Source: Acetobacter pasteurianus subsp. pasteurianus LMG 1262 = NBRC 106471 (GTDB lineage Bacteria > Pseudomonadota > Alphaproteobacteria > Acetobacterales > Acetobacteraceae). From it: a stretch of 64,000 bases of DNA. The notes beneath the pieces are model-generated. The model made no database searches, was not told where the DNA came from, and worked only from the letters and a program-made list of their open reading frames with translations. The stretch's first letter is position 1, and each line of letters begins with the position of its first letter. The position numbers and the translations under genes are program-made. Shown in pieces: positions 1-64,000 of this stretch. The stretch lies in NCBI RefSeq assembly GCF_000285275.1, contig NZ_CADO01000001.1, forward strand, positions 1 through 64,000, read 5' to 3'.

Positions 1-81
1 CTTCTACACCCCACCCACACACACCGTCAACACCTAAAATCAGAAAAAATTCATATTCTTCAAAGAAATGCATTTTTTCAT

Positions 82-105
82 AAAAAAGGCGGCCATACGG
101 CCGCC
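82..105 (-). terminator. Intrinsic terminator of the outer-membrane factor gene
   Basis: A 7-bp GC-only stem (GGCGGCC/GGCCGCC, 88-105, 4-nt loop) is followed on the minus strand by six T (82-87). It lies 13 bp past the stop of the efflux gene, so that gene is probably transcribed alone. Confidence 0.85.
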
Positions 106-117
106 TAATTTTTATAC

Positions 118-1653
118 TCAGTTTTTGGCAATAGCCTTGGTTTTCTCAGGGAAAGCAGTCTCCCACCCTCCCCCAAGGGCATTATAAAGCTGCACCAAAT
201 TACCCGACATGGTTGCTGTGCTATCTGCCAGCTGCGTCTGGGACTGCAAAAGCCGACGCTGTGTATCCAGAACCTGCAGATAACTTTGAAGCCCATGCTT
301 ATATTGGCTTTGCGCTAATTCTAGCGAACGTGCATCTGCCGCAACCTGATTGCGAATGTTCTGATTGCGCTTTTGCTCCGCCTGATAGGCTGTAAGTGCG
401 TTGTCCACTTCCTTCCAGGCATTCAGAACCGTTTTACGATACCGCAGGGCCGCCGCTTTCTGGGAAGCCTTTTTCATATGCAGTTGGCCTGTCAGACGTC
501 CACCCTGAAAAATGGGAAGCGTAATGGCAGGCCCGACATTCCACATACGGGAGCTCCAGAACCCCATATCTCGGAAAGAGAAGGACTGGAAACCAAACCC
601 CGCATCAATAGTAACCTTTGGGTAGAAATCAGCTTCAGCCTGCCCCACCTCTGCAGTGGCGGCATGAAGTTCCTCCCCAGCCTCACGGATATCGGGGCGA
701 CGTTCTGCCAATTCTGATGGCAAGCCAACCGGCACCTGCGGCGGTACTGGCGGAATACCCGCCGTTTTCTCCAGCTCTGCATTCAATCCACCAGGAGGAG
801 CACCCATCAGCAAGTTGATAGCATTGATCTGCATAGCAATGCGTTGTTCAAACTGAGGGATAAGCGCGCTTGTCCGCTCCACTTCTGACCGGGCGCTATC
901 TACATCCAGTTCGCTCACCAAGCCGCTTTTATAGCGTGATGAACTTAACTGTAGGATTTCTGAAGCCGCATCACGATTCTCTTTCGTGATACGTAACTGT
1001 TCCTGCAGGTTACGCAGCGTCATGTAGTCTGATGCCAGCTCTGCCTGACGAGCAATCAGAATGCCCCGGCGCTCTTCCATGGTAGCTTTCATATACGCCT
1101 TGGCAGCTTCATACTGCCTGCGCACACGTCCCCAGAGATCGATCTCCCAACTAGCCTGCAGTCCATCCTGCCATTGGTTCAGCAAAGGAATGGAAATGGA
1201 TGAGGACTGGGCAGAAAGCATTTCCCCCATTCCTGTTCCGGCCGCATTTTCACCAATACGCTCTACAATGCGTTGCAACTGCTTACTGCTATGCTGCGCC
1301 CGACGATATGACCCCGAAGCAGCAAGATCTGGAAACCGCTCCGCCCCAGCCAACAACAATTGGCCACGGCTAACTGCAAATTGTTCGGTGGCTTGCTGTA
1401 CATCAAGGTTCTGATCTGCCAGACGTTTTTCAAGCGAAGTCAGTTCAGGATCATTAAAAATGGCCCACCACTGGGGATCGGGTGCCTGCGTTGTGGGGAC
1501 ACTGAGCAACTGTGATGTATCTTTATCTGCCGCACGCTGCCACTGAGAGGGAGACCATGTATCCGGTTTTTTATAATCTGGCCCCACCATGCACCCCGCC
1601 AGCATGAAAACCAGCGCCAACGCGCCTGTGCGCTGTGCATTCCGTTTTGCCAC
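118..1653 (-). CDS. RND-type efflux outer-membrane lipoprotein (NodT/OprM family)
   Basis: Outer-membrane channel component of a tripartite efflux pump (511 residues). I place the start at GTG 1653, because it gives a lipoprotein signal peptide ending in LAGC with the lipidated Cys at residue 21, and GAGGG lies just upstream; longer readings have no signal. The mature protein opens with MVGPDYKKP, typical of NodT-type factors, and carries two OEP-like helical regions, the second with the usual DIREAGEELHAATAEVGQA segment. No inner-membrane RND pump or periplasmic adaptor is visible, and a terminator follows directly, so the pump partner must be encoded elsewhere. The divergent tetR gene and the shared inverted repeat suggest local repression. 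Substrate unknown. Confidence 0.9.
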   Translation of the reverse strand: MAKRNAQRTGALALVFMLAGCMVGPDYKKPDTWSPSQWQRAADKDTSQLLSVPTTQAPDPQWWAIFNDPELTSLEKRLADQNLDVQQATEQFAVSRGQLLLAGAERFPDLAASGSYRRAQHSSKQLQRIVERIGENAAGTGMGEMLSAQSSSISIPLLNQWQDGLQASWEIDLWGRVRRQYEAAKAYMKATMEERRGILIARQAELASDYMTLRNLQEQLRITKENRDAASEILQLSSSRYKSGLVSELDVDSARSEVERTSALIPQFEQRIAMQINAINLLMGAPPGGLNAELEKTAGIPPVPPQVPVGLPSELAERRPDIREAGEELHAATAEVGQAEADFYPKVTIDAGFGFQSFSFRDMGFWSSRMWNVGPAITLPIFQGGRLTGQLHMKKASQKAAALRYRKTVLNAWKEVDNALTAYQAEQKRNQNIRNQVAADARSLELAQSQYKHGLQSYLQVLDTQRRLLQSQTQLADSTATMSGNLVQLYNALGGGWETAFPEKTKAIAKN

Positions 1654-1672
1654 CCGTTCACCCTCACCGAAA

Positions 1673-1678
1673 ATTATA
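1673..1678 (-). promoter_or_regulatory. Candidate -10 box of the efflux gene
   Basis: The minus strand reads a perfect TATAAT here, 20 bp upstream of the GTG start. No good -35 hexamer is seen at 16-18 bp; the TetR-type inverted repeat lies just upstream, consistent with a regulated promoter. Confidence 0.45.
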
Positions 1679-1706
1679 TGCCTGATAGAAAATACCAGCC
1701 CTTGCA

Positions 1707-1727
1707 CTGACCGACCAGTTCGGTCAG
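1707..1727. promoter_or_regulatory. Probable TetR operator (perfect inverted repeat)
   Basis: CTGACCGA-CCAGT-TCGGTCAG forms two perfect 8-bp arms around a 5-bp centre. It lies between the divergent efflux gene (start 1653) and tetR (start 1791). Size, symmetry and the GACCGA..TCGGTC core resemble known TetR/AcrR-type operators. Binding is inferred. Confidence 0.75.
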
Positions 1728-1790
1728 CATGGTAACCTACCTTCTTTCCTCTGTGCGTCAATCGCCTGATCTTTAAAGTCTGAAATCCTG

Positions 1791-2432
1791 ATGTCCGAAT
1801 CTTCCTCCGTTTCCTCCCTCACTTCTACCTGCACAGGGGAATCTGAAGCAAAGCGAGAGCAGATTTTAAAAGGAGCCTACAACGTGTTTGCTGAACACGG
1901 TTACGAAGGCGCCAGTATGTCTGCCATTGCGCGGGAAGCAGGGGTTTCTAAGGGCACATTATATAATTATTTCACCAATAAAGCGGATCTCTTTGGGGCT
2001 TTTGTAGAAAAATGCTGCCGGGAAAAACTGCCCCCAGCTCTTGCGCCAGTGCAAAAAGAGGCATCCCCCAAAGAAACACTTACAGCCGTAGCACGCGCTA
2101 TGGTGCAATTGATTACCCAGCCAGAAAGCTTGATGCTTTACAGAATGATTGTTTCTGAGGCGCCGCATTTTCCTCAGCTTGCAACCATCTTTTGGTCTCA
2201 CGGCCCGCGGATTGCCATTGAAACCCTGTCTAACTGGATTCGCGAGCAAACCCAGCGTGGCACACTAAAAACGGATGACCCTGTTTTTGCCGCAGAGCAG
2301 TTTTTCTCACTTTGTCAGACACGGATCGCACATAGAAAGCGCTTTAACATGCCGTATGACAATATGGCTGAAGACGAAGAAAAAGTTATTCATGCATCTG
2401 TAAAGATGTTTCTGGCTACTTACGGTGCATAA
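1791..2432 (+). CDS. TetR/AcrR family transcriptional regulator
   Basis: A 213-residue one-component repressor. The N-terminal helix-turn-helix is clear at about residues 20-70: REQILKGAYNVFAEHGYEGA, then SMSAIAREAGVSKGTLYNYF, the family signature. The C-terminal half is a helical ligand-binding and dimerisation domain, as usual for the family. It is divergent from the outer-membrane efflux gene and shares with it a 21-bp inverted repeat, so it probably represses that gene and itself. The effector cannot be read from sequence. About 20 residues of Ser/Thr-rich sequence precede the DNA-binding domain. Confidence 0.9.
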   Translation: MSESSSVSSLTSTCTGESEAKREQILKGAYNVFAEHGYEGASMSAIAREAGVSKGTLYNYFTNKADLFGAFVEKCCREKLPPALAPVQKEASPKETLTAVARAMVQLITQPESLMLYRMIVSEAPHFPQLATIFWSHGPRIAIETLSNWIREQTQRGTLKTDDPVFAAEQFFSLCQTRIAHRKRFNMPYDNMAEDEEKVIHASVKMFLATYGA

Positions 2433-2442
2433 ATAGCCACTC

Positions 2443-2478
2443 AAAAAAAACCCCGCACACATAGCTGTATGCGGGGTT
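2443..2478. terminator. Terminator between tetR and etfA
   Basis: A 9-bp stem AACCCCGCA/TGCGGGGTT (2449-2457 and 2470-2478) is followed on the minus strand by eight T (2443-2450, partly in the stem). This is a strong terminator for the etf genes; on the plus strand the tail is weak. Confidence 0.85.
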
Positions 2479-2507
2479 GCTTAAGCAAAGAGTTTAAAAG
2501 CGAAGAT

Positions 2508-3434
2508 TTATTTCTTCAGCTCTTCAACCAACTGCGGCACAACTTCAAACAGATCTGCTTCCATTCCATAGTCTGCAACCTGGAAAATGGGAGCTTCTGG
2601 ATCTTTGTTGATTGCCACAATCACGCGGCTGTCTTTCATACCGGCAAGATGCTGGATAGCGCCGGAAATGCCGAAGGCCATGTAAAGTTCAGGTGCAACA
2701 ATCTTACCTGTCTGCCCAACCTGATATTCGTTCGGCACAAAACCGGAATCCACAGCAGCGCGAGAGGCACCAATAGCTGCACCCAAGGCATCAGCCAGCG
2801 GGTCCAGAGTATGGAATTTTTCTTCGCTCTGCATCCCACGACCACCGGATACAACCACGCGGGCTGTTTCCAAGTCCGGACGTTCGGAATCAGACAGCTG
2901 AACAGTTTCAAACTTGGAAACCGCTGGCGCATCCACTGCGTCCACAGCTTCAATCGGAGCATTGCCACCTGTAGATGCTGCAGCATCAAAAGCAGCGTTA
3001 CGTACCGTCAGCACCTTTTTGGCATCTGAGGACTTAACAGTGGCCAGTGCATTGCCCGCATAAATAGGGCGCACAAATGTTTCTGCATCCACAATGCGGA
3101 TAACATCTGGAATCGGCTGCACATCCAGCAGAGCAGCTGCACGTGGCAGCACATTCTTGCCCGTAGCACCCGCAGCAGCAACGATATGATCGTACTGGCC
3201 TGCCAGAGAAACAATAAGAGCAGCCAAAGGTTCTGCCAGTTCGTGTGCATAGCGTGCATCTGCTGCATGCAGCACTTTGGCAACGCCGGGCACCGCAGCC
3301 GCAGCCTGTGCGATGGAGGCATCACCCGCCACCAGCACATGCACGTCACCCAACTGGGCAGCTGCCGTTACAGCAGACAGAGCGGCCTTTCTGATCTGGC
3401 CTTCTTCATGATCCAGAAGAACAAGAGCGGTCAT
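2508..3434 (-). CDS. etfA: Electron transfer flavoprotein subunit alpha
   Basis: FAD-binding subunit of the soluble ETF heterodimer, which carries electrons from flavin dehydrogenases to ETF-ubiquinone oxidoreductase (308 residues, normal length). The N-terminal half is the ETF domain; the C-terminal half shows the FAD-binding signature: VVSGGRGM near residue 190, then [20 protein letters not shown] and [10 protein letters not shown], then [18 protein letters not shown]. It lies 2 bp downstream of etfB and in line with etfQO, giving a complete ETF electron-transfer module in one transcription unit. Confidence 0.97.
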
Positions 3435-3436
3435 GA

Positions 3437-4186
3437 TCAGATCACCTTTGCTTCGTTACGCAGTTTTTCTACCAGTTCCCCAACGGAACCAACCTTGATG
3501 CCAGCCTTGCGTTCCGACGGCTCAGCAACGGAAACAACGCTCAGGCGCGGCTTCATGTCCACACCCAGTTCAGCGGCTTCAATGGTTTCCAGCGGCTTCT
3601 TCTTAGCCTTCATGATGTTCGGCAAAGAAGCATAGCGTGGTTCGTTCAGGCGCAGATCGGCCGTAATAATAGCGGGCAATGTGAGGGAAACTTCCTCCGT
3701 GCCACCATCAATTTCACGGCTGACACGTGCATGGCCATCAGCAATTTCTACCTTGCTGGCAAACGTGCCCTGTCCCCAACCAAGCAGACCAGCAAGCATC
3801 TGGCCTGTGGCGTTCATGTCATCATCAATAGCCTGCTTGCCCAGAATAACCAGACCCGGTTCTTCCTTTTCCACCAGCTTACGCAGCACTTTGGCTACGG
3901 CCAGCGGTTCGGGGCTTTCTTCTGACAGAACCAGAATAGCGCGGTCCGCGCCCATAGCCATGGCAGTGCGCAGTGTATCCTGCGCTTTCTGAACACCAAC
4001 AGAAACCACAACAACTTCGGAAGCCGCACCTTTTTCGCGCAGGCGCACAGCTTCTTCCACCGCGATTTCATCAAACGGGTTCATGGACATCTTGACGCCA
4101 GTGGTATCAACACCACTGCCATCTGCCTTCACACGCGGTTTGATGTTGTAATCAACAACCCGCTTTACAGGTACAAGTATCTTCAT
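3437..4186 (-). CDS. etfB: Electron transfer flavoprotein subunit beta
   Basis: AMP-binding partner of EtfA, 249 residues. It begins [20 protein letters not shown], the usual EtfB opening, and contains the ETF beta signature around residues 155-185 ([20 protein letters not shown] followed by [11 protein letters not shown]). Known role: docks acyl-CoA and other flavoprotein dehydrogenases. It sits between etfQO (63 bp upstream) and etfA (2 bp downstream), so the two subunits are probably translationally coupled. Confidence 0.97.
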
Positions 4187-4249
4187 GACTTCTTTCGCTT
4201 GCAGACGCAGGATGGTTCGGACGCAGCCTTACCGTACTTTACTCCAAAT

Positions 4250-5887
4250 TCACATACCGGCCGGATAATTAGGGCCACCACCACCTTCTGGCGTGGTCCA
4301 GTCTATATTCTGGGCGGGGTCTTTAATGTCACACGTTTTGCAGTGCACGCAGTTCTGCGCGTTAATCTGCAAGTGTGGGTTTGTGGCTTCGTCTGCCGCT
4401 TCATACACACCGGCAGGGCAATAACGGCTTTCTGGGGCACGGAAAACATCCCAGTTCACCGGTTTCCACAGGCTGGGATTACGCAGGCGCAGATGCACCG
4501 GCTGATCTTCCTCATGATTGGTAGCGGACAGAAAGACCGAAGAAAGACGATCAAATGTCAGCTTGCCATCCGGCTTGGGGTAGAACGGCTTTTCAGACAA
4601 GGAGGCAGGCTTAAGGGTATCACTGTCTTCATGCTTGAAGTGCAGTGTCCACGGCGCACGGCCACGAAGCAACATGGCATCAATAGCTGCATACACAGCG
4701 CCACCCTTGGCACCAAAATGCGCAAAAGCCGGACGAATATTACGTGCAGACCGCAGTTCCGGCCACAACCATGAACGCCGCACCTTTTCTGTAAAGGCAC
4801 CGGGTTCAACACGGTCGGTTTTCATGGCTTCCACAACAGATTCTGCCGCCAGCATGCCGGACTTCATGGCTGTATGAGTACCTTTGATTTTAGGCACGTT
4901 CAGGAAGCCAGCAGAATCCCCAATCAATGCACCACCGGGGAAGGTGAGACGCGGAATGGCCTGCAAACCACCTTCGGAAAGAGCGCGCGCACCGTAAGAA
5001 ATGCGGCGTCCACCTTCCAGATGCTGGCGGAAGGCCGGATGCAGCTTGATGCGCTGCATTTCTTCAAATGGAGAAAGCCACGTATTGGCGTAATCCAGCC
5101 CCACCACAAAGCCGTAGGACACCAGATTTTCACCAAAGTGGTACAACCATGCGCCGCCATAGGTGCTGTCATCCAGCGGCCAGCCAAAGCTATGCTGCAC
5201 CAAGCCGGGGCGATGTTTTTCTGCCGGGATTTCCCATACTTCCTTGATACCAAGGCCGTATGTCTGCGGGTCCACATCTTTACGTAGATCGTAATGCGCC
5301 ATCACCTGCTTGGTCAGGGAGCCACGGCACCCTTCTGCAAACAGGGTGTAACGGGCACGCAGTTCCATACCAGGCTGATAATTGGGGCCAGGTGTACCTT
5401 CCTTGGTCACACCCATATCACCAGTTACAACGCCAACCACGCGGTTACGCTCGATAATGACATCGGCACCCGCAAAACCCGGATAGATTTCCACCCCGAG
5501 TTCTTCTGCCTGCGTCGCCAGCCAACGGCAGACTTCCCCAAGGCTGACAATATAGTTCCCGTGGTTTGCCATATGCGGCATAACCTTATCCAGCAGCGGA
5601 ACACGCAAGCTGCCGGTTTCGGTAAGATACAGCATATCTTCTGATGTCACCGGTGTGTTCAGCGGTGCACCACGTTCTTTCCAGTCAGGAATAAGTTCTG
5701 CCAGTGCGCGGGGTTCAATAACGGCCCCAGAAACAATATGCGCTCCGATCTCGCTGCCTTTTTCAATCAGGCAAACGCTCAGATCTGGAGAAAGCTGGCG
5801 TAGCCGAATTGCAGCGGCCAGCCCAGCCGGGCCACCCCCAACAATAACGACATCAAATTCCATCGATTCCCGCACAGGCTCGCTCAT
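4250..5887 (-). CDS. etfQO: Electron transfer flavoprotein-ubiquinone oxidoreductase
   Basis: Membrane-associated FAD and 4Fe-4S enzyme (545 residues) that passes electrons from reduced ETF to ubiquinone. An N-terminal Rossmann FAD motif is visible (VVIVGGGPAGLAAAIRLRQL near residue 15). A quinone-proximal segment follows, with GDSAGFLNVPKIKGTHTAM in mid-protein. The C-terminal ferredoxin-like region NCVHCKTCDIKDPAQNIDW supplies the 4Fe-4S cysteines. It is first in the etfQO-etfB-etfA unit. A terminator upstream (5951-5972) separates it from the oxygenase gene, so a promoter should lie in about 5888-5950. Confidence 0.97.
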   Translation of the reverse strand: MSEPVRESMEFDVVIVGGGPAGLAAAIRLRQLSPDLSVCLIEKGSEIGAHIVSGAVIEPRALAELIPDWKERGAPLNTPVTSEDMLYLTETGSLRVPLLDKVMPHMANHGNYIVSLGEVCRWLATQAEELGVEIYPGFAGADVIIERNRVVGVVTGDMGVTKEGTPGPNYQPGMELRARYTLFAEGCRGSLTKQVMAHYDLRKDVDPQTYGLGIKEVWEIPAEKHRPGLVQHSFGWPLDDSTYGGAWLYHFGENLVSYGFVVGLDYANTWLSPFEEMQRIKLHPAFRQHLEGGRRISYGARALSEGGLQAIPRLTFPGGALIGDSAGFLNVPKIKGTHTAMKSGMLAAESVVEAMKTDRVEPGAFTEKVRRSWLWPELRSARNIRPAFAHFGAKGGAVYAAIDAMLLRGRAPWTLHFKHEDSDTLKPASLSEKPFYPKPDGKLTFDRLSSVFLSATNHEEDQPVHLRLRNPSLWKPVNWDVFRAPESRYCPAGVYEAADEATNPHLQINAQNCVHCKTCDIKDPAQNIDWTTPEGGGGPNYPAGM

Positions 5888-5948
5888 TCCCGTTTCATCC
5901 CCGTTTAAAGATATGCTGCTTCCCTAAACCCGATTTGGCGCAGAATTG

Positions 5949-5972
5949 CAAAAACGGGCACGCAGGCCCGTT
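5949..5972 (-). terminator. Terminator of the 2OG-Fe(II) oxygenase gene
   Basis: Stem AACGGGC/GCCCGTT (5953-5959 and 5966-5972) with a short loop; on the minus strand it is followed by TTTTGC. It separates the oxygenase from the etf operon. Confidence 0.65.
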
Positions 5973-5999
5973 CTGCCAGAAACAGCCATGTCAGAAAAA

Positions 6000-6701
6000 T
6001 CAGTGCTGAACAGAACGCGGCCCAAACGCCAGTTCGTGCACTGCACGCCAGTTCTGATCAACAAAATTAACAATCAAGGTACGTCGTGTGCCTTTAATGG
6101 GCCGCTTTACAAAGCCGTGCCATGTCTTGTCCGACGGAATAAAAAGCACCGCCGAATTAAATGCACCTGATGTCCGCACAACTGATTGGCCATCTGGAGT
6201 CATCAGATCAGTCCCCAGTTCATCGGCCCCTTCTCCGGTTGAAAGAGAGATCAACAGTGTCAGTTTTTTAGCGCCGATATCTGTATGTGGTTCCAGCCAA
6301 AAACCATCCGAATCCAGACACAACTCCAGCCGCAGGGCTGCTGTATGCAGCTGCACATTGCAGATACGTTCAAAAGCCAGCCGCATGGCATCACTATCCA
6401 GCAAATGCGCCATGCGGTTGAGGCGTTCATCCTTTTGCCGAACGGCAGGATCAACAAACACGCGAGACTTGTTCCGCGTCTCACGTCGCCCTCCCACGTC
6501 TCCTGCAATAGCCGACGCGCCGGGATCCCATTCCAGTAATGCCGCACAGGCATCTGGTTCCAGCACGTTTTCCAACATCCAATGTGGAAAAGGGTCAGAA
6601 GCCACTGGCGTTTGCGCCAACAGATTTGGCAGAGAGAACGTCACGCTCTGATCGGGAGCAATGGCATCAGGACTCATGGCGTCCGATCCTTCATCTGTCA
6701 C
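6000..6701 (-). CDS. 2OG-Fe(II) oxygenase family protein
   Basis: A 233-residue protein with the double-stranded beta-helix pattern of iron/2-oxoglutarate oxygenases: His-x-Asp in LEPHTDIGAKKLTLLISLS, distal His in SDKTWHGFVKR and a following Arg in GTRRTLIVNF that would bind the 2-oxoglutarate carboxylate. The C-terminal arrangement fits small prolyl-hydroxylase-like members, but the substrate cannot be predicted. It is bounded downstream by a terminator, so it is probably transcribed alone. Met9 (6677) is an alternative start. Confidence 0.75.
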   Translation of the reverse strand: MTDEGSDAMSPDAIAPDQSVTFSLPNLLAQTPVASDPFPHWMLENVLEPDACAALLEWDPGASAIAGDVGGRRETRNKSRVFVDPAVRQKDERLNRMAHLLDSDAMRLAFERICNVQLHTAALRLELCLDSDGFWLEPHTDIGAKKLTLLISLSTGEGADELGTDLMTPDGQSVVRTSGAFNSAVLFIPSDKTWHGFVKRPIKGTRRTLIVNFVDQNWRAVHELAFGPRSVQH

Positions 6702-6813
6702 AGAATATCGGCTGAGTAAAAGACAGCGCTATAGCTGTCTTGCATAGCTCCCTTTCTTGGAGAGCCTTCCTTCCTTGCGCCAAAATACTGGCACAATCAA
6801 GACTTGGTTCTAC

Positions 6814-8199
6814 TTAAAGGGCAGCAGAAAACTGTGGTGTGGCACCTTGCCCAGCACCTTGGGCCTGCTGCTGTAAAGCACGCCGGCGTGTATCAAACAC
6901 GGCCGCGACATGCCTTACAAAAGGCCGCCCAAACGCCGTAATGCTGATTTTCTGGCCATCAATCTTTACCAACCCATCCTGCTCAAGTGGATGAAGTTGT
7001 GCAAGCTCTTCAGAAAAATCACCCCCCTGCCCTACAACGGCAAGATCAACCGCCATATCGCACATAATGCGTTCGATAATGGCCCCACGCAGTTTGTCAT
7101 CTTCCGTAAAAGCAACACCACGCGCTACGGGGAGGGAATCGGAATTTTCAGCCATTGCCCGTGCATAAGCTGCCACGCTTGTAATGTTCTGGGTAAACCC
7201 AGCAGGCAGCATGGAAATGGCAGAAGCCCCCATGCCTAACAAAACAGGACAGGGATCTGTTGTATAACCTTGGAAATTACGGTGCAGCGTGCCTGCTTGC
7301 GCAGATTGAGCCAAACCATCTTCTGGTAAAGCATAATGGTCCAACCCTATGGGCCGATACCCCTGCGCCTGCAAAACTCTGTCTATTTCCGCCCGCTGCG
7401 CCAATCTTTCCTCAGACTTTGGCAAGGAGGCTTCTGGGATCAGACGCTGTCGTTTTTGCTTCCATGGCACATGGGCATATCCAAATACCGCCAACCGGTC
7501 TGGCCGCAACGATGCAATTTTAAGTGCGGTTGCGCCCACGCTTTCAACCGTCTGGTAAGGCAGGCCGTAAATCAGATCTATATTAACGCCAGATACACCG
7601 GCATCACGCGCAGCCTGAATGCTCGCTTGCGTCTGTTCAAAGGACTGATGGCGTCCACACGCTTCTTGCACCCGAGGTTCCAGATCCTGCACGCCAAGGC
7701 TGATACGAGTAAAACCCAGATCGCCCAATAAAGCAGGATAATCCTGCGGCACATGCCGTGGATCAAGTTCCATGGCCAATTCAGCCTGCGGATCAACCTG
7801 AAAGAATGTCCGGATAGAACGCATGATCTGACGCAAAGAATGCGGAGGCAAAGTGGTAGGCGTGCCGCCACCAAACTGCACATGCCTTACCGTGCGTTGT
7901 TCCCCCACAAGGGCCACAATACGGCGCATTTCCTCACGCAGAAGGTCACCGTAAGCCAGGCGCCCATCCTCATGCCGCATAACGGATGTATTGCATCCGC
8001 AAAATCGGCAGAGTTCATCGCAAAAAGGAACATGAAAATAGAGGGAGACAGGTTCATTCTCAGGTAAAGCTTTAAGCCAGCCTGCAACCTGTTGGGAACC
8101 GACCGCTTCCGTAAAGCTGGCTGCGGTCGGGTAACTTGTATAGCGCGGCAGATTCCCACCGTAGCGGGAAATCAGATCAGATACGGATGCCGCGCCCAT
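6814..8199 (-). CDS. hemN: Oxygen-independent coproporphyrinogen III oxidase
   Basis: Radical-SAM enzyme (461 residues) converting coproporphyrinogen III to protoporphyrinogen IX in haem synthesis without O2. The radical-SAM cluster motif lies in YFHVPFCDELCRFCGCNT: CxxxCxxCxC, with the extra Cys typical of true HemN rather than HemW. QFGGGTPTTLP and HVPWKQKRQ fit the family. It begins 8 bp after the ompW stop, so the two genes should share a transcript starting near the FNR box at 9112-9125. Microaerobic induction is inferred from that box. Confidence 0.93.
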   Translation of the reverse strand: MGAASVSDLISRYGGNLPRYTSYPTAASFTEAVGSQQVAGWLKALPENEPVSLYFHVPFCDELCRFCGCNTSVMRHEDGRLAYGDLLREEMRRIVALVGEQRTVRHVQFGGGTPTTLPPHSLRQIMRSIRTFFQVDPQAELAMELDPRHVPQDYPALLGDLGFTRISLGVQDLEPRVQEACGRHQSFEQTQASIQAARDAGVSGVNIDLIYGLPYQTVESVGATALKIASLRPDRLAVFGYAHVPWKQKRQRLIPEASLPKSEERLAQRAEIDRVLQAQGYRPIGLDHYALPEDGLAQSAQAGTLHRNFQGYTTDPCPVLLGMGASAISMLPAGFTQNITSVAAYARAMAENSDSLPVARGVAFTEDDKLRGAIIERIMCDMAVDLAVVGQGGDFSEELAQLHPLEQDGLVKIDGQKISITAFGRPFVRHVAAVFDTRRRALQQQAQGAGQGATPQFSAAL

Positions 8200-8207
8200 A
8201 ATATCTC

Positions 8208-9038
8208 TTAGAACCGGTAAGCAATACCAGCGGAAACCACTGTCGGATCCAGAGATTCGTGTGCTTTTACTTTCAGGGTTTCTTGCGGGTTTTCAACCCA
8301 AGCATGCATACGCACGAACATCTGCTTGACGTCTGCGTTGAAGAACCAGTTGCCGACGATCTGATAATCGAAACCAACGTTCACAGAAGGGCCACCGGTA
8401 AAGCCTGCGTTCAGCTTGGTCAGCCCCAGAGCTGCACCATGATTACCGTTCATGTTGTGGAACCACATAGCCGTTGCGCCAACACCCACATACGGGTTGA
8501 AGCGCTTATGCGGACGGAAATGCCAAGCAAATGTCAGCGTAGGGGGCAGAACCCATGCGCTACCAACGTCCAACTTGCGGGGACCATGCAGTGCAGGCAC
8601 ATCGCTACCCAGAGCAGCCACTTCATGGCGGGTGCTGGTGGCAATCAGGTCAACAGATAGGTTGTCTGTGATGAAGTATTCCACCGTCAGTTCCGGCATG
8701 GCCTGATTGGTGGTGGAAAGATGTGTGTGGTTCAGATGCGTGTAACTACCACCGCTGTTCGTGCTCAGGCTCACGTTGCTATCACGGTCCTGCGGCAGAA
8801 CGCCGACACCGGACAGGCGGATCATGAAATCACCGCGGCCCAGACCGATCTTGGTGCTGGCGCAGGTTTCAAACAGACCACAGTGCCCTGCACCCGGCTT
8901 TGGTGCATCGGGAATGCGCTGCATGACAGGTGCATTCACATATGCAGCGTTAGGGGCTGCTGTCTGAGCCTTGGCGGTGCCGGCCAGAGCGGCAACACCA
9001 GCCACCACTGCCGTAAATAGGGAACGGAACTTGACCAT
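8208..9038 (-). CDS. OmpW family outer-membrane beta-barrel protein
   Basis: An 8-strand OmpW-type porin (276 residues from ATG 9038). The chosen start gives a Sec signal peptide: MVKFRS, a hydrophobic stretch, then cleavage near GTAKAQ. GDFMIRLSGVGVLPQD opens the barrel, TVEYFITDNLSVDLIA is an OmpW hallmark, and the protein ends in Phe (SAGIAYRF), the outer-membrane assembly signal. OmpW proteins are thought to pass small hydrophobic molecules. It is first in a two-gene unit with hemN. A perfect FNR box lies 74 bp upstream of the start. Confidence 0.9.
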   Translation of the reverse strand: MVKFRSLFTAVVAGVAALAGTAKAQTAAPNAAYVNAPVMQRIPDAPKPGAGHCGLFETCASTKIGLGRGDFMIRLSGVGVLPQDRDSNVSLSTNSGGSYTHLNHTHLSTTNQAMPELTVEYFITDNLSVDLIATSTRHEVAALGSDVPALHGPRKLDVGSAWVLPPTLTFAWHFRPHKRFNPYVGVGATAMWFHNMNGNHGAALGLTKLNAGFTGGPSVNVGFDYQIVGNWFFNADVKQMFVRMHAWVENPQETLKVKAHESLDPTVVSAGIAYRF

Positions 9039-9111
9039 GCCTGCGTGTCTTTCCACTGCGCTAGAGAACGATATCTGAAGCGGGAAAAATCATGCGCTCG
9101 TTTTTCCAGCC

Positions 9112-9125
9112 TTGATTTAGATCAA
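9112..9125. promoter_or_regulatory. FNR box upstream of ompW-hemN
   Basis: TTGAT-TTAG-ATCAA matches the FNR/FnrL consensus TTGAT-N4-ATCAA exactly. Its centre is 80 bp upstream of the ompW ATG. An FNR-type regulator is encoded divergently next to it. Confidence 0.85.
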
Positions 9126-9241
9126 ATCCCAGTCATCTCGGCCTCATATGCGACAATACTGTGTCATTTTAACCACAGCGCATTTTAAGGCCTATGGCTA
9201 AGGTAAATTGTAACCAATCCACCCCAGACAACCGCGCATTA

Positions 9242-9255
9242 TTGATTTATATCAA
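9242..9255. promoter_or_regulatory. FNR box upstream of fnr (autoregulation)
   Basis: TTGAT-TTAT-ATCAA is a second exact FNR consensus, centred about 67 bp before the fnr ATG. Candidate -10 hexamers downstream (CATAAT at 9262, CATATC at 9278) would put the box over the core promoter or at about -41.5, so the sign of regulation is unclear. Confidence 0.8.
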
Positions 9256-9315
9256 CAATGACATAATATTTACGCAACATATCTCTTTTCTTTCCGGTCC
9301 AGCACGCGCGCCATA

Positions 9316-10128
9316 ATGCTGAAGGTACCGGTTTTCCCGGATTCTGCTCCCATGCCACCTTCTCCTTCCGCTCAGGCACTTCATCCCGCTGGCAAACGTA
9401 CTGGGCGCGCTGATCCTGATTCCGCGCGATGCTTGATGTGCAAGGTGCGTGAGTACAACCTTTGCAGCAGCATAGAAGATCATGATGTGACGGTTTTGGC
9501 ACAGGCTACACGCCAGATTTCCCTGCCACCGGGCACAGCGGTTATTGAGGAAGGCACCCCGGCATCCGCTTTTTTCAACGTGATTAATGGCACAGTTAAA
9601 CTGTTTAAATCTCTGCCAGATGGACGCCGCCAGATTACCGGATTTGCCGATGCTGGGCAGTTTGTGGGCCTAAGCAATTCACGCACTTATTCCTTTGGGG
9701 CTGAAACTGTAAGCACTGTATTATTGTGCCGTTGCACGCATACGCAGATAGAAAATTTATTGGCAGAATACCCCGGATTCGCCCGTCATCTTCTCTCCGC
9801 TGTCACGCACGAACTGGCTGATGCGCAGGAGCAGATGCTGCTTTTGGGACGCAAAACAGCAAAAGAAAAAGTTGCCAGCTTTCTGCTAGACCGGATCAAG
9901 CAATATCATCGCACACATCCGCACGATCCTGATGCGGAAACGACAGCTTCCGTGCCCATGACGCGTGTGGATATTGCAGACTATCTTGGGCTGACAATTG
10001 AAACTGTAAGCCGCACCATCAGCACCCTCCGCCGCGATAAAATTATCTCCGGCACAGAGAATCACTGTATCCGCATCCTTTCCCTGCCCAATCTGCAAGA
10101 TATCGCTTACGGCCTTAAATCCATTTAA
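9316..10128 (+). CDS. fnr: FNR/CRP family regulator with N-terminal Fe-S cysteines
   Basis: Oxygen-sensing transcription factor, 270 residues. Cys39, Cys42 and Cys50 form C-x2-C-x7-C (CLMCKVREYNLC), the alphaproteobacterial FnrL/FnrN cluster motif; the fourth ligand is probably Cys138 or Cys140 (LLCRCTH). A cyclic-nucleotide-like beta roll spans about 60-140, followed by the dimer helix. The HTH carries ETVSRTI, whose Glu, Ser and Arg match FNR residues that read TTGAT half-sites, consistent with the two adjacent FNR boxes. FNR regulators are known in the aerobic relative Gluconobacter, so presence here is not surprising. ATG 9352 is an alternative start. Confidence 0.92.
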   Translation: MLKVPVFPDSAPMPPSPSAQALHPAGKRTGRADPDSARCLMCKVREYNLCSSIEDHDVTVLAQATRQISLPPGTAVIEEGTPASAFFNVINGTVKLFKSLPDGRRQITGFADAGQFVGLSNSRTYSFGAETVSTVLLCRCTHTQIENLLAEYPGFARHLLSAVTHELADAQEQMLLLGRKTAKEKVASFLLDRIKQYHRTHPHDPDAETTASVPMTRVDIADYLGLTIETVSRTISTLRRDKIISGTENHCIRILSLPNLQDIAYGLKSI

Positions 10129-10140
10129 GGCCGTAAAAGA

Positions 10141-10173
10141 AAAAAGGCTGGCCCATTTCTGAACCAGCCTTTC
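10141..10173. terminator. Convergent terminator between fnr and the Deg protease
   Basis: Stem AAGGCTGG/CCAGCCTT (10144-10151 and 10164-10171). The minus strand continues into TTTTTTCTTTT, a good U-tract for the protease gene; the plus strand has a short T run. Confidence 0.85.
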
Positions 10174-10197
10174 CAACGATTCGGATAACTTTAACCT

Positions 10198-11766
10198 TTA
10201 GTTATCGTCGTCATCACCACCATCATCAGGTGTCGGGGCGTTATTGCCGCCATCTGGAGAAATCGCGATAAACAGGGACTGATTATCCCGCATAACGCGC
10301 AACAGCACAGGCTTTTTGGCAGCCAGTGCTGCCTTCACGCTGGCAACTGCCGCACGTGGGGAATCTACAGCCTGGCTACCAATTGCCTGAATAACGTCTC
10401 CTGGCCGAATCCCTGCCTGATCGGCTGGGGAACCAGGGTCAACATCACTCACAACAACGCCACGCACATCTGCCGAAAGCCCCAACTGCTGGCGCACATC
10501 GCGAGAAAGAGGAGCCAAGGCAATACCAAGCCGCTGGCCACGTGCAACATCAGAATTGCTGCTGCTACCGCCATCACTGGAAGCGGTTTTCAGGTCTCCG
10601 ATGGTTACAGTAGCTGTCTGGGCCTTCCCGCCACGCAGATAACCAATGGTTGCCTGCTTACCCGGAGCCATAGACGCCACACGCACTGCCAGATCATGTG
10701 GGTTGCTGACCTTCTGCCCGTTGAAATCGGTAATCACATCTTCTGATTTCAGGCCGACTTTTTCAGCCGGGCTACCGGGGCTTACGCTTGCTACCAGCGC
10801 CCCAATCGGGGGTGCTCCCGGCGTGGCGGGGGCTGGCAAGCCAAGCGCACGCGCCATAACCGGAGAAATAACCTGTGCGTTTACACCCAGGTAACCCCGC
10901 ACCACATGGCCGGTTTTACGAAGCTGCTCGACCACATTGCGCACGGTATCCGATGGAATGGCAAACCCAATGCCAATGGAACCTCCGCCAGAGGGAGAAA
11001 GGATGGCGGTATTTACCCCAACAACTTTACCATCCTGCGTAAACAGTGGGCCACCGGAGTTCCCGCGGTTAATGGGAGCATCAACCTGAATGAAGTTGTC
11101 GTAAGGGCCTTCGTTAATGTCTCGGCCACGGGCAGAAACAATACCTGCGGTAACAGTGCCACCCAGACCATACGGGTTGCCAACGGCAATGACCCATTCA
11201 CCGGGCTGCACATCATCCGATTCGCCCAATTCAATAAAGGGCAGTTTTTCGGACGTCGTGACTTTCAGCAGTGCCAGATCGGTTTTGCCATCACGCCCCA
11301 CCACTTTGGCAGGCAGCGTTGTGCCGTCATCCAGTGTCACCGTAACCTTGGTGGCGCCTTTCACCACATGGTTGTTGGTAACCACATAGCCATCGGCTGA
11401 AATCAGGAAGCCGGAGCCTCTGGCCTCAATCGTCTGGTGTGATGGCTGGGGCATCATCTGGAAAGGGAACGGGAACGGAAAAGGCATTCCGCCCATACCA
11501 CCGTTATCACCTTCCACGGCATCTGCCCGGATCATGGATGTAATAGACACCACAGCCGGCTTAACCTGCTTAACCAGACTAACAAAATCTGGAATACGCT
11601 GAGAAGTGGGGGTGTTTGGCTTAATAACACTATCAGCTTCTGCACGTGCTGGCGTGCTGCACCATGGAGCGGCGGCCGTTACCAATACACAGCTTGCCAG
11701 AAGGGCTGACATCCAATTACGGCGTCTGTTCCGCGCCCAAACTTTTGTCACAGATTTTCCCGACAT
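10198..11766 (-). CDS. degP: Do-like periplasmic serine protease (DegP/MucD type)
   Basis: Periplasmic protease/chaperone of envelope quality control, 522 residues from ATG 11766 (GTG 11769 also possible). An Arg-rich start and hydrophobic stretch form a signal peptide ending near STPARAEA. The trypsin-like domain shows the triad: His in VVTNNHVV, Asp in GKTDLALLK, Ser in INRGNSGGPLF. Two PDZ domains follow (LGVNAQVISP onward, and LGIALAPLSRD onward). The tail is acidic (PDDGGDDDDN). A Met-, Pro- and Phe-rich loop lies before the catalytic domain. MucD, DegP and DegQ orthology is not resolved. Confidence 0.93.
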   Translation of the reverse strand: MSGKSVTKVWARNRRRNWMSALLASCVLVTAAAPWCSTPARAEADSVIKPNTPTSQRIPDFVSLVKQVKPAVVSITSMIRADAVEGDNGGMGGMPFPFPFPFQMMPQPSHQTIEARGSGFLISADGYVVTNNHVVKGATKVTVTLDDGTTLPAKVVGRDGKTDLALLKVTTSEKLPFIELGESDDVQPGEWVIAVGNPYGLGGTVTAGIVSARGRDINEGPYDNFIQVDAPINRGNSGGPLFTQDGKVVGVNTAILSPSGGGSIGIGFAIPSDTVRNVVEQLRKTGHVVRGYLGVNAQVISPVMARALGLPAPATPGAPPIGALVASVSPGSPAEKVGLKSEDVITDFNGQKVSNPHDLAVRVASMAPGKQATIGYLRGGKAQTATVTIGDLKTASSDGGSSSNSDVARGQRLGIALAPLSRDVRQQLGLSADVRGVVVSDVDPGSPADQAGIRPGDVIQAIGSQAVDSPRAAVASVKAALAAKKPVLLRVMRDNQSLFIAISPDGGNNAPTPDDGGDDDDN

Positions 11767-11941
11767 CACGACTTCGACTGTTCCTTGTTTTATCCCGACA
11801 GGACAATTCCCGGACGGTCCAAACACCCAGCTCCGGCAGCCACCACAGATTGCCCAGAGTTTACAGTGCCTTACGCCTACAACGCTAACATGGTTTCTTA
11901 ACCAAGAAAAAAAAGCTGTATCTTTATAATTTCACAAGATG

Positions 11942-12397
11942 TTATCGGCAGCGCAATTTCTGGAAAAAAGCTTTCAGCATTTCAGCAGCTTCCTGTTCCC
12001 TTACCCCGCCTATAACTTCCATACGATGCAGGGTTTCAGGCCGATAAGGCAAACGCGCACCATGCTCCACACCGCCGCCTTTGGGGTCATACGCGCCAAA
12101 CACCACTCTCCCCAGCCGGAAATGCGCCATAGCCGCCGCACACATCGGGCATGGTTCAAGTGAGACAAATAAAGTGCAATCCGCCAGCTTTTGGCCCTGC
12201 CGCTGCTGCACGGCTTCACGCATGACCAACATTTCAGCATGGGCTGATGGATCGTGCAGCTCTTCTACCCGGTTACCTGCCTGCGCCAGCACATTTCCGT
12301 TGCCATCCAGCAGCACGGCTCCTACGGGCACTTCTCCATTTTCAGCAGCAAGCTGAGCCTGCTGTAACGCCAGTGCCATGCCGTTCTGTTTAATCAT
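11942..12397 (-). CDS. tadA: tRNA adenosine(34) deaminase
   Basis: Deaminates A34 to inosine in the tRNA-Arg(ACG) anticodon; essential in most bacteria. In its 151 residues the zinc and catalytic motifs are HAEMLVMREA (His plus proton-shuttle Glu) and LEPCPMCAAAM (two Cys). The C-terminal FGAYDPKGGGVEHGARL region is typical of TadA. In many alphaproteobacteria tadA lies divergent to an rluB-rsmD pair; the same arrangement occurs here, with about 1.2 kb inserted (small ORF and C26 amidotransferase). Other nucleoside deaminases of the fold are less likely. Confidence 0.9.
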   Translation of the reverse strand: MIKQNGMALALQQAQLAAENGEVPVGAVLLDGNGNVLAQAGNRVEELHDPSAHAEMLVMREAVQQRQGQKLADCTLFVSLEPCPMCAAAMAHFRLGRVVFGAYDPKGGGVEHGARLPYRPETLHRMEVIGGVREQEAAEMLKAFFQKLRCR

Positions 12398-12617
12398 GCT
12401 GCGTGCTCACGAAATGTTACTTTCTACAATCCGAAACGTTCAGGTTTTTTTCGCTTTTATATGCTACAAAATATCCAGATTCTTCTTGCAATCATGCATG
12501 CTTTTTTGTCATCCTGCCTTAAAGGAGCCTTAATCCGTTCTGTAACAGAGCGTGAGGATGCCTTGTGGGATTGCTTTTTTGCAATCATACCAAACCCGAG
12601 CGAGGAGGGTCAGAAAC

Positions 12618-12770
12618 ATGCATAGCCTGTCTTTCATTCTGGCTGCTGCGGCCATTGGATTTGGTCTCGCCATCGCAGATGGTGTCAATTACGAACCAGC
12701 CACCTTGGCGCCGCCCCCTACCGCTACCAAAACACTTCCTATCAGTATTCCTTCCTTTCTATCCCGCTAA
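12618..12770 (+). CDS. Small hydrophobic protein, 50 residues, unknown
   Basis: An ATG preceded by GAGGAGGGT (12602-12610, 7 nt spacing), one of the strongest ribosome-binding sites in the window. The product starts MHSLSFILAAAAIGFGLAIA, a single membrane segment or signal peptide, followed by a Pro/Thr-rich tail (PATLAPPPTATKTLPIS). No family recognised. It stands alone between tadA and the C26 amidotransferase, with its own roughly 220-bp upstream region that includes a GATTGC-T6-GCAATC hairpin (12569-12586). Confidence 0.5.
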   Translation: MHSLSFILAAAAIGFGLAIADGVNYEPATLAPPPTATKTLPISIPSFLSR

Positions 12771-12838
12771 CAAACAGGCTGGAAACGGATTGGCTGCACG
12801 GGTTTTTGTTTCCCGCGCTCATTCTTTGCTACATACGC

Positions 12839-12884
12839 CCTGAAAGAACGGTCTTTACCTCTCTCCCTCCCCCGTTCTTTCAGG
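12839..12884 (+). promoter_or_regulatory. 13-bp perfect inverted repeat in the leader of the amidotransferase gene
   Basis: CCTGAAAGAACGG (12839-12851) and CCGTTCTTTCAGG (12872-12884) are exact complements around a pyrimidine-rich 20-nt loop, ending 10 bp before the ATG. The right arm's CAGG abuts the likely ribosome-binding site, so the RNA hairpin could gate translation. As DNA it could be an operator or, if read as an RNA end, a terminator without a U-tract. Confidence 0.6.
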
Positions 12885-12894
12885 ATAGTGGCAT

Positions 12895-13626
12895 ATGATG
12901 GAAAAACGCCCCGTTATTGGTATTACACTTGATTTGGAAGATGGCGGCGAAGGCCGTTATTCCCGCTTCAAATGGTATGCCATGCGGGAAAATTATATGT
13001 CTGCCGTTTCCACCGCGGGCGGCTTACCTATTGCGCTCCCGTTATTTCCGCAGCTTTGTGCCGATTACATGCACATGCTGGACGGATTGATTATAACGGG
13101 GGGCGCATTTGATATTGACCCCACTTTGTATGGGGAAACACGTGTTCACCCCACCATAAACTTGCGCCCCCGCCGCACGCAGGCAGAAGCGACTTATCTG
13201 GCTGAAGCCCTACAACGCGATATGCCTGTTTTGGGAATATGCGGTGGTATGCAGCTTATAGCTGTGGCGCTTGGTGGCAGCCTGATCCAGCACATTCCGG
13301 AAGAATGCCCAACAGCTCTTCCGCATGAGCAGCCAAACCCACGGAATGAGGCCAGCCATAGCGTAACAATATCGCCCGATACCTTATTGGCACGTAGCAT
13401 GGGCAGCCCTGCACGTATTGGCGTTAATTCCTCGCATCATCAGGCTGTCAAAACACCCGGGCGTGGCATTATTAACGCCGTGGCAGAAGATGGTATTATT
13501 GAAGGGATTGAAGATCCCACACATTCTTTCTGCCTTGGGGTGCAATGGCACCCGGAATTTGGCATAGACCCCGCAGACAAAGCACTTTTCAAAGCCTTCA
13601 TACAGGCAGCAGGAGATTCAGCGTGA
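12895..13626 (+). CDS. Class I glutamine amidotransferase-like hydrolase (peptidase C26, PuuD-like)
   Basis: A 243-residue enzyme of the gamma-glutamyl-GABA hydrolase family, which releases glutamate from gamma-glutamylated amines. Nucleophile Cys in LGICGGMQLIAVALGG and catalytic His-x-Glu in GVQWHPEFG are clear; IITGGAFDIDPTLYG is a family hallmark. No polyamine (puu) genes are nearby, so the substrate is uncertain. Its stop overlaps the GTG start of the next gene (GTGA), giving an operon with rluB and rsmD. ATG codons at 12895 and 12898 are both possible starts. Confidence 0.85.
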   Translation: MMEKRPVIGITLDLEDGGEGRYSRFKWYAMRENYMSAVSTAGGLPIALPLFPQLCADYMHMLDGLIITGGAFDIDPTLYGETRVHPTINLRPRRTQAEATYLAEALQRDMPVLGICGGMQLIAVALGGSLIQHIPEECPTALPHEQPNPRNEASHSVTISPDTLLARSMGSPARIGVNSSHHQAVKTPGRGIINAVAEDGIIEGIEDPTHSFCLGVQWHPEFGIDPADKALFKAFIQAAGDSA

Positions 13627-14399
13627 CGCAGGAAACCCGAGGGGAACGCATAGCAAAATGGCTGGCCCGCAGTGGCGTTGCCAGCCGCCGTGATGCGGAG
13701 CGCATGATAGAGGAAAACCGTATCCGCCTGAATGGCCAACCGGTAACACACCCTGCCACCTTTGTAACAAATGGCGATATTGTGCAGGTTGATGGAGAAC
13801 CCGTTTCTGCCCCGGAGCGCACACGCTTATGGCGCTACCATAAGCCAGATGGCTTGGTGACAACGCATAAAGACCCGGAAGGCCGGCCAACGGTTTTTGC
13901 TTCCCTGCCAGAAGGCATGCCACGCGTTATCAGCGTTGGGCGGCTTGATCTGAACAGTGAAGGGCTACTGCTGCTCACCAATGATGGTGAACTGGCCCGT
14001 AGGCTGGAACTCCCCTCCAACGGCTGGCTACGCCGCTACCGTGTGCGCGTATTTGGCGTAGTGGATGAAGAACGTTTGGCCAGTCTGGCTCAGGGCAGCG
14101 TGTTTGATGGTGTGCGTTACGGCCCCATTCATGCGGTTCTGGATTCGCGCAAAGGTGACAATGCGTGGCTGACAGTTTCCCTCAAAGAAGGGAAAAACCG
14201 TGAAATTCGTAAAGTGATGGCGGGCATGAACCTGCATGTCAGCCGCCTGATACGCACCAGCTACGGGCCTTTCCAGCTTGGTACCCTGCAGCGCCGCGAA
14301 CTGGAGGAAGTTTCTCCCCGCGTGTTGCGTGATCAGTTGCCCAAGGCAACAGAAAAGGCTCCCTCAGCCCGGCGTGCACCCGCAAAACAGGCAGACTAA
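13623..14399 (+). CDS. rluB: 23S/16S rRNA pseudouridine synthase, RsuA/RluB family
   Basis: Isomerises a specific uridine in rRNA. 258 residues from GTG 13623, chosen because AGGAG lies 7 nt upstream and the S4-like domain begins at once (RIAKWLARSGVASRRDAERM). The catalytic domain contains VGRLDLNSEGLLLLTNDG with the active-site Asp, and RRYRVRVFG. Overlaps the preceding stop (GTGA) and the next start (TAATG), so the three genes are coupled. RluB is favoured by the rsmD linkage, but RsuA or RluE cannot be excluded. Confidence 0.88.
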   Translation: MTQETRGERIAKWLARSGVASRRDAERMIEENRIRLNGQPVTHPATFVTNGDIVQVDGEPVSAPERTRLWRYHKPDGLVTTHKDPEGRPTVFASLPEGMPRVISVGRLDLNSEGLLLLTNDGELARRLELPSNGWLRRYRVRVFGVVDEERLASLAQGSVFDGVRYGPIHAVLDSRKGDNAWLTVSLKEGKNREIRKVMAGMNLHVSRLIRTSYGPFQLGTLQRRELEEVSPRVLRDQLPKATEKAPSARRAPAKQAD

Positions 14400-14983
14400 T
14401 GGTTCGGATTATTGCTGGCAGCCGCAAGGGGCGGTTGCTAACAGCCCCAGCGGGACAGGCCACACGCCCCACGGCAGACCGGGTGCGACAAGCCTTGTTT
14501 GATATGCTGCTACATGCACCTTGGGGTGGGCATGCGCTTATTTCTGAAGCGCATGTGCTAGACGCTTTTGCTGGCACCGGCGCACTGGGGCTGGAAGCTC
14601 TTTCTCGCGGGGCAAAGCATGCAACTTTCTTCGAAACGAGCCGCCCTGCCCTAGCCGCGCTCCGGGCCAACATTCATGCCTGCAAGTGGGAAGAGAACTG
14701 CACCGTGATTGCACGGGATGTGACATCACCACCCGCTGGCACTTCCCCGGCTGGGTTGGTGTTTCTGGACCCGCCATATCATCAGAATCTGCCTGAACGC
14801 GCACTTAAAGCCCTGCAAAGCAAAGGCTGGATTGCCCCAAATGCCATTGCGGTTATTGAAACCGGACGTGAAGAAGCATTGCCTTTTTCCAACCCGGAAG
14901 AAGCGCCAGAAACAGCAAGCACACCGGCTTTTCTGGCAGAACGCCAACATGGTGCAGCCCGATTCTCCATCTGGCGGCTTTAA
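14399..14983 (+). CDS. rsmD: 16S rRNA (guanine(966)-N(2))-methyltransferase
   Basis: SAM-dependent methyltransferase (194 residues) acting on G966 of 16S rRNA. It opens MVRIIAGSRKGR, the standard RsmD start. The SAM-binding loop is DAFAGTGALGLEALSRGA and the catalytic motif is FLDPPY. Its ATG overlaps the rluB stop by one base, a linkage common in alphaproteobacteria. A C-terminal stretch (about 160-185) is less conserved. Confidence 0.93.
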   Translation: MVRIIAGSRKGRLLTAPAGQATRPTADRVRQALFDMLLHAPWGGHALISEAHVLDAFAGTGALGLEALSRGAKHATFFETSRPALAALRANIHACKWEENCTVIARDVTSPPAGTSPAGLVFLDPPYHQNLPERALKALQSKGWIAPNAIAVIETGREEALPFSNPEEAPETASTPAFLAERQHGAARFSIWRL

Positions 14984-15060
14984 GCTTTCACCTGTTCGGC
15001 CAGTGCGCTACATAGGCAGAACGAAAACGGATTTTACGCAAATAGAAGGTAACGGCATTT

Positions 15061-15618
15061 ATGGCTGGCAGCGTTAACAAGGTTATTCTGGTCGGCAATC
15101 TGGGCAAGGACCCCGAAGTGCGTTCCAGCCAGAGCGGTGCAAAGATTGTTTCCTTCTCTCTGGCCACCAGCGACACATGGAATGACCGCGCATCTGGTGA
15201 ACGACGTGAACGCACAGAATGGCATCGCGTGGTTATTTTCAACGAACGTCTGGCAGATGTGGCCGAACGCTTCTTGCGCAAAGGCCGGAAGGTTTATCTG
15301 GAAGGCTCCCTGCAGACCAGAAAATGGACAGATCAGGGTGGGCAGGAACGCTACACGACGGAAGTGATTATCGACCGTTTCCGTGGTGAACTGGTGCTGC
15401 TGGATAGCCGCAATAGTAGCGAAGGCGAAGGTGAAGGCGGCGGCTTTGGTGGCGGAAGCGGCAGCAGCTACGGCGGCTATAACAGTGGCGGCGGTGGTTA
15501 TGGCGCCCCATCATCCGCACCACGCCAGCAACCAGCACAGCGCAGCGGTAGCAATAACTCCGGCGGCTGGGATGCATCTGGCGGCAACGGAGATCTTGAT
15601 GACGAAATTCCGTTCTAA
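15061..15618 (+). CDS. ssb: Single-stranded DNA-binding protein
   Basis: 185 residues: an N-terminal OB fold (MAGSVNKVILVGNLGKDPEV, residues 1-110) that coats ssDNA, a long Gly/Ser/Tyr-rich linker with GGYNSGGGGYG repeats, and the acidic tip DLDDEIPF that recruits repair and replication partners. Length is normal. It stands 77 bp after rsmD and is followed by a possible terminator hairpin. Confidence 0.97.
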   Translation: MAGSVNKVILVGNLGKDPEVRSSQSGAKIVSFSLATSDTWNDRASGERRERTEWHRVVIFNERLADVAERFLRKGRKVYLEGSLQTRKWTDQGGQERYTTEVIIDRFRGELVLLDSRNSSEGEGEGGGFGGGSGSSYGGYNSGGGGYGAPSSAPRQQPAQRSGSNNSGGWDASGGNGDLDDEIPF

Positions 15619-15635
15619 TCACTCAAACTGATTGG

Positions 15636-15665
15636 AGGCTGGCTGCAATATCAGGTGGCCAGCCT
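15636..15665 (+). terminator. Possible ssb terminator hairpin
   Basis: AGGCTGGC (15636-15643) pairs with GCCAGCCT (15658-15665). The following bases (TATCC) are not a strong U-tract, so termination may be weak and read through to the next gene. Confidence 0.4.
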
Positions 15666-15679
15666 TATCCATTCCAGAC

Positions 15680-16954
15680 ATGCCTCCTGCTGTTTCCTCC
15701 CCACTCCGTGTCAAACTGGCTGGATATCTGACAGCAACAGGCTTGGTGTGTCTAAGCATCTTCCCATTTTTTCTATTCTATAGCCGCGCCCTTTCAGACA
15801 CATTTGCTTCTGTTATTGGCGGGTTGTTTCTTCTGCACTGTTGCCTGTTGAGGCACTGGCAATGGGTTAAACAGCCTTGGCTTAAACTTGCTGCACTATT
15901 TTGTGGGCTATGCCTGCTTTCCTCTGTGCATGTTGGTATTACGGGGGCATGGGTGCAAGCGCTCTGCCTGCCACGGCTTTTCCTGTTTTGTGCGGCGCTG
16001 CAATGCTGGCTTCTTGCCACTGAGGAACGGCGCTTGTGGCTGGAGCGAATCTGCTTACTGGCAGCCTTGTGGTTGATAAGCCAATGCTGGCAACAGTATC
16101 TGACAGGCACGAATCTGATGGGTATGCCGCGCTGGGGTGATGGCAGCCTCACAGGCCCATTCACCAAGCCGCGTGCAGGCTTTACGCTGCTGATGTTGTT
16201 CTTTCCCGGCATCATGCCGAGCGTTTTGCGCCTGTTACGCCACAACAAGCTGAAATCCTGGGGGCTTGGCTGTGCACTCCTGCTGTTAGGCGTCACAACC
16301 ATGGTGCTGATTGGCCAACGCATGAGCTGCGTGCTGCTCTTTTTTGGCCTGTCTCTTACAGCGTTTATTTTCCCCCGTTTTCGCCTGCCCTTTGGCCTCA
16401 TTCTTGCTTGTGCGGGTGGGTTGATTGCCAGCCTGCCTGTGATCTCTCCGCCCGTTTACGCCAAACTTGTTCTGAAATTTTCAGACCAACTGCATCATTT
16501 CGCACAAAGCGATTACGGCAAGCTCTTCCGCTCTGCTATCACGATGGTTGGCCAACATCCCTGGATGGGGCTGGGCATGGATGGCTTTAGAAATTTCTGC
16601 CACATTCCTATTCAAACCCATGCTCTCTCTTTTCTGGGCATAGAAACCCTTACAAATGATACGGATCGGGGCTGCAATATTCATCCCCACAATTATTACC
16701 TGCAAATTGCCACAACAGCCGGTTTACCGGGCCTTATGGTATTTCTAGGTCTGGCTTTTCAATGGTTACACACTGGGTGGAAGGCACTAGATGTAGAGCA
16801 TCACCCACAGCAAGCCATGCTATTTGTGGCCTGTTGCATTCTGTTGTGGCCCATTACTTCCACCAGTGCTGTTTTTTCTTTCCCCACAGCGGGATGGATT
16901 TTTATGTTCGTTGGGTGGCTTATCGCAGCATCCAACTCACAAAAACGTGCATAA
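15680..16954 (+). CDS. O-antigen ligase/polymerase-like polytopic membrane protein
   Basis: About 424 residues with ten or more hydrophobic segments. The region around residues 290-345 (GKLFRSAITMVGQHPWMGLG then a long periplasmic loop ending IHPHNYYLQIATTAGLPGL) matches the O-antigen ligase Wzy_C/WaaL pattern, including the His-rich HPHN motif. Such enzymes join or polymerise undecaprenyl-linked glycans on the periplasmic side. No LPS cluster surrounds it, but glycosyltransferases lie at 17.8 and 29 kb and the dTDP-rhamnose genes at 25.5 kb. Start taken at ATG 15680; ligase and polymerase roles cannot be separated. Confidence 0.75.
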   Translation: MPPAVSSPLRVKLAGYLTATGLVCLSIFPFFLFYSRALSDTFASVIGGLFLLHCCLLRHWQWVKQPWLKLAALFCGLCLLSSVHVGITGAWVQALCLPRLFLFCAALQCWLLATEERRLWLERICLLAALWLISQCWQQYLTGTNLMGMPRWGDGSLTGPFTKPRAGFTLLMLFFPGIMPSVLRLLRHNKLKSWGLGCALLLLGVTTMVLIGQRMSCVLLFFGLSLTAFIFPRFRLPFGLILACAGGLIASLPVISPPVYAKLVLKFSDQLHHFAQSDYGKLFRSAITMVGQHPWMGLGMDGFRNFCHIPIQTHALSFLGIETLTNDTDRGCNIHPHNYYLQIATTAGLPGLMVFLGLAFQWLHTGWKALDVEHHPQQAMLFVACCILLWPITSTSAVFSFPTAGWIFMFVGWLIAASNSQKRA

Positions 16955-17086
16955 TTGTGTTAAGAAAGTGTTTATACAGCAGGGAACTTTCTTAAAATAT
17001 TTTTTCATTACTCATTTTAAATGTAGTCTTTTCTTACTCTTACTTTATCCTTTGTCTCTTTTCTGCGTTTTTGCCCCATAAAATTG

Positions 17087-17115
17087 TTGGCGGGTGAGCG
17101 GGATGCCGCTATAAG
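17087..17115 (+). promoter_or_regulatory. Predicted sigma-70 promoter of dksA
   Basis: TTGGCG (17087-17092), exactly 17 bp, then TATAAG (17110-17115), 54 bp before the dksA ATG. The stretch upstream (16955-17080) is T-rich and holds no recognisable gene. Confidence 0.5.
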
Positions 17116-17169
17116 CCGCGTCATTCTTTCAAGGCAGGCTGCCTGTCATTGCAAAGGCTGACGACAGAC

Positions 17170-17583
17170 ATGATTACCTTACCGCCAGATTATCGCCCCT
17201 CTGAAGATGAAGAGTTCATGAATCCCCTTCAGACGGAGTACTTCCGGCAGAAATTGCTTAAATGGCGCGCCGACCTTCTTAAAGAAGCAGGAGATACGCT
17301 TGCCAGCCTTTCCGAAGGCGGCATTCATGAAGCTGACATTACTGACCGTGCCAGCGTAGAAACAGACCGTGCACTGGAACTGCGCACGCGAGACCGTGCC
17401 CGCAAGCTGATTGGCAAGATCAACCTTGCGTTGCAGCGGGTTGAAAACGGCACATATGGTTACTGTGAAGAAACGGGTGAGCCCATTGGCCTGAAACGGC
17501 TGGAAGCACGCCCGATTGCCACACTTTCCATTGAAGCGCAGGAACAACACGAGCGCATGGAAAAAACCCACCGGGACGATTAA
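17170..17583 (+). CDS. dksA: DksA-type RNA polymerase-binding factor, single-cysteine form
   Basis: Binds the RNA polymerase secondary channel and works with ppGpp to retune transcription. 137 residues from ATG 17170 (MITLPPDYRPSEDEEFMNP). The coiled coil has the tip LSEGGIHEADITDRAS, holding the Asp residues that act near the polymerase active site. The zinc-finger region reads GYCEETGEPIG..ATLSIEAQ: of the four canonical Cys only the first remains (C-T-S-A). This pattern is known in alphaproteobacterial and zinc-independent DksA proteins, so it probably folds without zinc. Confidence 0.93.
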   Translation: MITLPPDYRPSEDEEFMNPLQTEYFRQKLLKWRADLLKEAGDTLASLSEGGIHEADITDRASVETDRALELRTRDRARKLIGKINLALQRVENGTYGYCEETGEPIGLKRLEARPIATLSIEAQEQHERMEKTHRDD

Positions 17584-17654
17584 TTTTTTCGTCTTTTTTA
17601 CCGCATCTGGTCTTGCGGCGTTCCGCGCGAACAGCTAGAACGCCCGCAGACTAT

Positions 17655-17729
<75 letters not shown>

Positions 17730-17838
17730 GTCTTTCCATTACATTTTGCAAGAATCGCTTTTTCGGGCCGCGTTGTGCAAAGCAGCGCTATGTTTGCCCC
17801 TTTACGTGGTCGATTCTGCCTGCTGCACGTGAGGCATT

Positions 17839-18930
17839 TTAAATCTGCCTTGCCAAATGCCGAAAGATGGCATCGCCATTTTCAAAAAACTTTTCCTTGC
17901 TGAACTTTTCCAACACAAATTGTCTGGCATTCTGACCAACTTCAGAAAGCTTTTCTGGCTGGGCAAGAACTGCTGCCAATGTATCTGCCAGCATAACTGG
18001 GTCTTCGGGTTGCACTTTCCAACCGGTTACGTTTTCCACAATAGACCGATCCATCTCCCCCACATCACTACCAATTACAGGTAAGCCTGCCTGCATGGCC
18101 TCATGCATAGCAATGCAGAATCCTTCCCGCCGAGATGGCTGAAGATAAAGATGCTGGGTGTGCAAAAAATCCTGAGATGAAGATGCAAAACCTGAAAAAC
18201 GAATATTCGTCAGCTTTAATTCTTTTACCATCTGCTCAAGGTGGGCGCGTTCTTGCCCCTCACCGGCTACCGTCACTTCAAACGCTGGCAAGGATGTGTA
18301 GGCCTGAAGGCGTTTAAGAGCTGTGCATAGAATATCGTATCCCTTGGCAATATGCAGCCGCCCAAGTGAACCTGCGCGAATCAGTTCTCCCGGCTTCCAA
18401 GGCTCTGCTGGCTGAATATCTGGCAAAGCCTGAAAAACCGGCCAAGACATAACTTTATTTGCAGGAAGGTTAAGACGTTCACACGTAATCTCTGCCACGC
18501 ATTCCGAATCACACACCCACAGTTTTGAAAAAGATTTGGCGGCCCGTAAAAGGCGGATATTCCCCGGCTTCAGAAACGCGTTGTGCTGCCAGCTGATAAC
18601 CGGCACCCTCAAACTACGCCCAACCTGCTGCCCAACAAGAGTAGAACGGGTTAAGGATGTCCAAATCTGGGTAGGCTGCCACGCTGCCAGCTTACGGCGC
18701 AGCCATAAATAGGCCTGAAGGTGATCACTTTCTCCACCTTCTCTAATGTGTATGTCCAACCCTGCCGCCAATAGTGCAGGCTCTGCGCGCCTATCCCGCG
18801 GGGTCAGCACAAATACGCCAACATCACACCCACGCGCCCGAAAAAAACCAGTAATGGAGGGCACCATGGCGCCCGTGCCGCCGCCTTCTAGCGAGTTAAT
18901 AACATATGCAATTTTTTTAGGGTACAGCAC
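17839..18930 (-). CDS. Glycosyltransferase family 4 (GT-B)
   Basis: About 363 residues. The N-terminus KKIAYVINSLEGGGTGAMVP is the GT4 acceptor-domain opening; the C-terminal donor domain has EGFCIAMHEAMQAGLPVIGS, the E-x7-E sugar-nucleotide motif. I prefer the GTG at 18930, preceded by AGGGG with suitable spacing; a longer reading begins at 18957. Likely adds a sugar to a lipid-linked or LPS glycan in the cytoplasm. Donor and acceptor cannot be told. It stands alone behind the terminator of the Gly-rich gene. Confidence 0.82.
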   Translation of the reverse strand: MLYPKKIAYVINSLEGGGTGAMVPSITGFFRARGCDVGVFVLTPRDRRAEPALLAAGLDIHIREGGESDHLQAYLWLRRKLAAWQPTQIWTSLTRSTLVGQQVGRSLRVPVISWQHNAFLKPGNIRLLRAAKSFSKLWVCDSECVAEITCERLNLPANKVMSWPVFQALPDIQPAEPWKPGELIRAGSLGRLHIAKGYDILCTALKRLQAYTSLPAFEVTVAGEGQERAHLEQMVKELKLTNIRFSGFASSSQDFLHTQHLYLQPSRREGFCIAMHEAMQAGLPVIGSDVGEMDRSIVENVTGWKVQPEDPVMLADTLAAVLAQPEKLSEVGQNARQFVLEKFSKEKFFENGDAIFRHLARQI

Positions 18931-19011
18931 GCCATCAGCCCCTGCGCAGAGAAACAATAAAACCCATCTGTTCAGAACTGATCAGGTAAGCAAAAAACCG
19001 TTTCCAGTAAA

Positions 19012-19048
19012 AAGGCAGCATCCTTCAAACTTTGAAAAATGCTGCCTT
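19012..19048 (-). terminator. Terminator of the Gly-rich lipoprotein gene
   Basis: AAGGCAGCAT (19012-19021) pairs perfectly with ATGCTGCCTT (19039-19048), with an inner TTCAAA/TTTGAA pairing. The minus strand continues as TTTTAC. Confidence 0.75.
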
Positions 19049-19055
19049 GGCAAGA

Positions 19056-19442
19056 TTATCGGTGACCACCGCCACCGGGGCCACCACCGCCAGGGCCTCC
19101 ATGACCGCCCGGACCGCCACCGCCTCCGGGATGACCACCGCCACCAGGACCACCACCTGGCGGACGACCACCACCTCCGCCGCCGGGGCGTGGGCCGGGG
19201 CCAAAGCCACCGGGGCCACCATGACCACCGGGACGCCCCCCAGGGCCAAAACCAGGCCGTGGGCGCGGGCCTCGGCCACCGCCGCCCCAAACGCCATAGC
19301 CATAGTAATCATCATATACGGGGCCGTATCCTGAATATCCGTAAGGATAATACAGGCCACCATCACCATAATAGGGGCCACCGCATGCGCTCAGGCTGCA
19401 CAGCAACCCCAGAGCGGACAGTTTTAACGCCAGTTTTTTCAC
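19056..19442 (-). CDS. Gly/Pro/Arg-rich low-complexity lipoprotein, unknown
   Basis: 128 residues. A lipoprotein signal (MKKLALKLSALGLLCSLSAC) has the lipobox LSAC. A Tyr/Gly-rich stretch follows (YYPYGYSGYGPVYDDYYGYG), then about 75 residues of Gly-Gly, Gly-Pro and Pro-Arg-Pro repeats with scattered His, ending GGGHR. Resembles no enzyme; probably an extended, flexible surface or periplasmic protein. It lies just downstream of tyrS, 21 bp from that gene's start side being the other end, and its own terminator follows. Long open frames on other strands here are by-products of GGN/CCN repeats. Confidence 0.7.
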   Translation of the reverse strand: MKKLALKLSALGLLCSLSACGGPYYGDGGLYYPYGYSGYGPVYDDYYGYGVWGGGGRGPRPRPGFGPGGRPGGHGGPGGFGPGPRPGGGGGGRPPGGGPGGGGHPGGGGGPGGHGGPGGGGPGGGGHR

Positions 19443-19463
19443 GGTAGCCTCCTTATCGGTCTA

Positions 19464-20732
19464 TCAGGCTGAAACCCCAACCTTCACCAGAACATGGTGT
19501 TTTTTGCCAGCAGAAAGTTTAATGGCGCCATCAACCATATCCTGCTGTGTGATCAGCTTATTTTCGTCCTGTATCACATCATTATTAAGGCGTGCCCCGC
19601 CGCCGCGTACCAAACGCCGGGCTTCTCCATTTGTTTTAACCAGTCCTGCTTCTGCAAACAGGCGAAAAACCGGAATACCAGCAGCCATATCTGCCTCTGC
19701 CACTTCATGCACAGGCAGATCTGCCGCAGCTACGCGGCCTTCTTCAAACGTCTGGCGGGCGGCTTCTGCCGCAGCCAGCGCTGCGTTGCGCCCATGGCAA
19801 AGAGCTGTGGCCTCTGTTGCCAGCACTTTTTTGGCTTCGTTAATTTCCGCACCCTGCAAAGCTTCCAGACGCGCACATTCTTCCAGCGGAAGTTCAGTAA
19901 ACAGCCGGAGAAAACGGCCAACATCTGCATCTTCCGTGTTGCGCCAGAACTGCCAGTAATCAAACACCGGCAAGCGTTTTTCAGAAAGCCACACAGCACC
20001 ATTCGCTGTCTTGCCCATTTTGGCACCAGATGATGTTGTGAGCAGCGGTGTGGTAAGCCCCATAACGCTTTTCTGATCTGTACGGCGCACCAGCTCCACG
20101 CCAGAAATAATGTTGCCCCATTGGTCTGACCCACCAAGCTGCAACACCACATTCATACGGCGGTTTAGTTCACGGAAATCATAGGATTGGAGAATGGAAT
20201 AGTTGAATTCCAGAAACGTCAGCCCCTGCTCACGTTCTAGGCGATTTTTCACGGAATCAAACGCCAGCATGCGATTGATGGAAAAATGCACGCCCACATC
20301 ACGCAGCAGATCAATATAGGCCAGCTTGTCCAGCCAATCTGCGTTATTCACAAGGGCGGCTTCAGATGCACCAGACCCAAAGGTGAGGAACTGGCGTAGG
20401 CAGCCTTCAATACCCGCCAGATTGGTCTGGATGATATCTTCCGTCATCAACCGCCGGGCTTCTTCCCGGAAGGATGGATCACCAATACGGGCTGTGCCAC
20501 CACCCACCAGCGCTATGGGCCGGTGGCCGTGTTTTTGCAGCAGCCGCAACATCATAATCTGGATAAGGCTGCCTACGTGCAGGCTATCTGCCGTAGGATC
20601 AAACCCAATATAGGCCGCCACGGATTTTTCTGCCATCAGCGCATCCAGCGCATCGGCATCCGTGCACTGGAAAATAAAGCCGCGTGCAGCGGCCTCCCGC
20701 ATGAAAGAACTCTTAAACCCGTTCTCGACCAT
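19464..20732 (-). CDS. tyrS: Tyrosine-tRNA ligase
   Basis: Class I aminoacyl-tRNA synthetase charging tRNA-Tyr, 422 residues, the usual TyrS length. The HIGH-type motif is in [17 protein letters not shown], the tyrosine pocket in [13 protein letters not shown], and the KMSKS motif is [11 protein letters not shown], a common TyrS variant. The C-terminal S4 RNA-binding domain includes [14 protein letters not shown]. Met11 (20702) is an alternative start close to the conserved [10 protein letters not shown]. Confidence 0.97.
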
Positions 20733-20851
20733 TTATCCTGTCCCTTCTCTCCGGCCCCTGTCTGCAGGGCAGAACCAGCAGACAGACGCTCTAGCATGAG
20801 AGAGCAGAGAACAGAAACACTCAGCCCAACAGCATTTGGCGGAAAAAAGCC

Positions 20852-22318
20852 TTAAGCTGTACCGCCCACGGTCAGTCCGGTCATTTTAAGGGCGGGCTGG
20901 CCCACCCCAACTGGCACGCCCTGCCCTGCTTTACCGCAAGTGCCAATACCGGGGTCTAGTTCCAGATTACCACCAATCATGGAAACCTGCGTCATGGCCT
21001 CTGCCCCGCTTCCAATCAGAGTTGCACCTTTTACGGGGGCCGTTACGCGGCCATTTTCGATCAGATAGGCTTCGGATGCCGCAAACACGAACTTACCCGA
21101 GGTAATATCCACCTGCCCACCACCAAAGTGCACCGCATACAGGCCGCGCTTTACAGAAGAAATCATTTCCTCTGAGGTCGAAGACCCGGGCTGCATGATG
21201 GTGTTGGTCATACGCGGCAGTGGCATATGCGCGTATGACTGGCGGCGTCCGTTCCCCGTAGGTGCCATACCCATAAGGCGAGCATTCAGCCTGTCCTGCA
21301 GATACCCCTGCAAAATACCATCTTCAATCAACACGGTGCGGCCCGTGGGCGTGCCTTCGTCATCAATAGTCAGGCTCCCACGCCGATCGGGCAGAGACCC
21401 ATCATCCACTACCGTAACGCCGGGAGACGCCACACGCTTGCCAATACGCCCGGCAAATACAGAGGTGCCTTTGCGGTTGAAATCACCCTCTAGCCCGTGA
21501 CCAACTGCTTCATGCAGCAAAATGCCGGGCCAACCAGCGCCCAGCACAACCTCCATGGCACCGGCTGGCGCAGGCTGGGCTTCCAGCGCAACCAATGCCT
21601 GCCGCAAGGCTTCATCCACAGCGCCCTGCCATGTTTCTTCATTCAGCAGACGGTTGATCTCATACCGGCCACCCAGCCCGTAACTACCGCTTTCACGCTT
21701 GCCATCATGTTCCACCACAACAGATACATTCAGTCGCACCAGTGGGCGCAAATCTGCCGCCCGCGTGCCATCGGCCCGCATGATCTGCACCGCCTGCCAT
21801 TCCCCCGAAAGGGAGGCCATAACCTGCACCACGCGGCTATCTTTGCCACGTGCATAGGCATCTATTTTTGAAAGCAAGCCAGAGCGCGTTGCAAAATCAC
21901 TATCACCCAGTGGATTGGCATCTGTGTAAAGCCGCTGGTTAGTGGCGCGTGGTGGTGCGGCCATCCGGCCAGAGCGCCCTGCACGCACAGCACTTACGGC
22001 ATCTACGGCGCGTAGCAAGGAAGAACGGCTGAGTTCATCCGAATGCGCAAAACCCGTTTCTTCCCCCAATACAGCACGCAGGCCAAACCCACTGCTGGTA
22101 TTAAAGGATGCCGAACGGATAACACCATCATCTAGCGAAATGCCTTCGCTTTCTCTGTATTCCAGAAAAAGCTCACCATCCTCCATTCCGGCCAATGCCG
22201 TTTTTGTCAGCTTTTCCGCATCATCTTTATGCAGTTGCGCATCTGGACGATGAAAAAACAGCTGGTCCGTCACGGCGAGAGCACCCGGATGCTGAGAGGA
22301 AGAAGACATGCACGACAA
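20852..22318 (-). CDS. tldD: TldD family metalloprotease
   Basis: Zinc-dependent peptidase subunit that with TldE (PmbA) degrades or matures unfolded peptides; known partners include microcin precursors and antitoxins. 488 residues. The metal site is in GWPGILLHEAVGHGLEGDFN (HExxxH), with GGVYAVHFGGG-like region and TLIGSGAEAMTQVSMIG later. No tldE/pmbA gene is in the window. ATG 22309 is an alternative start. It is separated by about 115 bp from the upstream histidine phosphatase. Confidence 0.94.
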   Translation of the reverse strand: MSCMSSSSQHPGALAVTDQLFFHRPDAQLHKDDAEKLTKTALAGMEDGELFLEYRESEGISLDDGVIRSASFNTSSGFGLRAVLGEETGFAHSDELSRSSLLRAVDAVSAVRAGRSGRMAAPPRATNQRLYTDANPLGDSDFATRSGLLSKIDAYARGKDSRVVQVMASLSGEWQAVQIMRADGTRAADLRPLVRLNVSVVVEHDGKRESGSYGLGGRYEINRLLNEETWQGAVDEALRQALVALEAQPAPAGAMEVVLGAGWPGILLHEAVGHGLEGDFNRKGTSVFAGRIGKRVASPGVTVVDDGSLPDRRGSLTIDDEGTPTGRTVLIEDGILQGYLQDRLNARLMGMAPTGNGRRQSYAHMPLPRMTNTIMQPGSSTSEEMISSVKRGLYAVHFGGGQVDITSGKFVFAASEAYLIENGRVTAPVKGATLIGSGAEAMTQVSMIGGNLELDPGIGTCGKAGQGVPVGVGQPALKMTGLTVGGTA

Positions 22319-22434
22319 CCCTTCAGGAAGAAATGGCCATACCGTAATGGCTCATACACAAAACATAGGAAGTTAAACCGCCACGTAAACCCGGCATGGT
22401 GGGCTTTTGCGTAGTAAATTTGGCTGGACCCGGC

Positions 22435-23130
22435 TTATACGCCGGGCAATTCATTAACCGTTACAACGCGCCAGCCCACGTCCAAACGTTCCAGAATGGT
22501 CAGCGCCAGATTCTGCACGGAAAAATGAAGTGCTGTTTCCGCATGAATCCGCAAGGCATGAGCCAAAGCCGCACGCACCACACCGCCATGTGTTACCGCT
22601 ATAATATCTTGCTGCGCATATTTGTCTGCCAGCCTATCCAGCAAGCGGCCCACACGGGCGCAAACATCAATCATGCTTTCGCCTTCGGGCGGGCATTCCG
22701 TTGCCCCCACAGCCCAGAACGGATGCGGCGCAAGATTAAGATATTGCGGCAACTCCTCATAAGGTAGCCCCTGCCATGAGCCCAGATTCTGCTCGATCAG
22801 ATCTGGCTCCACTGTCAGCTTGGCAGGGCCATACCCCGCTTCCTGCACAGCTTGTGCTGTGCGTTGTGTGCGAGATAACGGGCTTACAAGCCAATGCGCA
22901 GGCTTGGGCAATCGTTCTGCCAGTGCCCGATACATTGGACGTTGCGCAATAAGGCTATCCGGGCACAAAGGCACATCCATTGCGCCGTACATGCACATAC
23001 GAGCATTTTCTTCCACCAATGCGTGGCGGATCAGCCAGAAGCGCGTAATACCCGGCGCCAATTTGGGGCCATCCAGAAAATGATCCTGAGATGAGGGTAA
23101 AACTTTGGGAAGGTCTCTTATTTCATTCAT
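22435..23130 (-). CDS. Histidine phosphatase superfamily protein
   Basis: About 231 residues from ATG 23130 (an in-frame TTG at 23166 is possible). The RHG-type core is FWLIRHALVEENAR (RHA rather than RHG; His is the phosphoacceptor); SRTQRTAQAV and EQNLGSWQGLPYEELP follow; the second His is in VTHGGVVRAAL. Family members dephosphorylate sugars, nucleotides, cofactors or proteins; alpha-ribazole phosphatase is the nearest named type by eye, but no cobalamin genes are near. It follows the PLP-fold gene by about 54 bp or less, in the same direction, so the two probably work together. Confidence 0.85.
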   Translation of the reverse strand: MNEIRDLPKVLPSSQDHFLDGPKLAPGITRFWLIRHALVEENARMCMYGAMDVPLCPDSLIAQRPMYRALAERLPKPAHWLVSPLSRTQRTAQAVQEAGYGPAKLTVEPDLIEQNLGSWQGLPYEELPQYLNLAPHPFWAVGATECPPEGESMIDVCARVGRLLDRLADKYAQQDIIAVTHGGVVRAALAHALRIHAETALHFSVQNLALTILERLDVGWRVVTVNELPGV

Positions 23131-23184
23131 AGAGTGTGTTGTGCGGCTAGCCAACCGACGACGCAAGAGCCGAAATCGCTGCCC

Positions 23185-25332
23185 CTACAATGCAACAGGA
23201 AGCAATGCTTCTGCCTCAACATTCACTATATTTTCTGGCTGAGCAGACGCTAGCTTGTCCTCCGCTTTCTGCAAAAACGGCCAATAACGCAGGATCAGGG
23301 AAACCTTTTGCAGTGCATCCTGCACATTTTGTATCTCTTGCTCCAGATACGTTTGATACGTCATGCCTTGAGGCATATCTGAGCCAGAAATATGGCGTGC
23401 GCTCACAGAAATTCTTAAAGCACCCGCCATTTGCCCCTTTACCCGCGCATAGGGCACGGCAACAGGCTGCCCAAGCTGATAACCTCTGGCCATAATCTGG
23501 TACGCGGTATCTGGGCAGCCAATCGGCAGATAGCCGGAAAGATCCTGTTTTAACCACACATGCAGTTGCCGACATTCCGCAAGATTTAAAACAGGGGTTA
23601 TGCCAGTGTTGCCCCCACCATTTACGAGAAAAGAAAAAATGGTTTGCTGCTGATCCCACGCATGGGGCAAAGCATCCCGCTTTACCAAGGTATCTGGCAA
23701 CAGTTCTATTGTTTCATCCTGTTCCAGAATATGGCGTATTCCACCCAGAAACTGCTCTAAACGGACAGTTTTTTCTGAAGCAGGTACATGGGAGAAACGC
23801 TCGATTTCCGCACAAGCGCCAATCCAGCGGAGCAAGAGCCCCAAATTAAACCCATTGTTTAAAGAAGCGGTTGCCTTACAGGCTGGCCACTCTGCCTGAT
23901 TGAAATAGGCCGCCAAACCCGAAGGCAACACAGCATGGTCCAACCGTTGCCGCCATGTTTCTGGCAATAAAAGCGCCCCACAAAAGGCTGGGCCCGTATA
24001 AAATTTGGACCCCGTAACCATAACTGCCCAGCCTTGCTGTAAATAGGCTTTTATACGTTCAGGCATCAGACGCGCCTGGCAAGCATCCACCACAACATCA
24101 ATCTGGCCCGGATATGTATGGCATAGGGCCTGCACCACCTGCATATCGGGAACAAGCTGGCCGGTTTTTGAAGTGTCCAGCAAATAGAGCAGCACACGTT
24201 GGCCGGCCTGAACCGCGTTGTGAATCTGCTGCTGGCAGATATGAAAAATATTTTGCCTGGAATTCAGCTCCCCATTTTCGGTGCGCAATGGGGCTGTTAC
24301 CAACTGCGTACCTGCAGGAAACCCAGCTATTTTTTCGCTTTTACGAACACGGAACCCCAGCGCAGTTGTGCTGGCAAAATGTCGTCCCTGCGTTGCCAAT
24401 GGCACACCGCTGCCTGTTTCTTCCACTCCAGCCAAAACCACACCGACTGCTGGATTAACGGCCAAAGAAAGAGCTAACGCGGCCAGTACGGAATCTGTGC
24501 CTGAGGGTGCTAAAATACAGTTATCGGCTTTTTCAACGCCGTAGTATTGCGCCAAAAAAGCCTTGATATCCCCTTCCAGCGCAAGCAACGGCTTTTCCGG
24601 GGGCTGCGCCAGCATGTCCCGCACCAGCTCCAACCGACATTGCTCGACAGCATTAAATGCATGCAAAGATGGAGATGATGCCGTGGAAGAAGAATACTGC
24701 CCGCCTGCTACAGAAGGACGATACGTGCACCCGTAACGATTCTGATGGGTTTGAGGGTCAAGGCCGAGTCTTTCATCTCCACCTTCTGCCATCAGCACAT
24801 CGGAAGATCCGAGATAGAGCCATACACGCTGCACCCACTGGCAAAAATTATCATCATTTTCTGTTTGACCAGCAAACCCCTGCTGATCGTTCACTGATGG
24901 CAATGCAGAAGAGAGGTGTTGTTGGCATACCCTCTGCAACCATTCCATATCAGGCAACCTATCTGCTGCCAGCATTTCAACCCATGCTTCGGGGCACTTC
25001 TCGATAGCTCCGCCAGAAGCCTTCCACCAACGCGCAGCGCTGCGTGCACACGCGACCCAAATACGATTTAAATATTTCTTCACATCATGCGCAGGCAGGC
25101 CATTCAGAAGAAAAGCCATTTCCAGCGCCATGCGCCCATAAAAAGAAACCGTCTCTTCATTTTCCAGAAACGGTTTCCCAAACACAGGCGTCCATATTCC
25201 ATTGTGCTGCTCACAAACAAATGGATTTGATTGCTCTGGTTTTCCAACAACAGGAGAGGAATTAGCCAGAAATGCCAGTTCCGGAACCATATGCACCCAC
25301 TGCATTGGATCTGTTTGGCGGGTTCCTGTCAT
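23185..25332 (-). CDS. PLP-dependent fold-type I protein with a large unknown N-terminal region
   Basis: 715 residues; not recognised as any named enzyme. The region from about 250 to 490 has the marks of a class V-like PLP enzyme: APSGTDSVLAALALSL (275-290, phosphate binding), VVVDACQAR with Asp417 for the pyridine nitrogen, and VTGSKFYTGPAFCGALLLP with Lys443 as the likely Schiff-base lysine. Residues 1-240 (rich in Trp and Cys, e.g. YLNRIWVACARSAARWWKAS) match nothing I know. An extra C-terminal region runs to 715. Kynureninase or desulfurase activity is possible but unproven. It is first in a unit with the histidine phosphatase. Confidence 0.65.
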   Translation of the reverse strand: MTGTRQTDPMQWVHMVPELAFLANSSPVVGKPEQSNPFVCEQHNGIWTPVFGKPFLENEETVSFYGRMALEMAFLLNGLPAHDVKKYLNRIWVACARSAARWWKASGGAIEKCPEAWVEMLAADRLPDMEWLQRVCQQHLSSALPSVNDQQGFAGQTENDDNFCQWVQRVWLYLGSSDVLMAEGGDERLGLDPQTHQNRYGCTYRPSVAGGQYSSSTASSPSLHAFNAVEQCRLELVRDMLAQPPEKPLLALEGDIKAFLAQYYGVEKADNCILAPSGTDSVLAALALSLAVNPAVGVVLAGVEETGSGVPLATQGRHFASTTALGFRVRKSEKIAGFPAGTQLVTAPLRTENGELNSRQNIFHICQQQIHNAVQAGQRVLLYLLDTSKTGQLVPDMQVVQALCHTYPGQIDVVVDACQARLMPERIKAYLQQGWAVMVTGSKFYTGPAFCGALLLPETWRQRLDHAVLPSGLAAYFNQAEWPACKATASLNNGFNLGLLLRWIGACAEIERFSHVPASEKTVRLEQFLGGIRHILEQDETIELLPDTLVKRDALPHAWDQQQTIFSFLVNGGGNTGITPVLNLAECRQLHVWLKQDLSGYLPIGCPDTAYQIMARGYQLGQPVAVPYARVKGQMAGALRISVSARHISGSDMPQGMTYQTYLEQEIQNVQDALQKVSLILRYWPFLQKAEDKLASAQPENIVNVEAEALLPVAL

Positions 25333-25478
25333 TGAATTAAAAACACCCTCATTTATAGAAGTTCTACCTCAATTAGACTGTGTATATTTTTGTCTAACGG
25401 GTGAGATATCCTTCTCTTTCCAGATTTGCATAGAAAAAACGTAAGAATGCTGGAGAATTGCTTTCTTCTCCCATATGA

Positions 25479-25496
25479 CTGATAAGCTGTTATCAG
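25479..25496. promoter_or_regulatory. Inverted repeat upstream of rfbB
   Basis: CTGATAA-GCTG-TTATCAG, perfect 7-bp arms, ends 37 bp before the rfbB ATG. Could be an operator or a leader hairpin. The rest of 25333-25533 is AT-rich and holds the divergent promoters. Confidence 0.35.
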
Positions 25497-25533
25497 GCAA
25501 TTATATCATTCTGGTCTTGAAGAACGACATAGC

Positions 25534-26592
25534 ATGCGCATCTTATTAACTGGTGGTTGTGGGTTTATCGGATCTGCCGTTATTCGCCACATCATACACA
25601 ATACCTCACATTCTGTCTTGAATGTTGACTGCATGACCTATGCAGCCTCCCCTGAGACAGTTGAAGATGCTCCGGAGAGCGAACGCTATACGTTCTCCCA
25701 GACCAACATCACAGATACACCTGCACTGGAAAAGCTGTTCAACAGCTTTAAACCAGATGCAGTTATGCATCTGGCAGCGGAAAGCCATGTTGATCGCTCC
25801 ATTGATGGACCGGGCGTCTTTATCCAGACAAATGTGGTGGGCACATACTCCATGCTGGAAGCTGCCCGCAAATACTGGATGGGGTTAGATAAGGAAGCGC
25901 AGCACGCCTTCCGCTTTCATCATATCTCTACGGATGAAGTTTTTGGCGCACTCGGCCCCAACGATCCGCCATTTACTGAAACAACACCGTATGACCCACG
26001 CAGCCCATATTCTGCCAGCAAAGCATCTTCCGACCATCTGGTTCGGGCTTGGTATCATACATTCGGACTGCCTACCTTTGTCACCAACACGACAAATAAT
26101 TACGGTATCTGGCATTTCCCTGAAAAACTGATCCCGCTGATCACCATCAACGCCATTGAGGGCAAAGAACTGCCCGTATATGGCAAGGGTGACAATGTGC
26201 GAGACTGGTTGTTTGTAGAAGACCACGCAGAAGCTCTGGTAAAAGCCGTTGAAAAAGGCAAACCGGGCGAAACCTACGCTATTGGTGCACGCCAACCGCG
26301 CACCAATTTGGAAGTTGTGCAGACAATCTGCCGCATTCTGGATGAGCTTTGCCCCGATGCAGCAGGCCCGCGTGAACGGCTGATCCGTTATGTAACAGAT
26401 CGCCCCGGCCATGATTTCCGTTACGAAATTGATCCTTCCCACGCCGAGCAGGCGTTGGACTGGAAAGCCAAGCATAATTTTGAAACCGGCATCCGCCGCA
26501 CTGTCCAGTGGTATCTGGACAACCGCACATGGTGGGAAAGCATTCGCGCCCGCCGCTATACTGGCCAGAGATTGGGAACCACTGCTCCATGA
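25534..26592 (+). CDS. rfbB: dTDP-glucose 4,6-dehydratase
   Basis: Second step of dTDP-L-rhamnose synthesis (352 residues). Extended-SDR features: NAD loop [10 protein letters not shown] at residues 7-16, catalytic STDEVFG (Thr133, Asp134, Glu135) and Tyr159-x3-Lys163 in [11 protein letters not shown]. RfbB opens the order rfbB-rfbA-rfbC-rfbD, which covers the whole pathway. It overlaps rfbA by four bases (ATGA). Confidence 0.97.
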
Positions 26593-27500
26593 TTCACAAA
26601 CCTGCTACTCCTACCCCCATGAAGGGCATTCTGCTGGCTGGTGGATCTGGCACGCGGCTTTACCCCATGACACTGGCAGCCAGCAAACAGTTGCTGCCAG
26701 TTTATGATAAACCGATGGTTTACTATCCGCTTTCCACGCTAATGCTGGCAGGTATCAAGGATATTATGATCATCAGCACACCGCTGGATCTGCCGCAGTT
26801 CAAACGTCTGCTGGGAGATGGTTCTCAGTTTGGTGTGAACTTTGAATACCGTGTTCAGCCTTCGCCCGATGGTATCCCGCAGGCTTTTCTGATTGCTGAA
26901 GACTGGCTACAGGATTCACCGTGCGCATTGGCTCTGGGTGATAACCTGATTTTTGCAGATCACCTCAGTGCTTCCCTGCAGAAAGCAGCTGCACGCCCTC
27001 AAGGCGCTACTGTTTTTGCTTATCAGGTGCGTGACCCAGAACGTTATGGGGTTGTTTCCTTTGATGAAACAGACCGTGCCCTTGATATTGTGGAAAAGCC
27101 CACCAACCCACCTTCAAACTGGGCCGTAACTGGCCTGTATTTCTATGATAACCGTGTGCTGGATTTTGCCAAAAAGGTGAAACCTTCTGCCCGTGGTGAA
27201 CTGGAAATTACAGATCTGAACCGTTTTTACCTGGAAGAAGGTAACCTGCAGGTTGAGCGTCTGGGCCGTGGTTGTGCATGGTTGGATGCGGGTATTCCTG
27301 ACAGCCTGCTAGAAGCCAGCCAGTTTGTACATACCATTCAGGCACGGCAGGGAATGCTTGTAGGTTCCCCGGCAGAAGTGGCCTTCCGTATGGGGTATAT
27401 TTCTGCTGATCACCTTAAAGAACATGCCAAGCGCATGGGTAAAACAGAACTGGGGCGGGTGCTGTTTAACCTGGCTTCATCTGAAGGTGCAGGCCACTAA
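26589..27500 (+). CDS. rfbA: Glucose-1-phosphate thymidylyltransferase
   Basis: Makes dTDP-glucose from glucose-1-phosphate and dTTP, the first pathway step. 303 residues from ATG 26589, which overlaps the rfbB stop; Met at 26619 ([16 protein letters not shown]) is the family's usual first residue and an alternative start. The nucleotide-binding G-x-G-T-R loop is intact, followed by [20 protein letters not shown] and the metal-site Asp in [10 protein letters not shown] strong terminator begins within the last codons. Confidence 0.97.
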
Positions 27501-27518
27501 GGCCTGCTTTTTCTTTTT
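27489..27518 (+). terminator. Intrinsic terminator overlapping the rfbA stop
   Basis: GCAGGCC-ACTAA-GGCCTGC followed by TTTTTCTTTTT. The 7-bp GC-rich stem and long U-tract are textbook quality, and the stop codon sits in the loop. It splits the rfb genes into rfbBA and rfbCD. Confidence 0.88.
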
Positions 27519-27548
27519 CCCCCATAGCAACGCAGGAGTTTTCCGCGC

Positions 27549-28121
27549 ATGAAATCCGAACGCCTTGCCATTCCCGATGTTATTCTGATTACGCCACCAC
27601 GCTTTGGTGACAATCGTGGGTTCTTTTCAGAAACCTACAATATCGAACGCATGCGCGAAGCTGGCATTACGGAACCTTTCGTGCAGGATAACCAGAGTCT
27701 TTCCCGCCAGAAAGGTGTTATCCGCGGCCTGCATTGCCAGCTTGATCCGTTTGCACAGGGCAAATTAGTGCGCTGCACGCGTGGGGCTATCTGGGATGTT
27801 GCCGTAGATGCCCGCACAGGCTCCCCTACTTATGGAAAGTGGGTTGCGGCCGAACTGTCCGAAGAAAATTGGTCTCAGCTCTGGATTCCGCCGGGCTTCC
27901 TGCACGGCTTCTGCACCCTGACTGAGAATGCAGAAGTGCAATACAAATGCACGGCTCTTTACAGCAAAGCATCTGAACGCGCCGTTATCTGGAACAGTGC
28001 GGAACTCGGCATAGATTGGCCCGTTAAGGCCGAAGACGCCGTATTGTCTGAAAAAGACTTGCTGGCACCGGAATTTTCAGCTGCCAAAGGGTGGTTCCAG
28101 TATGCAGGGAAAGAAGGCTGA
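27549..28121 (+). CDS. rfbC: dTDP-4-dehydrorhamnose 3,5-epimerase
   Basis: Third step of dTDP-L-rhamnose synthesis, a cupin epimerase of 190 residues. The catalytic His is in GVIRGLHCQ, the Asp-His partner region is AIWDVAVDARTGSPTYGKWV, and IPPGFLHGFCTLTENAEVQY is the family signature. AGGAG lies upstream of the ATG. Because the rfbA terminator precedes it, a separate promoter in 27519-27548 or read-through is needed. Confidence 0.97.
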   Translation: MKSERLAIPDVILITPPRFGDNRGFFSETYNIERMREAGITEPFVQDNQSLSRQKGVIRGLHCQLDPFAQGKLVRCTRGAIWDVAVDARTGSPTYGKWVAAELSEENWSQLWIPPGFLHGFCTLTENAEVQYKCTALYSKASERAVIWNSAELGIDWPVKAEDAVLSEKDLLAPEFSAAKGWFQYAGKEG

Positions 28122-28123
28122 GC

Positions 28124-29029
28124 ATGAGCATTCTGTCTGAAACTGGCGGCCCTGTTCTGGTAACTGGCGGAAAAGGCCAGCTTGCAACATCTTTGGTTAA
28201 TCTTGGTGGACCACGCATCCGTTGTGTTGGCCGGCCAGATTTTGACTTTGACCGCCCTGAAACACTTAAGACAACGCTAGACGCCATCAAACCTGTTGCT
28301 GTGGTAAATGCTGCAGCATGGACGGCTGTTGATCTGGCAGAAAGTGAACCCGAAGCCGCAGCCCGCGCCAACACCACAGGGCCAGAACTTCTGGCCCACC
28401 TGTGTGCAGAACGCGGCATCCCCTTTATCCATGTTTCCACAGATTACGTATTTGCCGGAGACAAAGGTGCACCTTATGTGGAAACAGATCCTGTTTCCCC
28501 CCAGACTGTTTACGGCAGCACCAAAGCTGAAGGTGAACAACGCATTCTGGTAGCTGACCCACGCAGCATTATCCTACGCACCTCTTGGGTTTATTCAGCG
28601 CACGGAAAAAACTTTGTACGCACCATGCTCAATGCTGGCGCCAAAAACCCAGCACTGAAGGTAGTAGGCGATCAGCGTGGTAACCCCACCTGCTCCGATG
28701 ATCTGGCGCGGGCGATTCTTTCCATTCTGGCCACGATTGAAAAAACCGGCTGGAAAGATGAATACGCAGGCATTTATCACGCCTGCGGCACTGGTGAGAC
28801 AACATGGCATGGTCTGGCCGAAGCTGCGCTTCAAAAAGCGTCTGAATACGGCCAAACTAAACCCACCATTACGGCCATACGCACAGAAGATTGGCCCACA
28901 CCTGCCAAACGTCCGGCGGATTCTCGCATGGATAACAGTAAACTTGCGCGCGTATTTGGCGTTCAGATGCCGCAATGGCAGGAAAGCGTGAACAAGGTGG
29001 TACACCACATCTTCACAGCACCTTCCTGA
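28124..29029 (+). CDS. rfbD: dTDP-4-dehydrorhamnose reductase
   Basis: Final step: reduces dTDP-6-deoxy-L-lyxo-4-hexulose to dTDP-L-rhamnose. 301 residues from ATG 28124, which lies 2 bp after the rfbC stop. Features: nucleotide-binding VTGGKGQLA (in place of GxxGxxG), STDYVFAGDKG and the YxxxK catalytic pair in VYGSTKAEGEQ. A CTGGGG/CCCCAG hairpin (29037-29058) follows without a U-tract. Confidence 0.96.
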   Translation: MSILSETGGPVLVTGGKGQLATSLVNLGGPRIRCVGRPDFDFDRPETLKTTLDAIKPVAVVNAAAWTAVDLAESEPEAAARANTTGPELLAHLCAERGIPFIHVSTDYVFAGDKGAPYVETDPVSPQTVYGSTKAEGEQRILVADPRSIILRTSWVYSAHGKNFVRTMLNAGAKNPALKVVGDQRGNPTCSDDLARAILSILATIEKTGWKDEYAGIYHACGTGETTWHGLAEAALQKASEYGQTKPTITAIRTEDWPTPAKRPADSRMDNSKLARVFGVQMPQWQESVNKVVHHIFTAPS

Positions 29030-29109
29030 CACCTCTCTGGGGGAACAGGCGGCCCCAGAAGGTTATCTCAATCAATACCGCCTGATAGAATGTAGAAGTG
29101 AACAGTTAG

Positions 29110-30084
29110 GTGCAAACACTAAACGTGCAACACGGGATGGATCTTCCCCAACATCAGGAAACTGCTCCTGTTGCCGTTTTACTTTCCGTTTACAATGGCG
29201 CTGCATTTTTAAATGACCTGCTAACATCCCTTAAACAGCAAACACATACAAACTGGGTTCTGCTCTGGCGGGACGATGGTTCTACTGATGCCAGTATAGA
29301 TTACATGCATCAATTTGCGTTGGATGTTGGCACTCAACGTTGCAGACAAATTACGTCATCCCCCGCGCATATGGGAGTCGTACTTTCTTACGCAACACTT
29401 CTAAAGGATGTGCCAGAAGGTTATTTTATTGCCTTCTGTGATCAGGATGATGTCTGGTTTCCAGATAAACTGGAACGTGGGCTTAAAGCGCTTACAGTCA
29501 CCCAAAAGCCCGCGCTTTATTGCTCACGCCAACGCTTAACAGACACCAGGCTGCGCCCCATTAGTATTTCGCCGCAGTTACCGCCACACCCGTGCTTTCA
29601 AATGGCCTTAACGCAGAATATTGCTACGGGCTGCACCATTATGCTTTCCCCTGCGGCGGTCTCTCTCGTACAAAGTAGTTTCCCCCCGCCCAACCATATT
29701 TTGCATGATTGGTGGGCTTATCTGGTTGTTACTGGCGCAGATGGCACCATTATTACGGACAATCAGCCCACATTATTTTACCGTCAGCATGATAATAACG
29801 CTGTGGGGGCCCCTGCCTTATTCACACAACGGGCATTAGCTGCTCTCCGGCGTGGCCCGTGGCAATTTATGTCCATTTTTCGGGGCAATCTGGCCTATCT
29901 TGCTCAACAAACCTACCTTTCAGCAGATAACCGCCATTTCGTAGCTGCATTACGTAAAGTGCTGTCACAATCAGGTTTGATAGGAAGATGGCACAGATGG
30001 CAGATGCTACAGCGCTCTTCCAAACTGCGTAGATATACTTGGCCGGAACAAATTATTTTCAGGCTATGGTTTCTGTTAGGTTGA
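29110..30084 (+). CDS. Glycosyltransferase family 2, rhamnosyltransferase-like
   Basis: 324 residues. The GT-A fold opens AVLLSVYNGAAFLNDLL, with the nucleotide-sugar motif RDDGSTDAS and the acidic pair in FCDQDDVWFPDKL. This pattern and its position after rfbBACD suggest transfer of L-rhamnose to a surface glycan; the acceptor is unknown. The C-terminal 80 residues are basic. The start is uncertain: GTG 29110 or ATG 29137, neither with a strong ribosome-binding site. The 235-bp gap that follows (30085-30319) holds no gene apart from the palindrome at its end. Confidence 0.8.
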   Translation: MQTLNVQHGMDLPQHQETAPVAVLLSVYNGAAFLNDLLTSLKQQTHTNWVLLWRDDGSTDASIDYMHQFALDVGTQRCRQITSSPAHMGVVLSYATLLKDVPEGYFIAFCDQDDVWFPDKLERGLKALTVTQKPALYCSRQRLTDTRLRPISISPQLPPHPCFQMALTQNIATGCTIMLSPAAVSLVQSSFPPPNHILHDWWAYLVVTGADGTIITDNQPTLFYRQHDNNAVGAPALFTQRALAALRRGPWQFMSIFRGNLAYLAQQTYLSADNRHFVAALRKVLSQSGLIGRWHRWQMLQRSSKLRRYTWPEQIIFRLWFLLG

Positions 30085-30300
30085 ATAATATCTGGTACTT
30101 TATCAGCAGGTTTTGCTCTTTCCTGTCATCCACAGCGTGAAAATGAAACATCATGAGCAAGATTATGTGCTCAAGAGCTGGATTTTCTCTGCATATTCCT
30201 TAACAAAACCACTTTCCAGTGCTTCTGCTATAAAGCTGTTCACGATAGATTACCGCTACTGTTAAAACCGAATCATTCTCATCAATCACCCGCAAACATT

Positions 30301-30318
30301 TTTCCAGCGTGCTGGAAA
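30301..30318. promoter_or_regulatory. 18-bp palindrome just upstream of ftsK
   Basis: TTTCCAGC-GT-GCTGGAAA, perfect 8-bp arms with a 2-bp centre, about 35 bp before the probable ftsK start. Probably an operator or leader hairpin. It does not match the alphaproteobacterial LexA box (GTTC-N7-GTTC). Confidence 0.5.
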
Positions 30319-30352
30319 TGTGTTTCGGCTTCTGGAGTCAGGATCAACACCC

Positions 30353-32974
30353 TTGGCGCGCATAAGCCCTACGCAATCCGATCAGTATCCCCCATCCTCA
30401 CACAAAAGCACGTTGCGTTTGCGCCTAGAGGAAGGTGGTGGGCTCGCGCTATGCGTTTTGGCCTGCGCTTTATTGGCTGCACTTGTCAGCTATAATCCCA
30501 ATGATCCGTCTTTCAACACAGCAACAGGGCAACCGCCAACCAACCTGTTAGGTATGAGCGGCGCCTTTTTTGCCGATACGCTGTTACAGGGCGTGGGGCT
30601 AGCGGCCATTCTGCCCGCGCTTATTCTGATCGCATGGGGCTGGCGGTTTATGAGCCACCGGCTGCTGGGCCACGAATCATGGCCTGTATTTGCCATGCGT
30701 GTTGTGGCCATTTTGTGCCTGTTGCCCGTTTCTGGCGCGCTATTGGCCGCTATTCCTCTGCTCTTTACAGCTTTGCCTGCCATTAACTGGCCAACCCAAG
30801 CTGGTATTGGCGGGGGCATTGGCCATTCCATCGCTCAAACATCCATTGCAGCTGGCATGGCGGCCATTGGCCCGGCCGGTGGCATGGTGCTGTGGCTGCT
30901 TGGGCTACTACTGGCTTTTCTGCTTATGGCTTTGGCCACGGGCCTACGGCGGGAGGAATGGTTTGCCATCTGGCGCGTAACACTTATGTTGCTCCGCTTG
31001 CCGGGCAAACTCGGGGTGCGCTTTGTACGCTACTATGCCAGCCGCAAACCCCAGACAGATACCTACACCACTACCGCAACGGCTGATCCTTATAAAAACC
31101 GGCCCCAGGCATCCGCACAGTCCCTCTTTTCCCATGATGAACCAGAGGTAGAGGACATCCCCCACACGGCACCAATATCTACACTTGCATCATCAGGCAC
31201 CGCTTTGATGCTCCGTGATGAGGAAGACATCAAAAAACCTGCGGCTTCTTCTTCCATGGAGCTGGCACATCATACGCCGGATCCAGCGCCCGCTGCCACG
31301 CCAGCTCCTGTTGTTACACAAGCTCCCCCTCCGCCGCCGCCAACACCAGAAAAACCAGCCAAATCGGGTATTCTGGGGCGTCTGTTTTCTGGAAGCGCAA
31401 ATCAGGAAAACAACACCGGCCCTACGGTGCGTGCGGGTGCCACTGTACGAAAAGGTGGATGGGAACTGCCTTCTCTCAGCCTTCTTAAACCGGCTCCGGC
31501 CAATACACGCACGGGCCCTTCCCCAGAAGCACTGCATGCAACTGCACGCCTGCTGGAACAGGTGCTGGCTGATTACGGTGTGCAGGGCAAAATTGTGGGC
31601 ATGAGCGCAGGCCCTGTTGTGACACTCTATGAACTGGAGCCTGCTCCAGGTATTCGTTCTGCCCGAATTATTGGCCTTTCAGACGACGTGGCACGCTCTC
31701 TTTCCGTGCTGAGTGTGCGTATTGCCACCGTGCCCGGCCGCAACGTGATGGGCATTGAAGTGCCCAACCAAACACGTGAAACTGTTTATCTTTCCGAACT
31801 CCTCAATCAGCCCACATGGCGGGATGAGCCAGGCCAGCTTCCTTTGGCTTTGGGTAAAGATATTTCTGGTGAACCGGTGTTTAGTGATCTGGCGCGTATG
31901 CCGCACCTGCTGGTAGCCGGCACCACGGGTTCGGGTAAATCCGTTGGTGTTAACGCCATGATTCTTTCGCTGCTTTATCGGCTTTCCCCCGATGAATGCC
32001 GCCTGATCATGATTGACCCCAAGGTGCTGGAACTTTCCATCTATGATGGCATTCCGCATCTGCTCACACCAGTGGTGACAGAACCACCAAAAGCCGTAAA
32101 TGCCCTTAAATGGGTGGTGCGCGAAATGGACCGCCGTTACCGCACCATGGCGCATATGCAGGTGCGTAACATTGCAGGCTATAACGCCCGTGCAGCAGAA
32201 GCCCGTGCCGATGGTGAAGTGGTTGTACGCCGTGTGCAGACAGGCTTTGACCCCGAAACCGGTAACCCGGTTTTTGAGGAACAATCTGTTACGCTAGACC
32301 CCATGCCCTATATCGTCGTGATTATTGACGAAATGGCTGACCTGATGATGACAGCCGGGAAAGAAATTGATGCCTGCGTGCAGCGTTTGGCCCAAAAAGC
32401 CCGTGCTGCTGGTATTCACGTTATTATGGCCACGCAGCGCCCTTCTGTGGATGTGATTACCGGCACCATTAAAGCCAACTTCCCCACCCGCATTTCCTTC
32501 CAGGTTATCAGTAAATTTGATAGCCGCACCATTTTGGGCGAACAGGGTGCTGAACAGCTTTTGGGCCAAGGTGATATGCTGTTCATGCAAGGTGGTGGCC
32601 GCATTACCCGCGTGCACGGCCCGTTTGTGGCGGATAGCGAAGTGGAACAGGTTGTTAACTTCCTGAAAGAACAGGGAGAACCTGTTTACGATGACGATGT
32701 GCTGGCAGAACCTGTGGATGAAACAGCATCTTCCAACAGTGGTTCTGGTCGTTCTGGAGGCGGTGATAACGGCGAATCTGAAATGTATGATGAAGCTGTT
32801 TCTATTGTGACCACTGAAGGCAAAGCTTCCACCTCTTTCATTCAGCGTAAGCTTTCCATCGGCTATAACCGTGCCGCAAAACTGATTGAGCAGATGGAAA
32901 AAGAAGGCATTATCAGCCGGGCAGACCATGTTGGCCGCCGCAAGGTATTGGTTGGCGCCAATAGGGAGGACTAA
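30353..32974 (+). CDS. ftsK: DNA translocase FtsK
   Basis: Septal DNA pump for chromosome dimer resolution and segregation; about 873 residues. Four to five N-terminal membrane segments (LALCVLACALLAALVSY onward), a Pro-rich linker with PPPPPPTPEKPAKS, then the RecA-like motor: Walker A AGTTGSGKSVGVNAM and Walker B VVIIDEMADLMM. The C-terminal gamma winged helix (SFIQRKLSIGYNRAAKLIEQ) reads KOPS sites. Start: a TTG at 30353 with AGGA 9 nt upstream is preferred; GTG 30320 is the alternative. The linker is shorter than in enterobacterial FtsK. Confidence 0.95.
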   Translation: MARISPTQSDQYPPSSHKSTLRLRLEEGGGLALCVLACALLAALVSYNPNDPSFNTATGQPPTNLLGMSGAFFADTLLQGVGLAAILPALILIAWGWRFMSHRLLGHESWPVFAMRVVAILCLLPVSGALLAAIPLLFTALPAINWPTQAGIGGGIGHSIAQTSIAAGMAAIGPAGGMVLWLLGLLLAFLLMALATGLRREEWFAIWRVTLMLLRLPGKLGVRFVRYYASRKPQTDTYTTTATADPYKNRPQASAQSLFSHDEPEVEDIPHTAPISTLASSGTALMLRDEEDIKKPAASSSMELAHHTPDPAPAATPAPVVTQAPPPPPPTPEKPAKSGILGRLFSGSANQENNTGPTVRAGATVRKGGWELPSLSLLKPAPANTRTGPSPEALHATARLLEQVLADYGVQGKIVGMSAGPVVTLYELEPAPGIRSARIIGLSDDVARSLSVLSVRIATVPGRNVMGIEVPNQTRETVYLSELLNQPTWRDEPGQLPLALGKDISGEPVFSDLARMPHLLVAGTTGSGKSVGVNAMILSLLYRLSPDECRLIMIDPKVLELSIYDGIPHLLTPVVTEPPKAVNALKWVVREMDRRYRTMAHMQVRNIAGYNARAAEARADGEVVVRRVQTGFDPETGNPVFEEQSVTLDPMPYIVVIIDEMADLMMTAGKEIDACVQRLAQKARAAGIHVIMATQRPSVDVITGTIKANFPTRISFQVISKFDSRTILGEQGAEQLLGQGDMLFMQGGGRITRVHGPFVADSEVEQVVNFLKEQGEPVYDDDVLAEPVDETASSNSGSGRSGGGDNGESEMYDEAVSIVTTEGKASTSFIQRKLSIGYNRAAKLIEQMEKEGIISRADHVGRRKVLVGANRED

Positions 32975-32976
32975 AC

Positions 32977-33648
32977 ATTTCCGTCCACCTGCCCCCTATC
33001 CTGTATCAGGATCATCATCTGGTTATCCTGAACAAACCTGCGGGTCTGCCTGTTCATGCAGGCCCAACAGGTGGCCCGAGTGTAGAAGACTGGTTTCCCC
33101 TGCTTTCACGCCGCAAGGATGGGCCATGGCTGGCCCACAGGTTGGATACAGATACATCTGGCTGCTTGGCCATTGCCTTACGCAAACAACCTCTTTTAGC
33201 TTTGCAACAGGCATTTGCCACCAAAACAGCACAGAAAACCTACTGGGCTGTTGTGCAAACAGGGCCGCAAGAAGACACTGGCCGCATAGACCTACCACTT
33301 GAAAAACAGTCCTCTAAAAAAGGCTGGCGCATGGTGGCATCTCCTTCTGGCGCAGCAGCAGCTACGCGCTGGAAGGTTCTTGGCCGCAATAAGGATTTAT
33401 GCTGGCTGGAGCTTATTCTTGAAACAGGGCGCACACATCAGGCCCGTGTGCATTGTGCTGCCATGAACTGGCCTATTCTAGGTGACCCTCTTTACGGCAC
33501 GCCGCACCCTCAGGGATTGCACCTGCTAGCCAGAAGTTTGACCCTACCTTTTTCTCCACCCATCACAGCAATTGCACCACCAAGGACTGGCATGAAAGCA
33601 GCTTTGCAAGCTTGCGGGTGGACACCTGACAAGGAAACCAAACTTTAA
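32977..33648 (+). CDS. RluA-family pseudouridine synthase with an apparent ATT start
   Basis: 223 residues if read from ATT 32977. It makes pseudouridine in rRNA or tRNA. The frame is open from the TAG at 32962 and the protein shows the full RluA pattern: YQDHHLVILNKPAGLPVHAG, catalytic Asp in HRLDTDTSGCL, and ETGRTHQARVHCA. Between that stop and the TTG at 33142 (inside the catalytic motif) there is no ATG, GTG or TTG. GGGAGGA (32964-32970, in the last ftsK codons) stands exactly 6 nt before the ATT. Initiation at ATT is inferred. It follows ftsK directly. Confidence 0.85.
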   Translation: MSVHLPPILYQDHHLVILNKPAGLPVHAGPTGGPSVEDWFPLLSRRKDGPWLAHRLDTDTSGCLAIALRKQPLLALQQAFATKTAQKTYWAVVQTGPQEDTGRIDLPLEKQSSKKGWRMVASPSGAAAATRWKVLGRNKDLCWLELILETGRTHQARVHCAAMNWPILGDPLYGTPHPQGLHLLARSLTLPFSPPITAIAPPRTGMKAALQACGWTPDKETKL

Positions 33649-33659
33649 AAGTATGGCGT

Positions 33660-34754
33660 TTATTTTCTTTTTTGCGGCCATGCTTTTACAATTTTCTCAT
33701 GTAAAAGCTGCCGTTTGTTACGGATGATTTCCGCATCAAATTTGCGGGCTTGCTGGTACCCTGCAACAGACATTTGACTGCGTTTTTGCGGATCATTTAT
33801 GAGATCCCGCAAGATATTTGCCAGAGCAGGAATATCATCCGGGTTAGCATACACCCCGGCAGTTCCAACAACTTCTGGCAAACCACCACGGGGGGAAGCA
33901 ACAACTGCGGCCCCCATACCCATGGCCTCCAACGCCACCATACCAAAAGGTTCTGGCCAACGGCTGGGTATCACAACAATGGCGGCCTGCCCCATAGCTT
34001 CCAGCACTTTATGATGAGGCTGATACCCAGCCATTGCTACGTGGGCTGCCAGCGCTTGCACGCGCAACTGCTTTAAAAAAGGTGTTTGCGGAGAATCCGG
34101 GCCAAATCTGTCTGCACCAATAATTTCAGCACGCCATGTGGGATGAGAAGGCAAAATATCAGCACACGCAGCCACAAAGGAATCCACACCTTTATCCGCT
34201 ACAACACGGCCTGCAAACAGCAATAGGTTCTCACGCGTTATAGGAACCTCTGGCAGTGCCGAAAAATCCAGACAATTGGGCAGCACATATACATTTGCTG
34301 CTGTTGCTGAACTGTTAAAGCGCTTTTGTACCCATTCAGATACAGCAACTACCGCCACCCTGCTGGCCAGAGTTTCTCGTTCTGCTGCTGTGCGCGCCTT
34401 TTTCATGCCGCATGGATCATTATGCAGCACCAAAGAAACGGGAAGATTTGGGAAACGCTTGTGCAGCCCCAATGCAATATCTGGCCGGTTATGAACCTCA
34501 ACAAGTTCCGGCTGAAGCTGCCGAATTATTCTGGCCACCCCAGCGATATATCGGCCTATCCGCCCTAATGGGTACAAAACGGAAGGCACAGGCTGAAAAG
34601 CAACACCCTGAAAACTTGGAACAGACAGAGATGACCCTACAACGGTTTCACCTTCTAACGCCGCGCGATGCACTAGCAACGCAATGGCCCCAGCCTGTTG
34701 CGGTGCAAATCTTTCTCGGGGGGGTAAAACTGTTAGAACCCGTAAAGCACACAC
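33660..34754 (-). CDS. Glycosyltransferase family 4 (GT-B)
   Basis: 364 residues from GTG 34754, with GGAGGGG 7 nt upstream. The N-terminal half (LRVLTVLPPRERFAPQQAGA) is the acceptor domain; the donor domain has LLFAGRVVADKGVDSF, then PEPFGMVALEAMGMGAAVVA with the E-x7-E motif. Probably a sugar transferase for surface polysaccharide; substrates unknown. It is last in a co-directional run beginning with the cysteine desulfurases at 39 kb, 59 bp after the GST gene. It ends convergent with the pseudouridine synthase. Confidence 0.85.
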   Translation of the reverse strand: MCALRVLTVLPPRERFAPQQAGAIALLVHRAALEGETVVGSSLSVPSFQGVAFQPVPSVLYPLGRIGRYIAGVARIIRQLQPELVEVHNRPDIALGLHKRFPNLPVSLVLHNDPCGMKKARTAAERETLASRVAVVAVSEWVQKRFNSSATAANVYVLPNCLDFSALPEVPITRENLLLFAGRVVADKGVDSFVAACADILPSHPTWRAEIIGADRFGPDSPQTPFLKQLRVQALAAHVAMAGYQPHHKVLEAMGQAAIVVIPSRWPEPFGMVALEAMGMGAAVVASPRGGLPEVVGTAGVYANPDDIPALANILRDLINDPQKRSQMSVAGYQQARKFDAEIIRNKRQLLHEKIVKAWPQKRK

Positions 34755-34813
34755 TATTTTACCCCTCCGGTATCATACGCTCTGTAATGCACACTGCAGA
34801 ACGTCACACCGTA

Positions 34814-35488
34814 TCAGGGGATGGATTCATACATATCCAGCTGCCACTCTGATGGTTCATCCAATGCCTCTTTATACCATTCCTGCATCAGCGGATGCTG
34901 GCGTACGGCATCCATATATGCGCGAGAAACATCAGACAGCCTAGTAACACCGTAGGACAGAAAGCGGCAGACAATCGGGGCAAACATGGCATCTGCATTC
35001 CCAAAAGATGCCCCAAACAGATAGGGGCCATCTGCCCCATAACGGGTTCTGGCATCTGCCCAAATCGCATCAATCCGGGAGATATCCTTCAGCACATCTT
35101 CTGCCAGAGGCTCAACCAATGGGCGGGCATCTCGGCCCAGATTCATAGGCAGAGCAGAACGCACACCCCGGAAACCGGAATGCATTTCGGCTGATATGGA
35201 GCGCGCTATCGCACGTTCACACCGTTCGGATGGCCAAAGAGCTGGCTGATATTCTGCGCAGTATTCCGCGATTGAAAGCGAATCCCACACCACCGCGCCT
35301 TCATGCTCCAGATACGGCACACACCCGTTGGGAGACAGCCTTTTAAGCACCGTGGTTTTGCCGCCACCGGCCAATGGCACAACATCTATATCCACGTTTA
35401 GCTGTGCCAGCTTTACCATCAGCCAGCCCCGCAAAGACCACGAAGAATACCGCTGTGTACCAATAACAAGCCGACCATCAGCCATCAT
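34814..35488 (-). CDS. Glutathione S-transferase family protein
   Basis: 224 residues: thioredoxin-like N-terminal domain (LVIGTQRYSSWSLRGWLMVK, with SSWSLR as the active-site region) and the cis-Pro/GSH-binding segment NGCVPYLEHEGAVVWDSLSI, then a helical C-terminal domain. The SxWSLR motif places it in the GST group seen in many proteobacteria with no known substrate. It lies 21 bp after mnmA, so it is probably co-transcribed. Either of the first two Met codons may be used. Confidence 0.88.
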   Translation of the reverse strand: MMADGRLVIGTQRYSSWSLRGWLMVKLAQLNVDIDVVPLAGGGKTTVLKRLSPNGCVPYLEHEGAVVWDSLSIAEYCAEYQPALWPSERCERAIARSISAEMHSGFRGVRSALPMNLGRDARPLVEPLAEDVLKDISRIDAIWADARTRYGADGPYLFGASFGNADAMFAPIVCRFLSYGVTRLSDVSRAYMDAVRQHPLMQEWYKEALDEPSEWQLDMYESIP

Positions 35489-35509
35489 TCGTGCCCTTTA
35501 CTTAAAAAC

Positions 35510-36592
35510 TTATGCTGGAACAGTTTCTTCCATACGGCGGATAAACCCACCGCCCAGAATACGCGTGCCCTGATAGAACACACAGGCCTGCCCAGGTGCG
35601 GGCATGGCGGGTTCTTCCAGATACACCATGGCACCATCTGGTGTGGGCACCACGCGGGCAGCTCGAGGCTCCTCACGCGCACGCATCTGCACACGGCATA
35701 CCAAGCCTTCTGGTGGCGCATCTACCAGCCAGTTCACATCCCGCACAGAAAGTGCCGTAACAAAAGATTTTTCCCGCGGGCCGATAATCACACGCCTGCG
35801 GCCCGGTTCTACACCAACTACCATCTGGCGTTCACCATTTAAGCGCGCAGCATTCCCCAGCCTTTTGCTTTGCCCCACGGTAAAACGCATAACGCCTTCG
35901 TGCTGGCCTACAATCTGCCCCTGCTGGTCCACAATTTCACCGGGACCAGCCATTTCGGGATGCATCTTTTCCACCAGATCCACGTAGGAGCCATCGCTTA
36001 CAAAGCACAGGTCCTGACTGTCCGGCTTGCCTGCAACCACCAGACCAAAGCGCTCGGCTTCTTTTCTGACGGCGGCCTTGTCTGGCATATCACCTAGTGG
36101 AAAACGCAAAAACTCAAGCTGATCCCGCGTGGTAGCAAACAAGAACCAGCTCTGATCCCGGTCTTCATCACACGGGCGGTGCAATTCTGCACCATCTGGC
36201 CCTTCCACACGGCGAACGTAATGGCCTGTTGCCATGGCATCTGCGCCAATTTCACGCGCAAGGCCTAGCAAATCTGTAAACTTCACGCCCTGATTACACG
36301 CCACACAGGGCACTGGCGTTTCACCCGATGCATAGGCATCTGCAAAACGCTCTATGACGCTATCCTTGAAGCGGCGTTCCGCATCAATAACGTAATGCGG
36401 AAAGCCCAGAAGGTCCGCCACTGCGCGGGCATCACGAATATCCTGCCCCGCGCAGCACGCGCCTTTTTTTGCAGCCCCGCGCGAATCGTAAAGCTGCAAG
36501 GTAGCACCCACAACTTCATGCCCTTCCTCCAGAAGGCGGGCAGCTACAACAGAGCTATCCACCCCACCAGACATGGCAACAAGTATACGCAT
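35510..36592 (-). CDS. mnmA: tRNA-specific 2-thiouridylase
   Basis: Adds sulfur to U34 of tRNA-Lys, -Glu and -Gln (360 residues). The PP-loop is VAMSGGVDSSV at the N-terminus. Catalytic cysteines are in PVPCVACNQGVKF and DSQDLCFVSDGS, the latter taking persulfide sulfur and attacking the thiolated intermediate. It lies 27 bp after the ferredoxin gene and downstream of two cysteine desulfurases, the usual sulfur source. No tusBCDE relay genes are present here. Confidence 0.96.
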   Translation of the reverse strand: MRILVAMSGGVDSSVVAARLLEEGHEVVGATLQLYDSRGAAKKGACCAGQDIRDARAVADLLGFPHYVIDAERRFKDSVIERFADAYASGETPVPCVACNQGVKFTDLLGLAREIGADAMATGHYVRRVEGPDGAELHRPCDEDRDQSWFLFATTRDQLEFLRFPLGDMPDKAAVRKEAERFGLVVAGKPDSQDLCFVSDGSYVDLVEKMHPEMAGPGEIVDQQGQIVGQHEGVMRFTVGQSKRLGNAARLNGERQMVVGVEPGRRRVIIGPREKSFVTALSVRDVNWLVDAPPEGLVCRVQMRAREEPRAARVVPTPDGAMVYLEEPAMPAPGQACVFYQGTRILGGGFIRRMEETVPA

Positions 36593-36619
36593 GAGCGCTA
36601 TATCCTTTTAAAAACGGCT

Positions 36620-36934
36620 TCAGGCCTTGCTGGGCAAGCGTACAACCAAGCCATCCAGCGCATCTGTCATAACGATCTGACAACCCAAGCGAGATGTCTT
36701 TTCCAGCCCGAAAGCCAGATCCAGCATATCTTCTTCATCATCCGTAGGGGCTGCCAGCTTGGGTGCCCAAGTTGGGTCTACAATCACATGGCATGTTGCA
36801 CAGGCCAAAGAACCTTCACATGCGCCTTCAAGGTCAATGCCGTGCTTATGGGCAATTTCCAGCACAGAAAGGCCAACCGGCGCATCCACTTTGTGTTCTG
36901 TTCCGTCCTGTTCAACAAATGTCATCTGGGGCAT
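36620..36934 (-). CDS. fdx: 2Fe-2S ferredoxin, Isc type
   Basis: About 104 residues. Adrenodoxin-like fold with Cys ligands in [16 protein letters not shown] (C-x5-C-x2-C) and a fourth in [10 protein letters not shown]. This spacing is typical of ISC-linked ferredoxins that donate electrons in Fe-S cluster assembly. Start chosen at Met 36934, with a purine-rich GGATGGAAA upstream; an ATG at 36964 would add ten residues. It stands between cysteine desulfurase genes and mnmA, which agrees with a role in sulfur and cluster chemistry. Confidence 0.9.
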
Positions 36935-37011
36935 TGGTTTCCATCCTGCCAAAGGCTGTTTCATTGCGGCATGTGGGGGTATGGCGTTCTGTTGGGCTGC
37001 AACCTGGTAAC

Positions 37012-38175
37012 TTACGCTACACTGCGCACCCGCAAGACAGCCTGCGCCAAATTGTCTGCCGCGCGTTCTGCTTCGGCGGCTGAGGTAAAACGTCCGGGAG
37101 ACAGACGCAAGCTTCTTCCCGCTTCTTCTCTACTCAATCCCATTGCTTCCAGCACATAAGATGGGGCCAGTTCTGCCGAAGAACAGGCTGAACCCAAAGA
37201 AACAGCAAGATCAGGCATAACCGCCACAATATCCAGCGCAGAAACCCCTGCGGGCAAACGCAGATTAAAAATACCCGGCAAACGTGGTGCCGCTGCTGCG
37301 TTAACCTCACACCCCGGCAACACGGCATCCAGCCTGTTTAGAAAAACGCGCTGCAACATAGATAAATGCTCAAAGCCGATATCCAGCTCCTGCTTTGCAA
37401 TCTGGCAGGCCTCCCCAAAAGCAGCCACCAGAAAACCGGGGACGGTGCCAGAACGTACACCTCGTTCCTGCCCTCCACCAGAAAACAGCGGCGCCAAACG
37501 TACCCTAGGCCGACGCCGCACAAACAATGCCCCAGCACCTTTGGGGCCATACAGCTTGTGGCTGGAAACAGAAGCCAGAGCCAAGCCCCAAGCGTGCACA
37601 TCTACAGGAATTTTTCCTGCGGTCTGCGCCAGATCAGAATGCAGTAAAGCGCCTGCCTCATTCACCAAGCGGCTCAAAACAGGCATGTCTTGCAGCACGC
37701 CTGTTTCATTATTAGCTGCCATAATGGAAACAAGGGCTGTGGGCACTTTTAACGCCTCTTGCAGCACAGATGGATGAAGCAGGCCGTTAACATCTACTGG
37801 CAGCACAACAGGTTCAAACCCTTCCTGCGCCAGATCCCGCACGCTTTCCAGAACACATTTGTGCTCTGTTGCTACAGTTATAACGCGTTTGCGCGGGCTG
37901 CCCTGTGCAGCCAGATGGCGCACAGCCCCTTTAATGGCTAGATTGTTGGCCTCTGTAGCACCTGATGTGAAAATGATTTCCTTCGCATCTGCCCCTATCA
38001 GGCTAGCGACCTGGTTACGCGCATGTGCCACTCTGTCTGCTGCGCGCATACCCGCTTCGTGCGTTGTGCTGTGCGGATTACCATTTTCATGGTCCAGAAC
38101 ATCCAGCAACACCGCACGTACACGCGGGTCACACGGTGTGGTGGCTGCATGATCAAAATAAATGGAAGAAGCCAT
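37012..38175 (-). CDS. Cysteine desulfurase (IscS/NifS-like), copy 1
   Basis: PLP enzyme (387 residues from ATG 38175) that takes sulfur from cysteine as a protein persulfide. It opens [15 protein letters not shown]; the PLP lysine is in [17 protein letters not shown]; the catalytic Cys lies in [17 protein letters not shown]. The paralogue follows the same pattern 8 bp upstream (38184-39341), so the two form a tandem pair. Likely sulfur donor for MnmA or Fe-S clusters. Which one is the main IscS cannot be told from sequence. Confidence 0.93.
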
Positions 38176-38183
38176 GATCGAAA

Positions 38184-39341
38184 TTACACCACAGAATCCA
38201 CAAGCCCAATAGCTGCCGGGCTTTGCGCCATACGAGTGTAAGATTCTATAAAGCGGGCAACATCCTGCTCTGTCACATTCCAAGGCAAGGAAACGCGCAA
38301 AGCTTGCCCAGCCAAGTCGCCTGCACCCATAGCTTTCAACACGTGTGAAAACGCCACTTTGCCGGAAGAACAAGCAGAGCCAGCCGAAACACAAATACCG
38401 TCCAGATCCAACCGCATGAGCTGTGCCTGAGCGCGCTTGCCCGGCAATGCCAGAGAGGTGGTATTATTCAGGCGTGGTACATCTGCCCCAAACACTTTTG
38501 CACCTGCGGCCACAGCTACCTGCTCAATACTATTTCGCAACGGGGCCAAGTCTCGCGGTTGTTCCAGCGCTGCGCCCAAGGCTGCGGCCAATCCTGCAAT
38601 GGCAGGTAGCGGAGGTGTGCCGCCACGGCGGCCCTGTTCCTGCCCGCCACCTTCGAATATTGGCAGCACACGTGCGGGTGCCGGGCCACGCAACAACAAA
38701 GCCCCAGCCCCTTTTGGCCCACCCATTTTGTGGCCTGAGCACGCAAGGCTATCGATTCCGCTTTGTTCAACAGAAAGTGGCAGGCGCCCTGCTGTCTGCA
38801 CGGCATCGACGTGCAAATGCGCGCCATACTTCCGGCACAGCAAAACCACATCATCAATCGGGTGCAGCACGCCTGTTTCATTATTGGCCAGCATCAAACA
38901 CACAAAGGCAGGTGTTTCGTCCTGCGCCAGTGCCTGTTCCAGCTTGTCCAGTTGCACCTGACCGTTGGCATCCACATCCAACCATACCACTTGCGCATCT
39001 TCTGGCGCACCTTTGCGCACAGCATCATGCTCTGTACGGCCGATCAGGAATCGGCGTCCTTGGCCGAGTCCCCTCATCGCCAGCACATTGGCTTCTGTGC
39101 CACCTGATGTGAAAATACAGTTTAACGGCGCTACATCCAGATAACGTGCAACTGTATTACGGGCTTGTTCCAACAAAGCGCGGGCCTTACGACCAGCCCG
39201 ATGCACGGATGATGGATTTCCTGTTAAATCAGCAGCTTCCAGCAAGGCTTCCCGCGCTTGGGGGCGCAACGGCTCTGTTGCATTGGCGTCCAGATAAACC
39301 ACACCTGAACCACTGCTGTTTCTTTCTGTTCTGCTTGTCAT
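38184..39341 (-). CDS. Cysteine desulfurase (IscS/NifS-like), copy 2
   Basis: 385 residues from ATG 39341, with GGGG upstream. It opens VVYLDANATEPLRPQ instead of the usual DHAATTP, has the PLP lysine in [19 protein letters not shown] and the catalytic Cys in SAGSACSSGKVAFSHVLK. It is clearly diverged from copy 1 across most of its length, so the duplication is old. It is first in a run of six co-directional genes: two desulfurases, ferredoxin, mnmA, GST and glycosyltransferase. Confidence 0.93.
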   Translation of the reverse strand: MTSRTERNSSGSGVVYLDANATEPLRPQAREALLEAADLTGNPSSVHRAGRKARALLEQARNTVARYLDVAPLNCIFTSGGTEANVLAMRGLGQGRRFLIGRTEHDAVRKGAPEDAQVVWLDVDANGQVQLDKLEQALAQDETPAFVCLMLANNETGVLHPIDDVVLLCRKYGAHLHVDAVQTAGRLPLSVEQSGIDSLACSGHKMGGPKGAGALLLRGPAPARVLPIFEGGGQEQGRRGGTPPLPAIAGLAAALGAALEQPRDLAPLRNSIEQVAVAAGAKVFGADVPRLNNTTSLALPGKRAQAQLMRLDLDGICVSAGSACSSGKVAFSHVLKAMGAGDLAGQALRVSLPWNVTEQDVARFIESYTRMAQSPAAIGLVDSVV

Positions 39342-39368
39342 GATGCCCCGAATCAGATCGCCTGCCAC

Positions 39369-39637
39369 ACAGACATGCCATACCCAAAAGGGCTAAAAAC
39401 AGCCATTATAACGATTTATGTGGAAATCTTGGCCGCACAGCCGCTATAGAAAGCCGCATGGTCAACACCACGAGGTGCAGCATGCCCCATCACGCTGGGA
39501 GAAAAGACTTCCCCCACGCATTACGATCTCCACGGAATCTTGGTGCATGATTATGCCTGTGTCTTCCCCAAGGTCAACGGCAGAAAACATCTTCTGCTAT
39601 TTTCTCTACACACCAGAGACACCATATACCTGAAGAA
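39369..39637. other. Gene-free intergenic stretch
   Basis: No coding sequence with a plausible start and ribosome-binding site is seen. It must carry the promoter for the desulfurase cluster on the minus strand. A 71-codon frame on the plus strand (39418-39633) looks random. Confidence 0.5.
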
Positions 39638-39678
39638 CCTTTGTTTTCCGTTTTCTCCCCACAAACGGAAAACAAAGG
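39638..39678. repeat. 16-bp perfect inverted repeat (long hairpin)
   Basis: CCTTTGTTTTCCGTTT (39638-39653) and AAACGGAAAACAAAGG (39663-39678), 9-nt loop. It lies 137 bp upstream of the hydrolase ATG and 297 bp before the desulfurase start. No U-tract follows on either strand, so it is not a clear terminator. Confidence 0.75.
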
Positions 39679-39768
39679 AGTGTTGAACATTTAACTGCGT
39701 GGCCTCTGCCCCGCATGGCCTGATTGGAAACGCGGCATCGTTTTTAACCAGACCTGTTTACAGAACCC

Positions 39769-39796
39769 GGAAACGTCATGCCCACGGACGTTTTCC
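39769..39796 (+). promoter_or_regulatory. Leader hairpin before the alpha/beta hydrolase
   Basis: GGAAACGTC (39769-39777) pairs with GACGTTTTCC (39787-39796) with one bulged T, 19 bp before the ATG. It may affect translation of the hydrolase; function unknown. Confidence 0.4.
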
Positions 39797-39815
39797 ATGA
39801 TCAAGCGGAACCCGA

Positions 39816-40481
39816 ATGCCAGAGGTTATGTTTGCCGGCCCTGATGGTCGTCTTGAAGGGCGCTATCACCATTCAAACGAGCCCAACGCCCCGCTTGCCC
39901 TCGTGCTGCACCCTCACCCGCTGCACGGCGGCACCATGAACAACCGCATTACCTATGCGCTGTATCGCACGTTCGAAAAGATGGGCTTTTCCGTCATGCG
40001 TTACAATTCGCGCGGGGTCGGCCGTTCTCAGGGGCGGTTTGATGGCGGTATTGGCGAAATTTCAGATGCCGCCGCAGCACTAGACTGGATGCAGATGGTT
40101 AACCCCAATGCCAGCGGGCTGTGGATTGCCGGTTATTCTTTTGGCGCTTTTGTTGGCATGCAGTTGCTGATGCGCCGCCCGGAAATTACCGGCTGGATCA
40201 GCATTGCACCACCTGCCGCGCATTATGATTTCGGCTTTCTGGCACCATGCCCCTGCGGTGGCCTGATGATTGCTGGCGGCAAGGATGATATGGCTCCAGA
40301 GCCTGCCATTCATAAACTGGTAGATAAGCTGAACACCCAAAAGGGTGTAACGGTTGATTACCGGGTTTTCCCCGAAGCGGATCATATCTTTGCCAAGCAG
40401 GTAGATAAGATCACCAACGCGGTGGAAGACCACGTAACCAAAGCCATGGCACACCACAACATGCCTTTGGCGGCAGACTAA
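39816..40481 (+). CDS. Alpha/beta hydrolase, conserved alphaproteobacterial type
   Basis: 221 residues. It opens PEVMFAGPDGRLEGRYH; the oxyanion region is LHPHPLHGGTMNN; the nucleophile elbow is IAGYSFGAFVG with the likely Ser; Asp and His are in AGGKDDMAPEP and FPEADHIFAKQ. This subfamily is widespread in alphaproteobacteria, often near cysteine desulfurase genes, but its substrate is not known. It is divergent from the desulfurase cluster across a 447-bp gap holding two hairpins. Confidence 0.82.
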   Translation: MPEVMFAGPDGRLEGRYHHSNEPNAPLALVLHPHPLHGGTMNNRITYALYRTFEKMGFSVMRYNSRGVGRSQGRFDGGIGEISDAAAALDWMQMVNPNASGLWIAGYSFGAFVGMQLLMRRPEITGWISIAPPAAHYDFGFLAPCPCGGLMIAGGKDDMAPEPAIHKLVDKLNTQKGVTVDYRVFPEADHIFAKQVDKITNAVEDHVTKAMAHHNMPLAAD

Positions 40482-40493
40482 AAAGCCGCTTTA

Positions 40494-40527
40494 CTGCTGC
40501 CAGCCGTTTCTTATGGGCTGGCAGCAG
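40494..40527. terminator. Hairpin between the hydrolase and trmJ genes
   Basis: CTGCTGCCAGCC (40494-40505) pairs perfectly with GGCTGGCAGCAG (40516-40527), 12 bp with a 10-nt loop. It lies between convergent genes; U-tracts are weak on both sides, but the stem is strong. Confidence 0.6.
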
Positions 40528-40548
40528 ATACCTTGCCTTTAAAAAATA

Positions 40549-41319
40549 TCAGTCTTTCCGGCGTGGATGTGCCAGTTCTCGCACAACGCCATGTAGCGTG
40601 CGCAGTTCCTGCTCAGTGACTTCGCCGCGTGTGAAAAAGTGGCGGAGGTTCCGCACCATACCGGGGCGCTTCTGCTCATTTCGCAGAAAACCGCAGTCAT
40701 CCAGCTCACGCTCCAGATGTTGCAGAAAATTCTCCAGCTCCCCTTTGGTCACCACATGAGTCTCGTTCGTCATGAGTTCACGCGGGGGTGTCTGATCCTC
40801 TGCCATCCACCATTCATACGCCATGATCATGACGGCCTGCGCCAGATTGAGCGACATAAAAGCCGGGTTAAGCGGATAACGAATAAGCGCATCTGCCCGC
40901 GCCATATCTTCATTATCCAGGCCAGCACGTTCGGGGCCAAACATCAGGCCTACCTTTAACCCACGCCCTGTTGCCGCGCGTAACTCTGCTGCACCTCCGC
41001 GGGCCGTTAAAACTGGCTTGATGATATGCCGCGGGCGTGGGCACGTTGCATAGACATGGTGCAAGTCTGCCACGGCATCATCTACACTTTCATGCACTGT
41101 TGCAGCTTCCAGAATCCGATCTGCTCCGGAAGAGGTACGCCATGCACGCTCTTGCGGCCATCCATCCCGCGGGCTGACAAGCCGCAAATGAAAAAGGCCG
41201 CCATTGGCCATGGCGCGCGCTGTGGTGCCAATATTTTCCGCCATTTGCGGACGTACCAGAATAACAACAGGCGTATTACCTATTGGCTCCAGAGGCGCCC
41301 CCCCATCCCGACCGGTCAT
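40549..41319 (-). CDS. trmJ: TrmH/SpoU family RNA methyltransferase (TrmJ-like)
   Basis: 256 residues; SPOUT-fold 2'-O-ribose methyltransferase, TrmJ type, acting on tRNA position 32. Motifs: PVVILVRPQMAENIGTTARA at the N-terminus, VGLMFGPERAGLDNEDMARA, and YPLNPAFMSLNLAQAVMIMA, which form the knotted SAM site. The C-terminal extension has an RNA-binding feel. Its ATG overlaps the cysS stop (ATGA), so the two genes are translated together. Confidence 0.9.
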   Translation of the reverse strand: MTGRDGGAPLEPIGNTPVVILVRPQMAENIGTTARAMANGGLFHLRLVSPRDGWPQERAWRTSSGADRILEAATVHESVDDAVADLHHVYATCPRPRHIIKPVLTARGGAAELRAATGRGLKVGLMFGPERAGLDNEDMARADALIRYPLNPAFMSLNLAQAVMIMAYEWWMAEDQTPPRELMTNETHVVTKGELENFLQHLERELDDCGFLRNEQKRPGMVRNLRHFFTRGEVTEQELRTLHGVVRELAHPRRKD

Positions 41320-42686
41320 GCCCGCCTCCAGCTTGTGCCATCTTTGGTATCTTCCAGCACAATGCCCTGAGCCTGAAGCTGATCACGCAGCGCATCTGCC
41401 TTTGCAAAATCGCGCGCTTTGCGGGCCACCAGACGTTCGTTAATCAGGGCCTCAATGGCCGTATCTTCATCAGAGGCATCGCCTTTAAACCACTGTTCCG
41501 GGTCACCCTGCAAAAGCCCCAGCATGCCTGCACCCGCTTTAAGAGCACCTGCGGCCTGCCTGTCTCCTGCCAGAGCCTGCGCTGCAAGAGCGTGCAGTTC
41601 TGCAATGGCTTTAGGTGTGTTCAGATCATCTGCCAGAGCTTGCATCACGCCCTCCGGCACATCCGTTTCGGGCACAGGACCTGCAGCAAGGGCACGGTAG
41701 AACCGATCCAGCGTTTTACGTGCTTCCTGCAAACCGGCCTGCGTATAATTCAGGGTGGAGCGATAATGTGCTCCTAACAGCAATAGCCGCAGAGCTTCTG
41801 CCGGAGCCTGTGCCAGCACATCCCGAATGGTGAGGAAATTGCCCAAAGACTTGGACATTTTCTCGCCCTCAACCAGCAGCATGGCATTATGCACCCAGTA
41901 ATTGGCAAACTTGCCATGAGGGAAGCAGCACAGGCTCTGGGCACGTTCGTTTTCATGATGAGGGAACAAAAGGTCTGATCCACCACCATGAATATCAAAG
42001 CTATCTCCCAGATAACGGTGAGACATAGCGGAACATTCAATATGCCAGCCCGGTCGGCCACGGCCCCAAGGACTATCCCACCCTGGCTGATCTGCGTCCG
42101 ATGGTTTCCACAGCACAAAATCACCCGGCGCTTTTTTGTAGGGAGCAACCTCTACACGTGCACCAGCTTCCAGCTCTTCGGGGTTGCGGCCAGAAAGTGC
42201 GCCATAGGACGGGAAGGAACCAACTGAAAACAGCACGTGGCCCTCGGCCTCATACGCGTGGCCGTTTTCAATCAGCCGCGCGATCATGGCCTGCATTTCA
42301 CCAATATTATGCGTGGCGCGCGGCTCTATATCCGGCGGCAGCACATTCATGGATGCCAGATCCTGATGGAACTCTTCCGTAGTGCGCTGGGTTAGAGAGC
42401 CAATATCCTCCCCATTCGCGCGGGCTCGTGCGGTAATTTTGTCATCAACATCCGTGATGTTCCGCACAAATGTCACGCGCGGATAAACATGCCGCAGCAG
42501 GCGCACCAGCACATCTGCCGTAAGCATGGCCCGCAAATTGCCAATATGCGCCAAGTCATACACTGTTGGTCCACAGTAATAGACTTTTACGTGTGCCGGA
42601 TCGATTGGCGTAAACGGCACCGTGGCACGACTTTGGCTATCGTGCAGGGATAGAACTGGGTGAGGAGGAAGATGAGAGTGCGGCAT
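41316..42686 (-). CDS. cysS: Cysteine-tRNA ligase
   Basis: Charges tRNA-Cys; 456 residues from ATG 42686 (an upstream in-frame GTG at 42755 would add 23 residues that look unlike the family). Zinc-binding Cys in KVYYCGPTVYD, HIGH motif in DLAHIGNLRAM, the second zinc set in GWHIECSAMSHRYLG and HHENERAQS, and the KMSKS motif in VEGEKMSKSLGNF. Near-standard length. It precedes trmJ in one unit, and tRNA-Thr(TGT) lies divergently about 135 bp away. Confidence 0.96.
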   Translation of the reverse strand: MPHSHLPPHPVLSLHDSQSRATVPFTPIDPAHVKVYYCGPTVYDLAHIGNLRAMLTADVLVRLLRHVYPRVTFVRNITDVDDKITARARANGEDIGSLTQRTTEEFHQDLASMNVLPPDIEPRATHNIGEMQAMIARLIENGHAYEAEGHVLFSVGSFPSYGALSGRNPEELEAGARVEVAPYKKAPGDFVLWKPSDADQPGWDSPWGRGRPGWHIECSAMSHRYLGDSFDIHGGGSDLLFPHHENERAQSLCCFPHGKFANYWVHNAMLLVEGEKMSKSLGNFLTIRDVLAQAPAEALRLLLLGAHYRSTLNYTQAGLQEARKTLDRFYRALAAGPVPETDVPEGVMQALADDLNTPKAIAELHALAAQALAGDRQAAGALKAGAGMLGLLQGDPEQWFKGDASDEDTAIEALINERLVARKARDFAKADALRDQLQAQGIVLEDTKDGTSWRRA

Positions 42687-42821
42687 GCAGCCTAGATGCG
42701 CCAGCAGCGGTTTGGATGCAATATCCTGCGAGCCCAAAAAACCTTTCATCAACACAAAAACAGGTCTTGACGAGTGGGGGTGGTTTCAGCTTAATTCTGC
42801 CCCTGCGAAATACGCATCAGT

Positions 42822-42896
42822 GCCCTTATAGCTCAGTGGTAGAGCAACCGCCTTGTAAGCGGTAGGTCGTGGGTTCAAATCCTACTGGGGGCACCA
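42822..42896 (+). tRNA. tRNA-Thr (anticodon TGT)
   Basis: A full cloverleaf: acceptor GCCCTTA/TGGGGGC with two G-U pairs, D arm GCTCAGTGGTAGAGC, anticodon arm ACCGC-CTTGTAA-GCGGT with TGT, T arm GTGGG-TTCAAAT-CCTAC, and encoded ACCA. It reads ACA and wobble Thr codons. Second Thr isoacceptor in this window. Confidence 0.97.
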
Positions 42897-42941
42897 CTTT
42901 TTCCCATTAAAAATTTGGCTATAAATGGCAGGTAGCCGGTT

Positions 42942-44279
42942 TTACGCGGCCACCCATCCATCCTGCTTGAGCGCAACACCAGCCAGATACAAGCTGCCAC
43001 AAATCAGCACTCTTGCATGCTGTTGAGGGTTTTGGGCCACCAGCGCATCCAGCGCATCAACCAGCGTTGGCCCTATCTGAGCCTTTCCGCCAGAAGCTTC
43101 CACAATTGCTTCCACCGGCAATGCCAAATGCTGCTGAGGCTCGCAAATAGCCCAAACGCTAGATGCAAATGGCAGCACCGGATTTAAAAAACCTGTGGCA
43201 TCCTTGGTCTGCTTCATCCCTACCAGCACGTGCAGAGGCTGATCTTTCCAGTGTGCCAGCTCCTGCGCCAACGCATTGCCTGCCCCGGGGTTATGGCCAC
43301 CATCCAACCAAAGTTCCCAGCCCTCCGGCAAATGAGAAGCCAACTTGCCGTGGAGTTGCTGCATACGTGCAGGCCAGCTCACGCGGCCAATGCCCTGCCA
43401 TGCCTGTTCCGGCACATGCAGGCCGGAAACACGCAAGGCTTCTACAGCAAGGCCTACATTTTCAACCTGCCACGCCCCAACCAATGCTGGCTGCGGTAAT
43501 GTGAGCTCTCCGGCCTTATCTGCAAATCTCAGCTCAGCCGTACCCGACTCCGCATCATTCTGCGGAGAAATCGACCATTCTGCCCCACGCCGATAAAGCG
43601 GCGCACCCACCTTATCAGCCTGTGCTTGCAAAACCTTCATAACCGCTTCTGGCTGATTGCCTGTTACGGCAGGCACGCCGGGCTTGAAAATACCGGCTTT
43701 TTCTCCGGCAATAGCTTCCAGTGTGTCGCCCAGAAACGCCTCGTGATCACGCGAGACAGAGGTGACAATACACGCAGCAGGTTTACGCAGCACATTGGTG
43801 GCATCACACCGGCCACCCAGCCCTACTTCAATAATCGCCAGATCTGCCGGGTGGCGGGAAAAAAGCAGAAAGCCAGCAGCTGTCAGAACTTCAAAGACGG
43901 TAATGGGTGCGCCATCATTCACCCGCTCGATCTCTTCCAGCGTGGCAACCAGTTCCGATTCGCTCACCAGCTTACCGGCGATACGAAACCGCTCCGTCAC
44001 ATCCACCAGATGCGGGGATGTCATCACATGCACACGCCAGCCTGCGGCCTCACCAATAGCGCGTAAAGTCGCGCACGTGCTGCCCTTCCCGTTTGTACCA
44101 GCAACATGGATAACTGGAGGCAGCTTTTCTTCCGGGTGCCCCAGCTTTGCCAGCAGTGCTTCCAGCCGCCCCAAGGAAAGATCAATCAGTGCTGGATACA
44201 GGTTATTCAGCCGTTCCAGCACCGCGCCTGTCCGGCCCGTAAATTCTGCTGTGGGGCCGGAAGCTGCTGCTTTTGTCAT
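42942..44279 (-). CDS. folC: Folylpolyglutamate synthase / dihydrofolate synthase
   Basis: Bifunctional ligase adding Glu to dihydropteroate and to folates, 445 residues. The Mur-ligase-like P-loop is HVAGTNGKGSTCATL; later VGLGGRCDATNVL and SVSRDHEAFLGDTLEAIAGE are family hallmarks, and LDGGHNPGAGNAL is the C-terminal signature. It lies 7 bp after accD, as in many alphaproteobacteria. Confidence 0.96.
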   Translation of the reverse strand: MTKAAASGPTAEFTGRTGAVLERLNNLYPALIDLSLGRLEALLAKLGHPEEKLPPVIHVAGTNGKGSTCATLRAIGEAAGWRVHVMTSPHLVDVTERFRIAGKLVSESELVATLEEIERVNDGAPITVFEVLTAAGFLLFSRHPADLAIIEVGLGGRCDATNVLRKPAACIVTSVSRDHEAFLGDTLEAIAGEKAGIFKPGVPAVTGNQPEAVMKVLQAQADKVGAPLYRRGAEWSISPQNDAESGTAELRFADKAGELTLPQPALVGAWQVENVGLAVEALRVSGLHVPEQAWQGIGRVSWPARMQQLHGKLASHLPEGWELWLDGGHNPGAGNALAQELAHWKDQPLHVLVGMKQTKDATGFLNPVLPFASSVWAICEPQQHLALPVEAIVEASGGKAQIGPTLVDALDALVAQNPQQHARVLICGSLYLAGVALKQDGWVAA

Positions 44280-44286
44280 GGAAGGA

Positions 44287-45192
44287 TTACTCTGCGGCGG
44301 CGGGAGCCGGTGCCTGCGGGCGCGGCGGCGGGGCTTTTACATCTGCTGGTGCATGCATCAGCAGCCCGATCACACGGGCCAATGTTGCGGGCACATCCTT
44401 ACGCTGCACCACCATATCCAGCATACCGTGATCCAGCAGGTATTCGGACCGCTGGAAGCCTTCAGGCAGCTTTTCGCGCACCGTGTCCTGAATAACGCGC
44501 GGGCCAGCAAAACCGATCAGCGCATTGGGTTCGGCCATCTGCACATCACCCAACATGGCAAAGGAGGCCGTAACCCCACCTGTGGTCGGGTTGGTCAGCA
44601 CCACAATATAAGGCAGCCCGGCTTCTTTAAGCATCTCAACAGCTACAGTAGTACGAGGCATCTGCATCAGGCTGATAACGCCTTCCTGCATACGCGCGCC
44701 ACCAGAAGCGGTGAAGATAACCAGGGGAGCCTTTTGAAGAATGGCCAATCGTGCTGCAGCCACAAAGCGCTCACCAAATGCAGCTCCCATGGTGCCTGCC
44801 ATGAATTCAAACGCCATTACGCCAACAACAGCCTGATGGCCGCCAATGGTGCCGTGGGCCACAATGAGCGATTCGTCCAGATGGCTTTTTGCGCGCGCAT
44901 CCTTAAGGCGATCTGTATATTTTTTCTGATCGCGGAACCCTAGCGGATCAACCGGAGCAGAAGGCAGCTCAATACGGGTGAAGTCTCCGTTATCAAACGT
45001 CCATTTCAGACGGTCCATAACCGGTGCACGCATGTGGTGCCCACAATGGGGGCACACATTCAATGCCTTGTGCAGCTCTTTGGTCAGAATCATCTGGCTG
45101 CATGAGTCACAGGTCGTCCACAGATTATCCGGCACATCCCGACGCAGCAGGCCGCGAATTTTGGGACGAACATATTCGGTGATCCAGCTCAT
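44287..45192 (-). CDS. accD: Acetyl-CoA carboxylase carboxyltransferase subunit beta
   Basis: Beta half of the carboxyltransferase that makes malonyl-CoA, 301 residues from ATG 45192 (MSWITEYVRPKIRG). The zinc ribbon has Cys pairs in TTCDSCSQM and NVCPHCGHHMRA. The crotonase-like domain includes SGGARMQEGVISLMQMPRT and NPTTGGVTASFAMLGD. The Pro/Ala-rich tail is typical. It is followed after 7 bp by folC. A hairpin (45239-45272) lies in its leader. Confidence 0.96.
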   Translation of the reverse strand: MSWITEYVRPKIRGLLRRDVPDNLWTTCDSCSQMILTKELHKALNVCPHCGHHMRAPVMDRLKWTFDNGDFTRIELPSAPVDPLGFRDQKKYTDRLKDARAKSHLDESLIVAHGTIGGHQAVVGVMAFEFMAGTMGAAFGERFVAAARLAILQKAPLVIFTASGGARMQEGVISLMQMPRTTVAVEMLKEAGLPYIVVLTNPTTGGVTASFAMLGDVQMAEPNALIGFAGPRVIQDTVREKLPEGFQRSEYLLDHGMLDMVVQRKDVPATLARVIGLLMHAPADVKAPPPRPQAPAPAAAE

Positions 45193-45238
45193 TTTGAACC
45201 CTGTGACTGCACAATACAAATTGCAGGGACAAATATAT

Positions 45239-45272
45239 GGCCCAGCACGCGTTGCATTACGCTGGCTGGGCC
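45239..45272 (-). promoter_or_regulatory. Leader hairpin upstream of accD
   Basis: GGCCCAGC (45239-45246) and GCTGGGCC (45265-45272) form an 8-bp GC-rich stem, 47 bp before the accD ATG. No U-tract follows on the minus strand. It may be part of the accD leader RNA. Confidence 0.35.
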
Positions 45273-45316
45273 TATCTGCCAAGTTTTATGAAAACCTACA
45301 GGCCAAATGCCCCTGC

Positions 45317-45360
45317 GGAAAATAAGCCTGAAGCTTGCAGTTTACCTTTAAGCTTCAGGC
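45317..45360 (-). terminator. Terminator of trxA
   Basis: GCCTGAAGCTT (45326-45336) pairs with AAGCTTCAGGC (45350-45360), 11 bp, and the minus strand continues as TTATTTT. It isolates trxA from accD. Confidence 0.85.
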
Positions 45361-45376
45361 CATATCGAAGCTCTGA

Positions 45377-45703
45377 TTACAGAGCGCCTTCAACCCATGC
45401 CTTCAACTGGCTTTTGGGCAGGGCACCTTGTTTTTTGTCTATGATCTGCCCATTGCGCACCAGCATAAGAGTTGGAATTGCCATTACGCCATATGCTGTT
45501 GGTGTTTCTGGGTTATCATCAATATTCACTTTGGCAACGGTTACCTTACCAGCAAACTCCTTGCCAATTTCTTCCAGCGCTGGACCAATCATCTTGCAAG
45601 GGCCGCACCATTCTGCCCAGAAATCTACCAGCACAAGGCCAGACGCCTTGAGAACATCTTTATCAAAGCTGGAATCGCTGACAGCAAGCGTGTGTTCACT
45701 CAT
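45377..45703 (-). CDS. trxA: Thioredoxin
   Basis: 108 residues from ATG 45703. Active site WCGPC in VDFWAEWCGPCKMIGPALEE; cis-Pro in VMAIPTLMLVRNG. A standard small cytoplasmic disulfide reductase of the Trx1 type. It stands alone between addA and its own terminator. The longer frame to 45730 lacks family support. Confidence 0.97.
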   Translation of the reverse strand: MSEHTLAVSDSSFDKDVLKASGLVLVDFWAEWCGPCKMIGPALEEIGKEFAGKVTVAKVNIDDNPETPTAYGVMAIPTLMLVRNGQIIDKKQGALPKSQLKAWVEGAL

Positions 45704-45830
45704 TTTCTGGTTCCTTAAACTCTCCGGCACGCGCCTGCATGCCGTGAACTGCCTTTACCAATACAGGGCAACAAGCTGAAACGGCTTTCTACCCAACTCT
45801 TCCTAACACTTAAGGTTGCGCTTGCTGCGG

Positions 45831-48800
45831 TCAAGATACAGCCGCAGGCAAAATGCCGGGCGCATACTTATCCAGCAACGCATCTGGCAGAACATCTGCA
45901 CGTGGCATTTCTGTCCAGACCAAAACACAAACTACGGGCCGATCGGGCCATATGCCTTGCAGAAGGGCACGATAAGCTGCCATCTGCCGGAGGTATAGAA
46001 CAGGTGTATCCTGCACCCTACGGGGGGCATGGCGGCCGGTTTTAAAATCACACACCAACACTTTGTTGGGCAGCACACGTAAACGGTCAACCTGCCCCAC
46101 AATAACTTGCCCGCCCGCCACACCGGCCAAACGCTGTTCCGCCCGTGCAGACGGATCAAACAGATCTACCAGTTCAGGCAGCCGCAAAACTGCAATAACC
46201 TGTTGTGCAAGTTCGGCAGCTTCATGTGATGACAAACCACTTGCTGGCCGCGCCAACCACTGATGCGCCATGGCAGGTTGCTGCTCTGCCGAACAGGCAG
46301 GCAAAAACTGCAACAAAGAATGTACCAGATTACCACGCCGAAAAGCTGCCTCACGTGCTTTAGCTGGCGTTACGGCAGCAATGTCCAACGGCGAACGTAC
46401 AGGGGGTAACGGCCCCAACATGGCATCATCTGGTTTACTTGGTGCCAACGGGCGCGCCAGCGGGCTTTCAGCTTCTGGCAAAGTAGGTTTCCACAACGGA
46501 GCAGTTCCCATCCATTGCGGTAGCAAGGCTGTATCCTCGCTCTGCTCAACAGAAGTCGGGACAGATTTTTTGGGGTTGGCTTCTTCTTGTGGCGTTTCTT
46601 CCAGAAGCAGCATGGAGCCAGACCATCCACCTTCCTGAAAGTCTATTTCTGTCGCACCTGCTTTTTCAAAACCAATTCGGCATCTTTCGTACCAACTTTC
46701 TGCTGGCACATTGCGTCCCGGTTTCCAGCCACAAACAACCAGCCGATCTGCCGCACGTGTAAGCGCTACGTACAGCAGGCGATTATATTCCTCTACCACA
46801 CGGCTACGCATCACGTCTTTTAAGCTACGCGTTAAGCCAACAGACAAAGCATTACGCGGCACATACAAAGGCACATCTATATTTTGTTTTTTATCATGCG
46901 CCCAAAACAATCTTTCCTCAAAACGTGGGAGACCAACTGTATCTGGCAAAATGACCAGACCGGCCTGTAACCCTTTAGAACCATGAGCTGTCATGATTCT
47001 TACAGAATCTCCGCCAGCTTCAGCTTCCCGCTTCACGGTTTCCTCAGAATGACGCATCCAATGCAGAAACCCCTGCAAAGAAGGTGGATGCTGATCCTGA
47101 TACCTTATTGCTGCAGAAAGTAGTTCATCAATTGGTTCCGCTGCTTCTGGCCCCAATCGGGCAAGAAACCGTGCACGTGCACCCCCCGGCCCCAATGCAG
47201 CAGAAAGAAACTCATAGGGCGTTAAATAATCTACCTGCCTGAACAAACCATTCAAAAAATTCCAAGCCTGTTTCCAATCTGACTGCTCTGCATGACGCTC
47301 TCGGAGTGCTGACCACAACGGTTCTCCTTTTTCACGCCCAGCAGCCAAAGCCATCAAGCTGTTATCCGACACACCACCTAGCGGAGATGTAAGCACACAA
47401 GCCAATGTTAAATCATCTTGTGGCAACAGGAGTGCTGCGCACAAAGAAAGCATGTCCTGCACAGCCAGATGCTCGGCCAACCCTGTACGCACAAGCGTAA
47501 CTACAGGAATGTTATGGCCTTTCAAGGCACGAACGAGCATTCCGACAAATGGTGAACGACGTGGCACAAGAACCAAAACATCACCCGGCGTTAAAGGCTT
47601 TTGTCCAGATAAGGGTTTTTGATTTAACTGCCTGAAAATATACCCCGCTACAGCATCTGCCAATTTCTGGCGTGGGCTCTGCCGCGTTGCATTTCCTTGC
47701 GCTGGCTCCCACGGGCTAATAACGTCTTCTTCCTTTTCGGCCTCAACCAACGGCCATAATTCTACACGCCCACCTTCGCCGGGACGCGCAGTAATATGTT
47801 CCATAATTTGACCGGGTTCTTCCACAACCCCTTTAGCTGCCTCTGGATCTGCAAAAACAGCATCAACAAGTTTAAGAACTGGTGCAGTTGATCTGAAAGA
47901 AACCGTGAGTTCAGGCTCACGCCATAATAAATGTGCATCCTGAACACGCTTTTTGAACTTCTGACGCCATTCCCGAAAAGAATCAGGATCTGCCCCCTGA
48001 AATCCGTAAATGGACTGCTTATAATCCCCTACGGCAAAAATAGTCCGAGGCCGCTCATCTTCACTCCGCCCACCAAGGCCTGCAAAAAATTCTTCTGTCA
48101 GATCACCTGCAATACGCCATTGCTCAGGAGAGGTATCCTGCACCTCATCCAGCAACAAATGGTCTATGCCGCCATCCAGCTTATACATCACCCATGCAGC
48201 ACCGGGTTCTCGAAAAAGCCCTAATGCACGTTGAATAAGATCATCATACTCAATTTGACCATGACGCGCTTTTTGCGTTGTATAGAGGCTAGAAACAGCC
48301 GCTGCCATCTTAAGCAATGCGCTTCCCATTTCAGCCAGTTTTCGAGCGCGCAGCTGTTCCTCTACCTTGGAAATACGTTCAGATTCTTTTTGAATATAGA
48401 GTGAAATATCAGAGTATTTTTCAGAAAGTTTTTTAGAAATCAAACCAACAGAGCGTAGTTTTCCCTCTTTTGTAAGAAAACCATTGCGCCACACAGACCA
48501 TTGCGCTGCACGTTCTGATGCAGGCAGGGATAGCCAATCCAAAAGAGAAAAAGCATTCCTTTTTATTGCTTCGGATCCCTCCTTAGAAAGAATCTGAAAC
48601 CCCTCTCTTAAATTCTGTTCTTCTGGAAAATTCGTGCATGTTTTTTCAAGAAATTCAGAAGTGTTTTCATGTAGTATATCAGGTGACAACCCTAGTATCT
48701 GGCATAATATAGCTTCAGCCTTATCGGAATCCTTCACAACGATTTTCAACAAGGAAGATGATCTTTCATCTTTTCTCAAAACACCTGAAATAAAAATAAA

Positions 48801-49403
48801 ATCTCCCAAAGATATCTGACCAGACAAGGGAGAGATAACACCTTCTTGTTGCTGACCTAAAATAGCTTCTACACACGCCTGCAAAGCCAAGGAGGCATCT
48901 GTTTCTTCCATAACCGTAAAGTGTGGATTCATGGAAGCTTCAAGAGGAAAACGCCGCAACAGAGATTGGCAAAACGCATGGATTGTTCCAATACGCATAC
49001 CCCCTGGAAGATCAAGCACTTCTGCAAATAATGCCCGTGCACGACGCCGCGTTTCCTCTGTGCAGGGAACGTACAACCCGGCTAGTTCTTCATCTAATTC
49101 TTTATCTGATAATGTTACCCAACGGCCAAGGCGCTTTTGCAGACGAATAGACATTTCTGCTGCGGCCGCCTTGGTAAAAGTCAGACACAAAATACGGGCA
49201 GGAGAACTTCCGGGCAGGATAGAACCATCTTCTGCCAAACGCGGCAACATCAGGCGCAAGAGGCGATCAATAAGCAGTTTGGTTTTACCGCTTCCCGCAG
49301 AAGCAGAAACAAAAACTGATGCTGAAGGATCCGATGCCAGGGCCTGTTGCGCATTGGCCTGAGAAATAGCTTTTTGTAAAGCTTTCTGTGCAGATATGCT
49401 CAT
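45831..49403 (-). CDS. addA: Double-strand break repair helicase AddA
   Basis: 1190 residues, the usual alphaproteobacterial AddA size. UvrD-like helicase: Walker A in VSASAGSGKTKLLIDRLLRL, motif II-like LLLDEVQDTSPEQWRI, motif III in FAVGDYKQSIYGFQGADP, and QxxR-type VRIMTAHGSKGLQAG. The C-terminal nuclease carries GQVDRLRV and LVCDFKTGRHAP. With AddB it processes DNA ends and loads RecA, standing in for RecBCD. Its ATG overlaps the addB stop. Base composition of the mid-gene (about 48.3-48.8 kb) is visibly more AT-rich. Confidence 0.96.
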   Translation of the reverse strand: MSISAQKALQKAISQANAQQALASDPSASVFVSASAGSGKTKLLIDRLLRLMLPRLAEDGSILPGSSPARILCLTFTKAAAAEMSIRLQKRLGRWVTLSDKELDEELAGLYVPCTEETRRRARALFAEVLDLPGGMRIGTIHAFCQSLLRRFPLEASMNPHFTVMEETDASLALQACVEAILGQQQEGVISPLSGQISLGDFIFISGVLRKDERSSSLLKIVVKDSDKAEAILCQILGLSPDILHENTSEFLEKTCTNFPEEQNLREGFQILSKEGSEAIKRNAFSLLDWLSLPASERAAQWSVWRNGFLTKEGKLRSVGLISKKLSEKYSDISLYIQKESERISKVEEQLRARKLAEMGSALLKMAAAVSSLYTTQKARHGQIEYDDLIQRALGLFREPGAAWVMYKLDGGIDHLLLDEVQDTSPEQWRIAGDLTEEFFAGLGGRSEDERPRTIFAVGDYKQSIYGFQGADPDSFREWRQKFKKRVQDAHLLWREPELTVSFRSTAPVLKLVDAVFADPEAAKGVVEEPGQIMEHITARPGEGGRVELWPLVEAEKEEDVISPWEPAQGNATRQSPRQKLADAVAGYIFRQLNQKPLSGQKPLTPGDVLVLVPRRSPFVGMLVRALKGHNIPVVTLVRTGLAEHLAVQDMLSLCAALLLPQDDLTLACVLTSPLGGVSDNSLMALAAGREKGEPLWSALRERHAEQSDWKQAWNFLNGLFRQVDYLTPYEFLSAALGPGGARARFLARLGPEAAEPIDELLSAAIRYQDQHPPSLQGFLHWMRHSEETVKREAEAGGDSVRIMTAHGSKGLQAGLVILPDTVGLPRFEERLFWAHDKKQNIDVPLYVPRNALSVGLTRSLKDVMRSRVVEEYNRLLYVALTRAADRLVVCGWKPGRNVPAESWYERCRIGFEKAGATEIDFQEGGWSGSMLLLEETPQEEANPKKSVPTSVEQSEDTALLPQWMGTAPLWKPTLPEAESPLARPLAPSKPDDAMLGPLPPVRSPLDIAAVTPAKAREAAFRRGNLVHSLLQFLPACSAEQQPAMAHQWLARPASGLSSHEAAELAQQVIAVLRLPELVDLFDPSARAEQRLAGVAGGQVIVGQVDRLRVLPNKVLVCDFKTGRHAPRRVQDTPVLYLRQMAAYRALLQGIWPDRPVVCVLVWTEMPRADVLPDALLDKYAPGILPAAVS

Positions 49404-52400
49404 TCCTCATCCTCCTTGCGGGCCGAATTCCACTCGGGCACACGTGCCAGACGTGCATAATCGGCAAAGCGTGGTTCTCTACCCGGATGAGGGTGAGAAA
49501 GGTAAGGCTGATCTGGTTGATCGTATGCTGCTATCCGCAATAGCAAATTTTCCCAAGTTTGTTCGGCCAGGTCTGTAAGGCTGAGTGCTTCACGGGTTTT
49601 GACAACCACCTCTTCTCCCGGCTCTGCACCACCAGTTAGACGCCAATAAATAAGATCTGATATTTCTCTTGAATGTTCAGGAACTTCCTTAAAACCACCC
49701 CGAATAATCATAGCAGCCTCAAGCGGTAGCTGCGGGCTCCAACCGGCCAAAACATCTTTGGCAGATGGTAACGTGCCAGTTTTGTAATCCTGCACAATCA
49801 CGTGCCCGTCAGCATTTAATTCTATACGATCTGCTCGGCCAACAATGTCAAACTTACCGCCCGGGGCATCCATAATGCTTACACGCCCACGAATTTCTGT
49901 AAGAATAGCGCGTGGCACACCGTGTTCATTCCGCCGCTTTTCTTCAGCCTGCACGACCCACTGAGCAATACGCGTTAACCTAGGAGCCCACCATGCACGC
50001 AATGCTGGACGCAAAACATGTTCCTGTAAACTTGCAGAAAATAAATCGCATAATTTCTTTTCTGCATTATCAGGCCATGTCACACCATATGCTTTCACCC
50101 AACGCTCTAACGCTTTATGCACAATCATCCCGTAATCGGATGCATCTGCGGCTTCTTCCAACTCAGGCAAAACTTCAAGACGTAAAATGTGTTTTGCGTA
50201 AATAGCGTATGGATCTCTTATCCAGGTTTCTATTTCTGTCACACTTAAACGACGAGGCCGCAGTGCAACGGGTGGCATAGGCAGCGGCGGTGCAACAGGT
50301 ATTGCTGGCCCTACTGGCTGATCCAACTTATTCAACCAAAGCAAAGCTGGGTGATTAGGAATATGCCCCTTACGGCCAGCCAAGAAAGCATCCAGCCGTG
50401 TAAGCCATCTGGTCGGCACAACAGGCGCTCCTTCTCTGCGTCGTGCGCTGGAAAGAATAACTGTACCTGCGGCAGCTGCGCTTGCAAAAAAATCATGTGC
50501 CGCCTGTCCGACAGCTTGCTCTGGAGATGGAAGCCCCATTCTTTGCCGCATAGGGCGACTCATCCACGGGCCAGCATCCACTACGGGCGGCCATACTCCT
50601 TCGGAAAGGCCACCCAAAATAACTGTTTCTGCCGTTTGCAGGCGCGATTCAAACAAACCCCAGATAAGAACACGTGGATGTAAAGATTTTGGATCTCCAC
50701 CTCGGCGCATAGCAACGCGTTCAGGAGCCAGAACCGCTGTTAACAAACCATCTAAAACAACAGGAGGTTGAGGCGGCAAAACCTCTGATGCCAACATTAA
50801 TTCTGTTAATTGGCTGGCAAGCAGATTGCCTTCCTCACCACGCCACAAACGTTCTGATGCACTTTCTTCATCAGTAGCAACCAAGCGCTCTACTGTGGCG
50901 ATTAATGCTGCCAGCAAATCTGGTACAGGGGCACAATGCTGTTCTAAATCTTGCGCTATCTGCATACCTGCTTCTGCCGCATCCAGTTCCCATCCAAGAA
51001 CCGGCTCCAGACAAAATTCCAGACGCTCCATGAAAACAGACAATGCAACCGGACCAAAAGGGCGATCAGCTGTAACGCCTCCTTCTAGCTTGGCTTTTTC
51101 CCTTTCATTCGGGTTTTCTAAAGCACTTTTCACAACCTGACATAAAGCGGCAAAACCAGGAGGAGGCGCCGGCCCCCGTAATATAGCACGCTCCAAAAGG
51201 CGCGCTGTTGCGCGGCAGACACCTGCTGCAAAACCACATGCAACCAAAGGATGTTTTAAAACACTTAAAAGAGATACGGGCGAAAACTTGCTATCTACCA
51301 TTTGCGCAACAAGACGCAACAGAACAGCCGCTGGTGTATCCACCAAGGATGAACCTGCACTATCATCCGCCAGTACACCCCATCGCGCCAGCTCTGTGGC
51401 GACACGTGCAGCCAACACACGATCGGGTGTTACAAGAGCCACACGATGCGCAGGTTTTTCAATAGCCTCACGCATGATCATACTGATTGCAACAGCTTCT
51501 TCCTGCTGATCAGCGGCATCTAGTCTGTAAACATTTTCTAATTCAGCCCCACCTGAATGAGACCAATCACCCAAAGCTTCGGCCGGAAGAAGAACACGTG
51601 CAAGAGTAGATGCACGCTCAGATCCCGTACCTTCACCTTCCCAAACTTCAATCTTATCTCGTGTGATTTCTAAATTTTTTAGTAAAGAACTCAGTCCAGC
51701 CTGAGGGTGACTATCTGGCAAGGAAAAAAAAGTCTCTTCTGCCATCATCATATCCAAGCCAGGCAATATAATCTTGCCTGCGGGACACTCCAGAACGGCC
51801 TGCAACACTTTTACTGTAGGCTGCATAACGTGTGTAAACCCTGCAGCCCATATAGGTGTAATCTCACCCTGTTGCGCAAGTTTACGCCATAAATTGGCCT
51901 GTGCCTCAAGCAATGCCACCTGTCTGGCCACAGGGTTTATCACCCCATTTTCCTTGAGCCATTCAGGCCATGCTTGTGTCACAATTTCGAGAAATCTTAA
52001 AATAATTTGCCAATGTTCAGCAAAATTTTCCTGCACAGCTTCTGGCAAACGTTCTGCCAGATTAACGCCAGACCACTCTGCCTCATCCATTAAATCTGCC
52101 AGAGCTTTTGCCAGAGGCCATGCCTGATCTAACGTTGGCCGCGTGCCAAATGCTTTATCTGCCTGCAAAACCAGCCGGGCCAACACAGCCAGCCTTGTCA
52201 TTCCAGCGACAGCGGGAGGCAGATCCAACGCCAGTTCGCCACCTATGCCGGCAGATAACCCAAGTTCCGCTTCATCCAACGCACCAATAGGTACAATACG
52301 GGGCAGCAATACACTCTGCCCATCCATATGGCGCAAAAAGGCTTCTGTTAATGCACGTGCGGCACGCCTACCGGGCAATACAATAATGCCCTCACCTATA

Positions 52401-52489
52401 GCTTCTACATTATGATGTGCAGCTTCAATCCAACGTAAGGCAAGCTGGTCCAGAAAAGGAAGATGCGCGGGAATTGTTGCAAGTTTCAT
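49400..52489 (-). CDS. addB: Double-strand break repair protein AddB
   Basis: 1029 residues. The N-terminal half is an inactivated helicase-like region (IIVLPGRRAARALTEAFL) used for Chi scanning in the family. The C-terminal PD-(D/E)XK nuclease has FDIVGRADRIELNADGHVIVQ then DYKTGTLPSAKD. Overlaps both neighbours by four bases (tsaE upstream, addA downstream), giving one tsaE-addB-addA unit. Confidence 0.94.
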   Translation of the reverse strand: MKLATIPAHLPFLDQLALRWIEAAHHNVEAIGEGIIVLPGRRAARALTEAFLRHMDGQSVLLPRIVPIGALDEAELGLSAGIGGELALDLPPAVAGMTRLAVLARLVLQADKAFGTRPTLDQAWPLAKALADLMDEAEWSGVNLAERLPEAVQENFAEHWQIILRFLEIVTQAWPEWLKENGVINPVARQVALLEAQANLWRKLAQQGEITPIWAAGFTHVMQPTVKVLQAVLECPAGKIILPGLDMMMAEETFFSLPDSHPQAGLSSLLKNLEITRDKIEVWEGEGTGSERASTLARVLLPAEALGDWSHSGGAELENVYRLDAADQQEEAVAISMIMREAIEKPAHRVALVTPDRVLAARVATELARWGVLADDSAGSSLVDTPAAVLLRLVAQMVDSKFSPVSLLSVLKHPLVACGFAAGVCRATARLLERAILRGPAPPPGFAALCQVVKSALENPNEREKAKLEGGVTADRPFGPVALSVFMERLEFCLEPVLGWELDAAEAGMQIAQDLEQHCAPVPDLLAALIATVERLVATDEESASERLWRGEEGNLLASQLTELMLASEVLPPQPPVVLDGLLTAVLAPERVAMRRGGDPKSLHPRVLIWGLFESRLQTAETVILGGLSEGVWPPVVDAGPWMSRPMRQRMGLPSPEQAVGQAAHDFFASAAAAGTVILSSARRREGAPVVPTRWLTRLDAFLAGRKGHIPNHPALLWLNKLDQPVGPAIPVAPPLPMPPVALRPRRLSVTEIETWIRDPYAIYAKHILRLEVLPELEEAADASDYGMIVHKALERWVKAYGVTWPDNAEKKLCDLFSASLQEHVLRPALRAWWAPRLTRIAQWVVQAEEKRRNEHGVPRAILTEIRGRVSIMDAPGGKFDIVGRADRIELNADGHVIVQDYKTGTLPSAKDVLAGWSPQLPLEAAMIIRGGFKEVPEHSREISDLIYWRLTGGAEPGEEVVVKTREALSLTDLAEQTWENLLLRIAAYDQPDQPYLSHPHPGREPRFADYARLARVPEWNSARKEDEE

Positions 52490-52986
52490 ATGCCAGCCCC
52501 GTAGCCTGCCAAATCTGCCTTTTTCAATCTTTCACCCCACCCCGATAACCTGGCTTGGCGTTGCCCATCTGCCAGAACATGTATTTCGAGATTCAAGGCA
52601 TCTTCTGGCAACAGATCTTCCAGTTTTTGAGGCCATTCAACAAGCACCACGCCCTCTCGGGCTTCATCCCATCCAAGCTCTTCCAGTTCATCGGGACCAC
52701 CCAACCGCCATAAGTCAAAATGAGATACGGTGCATGAAGGAGCTTCGTAGGATTGCACTAAGGTGTAGGTAGGGCTTGGCACCTCCAAACTGGGCGCATG
52801 GCAAAATGCGCGCAAAAAAGCCCGTGCAAAAAGGCTCTTCCCAGCCCCAAGCGGCCCAGAAAGTAAAATGGCATCGCCTGCTCGCGCATATTCTGCCAGT
52901 TTTGTGGCCAGTTTTATTGTGGCGTCTTCATCTTGCAGAATCATATCTCTGGCCATTTTAGCCTTCTCCATGCATTGCCCAACCAT
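52486..52986 (-). CDS. tsaE: tRNA t6A biosynthesis ATPase TsaE
   Basis: 166 residues; drives TsaBD turnover in making N6-threonylcarbamoyl-A37 on ANN-decoding tRNAs. The P-loop is LSGPLGAGKSLFARAFLR; VPSPTYTLVQSYE and FDLWRLGGPDELEELGWDE are family signatures. Met at 52971 or 52956 are alternative starts. It heads the tsaE-addB-addA unit and its stop overlaps the addB start. Confidence 0.93.
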   Translation of the reverse strand: MVGQCMEKAKMARDMILQDEDATIKLATKLAEYARAGDAILLSGPLGAGKSLFARAFLRAFCHAPSLEVPSPTYTLVQSYEAPSCTVSHFDLWRLGGPDELEELGWDEAREGVVLVEWPQKLEDLLPEDALNLEIHVLADGQRQARLSGWGERLKKADLAGYGAGI

Positions 52987-53334
52987 GTATTATAAATCAC
53001 AATCATGAGAGATTTTTTGTTGCACTCGCTCCGATATCACAAAGATGTGCATTACAGGCATAACAAACAAATATTCCATATATCCCATTATTTATAAATA
53101 ACTTTCTTAAAACCTTCCAAATAAAAACCTAACATTTTTTATAATTTCCTTAATCTTTCCTCATTATTATATTTGTTTCGATATGCATAAAACGCATACT
53201 TGGTACGCGCTAAAGAGAAGCCCTGAACGAAATATGGTTTGTTTCTTTTTAAAACACGTATAGGTTTAGACGTATCAACAAAATGCAACCACAGGGTGCA
53301 TTTCTGATTCTCTGAACCATAATGAGGTTCCACC
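52987..53334. other. AT-rich intergenic region upstream of the CtrA-like gene
   Basis: Markedly more AT-rich than its surroundings, with A- and T-runs. It must carry the divergent promoters of tsaE and the response regulator. I see no perfect CtrA site (TTAA-N7-TTAA). A minus-strand frame of up to 80 codons at 53139-53381 overlaps the regulator start and looks spurious. Confidence 0.5.
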
Positions 53335-54120
53335 ATGCGTATTTTACTTTTAGAGAATGATTTCACTTCTAGTCGGACCATATTTTCAGCATTAACAAAA
53401 GCTTCTTTTTCGGTGGATATAGCTCAGTGTGATCAGGAAGCTATAGAATTACTCAGAAACTATGATTATGGCCTTGCCATTCTACACTTGCAGCAGCCTG
53501 ATATTCATGGCTACGAGATTCTTAGCACATTACGATCTTTAAAACTTGCAACACCAGTTATTGTTATCTCACCAGTTAACAACCCAGAAGTAAAAACCAA
53601 AGCTTTTGCCGCAGGCGCTGACGATTATATCATGGATCCATTTGATGCGACTGAACTTACAGCCCGCATACAAGCTATTTTACGGCGGGTGCACGGCTAT
53701 GCCCACCCTGTTGCACAGATTGGCGATCTTACAGTTAACTTCAACAGTCATACCGTAACAGTCAATAATCAGCCTGTGCACCTGACCGGAAAAGAATTTG
53801 CCATTCTTGAACTCCTTGTATTGCGCAAAGGCATTGCTCAAACCAAGGAAACCTTCCTCAACCATCTTTATGGAGGGCGGGATGAACCGGATATAAAAAT
53901 TATAGATGTTTTTATCTGTAAACTTCGTAAAAAACTTCAGGCCGCAGGGGCAGGAAATCTTATTTCCACCGTATGGGGCAGAGGTTACATTCTAAATGAT
54001 CCTCAGGCATCTCAAGCATACGAGTCCATGTCCGCTCTCAGTAAACCTCTTGAAAAATCGCAATCAACCTCAAACAGGCATGCCTCTCGCAAGCATGAGG
54101 ATCCTTTATCTTTACTCTAA
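53335..54120 (+). CDS. CtrA-family response regulator with a degenerate receiver
   Basis: 261 residues. The DNA-binding half (about 125-222) closely follows CtrA as I recall it: HLTGKEFAILELLVLRKG, FLNHLYGGRDEPDIKIID, VFICKLRKKL and TVWGRGYIL. The receiver keeps the CtrA length and register (MRILLLENDF at 1, PDIHGYEIL at 55, GADDYIMDPFD at 94), but the phospho-acceptor Asp51 is His (AILHLQQPD), one pocket acid is Asn8 (ENDF) and the conserved Lys near 101 is Asp (MDPFD). Phosphorylation is therefore unlikely. A 39-residue Ser-rich tail (223-261) replaces the short CtrA end and lacks its Ala-Ala degradation tag. The gene is AT-rich and alone. Confidence 0.88.
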   Translation: MRILLLENDFTSSRTIFSALTKASFSVDIAQCDQEAIELLRNYDYGLAILHLQQPDIHGYEILSTLRSLKLATPVIVISPVNNPEVKTKAFAAGADDYIMDPFDATELTARIQAILRRVHGYAHPVAQIGDLTVNFNSHTVTVNNQPVHLTGKEFAILELLVLRKGIAQTKETFLNHLYGGRDEPDIKIIDVFICKLRKKLQAAGAGNLISTVWGRGYILNDPQASQAYESMSALSKPLEKSQSTSNRHASRKHEDPLSLL

Positions 54121-54166
54121 AAAATAAAGTGTGATTATTTCAATATTCTCTAAAACTCATAATGAG

Positions 54167-54209
54167 AATTCTAGGGAAAAGAATTTCAAAAATTCCTTTC
54201 CCTAGAATT
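54167..54209. terminator. Convergent terminator between the CtrA-like gene and glmM
   Basis: AATTCTAGGGAAA (54167-54179) pairs with TTTCCCTAGAATT (54197-54209), extended inside by GAATTT/AAATTC with one mismatch. TTGTTTT follows on the plus strand. It serves both convergent genes. Confidence 0.8.
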
Positions 54210-54213
54210 TGTT

Positions 54214-55572
54214 TTACGCAGGAACCTTTACCTGCTCAAGCACATCGCACATCTGGTCAACAACTTCATCAACCAGATTTGCGTCTTCTGCTTCCGCCAT
54301 AACGCGCACCAAAGGTTCTGTACCGCTTTTGCGCAGCACCAAACGACCACGCCCTGCAAGCTTACGCTCTACCTCAGCTTGGCGGCTTTTTACTTCAGCC
54401 ATATCAAGCGGACATGCACCCTTGTATCGAACATTTTTCAGCTTTTGGGGAAACGGCTGAAATAGCTGGCACACTTCACTAGCCGGACGACCATCCTGCA
54501 CCAAAACTGCCAGGATCTGCAAAGCTGCAATCAGCCCATCCCCTGTTGTTGCAAAGTCTGTCAGCACCATATGCCCGGATTGCTCACCGCCAATGTTAAC
54601 CTGCCGTTCCAGCATGCGCTCTACAACATAGCGATCACCCACCGCCGTACGTTCTAAGCTGAGGCCTAGATTTTCAAGAAACCGTTCCAATCCCATGTTG
54701 GACATAATGGTTGCCACAACGGAATTACCCATCAGGCGCCCTTCACGCACCCAAGACTGCGCAATAAGAGCGAGAATCTGATCACCATCAATCAGGCGGC
54801 CGGTTTCATCTGCAATCAACACACGGTCTGCATCGCCATCCAGAGCAATGCCCAAATCCGCCTTATGTTTTACAACAGCGGCACACAGAGCCTCGGGATG
54901 TGTTGAACCACATTTTTCATTAATATTTACGCCGTTAGGCTCACACCCTATTCGGATGACTTCTGCACCCAATTCCCACAATGCTGTGGGTGCAACCCGA
55001 TAAGCAGAGCCATTGGCACAATCAATAACAATCTTCATGCCATCCAACCGCAATTTGCGCGGAAATGAGGCTTTAGCACTTTCTATATATCGACCTGCAG
55101 CATCATTCAGCCGGGATGCCCGACCGATATGTTCTGGCTTTGCAAGATATGCCGTAAGATCTTTCTCCATCAGAGCTTCAATTTCGCTTTCATCCTGATC
55201 AGAAAGCTTGAAACCATCTGGGCCAAACAGCTTAATGCCGTTATCCCCAAAAGGGTTATGAGAGGCAGAAATCATAACGCCCAGATCTGCTCTGAGGGAA
55301 CGTGTCAGCATAGCAATGGCAGGTGTTGGCAACGGGCCTACCAACGTGACATCCATACCCGCAGAAAGAAAACCCGAAACCATGGCGCTTTCGATCATAT
55401 ATCCAGAAAGTCGCGTATCTTTTCCTAACAGAACGCTATGCCGATGATCCCCCCGCTTGAAATGCAACCCGGCAGCCTGCCCGAGTTTTTGGGCCACTTC
55501 CACCGTCATTGGGGCAACGTTAGCGGTGCCACGAATACCGTCTGTTCCGAAAAAACGCTTCATTCTGCTCAT
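54214..55572 (-). CDS. glmM: Phosphoglucosamine mutase
   Basis: Converts glucosamine-6-P to glucosamine-1-P for UDP-GlcNAc and thus peptidoglycan and LPS; 452 residues. Active Ser in [15 protein letters not shown], metal loop [12 protein letters not shown], sugar loop [10 protein letters not shown], phosphate loop [11 protein letters not shown]. It opens [11 protein letters not shown]. It follows folP by 133 bp in the same direction. Confidence 0.97.
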
Positions 55573-55705
55573 TCCATTCTGTCCGCCTCAGACAGAAAAA
55601 GCCCATCCTGCACAAAGAACGGAACTGCCTTCTTGCGGTTTTCTTTTATTTCCTAAAACGGTTTCAGGCTGGAAGAAACCTTGTTCAGCCCGGAAACTTA
55701 CTTTT

Positions 55706-56740
55706 TTAGATCTGATATATTTCCCGCCACACGTTTACAGCCTGCATCATGCCCGTAACATCATGCACGCGCAAAACCGGGTTACCTAATGCAATAGCAG
55801 GAAAGGATGCCGCCTGCGTTCCTGCATCCCGCAAATGCGGTGTAGTTTCACCAGTAAGGTTGCCGATCATCCGCTTGCGAGAAACGCCAAATACAACCCG
55901 ACAGCCCAAGTTAGCCAGTAGCAGAATATGCCGCAATAGCTCCTTATTCTGCTCAAAGTTTTTTGCAAAACCAAATCCCGGATCAACCATAATCCGATGT
56001 CTTGCAATGCCACCTTTTACGGCAACCTCAATTCGTTGTGCGAGTTCACGCACCACGTCTACACTCACATCTTCATACACGGCATGCTGCGCCATAGTTT
56101 GGGGTGTGCCGCGCATATGCATGAGCACAACACCGCAATCTTGTGAGGCCAGAAGCGGCAAAGCCGCAGCATCATATGCAAGGGCTGTCACATCGTTGAT
56201 AATATGCGCTCCAGCAGCCAAAGCACGCTGCATGACATAACTGTTCCGCGTATCTACAGAAATAGCCACATTAGGCAGTTCTGCCTTTAGGGCAGCAAGA
56301 ACCGGACCAACACGTTGCCATTCTTCTTCTGGTGTTACTGTGGCGGCACCAGGGCGTGTGCTTTCTCCCCCAATATCCAGCACGGTTGCGCCAGCCCGCA
56401 CCATTCCATGTGCTTTTAAAAGGGCCTGATCACTACTTGCCAGTTCGCCACCATCACTAAAACTATCTGGCGTGATATTCAGGATACCCATGATCTGGGC
56501 ACCTGTAGACAAACCCACTGGCGGTACAGAGCGCGTTATCAGCTCAAGCTCCGGAGCCCAGTCCTGCGGCACTTTCTGTACAGGCATTAAACCTGCTGTT
56601 TGATAGCCTTCTATCAAACGCACAAACGTAAATGCCGCCGGACCACCACACAAAGGTAAAGCATCACCCTGCTTGATAGCTGCTTGCGCTATGCTGCCAT
56701 AAACAAGCCCCAAGGGTTCAATCAGCCGCGCATACGTCAT
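55706..56740 (-). CDS. folP: Dihydropteroate synthase with an N-terminal extension
   Basis: Joins p-aminobenzoate to the pterin pyrophosphate in folate synthesis; the sulfonamide target. 344 residues from ATG 56740, chosen because the ftsH terminator (56763-56790) lies just upstream and would fall inside any longer reading. TIM-barrel motifs: IMGILNITPDSFSDGG, DIGGESTRPGA, SVDTRNSYVM, ALAAGAHIINDVTAL, VVLMHMRGTP. About 80 residues before the barrel (MTYARLIEPLGLVYGS) are not part of the core enzyme. Confidence 0.93.
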   Translation of the reverse strand: MTYARLIEPLGLVYGSIAQAAIKQGDALPLCGGPAAFTFVRLIEGYQTAGLMPVQKVPQDWAPELELITRSVPPVGLSTGAQIMGILNITPDSFSDGGELASSDQALLKAHGMVRAGATVLDIGGESTRPGAATVTPEEEWQRVGPVLAALKAELPNVAISVDTRNSYVMQRALAAGAHIINDVTALAYDAAALPLLASQDCGVVLMHMRGTPQTMAQHAVYEDVSVDVVRELAQRIEVAVKGGIARHRIMVDPGFGFAKNFEQNKELLRHILLLANLGCRVVFGVSRKRMIGNLTGETTPHLRDAGTQAASFPAIALGNPVLRVHDVTGMMQAVNVWREIYQI

Positions 56741-56758
56741 TTCATCAGCTCTTCCCAA

Positions 56759-56790
56759 ACGAAAAGAGGCGACATTTCTGCCGCCTCTTT
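56759..56790 (-). terminator. Terminator of ftsH
   Basis: AAAGAGGCG (56763-56771) pairs perfectly with CGCCTCTTT (56782-56790); the minus strand continues TTTTCG. It is 25 bp past the ftsH stop and excludes a folP start upstream of 56740. Confidence 0.82.
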
Positions 56791-56814
56791 CCACTTTACA
56801 TCTTTATTTGAAAG

Positions 56815-58752
56815 TTAGCTTGGCTGAGGCACTGGGGCTGGTCCGCCGGTTCCATTTTCCGGTTTATCCGAACCCTGAACATCCGGCCCACCAACCTGAG
56901 GCACAGAAGAACGCCGGTTAACCGGGTCGCTTTCTTCCTCTTCCTTACGTTCAATTGGCTGGCCACGCATGATCTGGCGGATTTCTTCACCACTCAGGGT
57001 TTCGTATTCCAGCAGAGCTTCTGCCAGACGGCGTAGTTCATCGATGTGATCATGCAGATAGTTCCGGGCCTGCACATAGGCTTCGTCTACAAGACGACGA
57101 ACTTCTTCATCGATCTCACGCGCTGTTTCTTCCGAGAAATTGCGAGAAGCCCCAGCAAAGAAACCACCATTCTGGTCATCATCCGCGTAGGCAATCATGC
57201 CCAGCTTGTCGCTCATACCCCATTCAGTCACCATGCTACGGGCCACGCGGGTTGCCATTTTAATGTCACCCATGGCGCCGTTGCAGACGTTATCCTTACC
57301 GTAGATAACCTCTTCTGCAACACGGCCACCCATAGCCACCACAAGATGCGCGAATGCGTTTTTCTTGCTCATGGACAGGCGATCATCTTCTGGCAGACGC
57401 ATCACCATACCCAATGCGCGACCACGCGGAACAATGGTTGCCTTATGGATAGGTTCACTTTCAGGAACCAGAACGGCGGTAATAGCATGCCCTGCTTCAT
57501 GATAAGCGGTGCGCCGTTTTTCATCATCGCTCATAATGAGGGAGCGACGTTCAACACCCATCAGCACCTTATCTTTTGCGTCTTCAAATTCACGCATAGA
57601 AACGGTGCGGCGCCCCAGACGTGCAGCAGACAGCGCAGCTTCGTTCACCAAATTGGCAAGATCAGCACCAGAGAAACCGGGGGTGCCACGGGCAATAATA
57701 CGTGGGTCCACATCAGATGCCAGCGGTACCTTGCGCATATGCACACGCAGGATTTTTTCGCGGCCAGACACATCCGGGTTTGGCACCACAACCTGACGGT
57801 CAAACCGACCAGGGCGCAGCAATGCCGGGTCAAGCACATCTGGGCGGTTGGTAGCAGCAATCAGGATCACGCCTTCATTGCTTTCAAAACCGTCCATCTC
57901 AACCAGCATCTGGTTCAGGGTCTGCTCGCGTTCATCATTGCCGCCACCCATGCCAGCACCACGATGGCGACCAACGGCATCAATTTCGTCAATAAAGATA
58001 ATGCAAGGCGCTGCTTTTTTGCCTTGCTCGAACATATCACGCACACGGGATGCGCCAACACCTACAAACATTTCAACAAAGTCGGAACCAGAAATGGTGA
58101 AGAAGGGCACATTGGCTTCACCAGCAATGGCACGTGCCAGCAATGTTTTACCTGTGCCCGGAGGACCAACAAGCAGCACGCCTTTGGGGATCTTGCCGCC
58201 CAAACGCGTGAACTTCTGTGGGTCCTTCAGAAAATCCACGATTTCCTGCAGTTCCCCTTTGGCTTCATCAATCCCAGCCACATCATCAAACGTGACGCGA
58301 CCATGCTTTTCTGTCAGCATCTTGGCGCGGGATTTGCCAAAGCCCATGGCCCGGCCACCAGCACCCTGCATCTGCCGCATCATGAACAGCCATGCAGCCA
58401 CCAGCAGAATAATGGGCAAGGAATTAAGGAAGTAACGCAGCAGCGGGCTGCCTTCCTGCTCCAATGGTTTGGCCACAACCTCTACCCCTTTGCCCACCAT
58501 GCGGGTCACAAGGGAAGGATCAAGCGGCGCATAGGTTTCAAATGCCGTGCCATCAGTCAGCGTGCCGGAAATGTTATGATTTTGCATCACAACAGACCGA
58601 ACATGCCCTGTATCCACATCGGCAATAAAGTCCGAATATGCCAGCTGCTGTGCAGCGTGCTGCGTGCTCCCCGGCTGGAACATGTTCACAAGCAACAGCA
58701 GCAGCAGGATAATGCTGACCCACAGCGCCAGATTGCGGCCTAAATTGTTCAT
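56815..58752 (-). CDS. ftsH: ATP-dependent zinc metalloprotease FtsH
   Basis: Membrane-anchored AAA+ protease, 645 residues. First membrane segment after [15 protein letters not shown], periplasmic domain to about 100, second segment [17 protein letters not shown] module: Walker [17 protein letters not shown], Walker [35 protein letters not shown]. Zinc site HEAGH. Normal size. Degrades misfolded membrane proteins and regulators such as LpxC. It follows tilS by 137 bp; its terminator precedes folP. Confidence 0.97.
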
Positions 58753-58889
58753 CTTGCCCGTATATCCATACCTAGTGCGAGAATGCCGGAAGAGTCTTTA
58801 TCTGACCGGCTGCCGCAGAAAAAAGCAACCTCTCCCTTTATTAAATGGGAGGCCACCTGCGTATTCCTAGTCTGCGAGCTGCACATATT

Positions 58890-60197
58890 TTAAGAATCTT
58901 GTGCAACTGCACCATACACGCTGCTGCTGGTAACCGAAACCGCCGGGCGGAAAATGAACTCTGCCCCAAGTAAATCGAGCTCATCTTCTGCCACCCAGCC
59001 CAAGTGCGGCACAGCAACACGCTTACCTGCGCGCCATAATGCAGGAAGCACAGCACAAAACCTTGCCTGCTGCCCATTACGAATTTTACGCGCCAGCCCA
59101 TACCCGGCAGCAGCAACCATCAGCCCTACTTTTGAAACCGAGGCAGGAAGGCATAACACAAACCGGTTATCCCACACGGTGCCGTTTTCTGCCTGCTGCG
59201 CGGGGGCCATTGCTGCTGCTTCGCGCATAAGCACCCATTTCTGTGCATGCCGTATCAGCCGTGTGCCTGCTAACGTGGCTTCTGTTGCCATATCTTTCAA
59301 GCGCACCACAGCAGATTGAGCAGGCGGATATTCAGCCCCACCAATACTGCGGATAAGGGCTGCAAGCACATCAACATCTGGCAATTCCGGCCCAAGGGCT
59401 GCCCAACCTTCCGGGCACATTACAACATGCTGGACAAGCTGTACGGCGCGTTCGCGCTCTTTGCGCATCCGAAGCTGGCCGGATTGCATGCCCAATTTCC
59501 AGAAATGCGCACGTTGATCGTTTTCTTGCAGCAGAAAACGCAAACGCACACGCTCCGCCCGCTGGTCCTGATTGGAAGGATCATCCACCCATTCAAGATG
59601 CGCTTGCCGTAACGTGTTCCGCAATGCAGCTCGAGAAAATCCAAGCAAAGGGCGAATAAGCCGGATATCGGGCCGCACAGTTATCCAGCCCATACCTGCC
59701 AGCCCTTCTGGCCCGCTGCTGGAATTTTGGCGCATCCAGACTGTTTCAGCCAGATCATCCGCCTGATGACCCAGCAAAAGGTCCGTGCACCCATATTCCT
59801 GACAGGCGGCTATCAGACGTGCATAGCGGGCCTCTCTGGCTCTGTGCGCCATGGCCGAACCTTTTTTAAGGTCTGTAAGCACCAGCAATTGCGCCGGAAT
59901 ATTCATTGCCCGCAAACGCGCAATGGTCTGCTGCGCTTCCTGCCCAGATTCTGGACGCAAGCCGTGATCTACCACCAAAGCCAGCAGGTTTTTCCGCCAG
60001 AAAGACGCCAGCCACGCAAGGCACAGGCTATCTCCGCCTCCAGAAACAGCCATAGCAATAGGAGGATAATCTGATTGATCAGGAAAAAATGGCCCTAACT
60101 GGGCCATACATTGTGCAAAACAGGCAGGAGAAACGGGCTGATCGGAAAAAACATCACGCCCAAATAATACAGGAGCAGACACCTTTCCCGATACCAC
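58890..60197 (-). CDS. tilS: tRNA(Ile)-lysidine synthase
   Basis: Makes lysidine at C34 of tRNA-Ile(CAU), essential for reading AUA. 435 residues from a GTG. PP-loop in AVSGGGDSLCLAWL, then LLGHQADDLAETVWMR and RPLLGFSRAALRNTL, the TilS signatures. It starts 8 bp after the cpoB stop. The position between cpoB and ftsH is a conserved alphaproteobacterial arrangement. The C-terminal TilS domain reads KRVAVPHLGWV. Confidence 0.94.
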   Translation of the reverse strand: MVSGKVSAPVLFGRDVFSDQPVSPACFAQCMAQLGPFFPDQSDYPPIAMAVSGGGDSLCLAWLASFWRKNLLALVVDHGLRPESGQEAQQTIARLRAMNIPAQLLVLTDLKKGSAMAHRAREARYARLIAACQEYGCTDLLLGHQADDLAETVWMRQNSSSGPEGLAGMGWITVRPDIRLIRPLLGFSRAALRNTLRQAHLEWVDDPSNQDQRAERVRLRFLLQENDQRAHFWKLGMQSGQLRMRKERERAVQLVQHVVMCPEGWAALGPELPDVDVLAALIRSIGGAEYPPAQSAVVRLKDMATEATLAGTRLIRHAQKWVLMREAAAMAPAQQAENGTVWDNRFVLCLPASVSKVGLMVAAAGYGLARKIRNGQQARFCAVLPALWRAGKRVAVPHLGWVAEDELDLLGAEFIFRPAVSVTSSSVYGAVAQDS

Positions 60198-60205
60198 GCC
60201 AACCG

Positions 60206-60946
60206 TTATTCGCAGCTGCCCCGTTTGGCATATACTTCTGCCGCATGCGCAACTCGGGTGGAAGGTGTTGGAAATTCTGCTTTCAGCTTGGAAAGTGCTT
60301 CACATGATGCCTTTTTATCACCCAATGCCAGCAGGGACGCAGAAACACCCAACAGCGCATCTGGCGCACGCCCGCTTTTAGGAGCCTGACGGTAAGCATC
60401 ATAATAGGCCACGGCAGACTGACGATACTGCTTTTGCCCAGCCAAAGACTGCGCCAGCAGAAACTGTGCATCTACCTTAAAAGCACCTTTAGCATTCTTG
60501 AGTGCTGATTCGGCATCAGACTGCGCTTCTGCATAATCTTTCTTCTGCAAAGCAGCTTTGCCGCTGGCAAGCATCCCATCCGGTGTTGTGGGTTTTGCTG
60601 CTTCCTTAGGCGTTGTGTCTGTTGAAGCAGCGGCGGCTGTAGAAGCCCCGGCTGCACCAGCGTTTGCCTGTGCCGCAAACTGGTTATCTGCTATCTGCTT
60701 GGAAAGAGCTGCTGTTTTTTGCTGCAGTTCATTGGTCAGTTGATCGATTTCACCGCGCATATCACGCTGCTGCTGCTCCAATGTGCTCACACGGTCCAGC
60801 AACTGGGCAATCAGATCATTCGTGCCTGAATTTGCAGTATCCCGCGCCCATGCAACTGGCACACACACACTGCTTATTGCGGTTGCCATTGCCAACGCCG
60901 CAAGCCCTGTGCGGACATGCCGCGATGCTTTGAAGCAGACTTTCAT
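60206..60946 (-). CDS. cpoB: Cell division coordinator CpoB (YbgF), Tol-Pal associated
   Basis: Periplasmic TPR protein linking Tol-Pal action with peptidoglycan synthesis, 246 residues from ATG 60946. Signal peptide ends near VAWARDT. A coiled-coil stretch (LLDRVSTLEQQQRDMRGEID) forms trimers in the family. An Ala/Thr-rich linker is followed by three TPR-like repeats (YAEAQSDAESALKNAKGAF onward), ending AEVYAKRGSCE. It lies between pal and tilS, but a terminator (61024-61053) separates it from pal. Confidence 0.92.
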   Translation of the reverse strand: MKVCFKASRHVRTGLAALAMATAISSVCVPVAWARDTANSGTNDLIAQLLDRVSTLEQQQRDMRGEIDQLTNELQQKTAALSKQIADNQFAAQANAGAAGASTAAAASTDTTPKEAAKPTTPDGMLASGKAALQKKDYAEAQSDAESALKNAKGAFKVDAQFLLAQSLAGQKQYRQSAVAYYDAYRQAPKSGRAPDALLGVSASLLALGDKKASCEALSKLKAEFPTPSTRVAHAAEVYAKRGSCE

Positions 60947-61018
60947 CAGGTTCTTACCCTTCCACAACATATAGGCAGCAACATCATACCACTTTTACTG
61001 AAAGACAAGTGTTTACAA

Positions 61019-61053
61019 TACAAAACAGGCCGGGCTTTAACACCCGGCCTGTT
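61019..61053 (-). terminator. Terminator of pal
   Basis: AACAGGCCGGG (61024-61034) pairs perfectly with CCCGGCCTGTT (61043-61053), 11 bp; the minus strand continues TTTTG. It lies 34 bp past the pal stop. Confidence 0.88.
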
Positions 61054-61087
61054 TCTGCTCTGTCAGCTTTCAGAAAAATCTGAAATC

Positions 61088-61570
61088 TTATTTAACAGAG
61101 GTAATGGCGTTACGGTTCTGAGCCCATGCATCTTCATCATCACCCAGGGCGGTCGGACGGTCCTTACCGTAGGAGATGGTGGAAATGCGGGAAGAAGCTA
61201 CGCCCTTGGCAACCAGGTAATCACGCGCTGCATTGGCACGGCGCTGGCCCAGAGCAATGTTGTATTCTTCTGTGCCGCGGTCATCGCAGTTACCTGCAAC
61301 TTCAACGTTAACCTGCGGGTATTTTGCCAGCCAGTCAGCCTGCTTCTGCAGGGTGTCTTTGGCATCATCGCGCAGGCCGCTTTTGTTCAGGTCGTAGAAA
61401 ACGCGGTCACCCACGTTTGCAACTAGATCAGCTTCACTGCCGGGAACGGGGCCGCTAATGGTCGGCTGCGTGGAAGCAGCGCTGTTGGAGGCACCAGTGT
61501 TTGCATTATCGTGGGCGCAGGCTGACAGCAGGGCAACCATACCAAGCGCGGCAACTACTTTTAGTCTCAT
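61088..61570 (-). CDS. pal: Peptidoglycan-associated lipoprotein
   Basis: 160 residues. Lipoprotein signal MRLKVVAALGMVALLSAC with the lipidated Cys18. The OmpA-like domain binds peptidoglycan: VFYDLNKSGLRDDAKDTL, then VEVAGNCDDRGTEEYNIALG and RRANAARDYLVAKG. It bridges the outer membrane and cell wall and partners with TolB. Flanked by terminators on both sides, it appears to be its own transcription unit. Confidence 0.97.
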   Translation of the reverse strand: MRLKVVAALGMVALLSACAHDNANTGASNSAASTQPTISGPVPGSEADLVANVGDRVFYDLNKSGLRDDAKDTLQKQADWLAKYPQVNVEVAGNCDDRGTEEYNIALGQRRANAARDYLVAKGVASSRISTISYGKDRPTALGDDEDAWAQNRNAITSVK

Positions 61571-61838
61571 GTGTCGGATCCTGAGAATTGGTTCCTTGCG
61601 GAACTATTCGGGAGAAAAGAGTTCTAACCTTGTATCCCCGCGTCTTCTTCTGCTCCTCTCCGAACCCTTCGAAGAGCCGACGAATTTTGGAGACCAACTT
61701 GCCCTAAGCCATAGCTTATTCTGTGGGTCAAGTTGCATCTCTGTATCTCATACCTGCCATACACTTAGTGAGACGAAAAAGACACAGTTCTGCTTATTGC
61801 CTGTATCCGCCTTTATTGCGGCCAAATTATGGACAGCA
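61571..61838 (-). promoter_or_regulatory. pal promoter region, no gene
   Basis: About 270 bp between the tolB terminator and the pal start, with no coding frame I would support. Because a strong terminator precedes it on the minus strand, pal must be transcribed from here. No clear hexamers were chosen. Confidence 0.5.
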
Positions 61839-61874
61839 AAAACCCCACATCACATTTTTGTGATGTGGGGTTTT
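61839..61874. terminator. Terminator between tolB and pal
   Basis: AAAACCCCACATCACA (61839-61854) pairs perfectly with TGTGATGTGGGGTTTT (61859-61874), a 16-bp stem with a 4-nt loop and A/T ends on both sides. It lies just after the tolB stop and could work in both directions. Confidence 0.9.
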
Positions 61875-61893
61875 CTTCATAAACAGCCAATTT

Positions 61894-63258
61894 TTAGCCG
61901 TTTAAGGGAGACCATGCCGGATCTGATGCAGCTTCTGGCGTAGGCAGAACACGGTCATTAAAGCCCGTAATATCCACCATTCCGATGGTAGAGTTAAAGC
62001 CTGCACCACCTGCACCTGCACGGCTCTGGCGGCAATAGGCCAACACGCGGCCATTAGGGCAGAAGCTCGGGCTTTCCACCGTAAAGCCCTGTGTCATGAT
62101 TCGCTCACCTGTGCCGTCCGGCGCCATAACACCAAGCGAGAACATACCGCCAGCAATACGCGTAAACGCAATCAGATCCCCACGAGGAGACCAGACTGGA
62201 GACCCATACGTGCCCTGACCGTACGAAATACGGCGCGCACCACCACCGGAAGCCGGCATGATGTAAATTTGCGGGCTACCACCACGATCCGAGTTAAAGA
62301 CGATCTGAGATCCATCCGGGCTAAAGCACGGGCTGGTATCAATAGCACCAGAAGACGTAATCTGACGGCGAGAACCAGATGCCAGATCCACAATATACAG
62401 ATCAGATCCACCGTTGCGGGTAACTGACAGCACAACAGAACGCCCATCTGGTGAGAAGCGCGGTGCGAAGGAAATCCCTTCAAACTCACCCAGAATCTGC
62501 TGGCGGCCACTGGTCAGGTCAAACAGGTAAACGCGTGGGCGGTTGTTGGCGTAGGACATGAAGGCAATCTGATCCTTCACCGGGCTAAAGCGCGGTGTCA
62601 GGGTCAGCCACTTGCCTGTTGTCAGCATACGGGCATTTGCACCGTCCTGATCCATAACGGCCAGACGTGTGCGCTGGTGGCCACGCGGGCCAGAACGGGA
62701 GATAAAGGCAATGCGGGTATCAAAATACCCTTTTTCCCCCAGCATCCGCTCGTAAATAACGTCGCCCACAATATGGGCAATACGCCGCCAGTTTGCTGCT
62801 GAAGTTGTGTAGGCCGTGCCCTGAATTTGCTGATGGCTCAGCACATCCCACAGGCGCATTTCCACCCGCACAGAAGACCCACCGCCAGAAACAGAACCTG
62901 TTACCTGCGCGTGCGCACCCATGCTTTTGGAAGTTGCAAAATCTGGCGTGCCAGATGTTGTGCTGCCCGGCATAACCTTGAACAGGCCTGTATTGTTCAG
63001 GTCGTTCGTCAGCACTTCGGCAATTTTCTCGCCCAAGCCACCACCAAAATTGGGGATGATAATGGGAATAGGCGCCGTGCGGGCCTGATCAACCGTAATT
63101 TCAGCTTCTGGGGCACTGGCGGCCGCAAATGCACCAACAGGCATGGCCATAATACCGCCAGCAGCCACACTGGCCCCCAGCAGGCTGCGCCGACGCAGCG
63201 CGCCAGCCAGCACATCGGCTTCCTGATCGGAAATAAGGGGGCGGGTACTCATCACCAT
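61894..63258 (-). CDS. tolB: Tol-Pal system protein TolB
   Basis: Periplasmic beta-propeller, 454 residues from ATG 63258 (GGAGG 7 nt upstream). The N-terminal domain (IPIIIPNFGGGLGEKIAEVL) binds TolA and Pal; six-bladed propeller repeats follow (FSPDGRSVVLSVTRNGGSDLY, FSPDGSQIVFNSDRGGSPQIY type; each continues). The leader reads ALRRRSLLGASVAAGGIMAM before VGAFAAAS; the twin Arg suggests Tat export rather than Sec. It follows tolA by 23 bp. Confidence 0.96.
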   Translation of the reverse strand: MVMSTRPLISDQEADVLAGALRRRSLLGASVAAGGIMAMPVGAFAAASAPEAEITVDQARTAPIPIIIPNFGGGLGEKIAEVLTNDLNNTGLFKVMPGSTTSGTPDFATSKSMGAHAQVTGSVSGGGSSVRVEMRLWDVLSHQQIQGTAYTTSAANWRRIAHIVGDVIYERMLGEKGYFDTRIAFISRSGPRGHQRTRLAVMDQDGANARMLTTGKWLTLTPRFSPVKDQIAFMSYANNRPRVYLFDLTSGRQQILGEFEGISFAPRFSPDGRSVVLSVTRNGGSDLYIVDLASGSRRQITSSGAIDTSPCFSPDGSQIVFNSDRGGSPQIYIMPASGGGARRISYGQGTYGSPVWSPRGDLIAFTRIAGGMFSLGVMAPDGTGERIMTQGFTVESPSFCPNGRVLAYCRQSRAGAGGAGFNSTIGMVDITGFNDRVLPTPEAASDPAWSPLNG

Positions 63259-63281
63259 GTGTTTTCCTCCCTAAGGCCTGC

Positions 63282-64000
63282 TCAAGGCCTGAATACAAAT
63301 TTCAGTTGCCGTGGCTGCCCCAGCAGTTCCTTGGGAATTGGCAGCTTGGCACATGTTGGACTTAGAACAGCAGCCCGTGCTCTTTCAGCCAGCGCACGAT
63401 ACGAAGAATCCGCATTCATGCGGGCCTGTGTTTCTGGCGCAAACTGCACAATGCGGGCTTCACCGGTTCCATCTACCGTAACCACCAAATGCGCCACAAA
63501 ACTGGCATAATCCTTGGCGGCAGTATCTTCTGTGTAGCAGCGCCTTACCGCAGCCCCGATAGCTTTTTGCTGCCCAGCGCTCAGGCTGCCCGTAATGTTA
63601 CTGCCAACAGGTGAACCACCACCCTTAGGCGCGCCACCAGCAACCGGATTGGCACGTGCCTTGGGAGCATGCGTCTGCTTCTGATCTGCCCGGAACGTAT
63701 CTAACGTTTCCAGCAGGGAATGAGACTCTGCCTGGCTTTTCTTCGCCTTGTTTGGCTGCGTGATATGAGACGGAACTGCCTCATCCGGCAGCGTATCCGT
63801 TGGCTGCGTAATGGGTGAAGGCGGCGCAACACTATTTGTCGGCTGCACCGGAGATGGTGGAGACGGCGGTGTTTTCACAACCTCAGGAGAAGGCTCTTCC
63901 GCCTTGGGGGGCAGAGGCACATCTGGCAGCTTTTCAGATTCCGGCACAGGTGGCGGCGGAACAGGCTGTGGCGGCGGAGGTGGCGGCGGGGCCTCCTCAT
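63282..64000 (-). CDS. tolA: TolA C-terminal part (incomplete, runs off the window)
   Basis: About 239 codons are in the window, with the 5' end beyond 64000. A Pro-rich stretch (PPPPPPPQPVPPPPVPESEK) is followed by a Pro/Ser/Thr-rich linker, then a C-terminal domain ALSAGQQKAIGAAVRRCYTE and VDGTGEARIVQFAPETQARM, which matches the TonB/TolA fold that contacts TolB and Pal. The Cys in RRCYTED is the usual TolA C-terminal one. The transmembrane anchor is not in view. The internal GTG at 63947 is not the start, because the frame continues upstream. Confidence 0.88.
   Translation of the reverse strand, partial: EEAPPPPPPPQPVPPPPVPESEKLPDVPLPPKAEEPSPEVVKTPPSPPSPVQPTNSVAPPSPITQPTDTLPDEAVPSHITQPNKAKKSQAESHSLLETLDTFRADQKQTHAPKARANPVAGGAPKGGGSPVGSNITGSLSAGQQKAIGAAVRRCYTEDTAAKDYASFVAHLVVTVDGTGEARIVQFAPETQARMNADSSYRALAERARAAVLSPTCAKLPIPKELLGQPRQLKFVFRP

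Follow-up and report, generated by a model that had tools for sequence, protein, structure and literature searches.

How does a master regulator outlive the kinase that controls it? CtrA is the textbook cell-cycle regulator under control of phosphorylation, and the question is raised here by a ctrA gene of Acetobacter, a genus of food bacteria suited to ordinary laboratories, in which the receiver has lost its phosphorylation residues. The window (the whole stretch of DNA analyzed, 64,000 nucleotides of A. pasteurianus LMG 1262) carries on its forward strand an open reading frame with an ATG start (positions 53335 to 54120) that encodes 261 residues and is the ctrA of this genome by Pfam, NCBIfam, and genome searches. 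A receiver domain (residues 1 to 118, positions 53335 to 53688), predicted to keep its fold from the Response_reg match, an AlphaFold model, and alignment, precedes a DNA-binding domain (residues 126 to 222, positions 53710 to 54000) defined by Pfam and by consensus comparison. The Pfam matches themselves cover residues 3 to 113 (Response_reg) and 146 to 220 (Trans_reg_C). The best NCBIfam model for the protein is CtrA (NF045991, 295.7 bits), and the next family scores 147.3. Because the protein falls under the equivalog cut-off of 350 while three family members pass, two of them relay-plus (374.8 and 373.4) and one an early-branching member with Glu51 (351.6), we take it to be a diverged CtrA ortholog, one that NCBI's model would not name CtrA. 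A genome search found eight Trans_reg_C proteins, only one of which is CtrA, and there is no second, canonical CtrA among the eight. In a tree with one protein per genome, the window protein groups with the canonical CtrA proteins of Acetobacteraceae, with which it shares a common neighborhood; glmM is the neighbor of ctrA at most Acetobacter loci and at 12 loci from other genera and was not seen at several ctrA loci with short flanks. The best family, the tree, and the sole copy bear out the first-pass annotation, which had called the gene a CtrA homolog.

What the receiver has lost was followed codon by codon, in sequence and alignment. Codon 51 (CAC, positions 53485 to 53487) encodes His in place of the phospho-acceptor Asp, codon 8 (53356 to 53358) encodes Asn in place of a pocket Asp, and codon 101 (GAT, 53635 to 53637) encodes Asp in place of the conserved Lys, all three as originally annotated. 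The Asp51/Asp8/Lys101 set of a canonical phosphorelay receiver is absent in full. Asn8 stands where DrrD and BasR have their second acidic residue, which we take to be the Mg-binding Asp. Since Glu7 and Asp9 are still present, the pocket has lost one acidic residue and not the entire acidic cluster. The other seven Trans_reg_C proteins of the genome all carry the acidic pair, the phospho-Asp, and KPF or KPY, and because they are intact, the loss is specific to CtrA. His51 and Asn8 are common to the window genome and four relatives (5/5), with Asp or Glu at residue 101, and these five genomes make up the His51 clade. One relative, G031, has a CtrA identical to that of a named A. pomorum locus with His51, L039, which for that reason was not counted as a sixth case. 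A sequencing error is ruled out by the agreement of five genomes on His51 and Asn8 and by the canonical state of all seven other regulators. Asp in close relatives had been named as the observation that would speak against a genuine change; it is absent within the His51 clade, and it does occur in a neighboring Acetobacter clade of seven genomes.

Is the CckA-ChpT phosphorelay itself present? The ChpT model PF10090 scored over its cut-off in none of 49 Acetobacter genomes. It did so in 18 of the 44 genomes that represent other genera, and in 17 of these the match spans at least 91 of the 123 model positions. Weak, partial matches under the cut-off occur in 35 of the 49 Acetobacter genomes. Four of these were inspected and rejected as ChpT: at loci L099, L103, and L106 the match lies within a hybrid kinase of about 750 residues, in its kinase core, and at a 269-residue frame in G044 no ChpT-like gene was seen. 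When an Acetobacteraceae CckA was used as the query, no clear ortholog was found in 36 Acetobacter genomes, in which the best match reached at most 222 bits. Seventeen of the 80 genomes, among them the source of the query, have matches of 268 to 594 bits that were called orthologs by score and N-terminal coverage. ChpT is the cleaner marker of the relay because CckA scores are graded, with non-ortholog kinases elsewhere reaching 268 to 270 bits and one ortholog (G058) called at 268. A protein of 703 to 713 residues in G040 and G002 was also considered as CckA and was ruled out by its architecture and score. Loci L130 (G040) and L131 (G002) encode an Acetobacter hybrid kinase with the order receiver-PAS-kinase-receiver and a CckA-like AGGIAHDFNNLL core.

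We call relay-plus the 17 CtrA rows whose genomes have CckA and/or ChpT; 15 have both, G072 has ChpT only, and G134, a genome 84% complete, has CckA only. Ten of the 45 Acetobacter rows were classed by the ChpT search only, as the CckA search left them out. Matches to both CckA and ChpT are also present in G109, in whose assembly ctrA is broken. In the window genome, CckA and ChpT were not found at ortholog level, and a strongly diverged ChpT there is conceivable. Given a sole CtrA ortholog, no ChpT over the cut-off, and no clear CckA, the earlier suggestion that this CtrA acts outside the phosphorelay was well founded. Patchy relay loss in Rhodospirillales has been published previously. Relay genes are missing in part of the order, with ctrA often kept (Brilli 2010, PMC2877005), and chpT, cckA, and divL were found in 27 to 36% of genomes as compared with 72 to 82% for ctrA, gcrA, and ccrM (PMC8116508). 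The available parts of these two papers report relay loss as seen here but make no mention of changes in the CtrA receiver.

Across the family, loss of the phosphorylation residues co-occurs with absence of the relay. CtrA was matched in 46 of 49 Acetobacter genomes, once in each (E values up to 1e-40), and 88 CtrA proteins were collected from the genus and from representatives of other genera, the latter chosen and not random from 299 genomes (264 with a CtrA match). Three interrupted or out-of-frame copies (G028, G079, and G109) were dropped, leaving 85 rows, 45 from Acetobacter and 40 from other genera. Residue 51 is Asp in all 17 relay-plus rows and in 13 of the 68 relay-minus rows, and the triad Asp8/Asp51/Lys101 is kept in 17/17 relay-plus rows versus 8/68 relay-minus rows. 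The commonest substitute is Glu, found in 20 of the 45 Acetobacter rows (beside 8 with Thr, 8 with Asp, 5 with His, 3 with Ser, and 1 with Asn) and in 14 of the 23 relay-minus rows of other genera (beside Asp in 5, Ala in 2, and Arg in 2). Among named species, Glu51 occurs in A. senegalensis and A. tropicalis; Thr51 in A. okinawensis, A. lovaniensis, A. syzygii, A. lambici, and A. fabarum; Ser51 in A. peroxydans and A. suratthaniensis; Asn51 in A. garciniae; and Asp51 in A. malorum, A. cerevisiae, A. orleanensis, A. persici, A. farinalis, and A. indonesiensis.

The full triad without a found relay is present in seven Acetobacter genomes of the malorum/cerevisiae/orleanensis type and in G061, and phosphorylation by another kinase is possible in these organisms. 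Another kinase might even phosphorylate CtrA across relay-less Acetobacter, with the His51 clade as a late local loss, an idea that the full triad of the seven Acetobacter rows and the hybrid kinases with an AHDFNNLL core in aceti-type genomes would fit. Such a kinase cannot account for the window protein, however, as there is no acceptor Asp in it, and Asp51 is held by only the minority of relay-minus rows given above. We consider this explanation very unlikely.

The order of the changes was approached with a tree of 77 rows that excluded the active-site columns and did not include seven long rows (G087, G061, G049, G092, G113, G115, and G143) or the truncated G024. In this tree, a branch with support of 90/92 sets the 61 relay-minus rows apart from the others, and the branch that splits relay-plus from Acetobacter rows has support of 100/97 when 17 other rows are not counted. 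A node of 59 rows (80/75) is Glu51 by parsimony, the node below may be either Asp or Glu, and beside this ambiguous node stand G103 and G118, which keep Asp51 and have Gly8. With moderate support, the tree places the change of Asp51 to Glu early in the relay-less clade and the changes to Thr, Ser, Asn, and His later. The sister group of the Thr/Ser/Asn/His clade (17 rows, 99/96) within Acetobacter is a clade of 7 rows with Asp51 (96/95). The codons at position 51 are GAC for Asp, AAC for Asn, ACC for Thr, AGC for Ser, and CAC or CAT for His. All of these except CAT differ from GAC or AAC by a single step, and it is therefore plausible that Glu went back to Asp ahead of the final loss. The link between relay absence and triad loss has one to two independent contrasts on the tree, too few to reach significance. 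Loci L206 (G115) and L207 (G143) encode CtrA proteins with Arg51, a very diverged receiver, and a long branch beside a relay-plus row; their placement is unsure according to a warning of the tree tool, and Arg51 might possibly mark a second, independent loss.

Purifying selection acts on the receiver without its phosphorylation residues to a similar degree as on the DNA-binding domain. Among the 10 pairs of the His51 clade, dN/dS by a simple counting method, with domain dS of up to 1.39, was 0.063 to 0.155 for the receiver and 0.032 to 0.127 for the DNA-binding domain. Moreover, the face through which such receivers pair has been kept. Positions 87, 96, 97, 107, 111, and 118, which we take from work on ArcA and KdpE to mark the alpha4-beta5-alpha5 dimer face, are jointly kept, conservative changes admitted, in 83 of 85 rows (all but G117 and G047, the latter with a local deletion) and in all 17 Thr/Ser/Asn/His51 rows, the five His51 rows included. 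Four active-site residues, by comparison, are jointly kept in 17/17 relay-plus rows, 8/68 others, and 0/17 Thr/Ser/Asn/His51 rows. An AlphaFold monomer model, which carries no information on activity, predicts a normal receiver and DNA-binding fold (mean pLDDT 80.5, pTM 0.50), with receiver pLDDT of 77 to 93 in blocks of 10 residues. Selection for DNA binding alone, as first proposed, is not supported, given the constraint on the receiver and the kept dimer-face residues.

We favor as probable the reading that the window protein is an aspartate-less CtrA, unplugged after relay loss, that pairs and binds DNA without phosphate and is controlled through its abundance. The CckA-ChpT phosphorelay would have been lost in the lineage leading to the acetic acid bacteria, and CtrA would have been freed from phosphorylation early by a change from Asp51 to Glu that mirrors in nature the phosphomimetic made in the laboratory. 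The C-terminal AA would then have been lost in one large Acetobacter clade, and the pocket changed in several Acetobacter sub-clades, to Thr, Ser, Asn, or His at residue 51 and to Glu, Asp, or another residue at 101. The His51 protein may pair through its kept alpha4-beta5-alpha5 face without phosphate, like HP1043 and ChxR, and would bind DNA constitutively, with output set by the amount made. GcrA is a candidate driver of that amount. We infer phosphate-free pairing and DNA binding, control by abundance, the role of GcrA, and the order of events.

Purifying selection on the receiver would also be expected if the receiver still regulates, with His51, Asn8, and Asp or Glu101 forming a rebuilt pocket that senses pH, a metal, or a ligand, or with His51 itself modified. 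Pocket changes do go together by clade, His51 with Asn8 and Asp or Glu101 in 5/5 rows and Thr51 with Lys9 and Glu101 in 8/8, and the coupling pair Ser79 and Tyr98 is kept in all five His51 rows. Agreement within clades may, however, stem from common descent and fold stability, and we regard a rebuilt pocket in the window protein as unlikely. A broader version combines both ideas: the acetic acid bacteria fixed Glu51 and kept CtrA as a constitutive dimer set by abundance, and Acetobacter then rebuilt the pocket as a new input for pH or a metabolite. This combination is doubtful, but if true, a pocket of His51/Asn8/Asp101 or Thr51/Lys9/Glu101 serving as a new input would explain why purifying selection on the receiver continues.

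After loss of flagella and relay, ctrA could instead be a relic with little function and an eroding receiver. The flagellar marker FlgI was found in 52 of 80 genomes and is absent in the window genome and in three of its four His51 relatives, the A. pomorum-like one being the exception. CtrA orthologs were not found in three of the 49 Acetobacter genomes (G038, G039, and G041), and ctrA is interrupted in the assemblies of two further ones, A. papayae (G028) and G024. The receiver of A. tropicalis-type CtrA (L057 and L094) has an internal deletion at about beta4-alpha4 in an otherwise open frame. All of these would suit a relic, but both domains are under purifying selection in the His51 clade while the tail drifts, the six dimer-face positions are intact there, and the predicted fold is normal. 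Moreover, of the 28 genomes that lack FlgI, 23 have an uninterrupted CtrA, from which we conclude that the protein is retained for something besides the flagellum. A relic is, in our judgment, improbable. We note that the interrupted or out-of-frame copies lie at L058/L097 (G028), L098 (G024), L205 (G109), and L208 (G079), where they may be real losses or assembly errors, and that G039, which has no CtrA, still has FlgI. GcrA, the candidate driver in the reading we favor, was matched in 79 of 80 genomes, the window genome included, by a model that is not perfectly specific, as it also matched one archaeal control genome. The one exception is a relay-plus genome, and G038, G039, and G041 all have GcrA matches.

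How the rest of the protein compares with canonical CtrA differs by region. The domain order is that of CtrA from Caulobacter and other alphaproteobacteria, to which the protein is orthologous by tree and NCBIfam, and the recognition helix (residues 184 to 201) is kept, with 16 of 18 positions equal to the relay-plus consensus. Agreement with that consensus is 61 of 77 positions in the winged helix-turn-helix core and 55 of 118 in the receiver. Unlike canonical CtrA, the protein is without the acceptor Asp, the pocket Asp, the Lys, and the C-terminal AA, its genome is without clear CckA or ChpT, and it scores under the NF045991 cut-off that relay-plus members pass. The weakly conserved tail (residues 223 to 261, positions 54001 to 54117) has 39 residues, 9 of them Ser, and ends in SLL and not AA, as described at first pass. 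Regulation through the tail, which was suggested along with it, finds no backing, as this is the least constrained part of CtrA (dN 0.20 to 1.17 in pairs of the His51 clade) and pLDDT in the AlphaFold model is below 50 from residue 226. The C-terminal Ala-Ala of CtrA serves ClpXP proteolysis. Of the 17 relay-plus rows, 12 end in AA, as do 4 of the 23 relay-minus rows from other genera and all 15 aceti-type Acetobacter rows. The 30 crown Acetobacter rows all lack it, and in 21 of them the last residue is Asp or Glu. Since 19 of the 23 relay-minus rows from other genera lack AA too, the Acetobacter crown is not the only place where it is missing. Judging from these ends, control of CtrA by AA-based proteolysis may have changed as well.

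Receivers without an aspartate have precedents. Without phosphate, ChxR and HP1043 form pairs by way of alpha4-beta5-alpha5 and bind DNA, according to the part of the source available (PMC3960148). The window protein likewise keeps the receiver fold, as modeled, and the alpha4-beta5-alpha5 face, as judged by sequence, without a phospho-Asp, and it would fit the class of aspartate-less, atypical OmpR-type regulators. Unlike HP1043 and ChxR, the regulator here is CtrA, and a single bacterial family offers Asp, Glu, and then Thr, Ser, Asn, or His for comparison. In the accessible part of a survey of aspartate-less receivers, Glu is the commonest substitute (26%), as it is in Acetobacteraceae CtrA, Asp to Glu alone is often insufficient for activity, and His is not among the substitutes named (PMC4395418). 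In Caulobacter and Rhodobacter, D51E serves as a phosphomimetic allele of CtrA, and gafA is activated by unphosphorylated CtrA in a model proposed for R. capsulatus, as far as the portions seen of the two sources go (PMC6363796, PMC12186491). The laboratory D51E corresponds to the Glu51 of aceti-type Acetobacter and of other genera, the window species having His, and AA loss resembles the stabilized allele ctrA delta3-omega in being a changed C-terminus. Unlike these alleles, the changes in Acetobacteraceae are natural and common to many species. No such series of CtrA receivers was found in the consulted parts of the literature on CtrA of acetic acid bacteria and on degenerate receivers, mostly from non-subscription journals; CtrA is named only as a ClpP substrate in the part seen of one report (PMC12733265) and does not occur in the main text of another (PMC13214618). 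We read the His51 CtrA as one end of a family-wide series and as a probable late state of a lineage-wide change. The series, from relay with Asp51 through relay-less Glu51 to the Thr, Ser, Asn, and His pockets, makes testable how a master regulator outlives its kinase. It also lets one ask whether a phosphomimetic step is a usual escape route and what CtrA does with neither phosphate nor flagella to run.

The Caulobacter-type box TTAA-N7-TTAA is absent from the 250 bp before the window ctrA and is not enriched in the genome (12 places versus 37 for a reversed-pattern control). CtrA boxes within 250 bp before ctrA occur in 0 of 17 relay-plus rows (shuffled mean 0.06), 3 of 23 relay-minus rows of other genera (shuffled mean 0.83, maximum 3), and 5 of 45 Acetobacter rows (shuffled mean 1.42, maximum 5). 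The Asp51 Acetobacter have such boxes in 4 of 8 rows (shuffled mean 0.4, maximum 2), which, three of the four being close relatives, only hints at self-control of ctrA in that clade. Nor is there support for general control of Acetobacter ctrA by CcrM, since GANTC, present within 250 bp in 19 of 45 rows, is rarer than composition predicts (mean of 0.44 sites versus 0.83 expected). A GANTC site (GATTC, positions 53306 to 53310) lies 29 bases 5' of the window ATG and at the same place in all five His51 genomes, but we do not treat it as specific evidence because the adjoining leader is conserved as a whole. That leader contains an inverted repeat, AAATGCAACC/GGGTGCATTT (positions 53281 to 53303), that could be an operator or an RNA hairpin. 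Compared by eye, its arms are recognizable in the four His51 relatives, with one arm altered in G003 and a paired change in the A. pomorum-like G031.

Around ctrA, Rfam gave no match at gathering score, and sub-threshold matches to microRNA models at positions 54167 to 54209 look like chance matches to a hairpin. The hairpin there, between the convergent genes ctrA and glmM, is an inverted repeat whose 20-base arms are 95% complementary, and it is possibly a two-way terminator.
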